This document shows, in pieces, positions 1 through 20,973 of a stretch of DNA of 20,973 nt (its first letter is position 1; each line of letters begins with the position of its first letter). The stretch lies in NCBI RefSeq assembly GCF_018854495.1, contig NZ_JABBDR010000042.1, positions 1 through 20,973 on the forward strand. Reading direction: 5' to 3'. This DNA is from Acidithiobacillus ferruginosus (GTDB lineage Bacteria; Pseudomonadota; Gammaproteobacteria; Acidithiobacillales; Acidithiobacillaceae). The notes under the pieces are model-generated. The model saw nothing but the letters and a program-made list of their open reading frames with translations, ran no database searches and was not told where the DNA came from. A program made the translations under genes and the position numbers.

Positions 1-240
1 CCTGCACCCGCCGCACTCCCGGCGGATACCGACAATACCCGGGCACTGGGGCTCCTGCTGTATACCAAATATCTGTATCCATTTGAAATAGCTGCAGTAA
101 TTCTGATCGTGGCAATTATCGCCGCGATTGCCCTGACCCTGCGGCGCCGGACTGGTACCAAAACCCAGAATATTGCCGCGCAGATGGCTGTGCGGGCCAA
201 AGACCGGGTACAACTGGTGGATTTGCGGGAGCCTGAATGA
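1..240 (+). CDS. nuoJ: NADH:quinone oxidoreductase subunit J, C-terminal part
   Basis: This is the 3' end of an open frame that enters from the left edge and stops at TGA 238-240. It gives 79 visible residues. The segment [20 protein letters not shown] is the conserved last transmembrane region of NuoJ, followed by a basic tail (LRRRTG) as in this family. NuoJ is a membrane-arm subunit of complex I and lies next to NuoK in the proton channel region. The stop overlaps the nuoK start in an ATGA junction (237-240), which suggests translational coupling. The start lies outside the window. Confidence 0.93.
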
Positions 241-557
241 TGAATGCTGGACAACCGACCCTGGCGGCCTACCTGATTCTTGGAGCGATGCTCTTTTCTA
301 TCGGTGTGGTTGGTGTTTTCCTCAATCGCAAGAATGTCATCATTCTGCTGATGGCCATCGAGTTGCTGCTGCTGGCGGTAAACATCAATCTGGTCGCATT
401 TTCCCGTTATCTCGGCAATCTCGATGGGCAGGTATTTGTATTTTTTATTCTTACGGTGGCGGCTGCCGAAGCGGCGATTGGCTTGGCGATACTGGTCGCC
501 TATTTCCGCAATCGCCATAGCATCAATGTGGATGATATCGACGAGTTGAGGGGCTGA
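237..557 (+). CDS. nuoK: NADH:quinone oxidoreductase subunit K
   Basis: The product is 106 aa with three hydrophobic segments (about residues 9-30, 34-54 and 66-92), the usual NuoK architecture and close to the usual length of about 100 aa. Two membrane glutamates expected in NuoK are visible: in [13 protein letters not shown] and in [12 protein letters not shown]. They are implicated in proton transfer in the family. The start is ATG 237, with a second ATG directly after it at 240; the first overlaps the nuoJ stop. The gene ends one base before nuoL. It belongs to the nuo operon. In acidophilic iron oxidisers complex I often runs in reverse to make NADH, but that role is inferred from my guess at the organism. 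Confidence 0.95.
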
Positions 558-558
558 T

Positions 559-2541
559 ATGTGGGTTTTTGACTGGTTAAACGCCTTCCCTCCCCTCGCC
601 GTGTATCTGGTTATCCCCGTGGCGCCGCTGGTGGGTGCACTCGTGGCCGGTTTCTGGGGCTGGAAGCTCCGGGAGCATGCGCATTGGGCACCGATCATCG
701 GGGTGGCCATCGCCTTCTATCTATCGTTGGCCGTGCTCTGGCAAACCGGTCACGGTGTCGCCTTTTACGGAGATGTCTATACCTGGGCGGTATTGGGTCA
801 TCTGCCAGTATCCGTCGGTTTTGATATCGACAGCCTGACGGCATTGATGCTGGTCGTTGTCACTTTTGTATCTCTGAGCGTGCATCTGTATACCGTTGGT
901 TATATGCACGGCGATCCGGGATACGCGCGTTTTTTCAGCTATATTGCCTTGTTCACGTTCAGTATGATCATGCTGGTGATGAGCAATAATTTTCTCCAGC
1001 TCTTTTTTGGCTGGGAAGCGGTAGGTCTGGTTTCCTACCTGCTCATCGGCTTCTGGTTTCAGCGTGAAAGTGCCAATGTCGCCGCGATCAAGGCATTTAT
1101 CGTCAACCGTGTCGGTGATTTCGGCTTTTTGATCGGTATCGCCGCGGTATACCACTATTTTGGCAGTCTGGATTATCGTACGGTATTCGCGGCCGTACCT
1201 CAGGTGACCGGCCAAATGCTGGAAATCATACCTGGACATCCCGTGAGTGTGCTGACCTGGATTGCCCTGCTGCTGTTTGTCGGCGCCATGGGCAAATCCG
1301 CGCAGGTGCCTTTACACGTTTGGTTGCCGGAATCCATGGAGGGCCCGACCCCCATTTCCGCCCTGATCCACGCGGCGACCATGGTCACAGCGGGTATTTT
1401 TATGGTCGCACGGATGTCGCCGATTTTTGAACAGTCCGCGACGGCCCTTTCGGTGGTGCTGATCATCGGCGCGGTAACGGCGTTCTTTATGGGGCTCGTC
1501 GGTCTGGTGCAGAACGACATCAAGCGTATCATCGCTTACTCGACCATTTCCCAGTTGGGTTACATGACTGCGGCGCTGGGTGCTTCCGCCTTTTCTGCGG
1601 CAATTTTTCACCTGATGACGCACGCCTTCTTCAAGGCCTTGCTATTTCTGGCCGCAGGTTCAGTGATCCATGCGATGTCCAACGAGCAGGATATCCGCAA
1701 AATGGGCGGGCTGCGCAAGGTCATGCCCATCACCTATGTCACCTTTCTGATCGGCAGCCTGTCGTTGTCCGGCATTCCGCCCTTTGCCGGATTCTTCAGC
1801 AAGGACCTCATTATCGAGGCAGTAGGGCTCTCTACCCTGCCCGGAGCGGGTTGGGCGGAATGGATGCTGGTGGCTGGCGCCTTCGTCACGGCGCTTTATA
1901 CCTTCCGGATGTTTTTCCTGGTCTTCCATGGCGCCCCGCGCATGGACGCCCACACCCGCGCACATCTGCACGAGTCACCCTGGGTGATTACCGTGCCCCT
2001 GATTGCGCTGGCGATTCCCGCGGTTTACGCGGGCTGGGCATATATTGGGCCCGTCGGCCTGGGGCACTTCCTGGATTCTTCCCTGGTCGTTGCCCCGCAG
2101 TGGAATACCATTGGGGAGATCCGTGCCCACTGGCAGGGTGCGGGCGCGTTCGTGCTGCACAGTCTGGAGACCGTACCGTTCTGGCTGGCGCTCTTGGGTA
2201 TGGCCGTCGCTGCCTGGTTCTACTGGTTGCGGCCGGGCCTGCCTGCAACGCTGACCCGGTTTCTCAGTCCCGTTATCTGGGCGCTGCAGCGCAAATACGG
2301 GTTTGATGCCTTCAACCAGACGGTTCTGGTACGCGGCGTCTTGCAGCTTGGCGCTTTGTTCTGGCACGTGGGCGACGAACGCCTTATCGATGGCATCATG
2401 GTCAACGGTACGGCCCGTGAAATCGGTAAGGCGGCATTATCCTGGCGACGTGTCCAGACGGGTTATATTTACCACTATGCTTTCGCAATGATTATCGGGT
2501 TGATTCTGCTCATGAGCTATTTTGTGGTTTGGAGAGGATAA
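559..2541 (+). CDS. nuoL: NADH:quinone oxidoreductase subunit L
   Basis: The product is 660 aa, somewhat longer than the E. coli subunit (613 aa). It is an antiporter-like, polytopic membrane protein. The family signature is clear: HVWLPESMEGPTPISALIHA near residues 255-274, FGWEAVGLVSYLLIGFW near 150-166, and IKRIIAYSTISQLGYM near 320-335. These contain the conserved Glu, Lys and His residues of the proton channel. The C-terminal region contains the long amphipathic stretch expected for the lateral helix plus a final transmembrane helix. The start ATG is one base after the nuoK stop, with GAGGGG (547-552) as ribosome site, so translation is probably coupled. It acts in the distal membrane arm of complex I. 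Confidence 0.97.
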   Translation: MWVFDWLNAFPPLAVYLVIPVAPLVGALVAGFWGWKLREHAHWAPIIGVAIAFYLSLAVLWQTGHGVAFYGDVYTWAVLGHLPVSVGFDIDSLTALMLVVVTFVSLSVHLYTVGYMHGDPGYARFFSYIALFTFSMIMLVMSNNFLQLFFGWEAVGLVSYLLIGFWFQRESANVAAIKAFIVNRVGDFGFLIGIAAVYHYFGSLDYRTVFAAVPQVTGQMLEIIPGHPVSVLTWIALLLFVGAMGKSAQVPLHVWLPESMEGPTPISALIHAATMVTAGIFMVARMSPIFEQSATALSVVLIIGAVTAFFMGLVGLVQNDIKRIIAYSTISQLGYMTAALGASAFSAAIFHLMTHAFFKALLFLAAGSVIHAMSNEQDIRKMGGLRKVMPITYVTFLIGSLSLSGIPPFAGFFSKDLIIEAVGLSTLPGAGWAEWMLVAGAFVTALYTFRMFFLVFHGAPRMDAHTRAHLHESPWVITVPLIALAIPAVYAGWAYIGPVGLGHFLDSSLVVAPQWNTIGEIRAHWQGAGAFVLHSLETVPFWLALLGMAVAAWFYWLRPGLPATLTRFLSPVIWALQRKYGFDAFNQTVLVRGVLQLGALFWHVGDERLIDGIMVNGTAREIGKAALSWRRVQTGYIYHYAFAMIIGLILLMSYFVVWRG

Positions 2542-2544
2542 GGC

Positions 2545-4029
2545 ATGACGCACTCCTCTCTCCTCAGTTACGCCATCTGGGTGCCGATCATCGGTGGTCT
2601 GCTGGTCCTTGCGGTGGGTGACCGGCGGGCGGAGGCCGCGCGCTGGCTGGCACTGGTGGCCTCGCTGGCTGCTTTCGCCGTGACCATTCCCCTCTTTACC
2701 GGATTCGATACCCATACGGCGGCGATGCAGTACAGCGAACGGGTCGCCTGGATTCCCTCCCTGAATATCTTTTATCACCTCGGGATCGACGGAATTTCCC
2801 TGTGGTTTATCCTGCTCACCAGTTTCCTGACGGTGTTGGTGGTCATCAGTTCCTGGAAAAACGTGCAGGAGCGGGTGGCACAATTCATGGCGGCTTTCCT
2901 GATCATGGAGGGGCTGATGATTGGTGTCTTCTGTGCGCTGGACGCCATTCTGTTCTATGTGTTCTGGGAAGCCATGCTCATCCCCATGTTCCTGATTATC
3001 GGGGTCTGGGGTGGTCCGCGGAGGGTCTACGCGACCATCAAGTTCTTTCTCTATACCTTCCTCGGATCGGTGCTGATGCTGGTGGCGTTGCTCTATCTGT
3101 ACTTCCATAGTGGGGATAGTTTCAGTTTGTTGGAGTTTCAGAAAACCCCTTTGGGCATGAGCGCGCAGACGCTGATCTTCTTGGCCTTTTTCTTTGCCTT
3201 CGCGGTAAAAATTCCCATGTGGCCGGTGCATACGTGGTTGCCGGACGCCCATGTCGAGGCGCCCACCGGGGGCTCCGTCATCCTGGCAGCGGTAATGCTC
3301 AAGATGGGCGCCTACGGCTTCCTGCGCCTGAGCCTGCCGATTGTGCCCGACGCGAGTCACAGGTTGGCCTGGCTGATGATTGTCCTGTCCCTCATCGCCA
3401 TCATCTATGTCGCGCTGGTGGCGATCGTGCAGGAGGATATGAAAAAGCTGATCGCCTATTCCTCCATCGCTCATATGGGTTTCGTGACGCTGGGATTTTT
3501 TGTGTTCAATAGCGTGGCGATCGAGGGCGGTATCATTCAAATGTTATCTCACGGCTTTGTCAGTGCAGCCATGTTCCTCTGTGTCGGCGTACTCTATGAC
3601 CGGATGCATACCCGCAATATCAAAGATTACGGGGGAGTGGCCAATGTCATGCCGGTTTTTGCCGCGCTGATGATGCTCTTTGCCATGGGTAATGTTGGCC
3701 TACCGGGGACGTCGGGTTTTGTCGGCGAATTCATGGTGGTGCTCGGGACCTATCAGGTAAATCCCTGGTTGGCGATTCTGGCGGCTACCAGCCTGATTAC
3801 CGGCGCTGGTTATACCCTCTGGCTTTTCAAGCGGGTGATTTTCGGCAGTGTTGTCCAGCCCGAAGTGGCCAGACTGAAAGACCTCGATGGCCGGGAGGTG
3901 TTGGTGCTCGGTACCCTGGCGGCCTTTACCCTGTTGCTCGGCCTCTGGCCAGCGCCCTTCCTTGATATCGTGCACAGCTCGGTGCAGCACCTGGTGACCC
4001 AGGTGTCTCTCTCCAAGATTCCGGCGTAA
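2545..4029 (+). CDS. nuoM: NADH:quinone oxidoreductase subunit M
   Basis: The product is 494 aa, near the usual length of about 500 aa. It is an antiporter-like membrane subunit with about 14 hydrophobic segments. Diagnostic motifs are FYVFWEAMLIPMFLIIGVWG near residue 138 (functional Glu), HTWLPDAHVEAPTGGSVILA near residue 230, and MKKLIAYSSIAHMGF near residue 300. The ATG is three bases after the nuoL stop. Purine-rich GGAGAGGATAAGG just upstream overlaps the end of nuoL and serves as ribosome site. It forms one of the proton channels in the membrane arm of complex I. Gene order L-M-N is canonical. Confidence 0.97.
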   Translation: MTHSSLLSYAIWVPIIGGLLVLAVGDRRAEAARWLALVASLAAFAVTIPLFTGFDTHTAAMQYSERVAWIPSLNIFYHLGIDGISLWFILLTSFLTVLVVISSWKNVQERVAQFMAAFLIMEGLMIGVFCALDAILFYVFWEAMLIPMFLIIGVWGGPRRVYATIKFFLYTFLGSVLMLVALLYLYFHSGDSFSLLEFQKTPLGMSAQTLIFLAFFFAFAVKIPMWPVHTWLPDAHVEAPTGGSVILAAVMLKMGAYGFLRLSLPIVPDASHRLAWLMIVLSLIAIIYVALVAIVQEDMKKLIAYSSIAHMGFVTLGFFVFNSVAIEGGIIQMLSHGFVSAAMFLCVGVLYDRMHTRNIKDYGGVANVMPVFAALMMLFAMGNVGLPGTSGFVGEFMVVLGTYQVNPWLAILAATSLITGAGYTLWLFKRVIFGSVVQPEVARLKDLDGREVLVLGTLAAFTLLLGLWPAPFLDIVHSSVQHLVTQVSLSKIPA

Positions 4030-4035
4030 AGGACC

Positions 4036-5487
4036 TTGCCTATGAATTCATTCCTTATGCACTGGACTTACGCCATCCCGGAAATTTGGGTGCTGACGAT
4101 GGCCTGCGCCGTTTTGCTGGCAGACTTGTTCTGGGGCGACGGCCTGCGTGACCTTGCCGCGGTGCTGACGGTGCTGACCCTCTGCGGTGCGGCCGTGCTG
4201 ACCGTTTTTGAGATGGGGCAGAGCGGTACCGCCTTTGCGGGCCTCTTCGTGCTGGACCGCTTCACCAACGTTGCAGAGCTGTTCAGCTATCTGGCCGTGC
4301 TAATGGTGGTGCTCTACTCCCGGCGCTATCTGGTGGACCGGGGTATTTACCGCGGCGAGGTGTTTGTGCTGTTGCTTTTCGCCCTGCTGGGAATCATGGT
4401 AATGGTTTCCGGTGGCAGTCTGCTGAGTGTCTACCTCGGGCTGGAGCTGCTGGCGCTGAGCCAGTATGCCCTGGTTGCCTTTTACCGCGACAGTGTGATG
4501 GCGACGGAAGCGGGGTTGAAGTATTTCGTTCTCGGAGCGCTGGCCTCGGGTTTGCTGCTCTACGGGATGTCGCTTCTTTACGGGCTGACGGGCACCCTGG
4601 ATGTGCGGGATATTGCCGCCGATCTGGTGAATATGACCGCAGGCAATCTGGTACTGGTCTTTGCCATCGTATTTATTGCCGCGGGTATTGCCTTCAAGTT
4701 GGGCGCGGCGCCCTTTCATATGTGGTTACCCGACGTATATCAGGGCGCGCCTACGGCGGTGACCGCGTTTCTTGCCTCGGCGCCCAAAATCGGCGCCTTT
4801 GCCCTGATCATCCGCCTGCTGGTGGATGGTGGCTACGGCATGCAGGAATCTTGGCAGCAGATTTTTGTCGCGCTGACCGTGGTATCGCTGGTGGTGGGTA
4901 ACGTGATCGCCATTGCCCAGCAGAACATCAAGCGGATGCTGGCGTATTCCACCATCGGTCATGTCGGATTTATGTTATTGGGGGTCGTGGCGGGTACGGA
5001 GGCGGGGCTGGCCAGTGCATTTTTTTATACCGTAGTCTATACCCTGATGTCTCTGGCGGGTTTTGGCATGATTCTGCTCGTGAGCCGGGCAGGTTTTGAG
5101 GCGGAGCGTATCGACGACTTCAAGGGCTTGGCGCAGCGCAAGCCCTGGTATGCTTTTTTGATGATGATCGTCATGTTTTCCATGGCGGGTGTACCGCCGA
5201 CGGTGGGCTTTTATGCCAAACTCGCGGTGTTTCAGGCGGTGGTGGCGGCGGGATATGTGTGGTTGGCCGTGGTCGGCGTCCTGCTGGCGGTGATCGGGGC
5301 ATTTTATTATCTGCGTGTCGTCAAGGTGATGTATTTTGATAAGCCGGCGCCGGATGCGGGTTTGATCGTACGCGATGACCTGGCCAGTATGGCATTGAGC
5401 ATCAACAGCCTGGCGCTGCTGGTGCTGGGCATCCTGCCAGGGCCGTTGATGGCCTTTTGTTTCTACGCCATGCGGGGGGTAATCTGA
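4036..5487 (+). CDS. nuoN: NADH:quinone oxidoreductase subunit N
   Basis: The product is 483 aa, matching the family length (about 485). It is polytopic. The signature HMWLPDVYQGAPTAVTAFLA near residues 229-248 and the following APKIGAF identify NuoN. IKRMLAYSTIGHVGFM near residue 297 holds the conserved central lysine. The start ATG 4036 follows AAAGGA at 4027-4032, just after the nuoM stop; the ATG that follows at 4042 is a possible alternative. This is the last gene of the nuo operon. The following 160 bases contain no gene, only a weak possible hairpin at 5535-5557 and the tRNA-Val promoter. Confidence 0.96.
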   Translation: MPMNSFLMHWTYAIPEIWVLTMACAVLLADLFWGDGLRDLAAVLTVLTLCGAAVLTVFEMGQSGTAFAGLFVLDRFTNVAELFSYLAVLMVVLYSRRYLVDRGIYRGEVFVLLLFALLGIMVMVSGGSLLSVYLGLELLALSQYALVAFYRDSVMATEAGLKYFVLGALASGLLLYGMSLLYGLTGTLDVRDIAADLVNMTAGNLVLVFAIVFIAAGIAFKLGAAPFHMWLPDVYQGAPTAVTAFLASAPKIGAFALIIRLLVDGGYGMQESWQQIFVALTVVSLVVGNVIAIAQQNIKRMLAYSTIGHVGFMLLGVVAGTEAGLASAFFYTVVYTLMSLAGFGMILLVSRAGFEAERIDDFKGLAQRKPWYAFLMMIVMFSMAGVPPTVGFYAKLAVFQAVVAAGYVWLAVVGVLLAVIGAFYYLRVVKVMYFDKPAPDAGLIVRDDLASMALSINSLALLVLGILPGPLMAFCFYAMRGVI

Positions 5488-5534
5488 CCGACGCCTATGC
5501 GGGCGAGGCGCTGGCCTTGCACCGCAATGGTCGT

Positions 5535-5557
5535 GATCGGGTCTGTTTCCTCCGATC
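5535..5557 (+). terminator. Weak candidate terminator after nuoN
   Basis: A 6-bp inverted repeat GATCGG (5535-5540) and CCGATC (5552-5557) encloses an 11-base loop, 47 bases after the nuoN stop. No real T tract follows, so intrinsic termination is uncertain. It is listed because it is the only structure seen between nuoN and the next promoter. Confidence 0.25.
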
Positions 5558-5608
5558 CCGCGCTTTGATCTGCAGCCGGCCTACTAGTGCAGTTCCCTCG
5601 CGCAGTTC

Positions 5609-5637
5609 TTGACGTATAGCCCGCCAGCCGGTACATT
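5609..5637 (+). promoter_or_regulatory. Sigma70-type promoter of tRNA-Val
   Basis: A -35 box TTGACG (5609-5614) and a -10 box TACATT (5632-5637) are separated by 17 bases. The tRNA begins at 5647, nine bases after the -10 box. The bases just downstream of the -10 are G+C rich (TCGGGCTGC), which resembles the discriminator of stable-RNA promoters under stringent control; that last point is inference. Confidence 0.7.
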
Positions 5638-5646
5638 TCGGGCTGC

Positions 5647-5721
5647 AGGCGCGTAGCTCAGGGGGAGAGCGCTACCTTGACACGGTAGAGGTCGGCGGTT
5701 CGAAACCGCCCGCGCCTACCA
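5647..5721 (+). tRNA. tRNA-Val (anticodon GAC)
   Basis: A full cloverleaf can be drawn. The acceptor arm AGGCGCG pairs with CGCGCCT, the D stem is GCTC/GAGC, the anticodon stem is CTACC/GGTAG with loop TTGACAC (anticodon GAC, valine), and the T arm is GGCGG-TTCGAAA-CCGCC. The discriminator A and CCA are encoded. It has its own promoter and a strong terminator immediately after. Confidence 0.95.
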
Positions 5722-5727
5722 AATCCC

Positions 5728-5764
5728 GCACCAGAGGGGCAATGCTCGCTGGTGCTTTTTCTTT
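5728..5764 (+). terminator. Rho-independent terminator between tRNA-Val and thrS
   Basis: The 7-bp perfect stem GCACCAG (5728-5734) and CTGGTGC (5749-5755) is followed at once by TTTTTCTTT (5756-5764). It ends the tRNA-Val transcript. It lies only nine bases before the thrS start codon and abuts the thrS ribosome site (GGAGGGG, 5765-5771), so thrS expression may depend on readthrough. Confidence 0.85.
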
Positions 5765-5773
5765 GGAGGGGCT

Positions 5774-7708
5774 ATGCCAGATATCCAGTTGCCGGACGGT
5801 AGTCATCGTCAGTTTGCGGAGCCCGTGACCGGGCTGACGCTGGCGCGTACGATCGGCAGCGGGCTCGCCAGGGCGGCGGTAGCCATGCGGGTCAACGGCA
5901 TCCTCAAAGATCTTTCGGCGGTGCTGGATCAGGATGCGGAAGTGGCAATTGTCACCCGCGACAGCGCAGATGGTCTGGAGGTGATCCGCCATTCCACCGC
6001 GCATTTGCTGGCGCAGGCGGTGCAGTCCCTCTACCCGGAAGCTCAGGTCACCATCGGGCCGGTCATCGATAACGGTTTCTACTATGACTTTGCTTTCCCG
6101 CGTGGTTTCACGCCAGAAGATCTGGAAGCGATCGAAGGGCGGATGCGCGCACTGGTCAAAGAAAATCTTCCGGTGCAACGCGAGATGCTCTCCCGCGAAG
6201 ATGCCATGGCTCTGTTTGAAAAGATGGGCGAAGACTACAAGGTCGAAATTATCCGCGCCATTCCCCAAGGTGAACCACTGAGCCTGTATCGGCAGGGGGA
6301 TTTCGTGGACCTGTGCCGCGGTCCGCATGTGCCATCGACTGGTGTTCTCGGGGCATTCAAGTTGCAGCGAGTGGCGGGCGCCTATTGGCGCGGGGATTCC
6401 CGCAATCCCATGTTGCAGCGTATTTATGGCACGGCCTGGGCGCAGCAGAAGGACCTTGACGCCTATCTCCAGCAACTGGAGGAGGCCGAAAAGCGAGATC
6501 ACCGTCGTATCGGCACTGAACTGGAGCTCTTCTCCATTCAGGAAGATGCCGGCGGCGGCCTGGTGTTCTGGCATCCCATGGGCTCGCGCGTGCGACGCGT
6601 CATCGAGGATTTCTGGAGGGGGGCTCATGTGGAGGCAGGCTACGATCTGCTCTATACGCCGCATATTGCCCATGAGCAACTGTGGTATACCTCGGGGCAC
6701 AAGGATTTCTACAGTGAGTCCATGTTCGACCCGATGCAGGACGAGGGGCAGGCATACCAGCTCAAACCCATGAACTGTCCATTCCATATTCTCATTTATA
6801 AGGACAAGCTGCATTCCTACCGGGATCTGCCGATTCGCTGGGCGGAACTGGGTACGGTTTACCGCCACGAAATGTCGGGTGCCCTGCACGGACTGATGCG
6901 AGTGCGGGGCTTTACCCAGGATGATGCCCACGTCTTTTGTCGACCCGACCAGATAGAGGCAGAAATCGGTGCGGTGCTGGTACTGGTGCGAAAAATTCTC
7001 GGCACTTTCGGCTTCGACCAGTATGAAATCAATCTGTCCACCCGTCCCGGGCACTCGGTGGGTAGTGACGAGATCTGGGATGCTGCCACCCAGGCCCTGC
7101 GCAATGCCCTGGAGCGCGCCGGCCTGGAATATCAGGTGGATGCAGGTGGCGGCGCGTTCTACGGACCTAAAATCGATCTGAAGATTCAGGACGCCATCGG
7201 CCGTAAGTGGCAATGCAGTACCGTACAGCTCGACTTTAATCTGCCGGAGCGCTTCGCCATGGAATATGTGGCGGAAGACGGTGCGCGCAAGGTGCCCATC
7301 ATGGTGCATCGCGCCATCTTCGGCTCCATCGAACGTTTCTTCGGTGTACTCATCGAGCACTATGAGGGCAAGTTTCCGGTCTGGCTCGCTCCGGTACAGG
7401 CCGTGGTGCTGCCCATCAGCGAGCATTACTCGGAATACGCCGAGTCGGTAAGTGAGGTATTGGTGAAACGCGGCATCCGGGCAGAAACGGACTTGAGAAA
7501 CGAGAAGATAGGTTATAAGATACGCGCCCATACTTTGCGTAGGGTGCCCTACCTGCTGGTGGTCGGGGAACGGGAAAAAGAAGCGGGTACGGTGGCGGTG
7601 CGGGATCGAAATGGCCAGGATCTCGGCATTCTTACCATAGACGCCGTGGGCGCCACCCTGCAGAAAATGGACCAGACGCGGGTGAATACCCTGGAGTGGC
7701 AAGGCTAG
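5774..7708 (+). CDS. thrS: Threonyl-tRNA synthetase
   Basis: The product is 644 aa, the usual size (E. coli 642). It charges tRNA-Thr in the cytoplasm. The order of domains is complete: an N-terminal TGS domain (about 1-62), the editing domain with H73-x3-H77 (HSTAHLL) and C181-R-G-P-H185, and the class II catalytic core with the zinc Cys in MNCPFHI (C334). Motif 2 is in [20 protein letters not shown], motif 3 is [16 protein letters not shown], and the anticodon-binding domain is C-terminal. The start ATG 5774 has GGAGGGG just upstream. It heads the thrS-infC-rpmI-rplT-pheST-ihfA cluster. No promoter is visible between the tRNA-Val terminator and the start. Confidence 0.97.
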
Positions 7709-7710
7709 CG

Positions 7711-7717
7711 AGGAGGA
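7711..7717 (+). promoter_or_regulatory. Strong ribosome site that fixes the infC start at ATC
   Basis: AGGAGGA at 7711-7717 is seven bases before ATC 7725. It is too far (25 bases) from the first conventional start, GTG 7743, to serve it. This spacing is the main reason to place the infC start at the rare codon ATC. Confidence 0.75.
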
Positions 7718-7724
7718 CAAGGCG

Positions 7725-8243
7725 ATCGCGACAGAGAAAGAAGTGAATATCAATCGGGAAATTACCGCAGCGCGGGTCCGGTTGATAGGTGTCGAGGGAG
7801 AACAGTTAGGTGTGTTATCCTTTATGGAAGCCATCGCGGCTGCAGAAGAGGCTGAACTGGATCTCGTCGAGATCGCTCCGCAAGCCGATCCTCCCGTATG
7901 CCGGATCATGGATTACGGAAAGTTTCGTTTTCAGGAAAGTAAGCGCCAGCATGATGCAAAACGCCGGCAGAAACAGACGCAGGTGAAGGAAATTAAATTC
8001 CGCCCTCGTACGGATGATGCCGACTACCAGATCAAGTTGCGCAATATTTTGCGTTTTATTGAAGATGGAGATCGTGCGAAAATTACGTTGCGCTTTCGCG
8101 GTCGTGAAATGTCGCATCCCGAATTGGGGATGGAGTTGCTCAATCGGGTAGAAAGGGATCTAACGGAAGTGGGTGTGGTTGAACAACGGCCACGCATGGA
8201 AGGGCGACAAATGGTGATGATTGTCGCGCCGCGGAAAAAATAG
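7725..8243 (+). CDS. infC: Translation initiation factor IF-3, rare ATC start
   Basis: The product is 172 aa from ATC 7725 (166 aa from GTG 7743). It binds the 30S subunit, prevents premature 50S joining and discriminates against non-standard start codons. The N-terminal domain ([41 protein letters not shown]), the lysine-rich linker ([22 protein letters not shown]) and the C-terminal domain ([21 protein letters not shown]) are all clear. I choose ATC because AGGAGGA lies seven bases upstream and the extra residues ATEKEV match usual IF-3 length. E. coli infC uses AUU, which lets IF-3 repress its own synthesis; an AUC start would do the same here (inference). Confidence 0.93.
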
Positions 8244-8252
8244 GAGACAATC

Positions 8253-8450
8253 GTGCCAAAAATGAAGAGCAATCGTGGGGCGGCCAAGCGTTTCAAGCGC
8301 ACCGGTTCCGGTAAATTCAAGCATCGTCAGGCGTTTTTGAACCACATCCTGACCAAGAAAACGACCAAGCGGAAGCGCCACCTGCGCCATACGCTGGTTA
8401 CATCGGGTAGCGACCAGGCCGCATTGCGGCGCATGCTTCCCTACGGTTGA
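8253..8450 (+). CDS. rpmI: Ribosomal protein bL35
   Basis: The product is 65 aa, the normal size. It begins [20 protein letters not shown], the hallmark of bL35 (PK.Kt..ga.KRFk.T..Gk), and is highly basic. The start is GTG 8253 with AGGAGA (8242-8247) upstream, overlapping the infC stop. It is part of the large ribosomal subunit and lies in the conserved infC-rpmI-rplT order. In enterics this operon is repressed by bL20 binding the mRNA; I did not find an obvious equivalent structure by eye. Confidence 0.96.
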
Positions 8451-8468
8451 TGATAAAGGAACAGTACC

Positions 8469-9871
<1,403 letters not shown>

Positions 9872-9880
9872 GGACCCGCC

Positions 9881-12280
9881 ATGCGTGTCAGTGTTCAGTG
9901 GCTTCGTGAATTGCTCGAGATTTCCTGGGATACGGAGGAGACCGCCCGGCGTCTGACCATGGGCGGTATTGAGGTGGAGGCGATCGAGGACGCCGCGCCG
10001 TCTTTTCGCGGAGTGGTCGTCGCTGCCGTCCGGTCCGTCGCACCCCATCCGGAGGCCGATAAGCTGCGGGTGGCAGAGGTAGATGCGGGCGACGGGCAGC
10101 TACGCACGATTGTCTGTGGGGCGGACAACCTGGCAGCAGGTCAGCGGGTGCCTCTGGCCCTCCCCGGTGCGCTGCTCCCGGGAGAACACCACATCGCCAC
10201 ATCTGTGCTGCGCGGGATATCCTCGGAAGGAATGCTTTGTGCGGCTGCGGAGCTGGGGCTCGATGACGGCAGCAGCGGTTTGCTGGTTCTGGACGCGGAT
10301 GCGCCGGTGGGAGCCGACCTGCGCGCTTACCTCGGTCTGGATGACCAGATACTGACCCTGGGGATTACACCGAATCGTGGCGATGCGCTGTCCGTAACCG
10401 GAGTCGCCAGGGATTTGTTTGCCCTCGGGGCTGAAGCGTTGTCCCTCCCCACGGCGGCTATCCCGGAACCGGCATGGGCGATCGTGCACCCGGGCGATGT
10501 GGTCCCCGGTAATGGAGGCTTTGCTCCGCATATCGCCGCAGATGCGCAAAACGCCTGTCGTTCCTACACTACCCTGTGGATAGAGGGGGTTCCGGAACGG
10601 TTGCCGGACTATTTGCGTGAGCGTCTGCGTCGTGCAGGGCAGCGTTGTATCCATCCTGTAGTGGATCTGCTGAATCTGCAAATGCTGGAAACGGGACAGC
10701 CTCTACATGCCTTTGACGCAGAAACTCTGCAAGGGGATCTCACCGTGCGCTGGGCGCAGACCGGGGAGATTCTCGACGCTCTGGATGGCCGCGACTTGCC
10801 GCTGGAATCCGATATGTTGGTGATTGCGGACGACGCAGGTCCGGTGGCTCTGGCGGGTATTATTGGTGGGCGGCGTACTGCGGTGACCGCACAGACGCGT
10901 TCCATTGTCCTGGAGTCTGCTTTCTTCCAGCCCGGGGCTATCCAGGGGCGCGCACGCCGCCTGGGCTTGCAGACGGATGCTGCCATGCGCTTTGAACGCG
11001 GCGTCGATTTCACCTTGGGGCCGGTGGTGGCCGCCAGTACCCTGCAGCGTTTCGCCACGCTAGGTATGGCACATTTGCGAACAGAACGATCCTGCACCAT
11101 TCTGGGCCAGTTGCCGGAGCATCGGCCGATCCCCTTGCGCCGTGCCCGACTGGCACGCATCCTGGGAATGGATTACGAGGATGATGTGGTCGAAGCGGCT
11201 CTCACCCGTCTGGGGTTGCATGTCAACAGGGTCCCCGATGGCTGGCAGGCGATTCCCCCGAGTCACCGCTTTGATCTGCGCATCGAGGCGGATCTGATCG
11301 AAGAGGTGGGACGGATCTATGGTTATGAGCGATTGCCCGCCCACCGCCCTGAGGGCACCCTGCAACCCCTGCCCATGACGCGGGGACCGCAGGCAGCCAC
11401 TTTACGCAGTGTTTTGCAGGCGCGTGATTATCATGAGGTGATCACCTACAGTTTTATCTCCCGGCAGGCGCAAAATCTGTTCACACCGGATGCCGATGCA
11501 CCAGCGCTGCTCAACCCCCTGTCCGCAGATTTGGCGGTCATGCGCGCCAGCCTTTGGCCGGGTTTGCTGCAGGCGCTTCAATTCAACATGAAACGGCAGC
11601 AGGAACGAGTACGCATTTTTGAACTGGGGCGCGTATTTTCCGCCCACGGGCAGCGCCTCGTCCTGGGTGGCTGTATAGTCGGGCCAGCGGATCGGGAAAG
11701 CTGGGCGGAACCCCTGCGCGCGGTTGATTTCTATGACTTGAAAGGCGACGTGAGTGCTTTGCTCGCACTTTGGCCGGGTACGGACTTTACCTTCCGGCCG
11801 CTGGACGCCTACCCGGCCCTGCATCCGGGACAGGCTGCAGAAATTTGTGTGGAAGATCGGCGGGTGGGCGTGCTCGGTGCGCTTCATCCAACCCAGGCCG
11901 CAGAGTATGACCTTGACAAGTCACCGTTTTTCTTCTACTTGGATGTGGAGTGGCTGGGTAATCTGACGAGCATTTCTAGGTTTGCATCCCTGTCGCCCTT
12001 TCCGGCGTTGCGGCGGGATATAGCGTTGGTTATTCCGAATGACATACTGGCAGGAACGGTACTCGATACCATGCGGGCCGCTGCATCGGGTATTGTGCGG
12101 AACATCACCATTTTTGATCGCTATCAGGGTTCTTCCCTGGTGGCGGGAACGTACAGTCTGGCTTTTGCGCTGCTCCTTCAGGACGTGGGGCGGACGCTGA
12201 CGGATACAGAGGTACAGGCAGAAATGGACCGGTTGCTGGTTGCCGTGCGGCAACTCGGTTCCATCGAACTCAGGGCATAG
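9881..12280 (+). CDS. pheT: Phenylalanyl-tRNA synthetase beta subunit
   Basis: The product is 799 aa, matching the bacterial long form (E. coli 795). The tRNA-binding OB domain is at about 40-150 (VVAAVRSVAPHPEADKLRVA, TIVCGADNL). The B3/B4 domain with editing function is about 210-400 and contains VVDLLNLQMLETGQPLHAFD. A B5 domain follows (VGRIYGYERLPAHRP), then the catalytic-like region, then the C-terminal ferredoxin-like anticodon-binding domain (FPALRRDIALVI, DVGRTLTDTEV). The ATG follows GAGGA, which overlaps the pheS stop. It pairs with pheS nine bases upstream. Confidence 0.96.
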   Translation: MRVSVQWLRELLEISWDTEETARRLTMGGIEVEAIEDAAPSFRGVVVAAVRSVAPHPEADKLRVAEVDAGDGQLRTIVCGADNLAAGQRVPLALPGALLPGEHHIATSVLRGISSEGMLCAAAELGLDDGSSGLLVLDADAPVGADLRAYLGLDDQILTLGITPNRGDALSVTGVARDLFALGAEALSLPTAAIPEPAWAIVHPGDVVPGNGGFAPHIAADAQNACRSYTTLWIEGVPERLPDYLRERLRRAGQRCIHPVVDLLNLQMLETGQPLHAFDAETLQGDLTVRWAQTGEILDALDGRDLPLESDMLVIADDAGPVALAGIIGGRRTAVTAQTRSIVLESAFFQPGAIQGRARRLGLQTDAAMRFERGVDFTLGPVVAASTLQRFATLGMAHLRTERSCTILGQLPEHRPIPLRRARLARILGMDYEDDVVEAALTRLGLHVNRVPDGWQAIPPSHRFDLRIEADLIEEVGRIYGYERLPAHRPEGTLQPLPMTRGPQAATLRSVLQARDYHEVITYSFISRQAQNLFTPDADAPALLNPLSADLAVMRASLWPGLLQALQFNMKRQQERVRIFELGRVFSAHGQRLVLGGCIVGPADRESWAEPLRAVDFYDLKGDVSALLALWPGTDFTFRPLDAYPALHPGQAAEICVEDRRVGVLGALHPTQAAEYDLDKSPFFFYLDVEWLGNLTSISRFASLSPFPALRRDIALVIPNDILAGTVLDTMRAAASGIVRNITIFDRYQGSSLVAGTYSLAFALLLQDVGRTLTDTEVQAEMDRLLVAVRQLGSIELRA

Positions 12281-12289
12281 GAGAATAAT

Positions 12290-12589
12290 GTGGCCGTTAC
12301 CAAAGCTGAAATTGTAGACATGCTGTTTGAGAGTATGGGTCTGAACAAGCGGGAAGCCAAAGGTATCGTCGAGGCCCTATTCGACGGCATCCGTGAAAAT
12401 CTGGCCAAAGGCGAAGAGGTGAAGCTGTCCGGCTTTGGCAATTTTACGTTACGCGATAAAAACCCCCGCCCCGGACGTAACCCGAAGACCGGTGTGGAGA
12501 TTACCATCACGGCGCGGCGCGTGGTGACGTTCCATCCGAGCCAGAAGCTCAAAGCCTACGTGAATGGTAGCGAACCAGACAACGCATAG
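12290..12589 (+). CDS. ihfA: Integration host factor alpha subunit
   Basis: The product is 99 aa, the usual size. It is a nucleoid-associated DNA-bending protein that works as a dimer with IhfB. The beta-arm signature [21 protein letters not shown] is complete, followed by [15 protein letters not shown]. The start is GTG 12290, supported by ATAGGAGA upstream. An ATG at 12288-12290 overlaps this GTG but in another frame, which stops after nine codons, so GTG is the true start. pheST-ihfA is the standard proteobacterial order. Tyrosine recombinases of mobile elements often use IHF, and an element integrase gene is encoded nearby. Confidence 0.95.
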
Positions 12590-13016
12590 GGAAAAGGCGA
12601 GCAAAGACCTCGCTCCGCTCCCGGATATACCGGAAAAACGGTATTTCTCCATCAGCGAGGCCGCCCTGCTCTGCGGGGTGAAGGCACATGTGCTGCGTTA
12701 CTGGGAGCAGGAGTTTCCGCAGCTTAGTCCACTCAAAAGAAAGGGTAACCGGCGTTATTACCAGCGCCACGATCTGTTGTTGGCGAGACAGATTCGCACC
12801 CTTCTCTATGGAGAAGGGTACACCATCCACGGTGCGCGGGAGCGTTTGCAGGGGCTGGCGCGCTTTCCGCACCGCGAGTCCCCGGATAAAAATCAGCGGC
12901 AACTGAGTCTGGACGTCGCGGGCTCGTCCGTCAGTGTTATCGAGGTCCGCAAACGTTGGCAATACCTGCGCCAGGAGTTATCGGAATTGTTGGATTTATG
13001 CGGTCGCAGGCATTGA
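12564..13016 (+). CDS. MerR-family transcriptional regulator
   Basis: The product is 150 aa. The MerR-type winged helix is at about residues 27-95: [40 protein letters not shown], then a helical stretch [21 protein letters not shown]. No cysteine metal-binding pattern is seen, so it is not a classical metal sensor. The C-terminal tail ([20 protein letters not shown]) looks like a dimerisation helix. It overlaps the last 26 bases of ihfA; the start ATG 12564 has no strong ribosome site, so translational coupling is likely. A MerR-type gene after ihfA is common in proteobacteria, but its target is not known to me. Confidence 0.85.
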
Positions 13017-13042
13017 CCCAAGCAGCGTTTCCGCAGTACATT
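13013..13042 (+). promoter_or_regulatory. Sigma70-type promoter of tRNA-Pro
   Basis: A -35 box TTGACC (13013-13018) and a -10 box TACATT (13037-13042) are 18 bases apart, and the tRNA starts 11 bases later. The -35 box overlaps the stop codon of the preceding regulator gene. The -10 box is identical to that of tRNA-Val in this window. Confidence 0.6.
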
Positions 13043-13053
13043 ACGACCTCTTG

Positions 13054-13131
<78 letters not shown>

Positions 13132-13176
13132 TTAAATCAAATGGTTATGAAACCACGCTGCTTGGCATTGATCGTG

Positions 13177-13198
13177 ATATTAGCAAGCTTGCTAATAT
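13177..13198. repeat. Perfect 22-bp palindrome beside the attachment site
   Basis: The half-site ATATTAGCAAG is followed directly by its exact reverse complement, centred between 13187 and 13188. It lies in the 70-base gap between tRNA-Pro and the integrase stop. TTTTC follows on the + strand, so as RNA it could form a 9-bp hairpin with a T-run after it and end the tRNA-Pro transcript. It could equally be a protein-binding site near attL. Confidence 0.6.
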
Positions 13199-13200
13199 TT

Positions 13201-14196
13201 TCAGTGAAGCGGCCGTACATGAGTAAATTCTCTGTCGCGGATATAGACCTCAGTCATGCTTCCATCAGCGTGGCCGGCCAGGGCTTGAGCGTAGTCGCGG
13301 CCTCCTATCTTAGAGGCATCCGTCAGCGACTTTGCGCGTATATCATGAAAATGGCAGTCATCCACCTCCGACTTGGCCAACAACCGGCGCCATGCGCTGT
13401 TCCATCCGCTGACGGTATAAGGTGTCCCATCCTGGGATGCAAACAACGAGAGGGATCCTATCCTGCGCCGCAACCCTCGCGCCTTTGAAACCACTGCCCG
13501 CAAGGCCGGTGTCCAGGTATAAAGGACGCGAGCGCCCGTTTTTTCCTGCGCGACCAAAAGCCCCTCCTCTGTGCACTGGTCTAGTCGTAATTTCATGATG
13601 TCACCACGGCGCATGGACGTCAGATAAGCCAAATCGATGATGCACTTCCATTGTTCATCAGCGCATTGACGTAACTTTTCCATCTCGGCATCGGTAATAT
13701 ACCTCTTGCGGGGCTTTTCCTTGTTGCGGCGCACACCCACGCAGGGGTTCTCCTCAGCCCATCCCCAGCGGATGCTATATGCGAAGACGCTGGATAATAC
13801 GGCGATTTCCCTATTTGCCGCCACCTTGGCGCTACGCCTATCGAGATAGCCGGCGACGTCAGGGCGACGCAGGGATTCAATGCGCATGTGCCCGAACACA
13901 TCTCTGAGTGTCTTGAGGATGCGGTGATAGTCCTCCTGGGTCCGTGGGCGGAGTGCAGGGAGGATTTCCCCCTCATATCGGGCAATCGCGGCGCCTATGG
14001 TTCCGGTCTTTTCGCCAGGGACCGTGGATTGGCCCTCTATGGCAGCCCACAAGGTCAGCGCCTCGGCCTTGTTCGCGGATAGTCGTGTCCACTTCAGCTT
14101 GCGGTCTATCCAGCAGGCGTGATAGTAGACTTCACCGCGTTTGTACATCCGCGGTGGCAGCCCCTTATCCTTTGTGCGCTTGCGTCCCATGCCCAT
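13201..14196 (-). CDS. int: Tyrosine recombinase (integrase)
   Basis: The product is 331 aa. It catalyses site-specific integration and excision. The N-terminal part (about 64-150) looks like a SAM-like core-binding domain. The catalytic domain holds the full set of residues: R196 (in TSMRRGDI), K219 (QEKTG), H284-x-x-R287 (FHDIRAKS), H309 (AGHADGS) and nucleophile Y318 (EVYIR). It therefore looks active. The gene ends 70 bases from tRNA-Pro and reads towards it, the usual arrangement at a tRNA insertion. It is the last gene of the minus-strand block, three bases after the DUF4224-type gene, and the start (ATG 14196, with another ATG at 14190) has no strong ribosome site, so coupled translation is likely. 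Confidence 0.93.
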   Translation of the reverse strand: MGMGRKRTKDKGLPPRMYKRGEVYYHACWIDRKLKWTRLSANKAEALTLWAAIEGQSTVPGEKTGTIGAAIARYEGEILPALRPRTQEDYHRILKTLRDVFGHMRIESLRRPDVAGYLDRRSAKVAANREIAVLSSVFAYSIRWGWAEENPCVGVRRNKEKPRKRYITDAEMEKLRQCADEQWKCIIDLAYLTSMRRGDIMKLRLDQCTEEGLLVAQEKTGARVLYTWTPALRAVVSKARGLRRRIGSLSLFASQDGTPYTVSGWNSAWRRLLAKSEVDDCHFHDIRAKSLTDASKIGGRDYAQALAGHADGSMTEVYIRDREFTHVRPLH

Positions 14197-14199
14197 ATG

Positions 14200-14427
14200 T
14201 TAGGCGATTCTGTCCCAATGTGGACAGTCCTCCATTGGTTTGGTGGCTTGTCTGTTGCCCAGAAGGTGGCGCTCCATTTCGGCACGAAGCACAATCGGAC
14301 GGCCGGAGCGCGTTAGGGTGAAGCTGAAGCTATGCCGTTCCAGCCACCGGGTCTGTGCCGGGCGCCTGACGTATCCGGTTAGCTCTTCGATTTCTTCAGG
14401 CGTGATGAACGTGGTTTGACCTTGCAT
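14200..14427 (-). CDS. DUF4224-type small protein
   Basis: The product is 75 aa from ATG 14427, chosen because the recognisable domain starts a few residues later; an upstream in-frame extension to 14640 reads through the neighbouring gene and looks non-native. The domain FITPEEIEELTGYVRRPAQT followed by RWLERHSFSFTLTRSGRPIV matches the DUF4224 pattern (elaeLTGykr...Q..WL...g..f....dGrPvv). Proteins of this family are small and common in prophages and islands, often directly before an integrase, as here. A DNA-binding or excisionase-like role is possible but unproven. It overlaps the upstream 82-aa gene by 32 bases. Confidence 0.75.
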   Translation of the reverse strand: MQGQTTFITPEEIEELTGYVRRPAQTRWLERHSFSFTLTRSGRPIVLRAEMERHLLGNRQATKPMEDCPHWDRIA

Positions 14428-14644
14428 GGCAAAGTTCTTCCCTGGTGATTTGCAACGCGCCATGATGCTGCTGGCGGACGACCAAAGAGTATTTTTGGAA
14501 GCGGTCCGCCTGTCCCAGTAGCACATCCGCCGATCCTTTCTGGCCCATCTTGAGGGCATGCAAAGCGCGATTGCGGTATCCCTGGGCCTCGCTCTCCAGC
14601 CAGTCCGCGCACTCTTCCAAAATCCCGACGGGTGATTCACGCAT
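14396..14644 (-). CDS. Hypothetical 82-aa protein
   Basis: I do not recognise a family. The product from ATG 14644 begins MRESPVGILEECADWLESEA and continues as a mostly helical, charged sequence. No membrane segment or cysteine cluster is present. The start lies inside the end of the upstream gene (ATGcgTGA arrangement, overlap of eight bases), which supports coupled translation and this start. It overlaps the DUF4224-type gene in another frame. Of the two overlapping frames here this one has the more protein-like composition over 14428-14644, which is why I keep it. Confidence 0.55.
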   Translation of the reverse strand: MRESPVGILEECADWLESEAQGYRNRALHALKMGQKGSADVLLGQADRFQKYSLVVRQQHHGALQITREELCHARSNHVHHA

Positions 14645-14906
14645 GGGAGGGGGCCTCATCGTGGTTATTGATGCCCGCCAGGATCTCCGCTGCATCAATG
14701 ACCTCCCGCTCGCTATGGAGGATATCGCCCTTGCGGCGCTCCCTATCCACGAGGGTCATGATCCGGTTCACCGCCGCTGGCGTGACGCCCATCCGCTCGG
14801 CAACGACCTTGATGTCCTCGCGAATATCCTCCTTCTGCAGGGCGATCTTTGCCTTGCGGTTCAGTACGTCTTCAATGATGCTTTTGATTTTTTTGTCCAG
14901 ATGCAT
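14637..14906 (-). CDS. Small helical, possibly DNA-binding protein (GapR/DsbA-like layout)
   Basis: The product is 89 aa. The first 45 residues form a charged, coiled-coil-like helix (IKSIIEDVLNRKAKIALQKE, DIREDIKVVAERMG). A short helical unit (VTPAAVNRIMTLVDRERR) and a third helix (SEREVIDAAEILAGI) follow. This layout resembles the small double-strand DNA-binding proteins GapR (DUF2312) and phage T4 DsbA; I see resemblance of layout, not a firm match. The start ATG 14906 has AAGGAGA six bases upstream, the best ribosome site in this block. A TTGACG 30-60 bases upstream lacks a convincing -10 box. Confidence 0.7.
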   Translation of the reverse strand: MHLDKKIKSIIEDVLNRKAKIALQKEDIREDIKVVAERMGVTPAAVNRIMTLVDRERRKGDILHSEREVIDAAEILAGINNHDEAPSHA

Positions 14907-14959
14907 GGGAATCTCCTTGCAGCTTTCCTGTAGTTCTAAGGGAAAAGCGTGCCATCACG

Positions 14960-16432
14960 TCAAAACAGGTCCCTCGTTGTGCGGGGCATTTTTTCCTGGC
15001 AACGTTCCCCCAGTTGATGGAACAGGGTGAGCCATTGCACAGCGCTGTCACGGTGGCGATCGCTGCCAGTCATGGCCACGCTCTTGATCCGATTCAGTTC
15101 CTTGTAGAAGCGTGAAATGGATGTCCAGGCCGGCCTGCGGAGATCGATCTTCACGGATTCCGCATGATCCGGGGCATCCTGTAATTCCTCGTAGAGCTCC
15201 CGGGTCATGCGCATCAAGGCGGGTAGATGCTGATCGACGACTTCCCCCAAAGCCTTCTGGAATTCCGCCAGGTTTTCCAAAAAGTACCGGCTCCTCTCGC
15301 CGACCTTGGTCCAGTATGTGTCTTCGTAATCCAGCGCGGCCGTATCGATCACGGTGGCTTCGGCCATTGCGACGCTCGCGTAGCCGGACGGCCCTCCGGT
15401 CATGCCGGAACCAGGATGCCTTCCGTTGCTCATGGAAGATGTAGAGCCCCGGCCATCACGGCGGTTTCCGGTGATGATCTCCACGTCATGCACCGTCTGC
15501 GTTTCGTCCATCGGGATCACGTCCGGCAAGACATGCCAGGTGGCCGCCACCCAGTTGGCGGGGGAGACCGATGGCAGGCTGTCCGGCGAAAGCGCGACGG
15601 CCTTGGCCCAGCGCTGGACGGCCAGACTCACCCAGCGATCCATTTCCTGGAATTTCCCCTGGGCCTTGAGGTAGCGCAGGATGGCGAAGACCGTAGCGAG
15701 CTCGACATTGGCCTCCGGGTCGGCGTTGGCATTGAAGAAGTGCAGCCGGATCGTTTCCTCCGGCATGTGCAGATGCCGGGTGAGGGCGGTGACGATGGAG
15801 TTCATCAGGTTGACGGCGTCGGAGTAGTTGCGGACGGTCTTTTCGCTGACGCCATAAATGGCTGCCAGCCGTTCGCAGGTTTTTCCGGTGCCAGGCTGGC
15901 TGCCAGGATCAAGTGGTAAATTTACCACTTGATCCTGTTTCCCACTTTTTCGATCCCCGCCATGCATCCGGTTAGCCTGCAAATAATGGTTCCCGATCAC
16001 CCAGACTTTTTCGTAATCAGTGAGTTGCCGATGGGAGAAGTTGAATTCGGCGGTTTTCAGCGTGGCGTCATAGAGGCTTTCCACGGGGATGATGACATAG
16101 GGTACCTCCAACCCGATCTGTTCGGCGGCGACGACCCGCAGATATCCGTCCAGCACACCGAGACGCCCGTCCTCCAACGGGGTGACCTTGATGGGGTCCG
16201 TGATGCCATAGGTCTTGATGGATTCAAAGAGGCGCAGGTATTCAGGCCGATCCGCAAGGCGCAGCGGCATGAGATCCCGGCACTCCGGGATGGGAGCGAA
16301 GTGGTCCCACGGCGCCACCTGGATGGTGGCTACGCCTTTGTTGGGCACCATGGCGATGGGGTGGTCCTGGACCGTGTGCGCTTCCGTTCCCGGTATCGTC
16401 CCGGCGCGGCTTTCCTGAGTGGTTGTTGTCAT
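14960..16432 (-). CDS. ParB-like protein with a palindrome in its coding sequence
   Basis: The product is 490 aa from ATG 16432, chosen because AAAGGAG lies seven bases upstream and the ATG overlaps the preceding stop (ATGA). The ParB/Srx-like domain is about residues 45-120; its best signature is LEDGRLGVLDGYLRVVAAEQ followed by IGLEVPYVII. HGGDRKS (about 157-163) and an HTH-like segment (CERLAAIYGVSEKTVRNYSD, about 186-205) follow, as in plasmid and phage ParB relatives. The C-terminal half is unique and ends in a helical region. It may bind a centromere-like site, regulate transcription, or act as a nuclease as some ParB-like proteins do. No ParA-type ATPase is visible nearby. A 34-bp perfect palindrome (15904-15937) encodes about residues 166-177. 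Confidence 0.85.
   Translation of the reverse strand: MTTTTQESRAGTIPGTEAHTVQDHPIAMVPNKGVATIQVAPWDHFAPIPECRDLMPLRLADRPEYLRLFESIKTYGITDPIKVTPLEDGRLGVLDGYLRVVAAEQIGLEVPYVIIPVESLYDATLKTAEFNFSHRQLTDYEKVWVIGNHYLQANRMHGGDRKSGKQDQVVNLPLDPGSQPGTGKTCERLAAIYGVSEKTVRNYSDAVNLMNSIVTALTRHLHMPEETIRLHFFNANADPEANVELATVFAILRYLKAQGKFQEMDRWVSLAVQRWAKAVALSPDSLPSVSPANWVAATWHVLPDVIPMDETQTVHDVEIITGNRRDGRGSTSSMSNGRHPGSGMTGGPSGYASVAMAEATVIDTAALDYEDTYWTKVGERSRYFLENLAEFQKALGEVVDQHLPALMRMTRELYEELQDAPDHAESVKIDLRRPAWTSISRFYKELNRIKSVAMTGSDRHRDSAVQWLTLFHQLGERCQEKMPRTTRDLF
15904..15937. repeat. Perfect 34-bp palindrome inside the ParB-like gene
   Basis: The half-site CAGGATCAAGTGGTAAA is followed directly by its exact reverse complement, centred at 15920/15921, with no spacer and no mismatch. 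It falls in the linker between the ParB-like domain and the HTH segment. Its length and symmetry go well beyond chance for coding DNA. It could be a site for the encoded protein or a cruciform. Confidence 0.9.
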
Positions 16433-16614
16433 TGCAGGGCTCCTTTCTTTGCCGGTTTGGCCTCTAGCGGTGCTGGCCGAATGATCCACACGTTGTTTTC
16501 ATCCCGGGCGAGTTCCAGACACAGCTCGTGAGCGGCGGCTTCTGACCGGATCGCGGAAAGCACCGCCTGCATGTCCGCTACCTTGATGTCCTTGTTGAGA
16601 TCAATACGAGCCAT
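16429..16614 (-). CDS. Hypothetical 61-aa protein
   Basis: No family is recognised. The product is MARIDLNKDIKVADMQAVLS followed by a helical stretch (AIRSEAAAHELCLELARDEN), a short hydrophobic strand (NVWIIRPAP) and a lysine-rich tail. The start ATG 16614 has AGGAGG nine bases upstream; the in-frame ATG at 16623 abuts that AGGAGG and is unlikely. Its stop overlaps the ParB-like start (ATGA, 16429-16432), so the two are probably translated together, which hints at a shared task. It also overlaps the upstream HTH gene by 14 bases. Confidence 0.65.
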   Translation of the reverse strand: MARIDLNKDIKVADMQAVLSAIRSEAAAHELCLELARDENNVWIIRPAPLEAKPAKKGALQ

Positions 16615-16837
16615 GGTGGCCATCCTCCTGGAATAGGGGCATATCCAATTCGGGCGGTATTTCATAAATACCGCGCTGCGCGCCCCGGTTGATATCGCGC
16701 AGCTTGGTGTAGTAGACGGTGCCCTCCTGGATGCCGAGTTCGCGGGCGATGACGCTGGTTTTGCAACCGGCCTGGGCCAGTTTTAAGAGTTGGGTCTGGC
16801 GGATGGTTAGCGGACGCAGGCGCTTAGTGGAGGACAT
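16601..16837 (-). CDS. Small helix-turn-helix protein
   Basis: The product is 78 aa. Residues 8-50 form a helix-turn-helix of the LuxR/sigma-region-4 type: PLTIRQTQLLKLAQAGCKTS then VIARELGIQEGTVYYTKLRD. The remaining tail is short and acidic (DMPLFQEDGHH). It likely binds DNA and could regulate this block. The start ATG 16837 has only a weak ribosome site (TGAGGG) and lies inside the end of the upstream gene (overlap of 14 bases). Confidence 0.7.
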   Translation of the reverse strand: MSSTKRLRPLTIRQTQLLKLAQAGCKTSVIARELGIQEGTVYYTKLRDINRGAQRGIYEIPPELDMPLFQEDGHHGSY

Positions 16838-17105
16838 GGGGACCCTCAGGATCGGGATCCTGCCCCAAGGCGGGCGGGGTGGGATCGGTTGGGTGGATCA
16901 ATTCACCCATGCTGTAGCCTAGGTTGGTCTGTCGCAGGGTGTGGCACTGATAGGCCATATGGAGGGCGATGTAGTGGTGTCTAGTGAGGAAAATGCTCAT
17001 GGCTCCTCCATTTGAACACTGGCGACCTATGCCTTGTCCCCATGGCAGTACTTCGGCCAGGTCTGGGGTGATCTGGCCGTCGATTCTGATCAGGATGCGT
17101 TTCAT
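16824..17105 (-). CDS. Hypothetical 93-aa protein, first gene of the minus-strand block
   Basis: No family is recognised. I start it at ATG 17105 because AGGGAGA lies a few bases upstream; the longer frame to 17132 has no such site. The product begins MKRILIRIDGQITPDLAEVL, then has a Gly/Cys/His-containing middle (NGGAMSIFLTRHHYIALHMA) and a proline-rich acidic end. It is the promoter-proximal gene, about 40 bases downstream of the predicted transcription start, so it is expressed with the HTH, ParB-like and integrase genes. Confidence 0.6.
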   Translation of the reverse strand: MKRILIRIDGQITPDLAEVLPWGQGIGRQCSNGGAMSIFLTRHHYIALHMAYQCHTLRQTNLGYSMGELIHPTDPTPPALGQDPDPEGPHVLH

Positions 17106-17154
17106 GCGTTTCTCCCTATATGGGTCGAACATCGATTACGCTTGTCTCTTTTGG

Positions 17155-17182
17155 AGTATACGCAAACGTATTATCGTGTCAA
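17155..17182 (-). promoter_or_regulatory. Promoter of the ParB/integrase block
   Basis: Read on the minus strand, a perfect -35 box TTGACA (+ strand 17177-17182) and a -10 box TATACT (17155-17160) are 16 bases apart. Transcription would begin near 17148, leaving a leader of about 40 bases before ATG 17105. Confidence 0.75.
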
Positions 17183-17198
17183 CACGTCAGCGTATACT
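17155..17198. promoter_or_regulatory. Operator-like region with inverted repeats
   Basis: AGTATACGC (17155-17163) and GCGTATACT (17190-17198) form a 9-bp inverted repeat around the promoter. Between them lie CGCAAACGTAT (17161-17171), matching the operator arms found at 18392-18420, and CGTGT-CA-ACACG (17175-17186) over the -35 box. A TATACT also occurs on the + strand (17193-17198), but without a good -35 box. From 17199 to 17320 I see nothing assignable. Confidence 0.65.
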
Positions 17199-17320
17199 GT
17201 GCTTATCGCGGAGCAGGGCGTGCATTGTGGGGGCTGACATATGGGCGGCGGGCATAGGTTTTCTTATTTGCGCCAGTCCCTTGATGTCATATGCAGTCGA
17301 TGGAGTGATTGAACCATGCG

Positions 17321-17686
17321 ATGGGCGTAGAGTACCCCGATGGATTTGTGCGATTGGTGGGAGTTATTGACGACTGCGGAGCGGGAGTCTGTTCGGGGGT
17401 CAGCGTCACGCTCCTAGGCGATCTCGGACCACATCTTGGATTCCTTGTCAGCAGCGGCGTCCATGGGTCCAGGCGCGGGAATCTGCGTGATTTGCAGGTG
17501 CAACATGCGGGCCACCCTTATCGCATACTGTTTGCCTTCGAGCCGCACCGCTACATGGTCTTGCTGTTGTTGGGCGGGACAAGGCCGGAAACGATCGTTG
17601 GTATGACGAAAAATATGCCGATTGCGGATCAGTTATATGACGAGTACTTGGTAGCCTTGAGAAAGGAGGGGCTTACAGATGGCTAA
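17321..17686 (+). pseudogene. HigB/RelE-type toxin gene with compensated frameshifts
   Basis: The frame from ATG 17321 stays open to TAA 17684-17686 (121 aa; TTG 17309 would add four). Large parts match the Gp49/HigB-like toxin family: VEYPDGF at the start, LGDLGPHLGFLVSSGVHGSR, NLRDLQVQHAGHPYRILFAF and PIADQLYDEYLVALRKEGL. Two inner segments are in the wrong frame. The expected DWWELLTTAERESVR is read from 17352-17396 in another frame, and the expected DKAGNDRWYDEK from 17578-17613 in the third frame. In each case a second indel restores the main frame. The product would lack these conserved segments, so activity is doubtful. The stop overlaps the antitoxin start. Confidence 0.75.
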
Positions 17687-17886
17687 ACGGGTTTGCAGAA
17701 CTCGAAGCCAAGATGTCGCCGGAGTCTGAAGTGTGTTCAAGCACGCTCTACCACCAGTTGTTGGCTGAAATGCCGCTCAATGCACTGCGCAGGGTTCGGG
17801 GTCTGTCGCGAAAGGCGCTTGCCGACATGCTGCATGCACAACAGCCCAGCATCGCCAAGATGGAGGGACGGACGGACATGTACTGA
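17679..17886 (+). pseudogene. HigA-type XRE antitoxin remnant, frameshifted and truncated
   Basis: ATG 17679 overlaps the toxin stop, the normal toxin-antitoxin junction. After MAKR an extra G (about 17691) shifts the frame, which then stops within 16 codons. In the next frame (from 17692) the antitoxin continues as FAELEAKMSPES, then LLAEMPLNALRRVRGLSRKA and LADMLHAQQPSIAKMEGRTD, a typical XRE helix-turn-helix of this family. It ends at TGA 17884-17886 just after DMY, where relatives usually go on for about 30 residues (DMYLSTLR...). A second indel near 17884 best explains this, since LRCIS follows in another frame. Confidence 0.8.
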
Positions 17887-17898
17887 CCTTCGCTGCAT

Positions 17899-17917
17899 CT
17901 CGCCAAGCTAAGGCGAG
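17899..17917. terminator. Weak hairpin between converging genes
   Basis: CTCGCC (17899-17904) and GGCGAG (17912-17917) can pair with a 7-base loop, in the 35-base gap between the antitoxin remnant and the convergent repressor gene. There is no T tract on either strand, so it is at most a weak or Rho-assisted terminator. Confidence 0.25.
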
Positions 17918-17920
17918 TCA

Positions 17921-18370
17921 TCAGGACCTCTTCCCTTTGTCGGCATCCCGTTGGGTAAGTTCCTCAATTATTTCTTCATTTTTCCGTTTAACCGTTTCAA
18001 GCTCTCGCATTAATTCTTCCTTTTGGCTGGAAGTCAGCCGCTCGAAAATCCCCAACATCGCTCGCTGTTGAGGGGTAAGCCCCGCTCCCTCGAATGGCAG
18101 GCCGTCTGAGCCGCGCTCCAATGTTGCCATCCAGGCAGTCTTATCCGATGTCGGCATAAGACTGCCTCCGGCAAGCAAAGCGTCCGGATCTCGGCCGAGT
18201 GCGCGTAGCAGTTTGCGCACGGTATCGGCTTTGGGGTTCTTGGTTTCCCCGCTGAGGATTCGTTGAATAGTCGGCTGCGGCACGCCAGACTTAACTGCCA
18301 GCGAGTACTGTGTGTTGTCGGTCTCTGCCATCAACTGGCTGAGCCATTTGCTGTAATCCGTTTGCTTCAT
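17921..18370 (-). CDS. XRE-family repressor of the element switch
   Basis: The product is 149 aa from ATG 18370. The longer frame to 18415 would translate promoter DNA (MALLSLTYVFPHTFS) and is rejected. The HTH is about residues 15-60: NTQYSLAVKSGVPQPTIQRI, LSGETKNPKADTVRKLLRAL. The C-terminal part is a charged coiled coil (SSQKEELMRELETVKRKNEE). There is no S24/LexA-type protease domain, so induction by RecA-mediated self-cleavage is not expected. It is divergent from the Cro-like gene and very likely binds the dyad at 18392-18420. No ribosome site is seen; the predicted leader is only about 10 bases. Confidence 0.88.
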   Translation of the reverse strand: MKQTDYSKWLSQLMAETDNTQYSLAVKSGVPQPTIQRILSGETKNPKADTVRKLLRALGRDPDALLAGGSLMPTSDKTAWMATLERGSDGLPFEGAGLTPQQRAMLGIFERLTSSQKEELMRELETVKRKNEEIIEELTQRDADKGKRS

Positions 18371-18386
18371 GCTGAAAGTATGCGGA

Positions 18387-18415
18387 AATACATACGTTAG
18401 CGATAGTAACGCCAA
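18387..18415 (-). promoter_or_regulatory. Promoter of the XRE repressor
   Basis: On the minus strand TTGGCG (+ strand 18410-18415) and TGTATT (18387-18392) are 17 bases apart; each box matches the consensus at four of six positions. Both boxes touch the 18392-18420 dyad, so occupancy of the dyad should block this promoter. The transcript would start about 10 bases before ATG 18370. Confidence 0.5.
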
Positions 18416-18420
18416 CGTAT
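18392..18420. promoter_or_regulatory. Operator dyad between repressor and Cro-like gene
   Basis: ATACGTTAGCG (18392-18402), a 7-base spacer, and CGCCAACGTAT (18410-18420) form an inverted repeat with 10 of 11 pairs matching. Both arms fit CGCNAACGTAT, which recurs at 17161-17171. It spans the repressor promoter and abuts the -35 box of the Cro-like gene. Confidence 0.75.
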
Positions 18421-18448
18421 TGCATAGAAAGATACGCCGCCGTATAGT
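18420..18448 (+). promoter_or_regulatory. Promoter of the Cro-like gene, giving a leaderless mRNA
   Basis: TTGCAT (18420-18425) and TATAGT (18443-18448) are 17 bases apart. The ATG at 18455 is six bases after the -10 box, where transcription itself should start. The -10 box is flanked by a second inverted repeat, GCCGCC (18436-18441) and GGCGGC (18449-18454), a further candidate operator. Confidence 0.7.
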
Positions 18449-18454
18449 GGCGGC

Positions 18455-18769
18455 ATGGACATGCTATCTACCTCCGAAAAATTGAAAATGTTGCTGGCTT
18501 CCGGCCTCACGACTGTTGAGGTGGCACGCGAGACAGACATAACACAGGCCACGATTTCACGCATCGCGACGGGTAAACATGCCGAACCGCGTGAACGATC
18601 TGTACGTGCCATCGACGCACTTTACACCAAAGTCTGTGCACAGCTTCTCGTTGTTGCGGATCTGGCGTCCCAGGGTGACACAACTTGTTGCGGCCATAAT
18701 GAGAGTGTCACTTCTTCAGGTCATGCCCAAGCCCTTGGAAACGACGCGGCAAAGGATGATGGGCCATGA
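18455..18769 (+). CDS. Cro-like helix-turn-helix protein
   Basis: The product is 104 aa. The HTH is at about residues 7-45: SEKLKMLLASGLTTVEVARE, TDITQATISRIATGKHAEPR. The rest is a low-complexity, probably disordered tail. Its place opposite the XRE repressor with shared operator DNA suggests a Cro/repressor type switch. There is no ribosome site and the start codon coincides with the predicted transcription start, so translation is probably leaderless; ATG 18461 is an alternative. It starts the + strand chain of overlapping genes and its stop overlaps the next start (ATGA, 18766-18769). Confidence 0.8.
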   Translation: MDMLSTSEKLKMLLASGLTTVEVARETDITQATISRIATGKHAEPRERSVRAIDALYTKVCAQLLVVADLASQGDTTCCGHNESVTSSGHAQALGNDAAKDDGP

Positions 18770-18972
18770 CCTGGATCTGTGGCTACCGCGACGGCACCCC
18801 GCAAGGTCGGGCCTTCCAGATTCCCGACTGGACCCATGGCTGGGTCACAGAAGCGGATGCCGCAGAGATCGCGGCGGAGCTTCGCCGGTCTACAGGCGCC
18901 GAACCGCACATATTGACGGTGCGCGGCCGCCTGATTCGTCTGGCTCGAACCCGGAAGGACGGGAAGGAATGA
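18766..18972 (+). CDS. Hypothetical 68-aa protein
   Basis: No family is recognised. The product begins MTWICGYRDGTPQGRAFQIP, has an acidic-to-amphipathic helix (EADAAEIAAELRRS) and ends basic. It may be a small alpha/beta protein: the order strand, helix, strand (HILTVRGRLIRLA) is visible. It is joined to both neighbours by 4-base ATGA overlaps (18766-18769 and 18969-18972), which supports both its start and its reality. Confidence 0.65.
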   Translation: MTWICGYRDGTPQGRAFQIPDWTHGWVTEADAAEIAAELRRSTGAEPHILTVRGRLIRLARTRKDGKE

Positions 18973-19034
18973 GGACCCTCGCGGCCAACGGCTACCTCCT
19001 CGCCAATCCCGTCGGCAAGGAGTTCAGGTCATGA
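18969..19034 (+). CDS. 21-aa peptide gene linked by overlaps on both sides
   Basis: ATG 18969 overlaps the stop of the 68-aa gene, and its own TGA (19032-19034) overlaps the ATG of the next gene at 19031, both as ATGA. The peptide starts MRTLAANGYLL and ends GKEFRS. It may be a real micropeptide or a translation relay that brings ribosomes to the membrane protein gene; AAGGAG (19018-19023) near its end could also serve the next start. Confidence 0.5.
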   Translation: MRTLAANGYLLANPVGKEFRS

Positions 19035-19462
19035 GCGTACTGGAACCAGCCGTGTGGATCAGGGCCGCGCGCCGCCACCAGCGCCTGGCCATCGCGGTGG
19101 CCGTAGGGCTGTCGCTGCCGCTGATGGCCTGGCTCTGGCGCGAAGGCGATCTGCCGGGCGTGTCACCGGCTCTGTTTTCCCGGGCGGCTTCCGCCTATAA
19201 CGTCGATGGGGTCTACGGACCGGGAGGATGGCTGCTGCCGGTGGCCCTGCGCACCATTGCCGTCCATGCCGATCATGTGTCGGTCCGGGGGCCGGACGGG
19301 AAACTGGTGGTGGGCGCGCATGCCATTCAGTCCGTCCGTGGCGCCGTGACGCAGGCCTGCGCCGTGCATCCCGGCAGCCCTGGCAGGGTACTGGTCAGCC
19401 GCGGCGGCCGCCACCTGCGCATTGAGGCCGGGCGTTGCGTGATCGACGGGAGGAGGGCGTGA
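19031..19462 (+). CDS. Single-pass membrane protein, unknown
   Basis: The product is 143 aa; no family is recognised. Basic residues (RAARRHQR) precede one hydrophobic segment (about 19-36, LAIAVAVGLSLPLMAWLW), which predicts an N-in, C-out anchor with about 105 residues outside the cytoplasm. The outer part has two cysteines (in TQACAVHP and AGRCVID) that could form a disulfide, and alternating hydrophobic strands (HVSVRG, KLVVGA, RVLVSR, HLRIEA). AAGGAG seven bases before the ATG is a good ribosome site. Small bitopic proteins with such layouts occur in conjugation and phage modules, but no assignment is justified. Confidence 0.7.
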   Translation: MSVLEPAVWIRAARRHQRLAIAVAVGLSLPLMAWLWREGDLPGVSPALFSRAASAYNVDGVYGPGGWLLPVALRTIAVHADHVSVRGPDGKLVVGAHAIQSVRGAVTQACAVHPGSPGRVLVSRGGRHLRIEAGRCVIDGRRA

Positions 19463-19466
19463 AGTT

Positions 19467-19760
19467 TTGGACTGTGGAAGCAAGCCCCGGGGACTGGCGA
19501 TTTCCGTCCCGGAGTACATGGCGGAGACGTCCGATTTCCGGCCGGGAGAACACGCCGCCCTGTTCCTGCTGCTGCTCTACGCCCAGAAGCACGGTCTTGT
19601 TCCAGACGACGATGCCGTTTTGGCGCGGATCGGCGACATGAACATGGCCGACTGGCTACTAGCGCGGTCCCGGTTGGAACTTTTCTTTGAGCAAGGCGGC
19701 GGGCATTGGAAACCCGCTTCACTGGGCTGGATCAGGAGGACGCGTGATGACGAAAGCTGA
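19467..19760 (+). CDS. DUF1376-like protein, TTG start
   Basis: The product is 97 aa. Residues 16-80 resemble the DUF1376 pattern of phage replication-associated proteins: PEYMAETSDFRPGEHAALFL, LLLYAQKHGLVPDDDAVLAR, then ADWLLARSRLELFFEQGG and a W. The family usually has the form YlaDt..ls..EhgayllLl..yw..g.lPdDd..la.i. I choose TTG 19467 because AGGAGGG (19451-19457) lies nine bases before it; ATG 19518 would lose that site and the first 17 residues. It overlaps the next gene by 14 bases. Confidence 0.65.
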   Translation: MDCGSKPRGLAISVPEYMAETSDFRPGEHAALFLLLLYAQKHGLVPDDDAVLARIGDMNMADWLLARSRLELFFEQGGGHWKPASLGWIRRTRDDES

Positions 19761-19968
19761 ACGCAAGCGGCGGGAACAAGCGAAACGACGAGGGGCGCAG
19801 CCTTTCCTACGGCAGGCCATCACCCGGGAGATGGTGGACGAGGCTCTGGACGATCTGGAGCGGTGCGGCCTGATCGAGCGGATCCGGATGCCCAATGGTG
19901 AGGTGCATCTGCGCCTACCCCTCGCCCCGGTGCCCGCATGCAACGGTGTGTTGATTCTGGAGGATTGA
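19747..19968 (+). CDS. Small winged-helix protein related to the next gene
   Basis: The product is 73 aa from ATG 19747, which has AGGAGGA six bases upstream; the longer frame back to 19687 lacks this. A very basic start (MTKAERKRREQAKRRG) is followed by ITREMVDEALDDLERCGLIE and RIRMPNGEVHLRLPLAP, typical of the last helix and wing of a winged-helix domain. The same arrangement, MDGVRHALEVLKKCGVIEQL then LVFRLP, appears in the next gene, so the two may share ancestry. It could assist the initiator or regulate it. Confidence 0.65.
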   Translation: MTKAERKRREQAKRRGAQPFLRQAITREMVDEALDDLERCGLIERIRMPNGEVHLRLPLAPVPACNGVLILED

Positions 19969-19970
19969 CG

Positions 19971-20969
19971 ATGACGTCCTATCTCATTACTGACGACGAA
20001 CTGGATATGCTCTATGGGCAGCCATGGTCTGCACAACTGGCCTATTTTCGGGCCATACGCCCCTATATGGACTACACCACCAGAATTGTCGGCCTGAAAC
20101 GCCGCATCAGCCGACGCTCCATCCGGGAAGAGCTGGAGGTTCCTGAGCAGCGCGGAAGGCATTGCGATGAGCAGGCCACGATCACGATGGACGGGGTACG
20201 GCATGCGCTGGAGGTCCTGAAAAAGTGTGGGGTCATAGAGCAGTTACCCTATGACAAGCAACTCGTTTTTCGATTGCCGTGCGCGCATAAGGATAGGTCT
20301 GTCTCGCGGATGAGCCCCCGATCAGCACCCGATGAACACCCGACCATGAGCACCCGGACGGACACCCAACAGAAACCTAATAAATCCGGCACCTCCAGCG
20401 AAATGAGCCCCTGGATGAGCCCCCGATCAACACCCGAGACCTTGGAAGGGATGAGCCCCCTACATCCGGTATCCGGTAAAATAAAAGATAAAAAGCCTTA
20501 CACCGAAGCTGACGCTTCGGTGTCACCGTCACCCGTTGGCTCACGAACTCAGGGACCATCGCCTACCGGGCCACAACGCCAGGCACCGCTTCTGCCGCCC
20601 GTGGCGCTGAGCAACACCACTCCGGCACCGGAACCGACGCCCAAGGTCACCAAGCCGCGGATCTCCACCTTGCCTGTTTGGGAGGCCTACAGCGCGGCCT
20701 ACCAGGAACGCTACGGCATCGCCCCGGTGCGCAACTCCACTATCAACGGCCAACTGGCCCACCTGGTCCGTCGTCTTGACGACGAAGCCCCGGCGGTCGC
20801 CCGCTATTACCTCGACCTGGAAGACCCATACTACCGCCGCGAAGGGCACTCGGTCGGTGCGCTGCTCAAACACTGCGAGCAGTTGCGGACCCTGTGGAAG
20901 CGGGCCGAACAGCGGCGGGTGAGTCCATCTGCTGCCCTGAATCCCGATGACGTGGTCATCGCCCTGTGA
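19971..20969 (+). CDS. Candidate replication initiator with an origin in its coding sequence
   Basis: The product is 332 aa from ATG 19971 (GGAGG seven bases upstream; the longer frame to 19938 is rejected). The N-terminal domain (about 1-105) has MLYGQPWSAQLAYFRAIRPY, ISRRSIREELEVP and a winged-helix end (VRHALEVLKKCGVIEQLPYD). A long proline/serine-rich linker (about 106-232) contains the repeat KIKDKKP and MSPRS copies. The C-terminal domain (about 233-310) has VWEAYSAAYQERYGIAPVRN and YYRREGHSVGALLKHCEQL, a pattern I associate with phage/plasmid replication proteins. By analogy with lambda O, the N-domain would bind the iterons inside the gene and the C-domain recruit helicase loaders. 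Function is inferred, not recognised with certainty. GAGGAG-type bases after the stop suggest another gene follows. Confidence 0.65.
   Translation: MTSYLITDDELDMLYGQPWSAQLAYFRAIRPYMDYTTRIVGLKRRISRRSIREELEVPEQRGRHCDEQATITMDGVRHALEVLKKCGVIEQLPYDKQLVFRLPCAHKDRSVSRMSPRSAPDEHPTMSTRTDTQQKPNKSGTSSEMSPWMSPRSTPETLEGMSPLHPVSGKIKDKKPYTEADASVSPSPVGSRTQGPSPTGPQRQAPLLPPVALSNTTPAPEPTPKVTKPRISTLPVWEAYSAAYQERYGIAPVRNSTINGQLAHLVRRLDDEAPAVARYYLDLEDPYYRREGHSVGALLKHCEQLRTLWKRAEQRRVSPSAALNPDDVVIAL
20310..20461 (+). repeat. Iteron-like array of eight 11-bp units
   Basis: The units are ATGAGCCCCCG (20310-20320), ATCAGCACCCG (20321-20331), ATGAACACCCG (20332-20342), ATGAGCACCCG (20346-20356), ATGAGCCCCTG (20403-20413), ATGAGCCCCCG (20415-20425), ATCAACACCCG (20426-20436) and ATGAGCCCCCT (20451-20461). 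Three are in direct tandem and another pair is too. The 11-bp period is about one helical turn and is not a multiple of three, so the repeat is a DNA-level feature rather than a protein repeat. Confidence 0.85.
20501..20522. repeat. Strong hairpin next to the A+T tract
   Basis: CACCGAAGC (20501-20509) and GCTTCGGTG (20514-20522) form a perfect 9-bp stem with the 4-base loop TGAC. On the minus strand the stem is followed after six bases by T-rich DNA (from the A tract), so it could end transcription entering from the right; on the + strand no T tract follows. Confidence 0.7.
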
Positions 20970-20973
20970 GGAG

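What the first reader, a model, noticed from the sequence alone, without database searches (positions are those of the whole stretch)
20310..20522. Iteron origin embedded in the coding sequence of its putative initiator
Eight near-identical 11-bp units (ATGAGCNCCCG-like), partly in direct tandem, lie in the disordered linker region of a 332-aa protein. The period is not a multiple of three, so protein repeats cannot explain it. They are followed by two ATCCGGT copies, an 18-base A+T tract and a 9-bp hairpin. This is the order of a lambda-type origin inside gene O, but with different sequences and in an integrated element of unknown class.
Basis: partly seen in the sequence, partly recalled or inferred. 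Interest (0 to 1): 0.85.

Follow-up and report, generated by a model that had tools for sequence, protein, structure and literature searches.

The report
Origin hidden inside its initiator gene
A mobile element in an Acidithiobacillus genome carries what looks like its replication start site inside the gene for the protein that should recognise it, as phage lambda does; many relatives keep the same layout with different DNA words, and some sit in Legionella conjugative islands that were described as lacking a replication module.

Summary
Observation confirmed. Eight copies (nine with a looser one) of an 11-bp unit lie at 20309-20461, in two arrays 105 bp apart, inside the disordered linker of a 332-aa protein. 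Recoding the same peptide 1000 times never gave eight. Two ATCCGGT repeats, an A-rich tract and a 10-bp hairpin follow.

The lambda-like reading is supported and extended. The protein has an O-like profile match; in the relatives tested the next gene is a P-like or DnaC-like helicase loader. Of 40 representatives (window included), 29 have significant repeats in the same place, mostly on a common spacing grid, with different sequences. Repeat sequence follows the DNA-binding domain, not the C-terminal domain (partial r 0.68 against -0.14). Two natural swaps show domain and repeats replaced together; in ours the junction falls just after the last repeat.

By gene order, the same domain, repeats and loader are lvrA-lvrB of Legionella GI-T4SS islands, described in 2013 as regulatory genes of elements without a replication module. 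Likely reading: a family of initiators, with a DNA-binding domain not detectably related to lambda O, whose origin lies in its own gene, shared by phages and ICEs. No binding or replication was measured; a minority of relatives lack clear repeats.

The parts
19971..20969 (+). O-like replication initiator, 332 aa: winged-helix-like DNA-binding domain (residues about 1-105), disordered linker (about 109-228), helical C-terminal domain (about 234-314)
   Evidence: ORF (longest start 19938; start 19971 by relatives); AlphaFold2 model; phrog_13103 3e-20 and phrog_23635 9.6e-16 (N-terminal, unknown function), phrog_391 'replication initiation O-like' 2e-8, phrog_11527 2.8e-14 (C-terminal)
20310..20367 (+). 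first iteron array: 11-bp units at 20310, 20321, 20332, 20346 and a looser one at 20357
20403..20461 (+). second iteron array: units at 20403, 20415, 20426, 20451; three of them exactly 105 bp after units of the first array
20464..20477 (+). two 7-bp direct repeats ATCCGGT, a second DNA element that recurs right after the last iteron in many relatives
   Evidence: 7-bp repeat test p<0.05 in 15 of 29
20478..20495 (+). A-rich tract (16 of 18 A/T), candidate unwinding element
   Evidence: A+T profile
20500..20523 (.). hairpin, 10-bp arms and 4-nt loop
   Evidence: p=0.003 against recoded sequence, but p<0.05 in only 5 of 29
19740..20459 (+). exchanged cassette: does not align with L023 (apart from 25 bp at 19852-19876) although both flanks do (83.8% and 89.5% identity); ends at the last iteron
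   Evidence: blastn
19747..19968 (+). 73-aa protein resembling the second half of the initiator's DNA-binding domain; lies in the exchanged cassette (start chosen by me; the ORF list gives a longer TTG start)
18455..18769 (+). Cro-like HTH regulator
17921..18415 (-). CI-like HTH repressor, divergent from the Cro-like gene
13201..14196 (-). tyrosine integrase next to tRNA-Pro(ggg) at 13054-13130
14200..14640 (-). excisionase-like protein (DUF4224)

Best explanation
20310-20523 is the replication origin of an integrated mobile element, lying inside the gene for its own initiator. The winged-helix-like domain binds the two arrays of 11-bp iterons, which lie about one helical turn apart inside an array and 105 bp between arrays, building an O-some-like complex. 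This melts the A-rich stretch next to the ATCCGGT repeats. The C-terminal domain then recruits a helicase loader encoded by the next gene (DnaC-like in the nearest relatives, P-like in the Legionella-type loci and the phages tested), which loads the host helicase. Because binding domain and binding sites share about 0.5 kb, they are inherited and exchanged as one cassette. Shown here: repeats, layout, family spread, linkage of iteron sequence to the binding domain, cassette exchange, loader genes in relatives. Inferred: binding, melting, loader contact, origin activity.
For: Recoding controls, window. Pooled over 40 linkers, exact 7-mer matches at distance 11: 128 against 5.6 +/- 3.0 (maximum 13 in 100 recodings); smaller excesses at 22, 24, 35, 36 and at 4, 6, 7, 9, 12-14, 23, 57. 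The 40 include some that share binding domain and linker; thinned to 22 with less than 50% identity there, distance 11 still gives 51 against 2.9 +/- 2.4 (maximum 10) and 15 of 22 are significant. 29 of 40 p<0.05, 22 of 40 p<0.01; stricter within-linker null 25 of 40 p<0.05. Common spacing grid 0, 11, 22-24, 35/36, then a second array 81-105 bp on, in most. Iteron similarity follows the binding domain: n=28, r=0.70; partial r given the C-terminal domain 0.68 (0 of 2000 permutations); the reverse partial is -0.14. Swaps: L077 and L112, C-terminal domain 99%, binding domain 36%, AAGTGGGCAGA against GAGCTACAACC; L088 and L129, binding domain 100%, C-terminal 20%, iterons identical. Window against L023: flanks 83.8% and 89.5%, 19740-20459 not aligned but for 25 bp. 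Loaders: DnaC-like phrog_50 3.5e-62 (L024), 4.3e-21 (L003); P-like phrog_109 1.2e-30 (phage D14P), 3.2e-7 (L152, Legionella). Iterons lie in the disordered part of the model. Lambda O as positive control: the scan finds four units at the four annotated iteron starts.
Against: 11 of 40 are not significant; thinned to 22 unlike members, 7 of 22. By eye two of the 11 have arrays outside the tested stretch (L013, L147), five have the same or fewer units (L034, L073, L043, L004, L071), four show none clear (L012, L061, L151, L040). Spacing departs from the grid in L041, L044, L148 and L150. A+T richness after the repeats is clear in the window (0.75 against 0.40 for the gene) and in some relatives but mild in Pseudomonas ones; the hairpin is significant in only 5 of 29. 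The window ends right after the gene, so its own loader gene is not seen. The binding-domain profile does not match lambda O. The structure model is weak overall (mean pLDDT 55, pTM 0.34). GC skew over the element's 8 kb is uninformative. No binding, melting or replication data exist.
Confidence: 0.85

Rival explanations
1. The arrays are operators: the protein binds its own gene to block transcription (autoregulation) or to control copy number by pairing arrays, and replication starts elsewhere.
For: In Legionella the homologous operon was described as regulatory and reported to regulate excision of an island (PMC3864950, passages read). Binding-domain/array linkage would look the same.
Against: The arrays start 339 bp inside the gene, much as in lambda O (348 bp); the protein has an O-like match and a loader gene follows it in the relatives tested; a strand-opening candidate follows in the window. 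Iterons often do both jobs (recalled), so this is not exclusive.
Confidence: 0.1
2. The repeats reflect a repetitive disordered peptide or codon bias, with no role of the DNA.
For: The two arrays of the window are 105 bp apart and so repeat part of the peptide in frame; the within-linker null reaches 7 once in 1000. In L041 all units lie in one frame.
Against: Units occupy two or three reading frames in 28 of the 29 significant representatives; recoding removes the 11-bp signal in pooled linkers.
Confidence: 0.02
3. The arrays are mainly recombination substrate: short repeats that help exchange of binding-domain cassettes.
For: An exchange junction lies at the last iteron.
Against: Exchanged alleles have unlike arrays (5 of 11 matches, near the chance value of 5.8), so the arrays give no homology. 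The sequence shared with L023 starts at 20460, with the ATCCGGT repeats and A-rich tract.
Confidence: 0.03

Closest known systems
Phage lambda gene O with ori-lambda inside it, and lambdoid O genes (PMC7466680, passages read)
   Same: Initiator with N-terminal binding domain and linker; direct-repeat iterons inside the gene; A+T-rich stretch after them; loader gene next (in relatives); gene lies after CI/Cro.
   Different: Lambda has four 18-bp iterons; here 11-bp units in two arrays 105 bp apart plus a 7-bp repeat element; no detectable sequence relation of the binding domain.
lvrRABC 'regulatory module' of Legionella GI-T4SS islands (PMC3864950, passages read)
   Same: Same binding domain, 11-bp arrays in the linker in most, P-like gene next, divergent HTH gene before it: an lvrB-like gene follows in 18 of 18 loci that I picked.
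   Different: There csrA-like and T4SS genes often follow; in the window the order is integrase, CI, Cro, O, as in temperate phages. The paper calls the module regulatory and says the islands lack a replication module.
PHROG families 13103 and 23635 (unknown function)
   Same: Their N-terminal parts match; phage BR153a's protein is a full-length member of 23635.
   Different: No function assigned there; this work proposes one.
Plasmid iteron origins (recalled)
   Same: Direct repeats bound by a winged-helix initiator (recalled).
   Different: Typically 19-22-bp iterons outside the gene (recalled); no plasmid initiator domain found by Pfam.

Membership tests
Lambda-type origin inside an O-like initiator gene | several direct-repeat iterons inside the initiator's own coding sequence, not explained by the peptide | tested here: met
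Lambda-type origin inside an O-like initiator gene | initiator with N-terminal DNA-binding domain, linker and O-like C-terminal domain | tested here: met
   (winged-helix fold read from secondary structure; fold search unavailable)
Lambda-type origin inside an O-like initiator gene | A+T-rich stretch directly after the iterons | tested here: inconclusive
   clear in the window, mild in Pseudomonas relatives
Lambda-type origin inside an O-like initiator gene | helicase-loader gene directly downstream | tested here: inconclusive
   present in the relatives tested; the window ends before it
Lambda-type origin inside an O-like initiator gene | initiator binds the iterons and the origin fires | not testable with these tools
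   needs bench work
Lambda O protein itself (homology) | binding domain related in sequence to lambda O | tested here: not met
   A2 profile gives no hit to lambda O
PHROG 391 replication initiation O-like | profile match | tested here: met
   2e-8 over residues 67-316
LvrA of lvrRABC | same binding domain, arrays and following P-like loader | tested here: inconclusive
   domain and arrays met; the window's own loader is not seen and its nearest relatives have a DnaC-like one. The name LvrA for the Legionella genes rests on gene order and PMC3864950
LvrA of lvrRABC | csrA-like gene and T4SS downstream | not testable with these tools
   the window ends after the initiator gene
Rep_3/RepA-type iteron plasmid initiator | Rep domain match | tested here: not met
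   no Pfam or NCBIfam family at E up to 0.1 for the protein

The most novel reading that the evidence does not exclude
A hitherto unnamed family of initiators carries its replication origin as 11-bp iterons on a common spacing grid inside its own gene, so that binding specificity and origin evolve and move as one cassette. It serves phages and integrative conjugative elements alike: the Legionella 'regulatory' genes lvrA and lvrB are the O and P of those elements, which therefore replicate by a lambda-like mechanism although they were described as having no replication module.
Probability: 0.65. Interest if true: 0.85.

Novelty: new variant of a known kind. Interest (0 to 1): 0.78.

Why it matters
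It gives a testable function to two phage protein families of unknown function and to lvrA/lvrB, and a candidate answer to how Legionella GI-T4SS elements replicate, which the 2013 description left open. It also offers a natural series of matched binding domains and sites, with natural swaps, for reading out how such a domain picks its DNA, and shows a spacing grid kept while bases and amino acids change.

Tried and rejected
Protein-level repeats: rejected by recoding. Plasmid Rep families: no match. Nucleotide relatives of 20200-20700 in phage records: none at E 1e-5. Hairpin and alternating purine-pyrimidine tracts as general parts: p<0.05 in only 5 of 29 and 2 of 29. GC skew: uninformative. 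Read depth and the rest of the element: not available, the contig ends at 20973. Printed precedent for LvrA as an initiator, or for 11-bp iterons in an initiator gene: not found in the searches (open-licence papers only; I saw listings, and passages of three papers).

Rows dropped before counts: one search tested 40 of 43 representatives (three too short); the window is one of the 40. Representatives were kept apart at 80% identity times coverage of the whole protein, so some share binding domain and linker (L080 and L129 for instance); one search repeats the counts with these thinned. One search used 113 of 116 proteins. One search used 29 (fewer than 4 units dropped, and L012, L039, L071 by name). 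One search used 28 (p1<0.05 and at least 4 units, without L041). An earlier count said 12 of 18 loci with T4SS genes; the recount is 11 of 18.

Full report
WHAT IS THERE. The window is a whole contig of a draft genome. A genome of the same genus (G005) holds a 9808-bp contig that is, in the stretch compared, Acidithiobacillus sp. HP-2 NZ_JACKZA010000036.1, so the host genus is Acidithiobacillus. Host genes end at tRNA-Pro(ggg) 13054-13130. An integrase, an excisionase-like gene, a ParB-like gene, a CI-like repressor and a divergent Cro-like gene follow, and the 332-aa gene 19971-20969 is the last complete one. In its middle are eight 11-bp units, nine with one looser, in two arrays. The first has units at relative positions 0, 11, 22 and 36; the second at 93, 105, 116 and 141, so three of its units repeat the first array's positions exactly 105 bp on. 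ATCCGGT twice (20464-20477), an A-rich tract (20478-20495) and a 10-bp hairpin (20500-20523) come next.

MORE THAN CHANCE. Eight copies were not reached in 1000 recodings of the same peptide with the contig's codon usage (maximum 6), in 1000 swaps of synonymous codons inside the linker (maximum 7, once) or in 1000 codon-order shuffles (maximum 4); 250-bp windows that do not touch the arrays have at most 4. The same scan on lambda O finds four units, at the starts of the four iterons annotated in NC_001416.

THE PROTEIN. Its N-terminal 115 residues match phrog_13103 and phrog_23635, both of unknown function; residues 67-316 match phrog_391 'replication initiation O-like' (2e-8) and the C-terminal part phrog_11527. 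Pfam and NCBIfam have no family for it. The AlphaFold2 model is weak overall (mean pLDDT 55, pTM 0.34). It shows helices and a two-stranded wing at 8-101 with block means of 70-92 apart from a dip to 47 at 61-70, a stretch 109-228 below 50, and a helical C-terminal domain of middling confidence. The arrays encode residues of about 114-164, inside the disordered part. Fold comparison was not available, so 'winged helix' is my reading of the secondary-structure order.

RELATIVES. 25 proteins were found in the large protein search. DNA came from genomes (own genome counted where it was searched): 9 of 96 relatives, 10 of 369 of the class, 76 of 112 of the family of G070, 2 of 398 of the phylum; and from viral, phage, plasmid and genome records. 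With a profile of the binding domain I collected 116 distinct proteins and 43 representatives, 40 long enough to test. 29 of 40 have more 11-bp copies in the linker than recoded versions (p<0.05; 22 of 40 p<0.01); with the stricter within-linker swap 25 of 40. Pooled over the 40 linkers, exact 7-mer matches at distance 11 number 128 against 5.6 +/- 3.0; other distances that fit the grid (22, 24, 35, 36) and some that need not (4, 6, 7, 9, 12-14, 23, 57) also exceed the recodings, by less. Some of the 40 share binding domain and linker. Thinned to members less than 50% identical there, 15 of 22 are significant and distance 11 gives 51 against 2.9 +/- 2.4. The unit differs from clade to clade: AACCCGACACA in Legionella-type genomes, AAGTGGGCAGA in Pseudomonas phages, CCGCACCAYGT, CATCAGCAACC, GAGCTACAACC, CAAGTGGTGAG and others. 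Most keep one spacing grid: 11, then 11 to 13, then 11 to 14, and a second array 81 to 105 bp after the first; L041, L044, L148 and L150 depart from it. The window and L038, with unlike units, share the offsets 0, 11, 22, 36, 105, 116 and 141.

RELATIVES AGAINST. 11 of 40 were not significant. Looking at each, L013 and L147 have arrays outside the tested stretch; L034, L073, L043, L004 and L071 have the same or fewer units; L012, L061, L151 and L040 show none clear. Among the 18 Legionella-type loci 3 (L160, L162, L169) are unclear; by eye they keep degenerate units at about the expected places, which is my reading and not a test. They may be decayed origins or a looser code.

DOMAIN AND SITES TRAVEL TOGETHER. 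Over 28 representatives, iteron similarity follows binding-domain identity (r 0.70; partial r given the C-terminal domain 0.68, 0 of 2000 permutations reach it) and not C-terminal identity (partial r -0.14). These representatives are related, so the permutation figure is a guide. The swaps are cleaner. L077 and L112 share 99% of the C-terminal domain and 36% of the binding domain, and have unlike units; L088 and L129 share 20% and 100%, and have identical units. The window and L023 align at 19076-19739 (83.8%) and from 20460 (89.5%); between them only 25 bp at 19852-19876 align. The junction lies directly after the last iteron, so binding domain and arrays were exchanged and the ATCCGGT repeats, A-rich tract, hairpin and C-terminal domain were not.

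A SECOND ELEMENT. Right after the last unit many relatives carry TCCGGTA-like 7-bp direct repeats. A run at distance 7 is longer than in recoded versions in 15 of 29 (p<0.05; 11 of 29 p<0.01). It recurs across Acidithiobacillus and Pseudomonas members. Its role is open; strand opening or a contact for another protein would fit.

LOADER NEXT DOOR. The next gene in L024 and L003 is DnaC-like (phrog_50, 3.5e-62 and 4.3e-21). In Pseudomonas phage D14P it is P-like (phrog_109, 1.2e-30; Pfam lambda P 4.8e-10); in Marinobacter phage AS1, a viral contig (L148) and three Legionella-type loci it matches phrog_109 weakly to moderately (3.3e-5, 8.7e-7, and 4.3e-4, 3.2e-7, 1.3e-8). The Pfam lambda P match of the Legionella-type genes is below its cut-off (0.003 and 0.0045) or absent (L007). 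Other downstream genes were listed but not all were scanned. The window stops before its own next gene.

LEGIONELLA ISLANDS. In L. adelaidensis plasmid 9 the gene sits between a divergent HTH gene and a P-like gene, then a csrA-like gene and ICE T4SS genes, the order of lvrR, lvrA, lvrB, lvrC in PMC3864950. I fetched 18 loci, picked by me among those listed, from the family of G070; that this is the Legionella family is inferred (one genome holds the same plasmid). All 18 were picked for the lvrA-like gene; 18 have the lvrB-like gene after it, 17 the lvrR-like gene, 15 the csrA-like gene and 11 the T4SS genes. L161 is the query's own plasmid and L157 and L158 have identical proteins, so about 16 are independent. 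The linkers carry 5 or 6 units in 13 of 18 and 4 in two more. [quoted passage not shown] If lvrA is an O and lvrB a P, that module is the replication module.

WHAT IT WORKS LIKE AND WHAT IT IS. It works like the lambda O/ori arrangement (PMC7466680, passages read). It is not lambda O by descent as far as the binding-domain sequence shows. Since origin-in-initiator is known, I call it a new variant of a known kind; the unit length, the two-array grid, the 7-bp element and the spread into ICEs are new to me and were not found in the searches named in Tried and rejected.

Noticed in passing
window 19747-19968: A 73-aa protein upstream of the initiator resembles the second half of its binding domain (0 of 1000 shuffles reach the score; 4 of 1000 for the L024 counterpart); L023 has a small ORF in the same place, and L038 and L044 also have a small binding-domain ORF before the initiator. 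Possibly a regulator that competes for the iterons.
   Followed up: partly
L008 1310-1517: Another Acidithiobacillus O-like gene with a different N-terminal part has 11 copies of a CCCCTTTGGAG-like 11-mer, mostly 11 or 22 bp apart: iterons of the same length with another domain.
   Followed up: no
L032 (phage LESphi3 gene O): Seven copies of CACCCCCGCAG, 17-23 bp apart, inside a gene annotated as replication initiation protein O, with another N-terminal domain.
   Followed up: no
L044, L074, L140 downstream of the arrays: Long alternating purine-pyrimidine runs follow the repeats in some relatives (29 nt in L044, p=0.003; 18 nt in L074, p=0.033; 18 nt in L140, p=0.053).
   Followed up: partly
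L151 5001-6062: A Cupriavidus 38-kb plasmid with phage genes has the binding domain but no clear iterons, and no loader gene that I recognised by eye.
   Followed up: partly
G491 and other genomes of the family of G070: Up to seven copies of the binding domain in one genome; whether their iterons differ enough to avoid cross-talk was not tested.
   Followed up: no
L173: In a single-contig genome of the same genus the initiator lies next to a divergent CI-type repressor, a helicase-loader-like gene, a DNA methyltransferase, an anti-repressor and an anti-restriction-like protein.
   Followed up: partly
L024 5896-6857: The HP-2 copy of the initiator gene is split into two frames.
   Followed up: no
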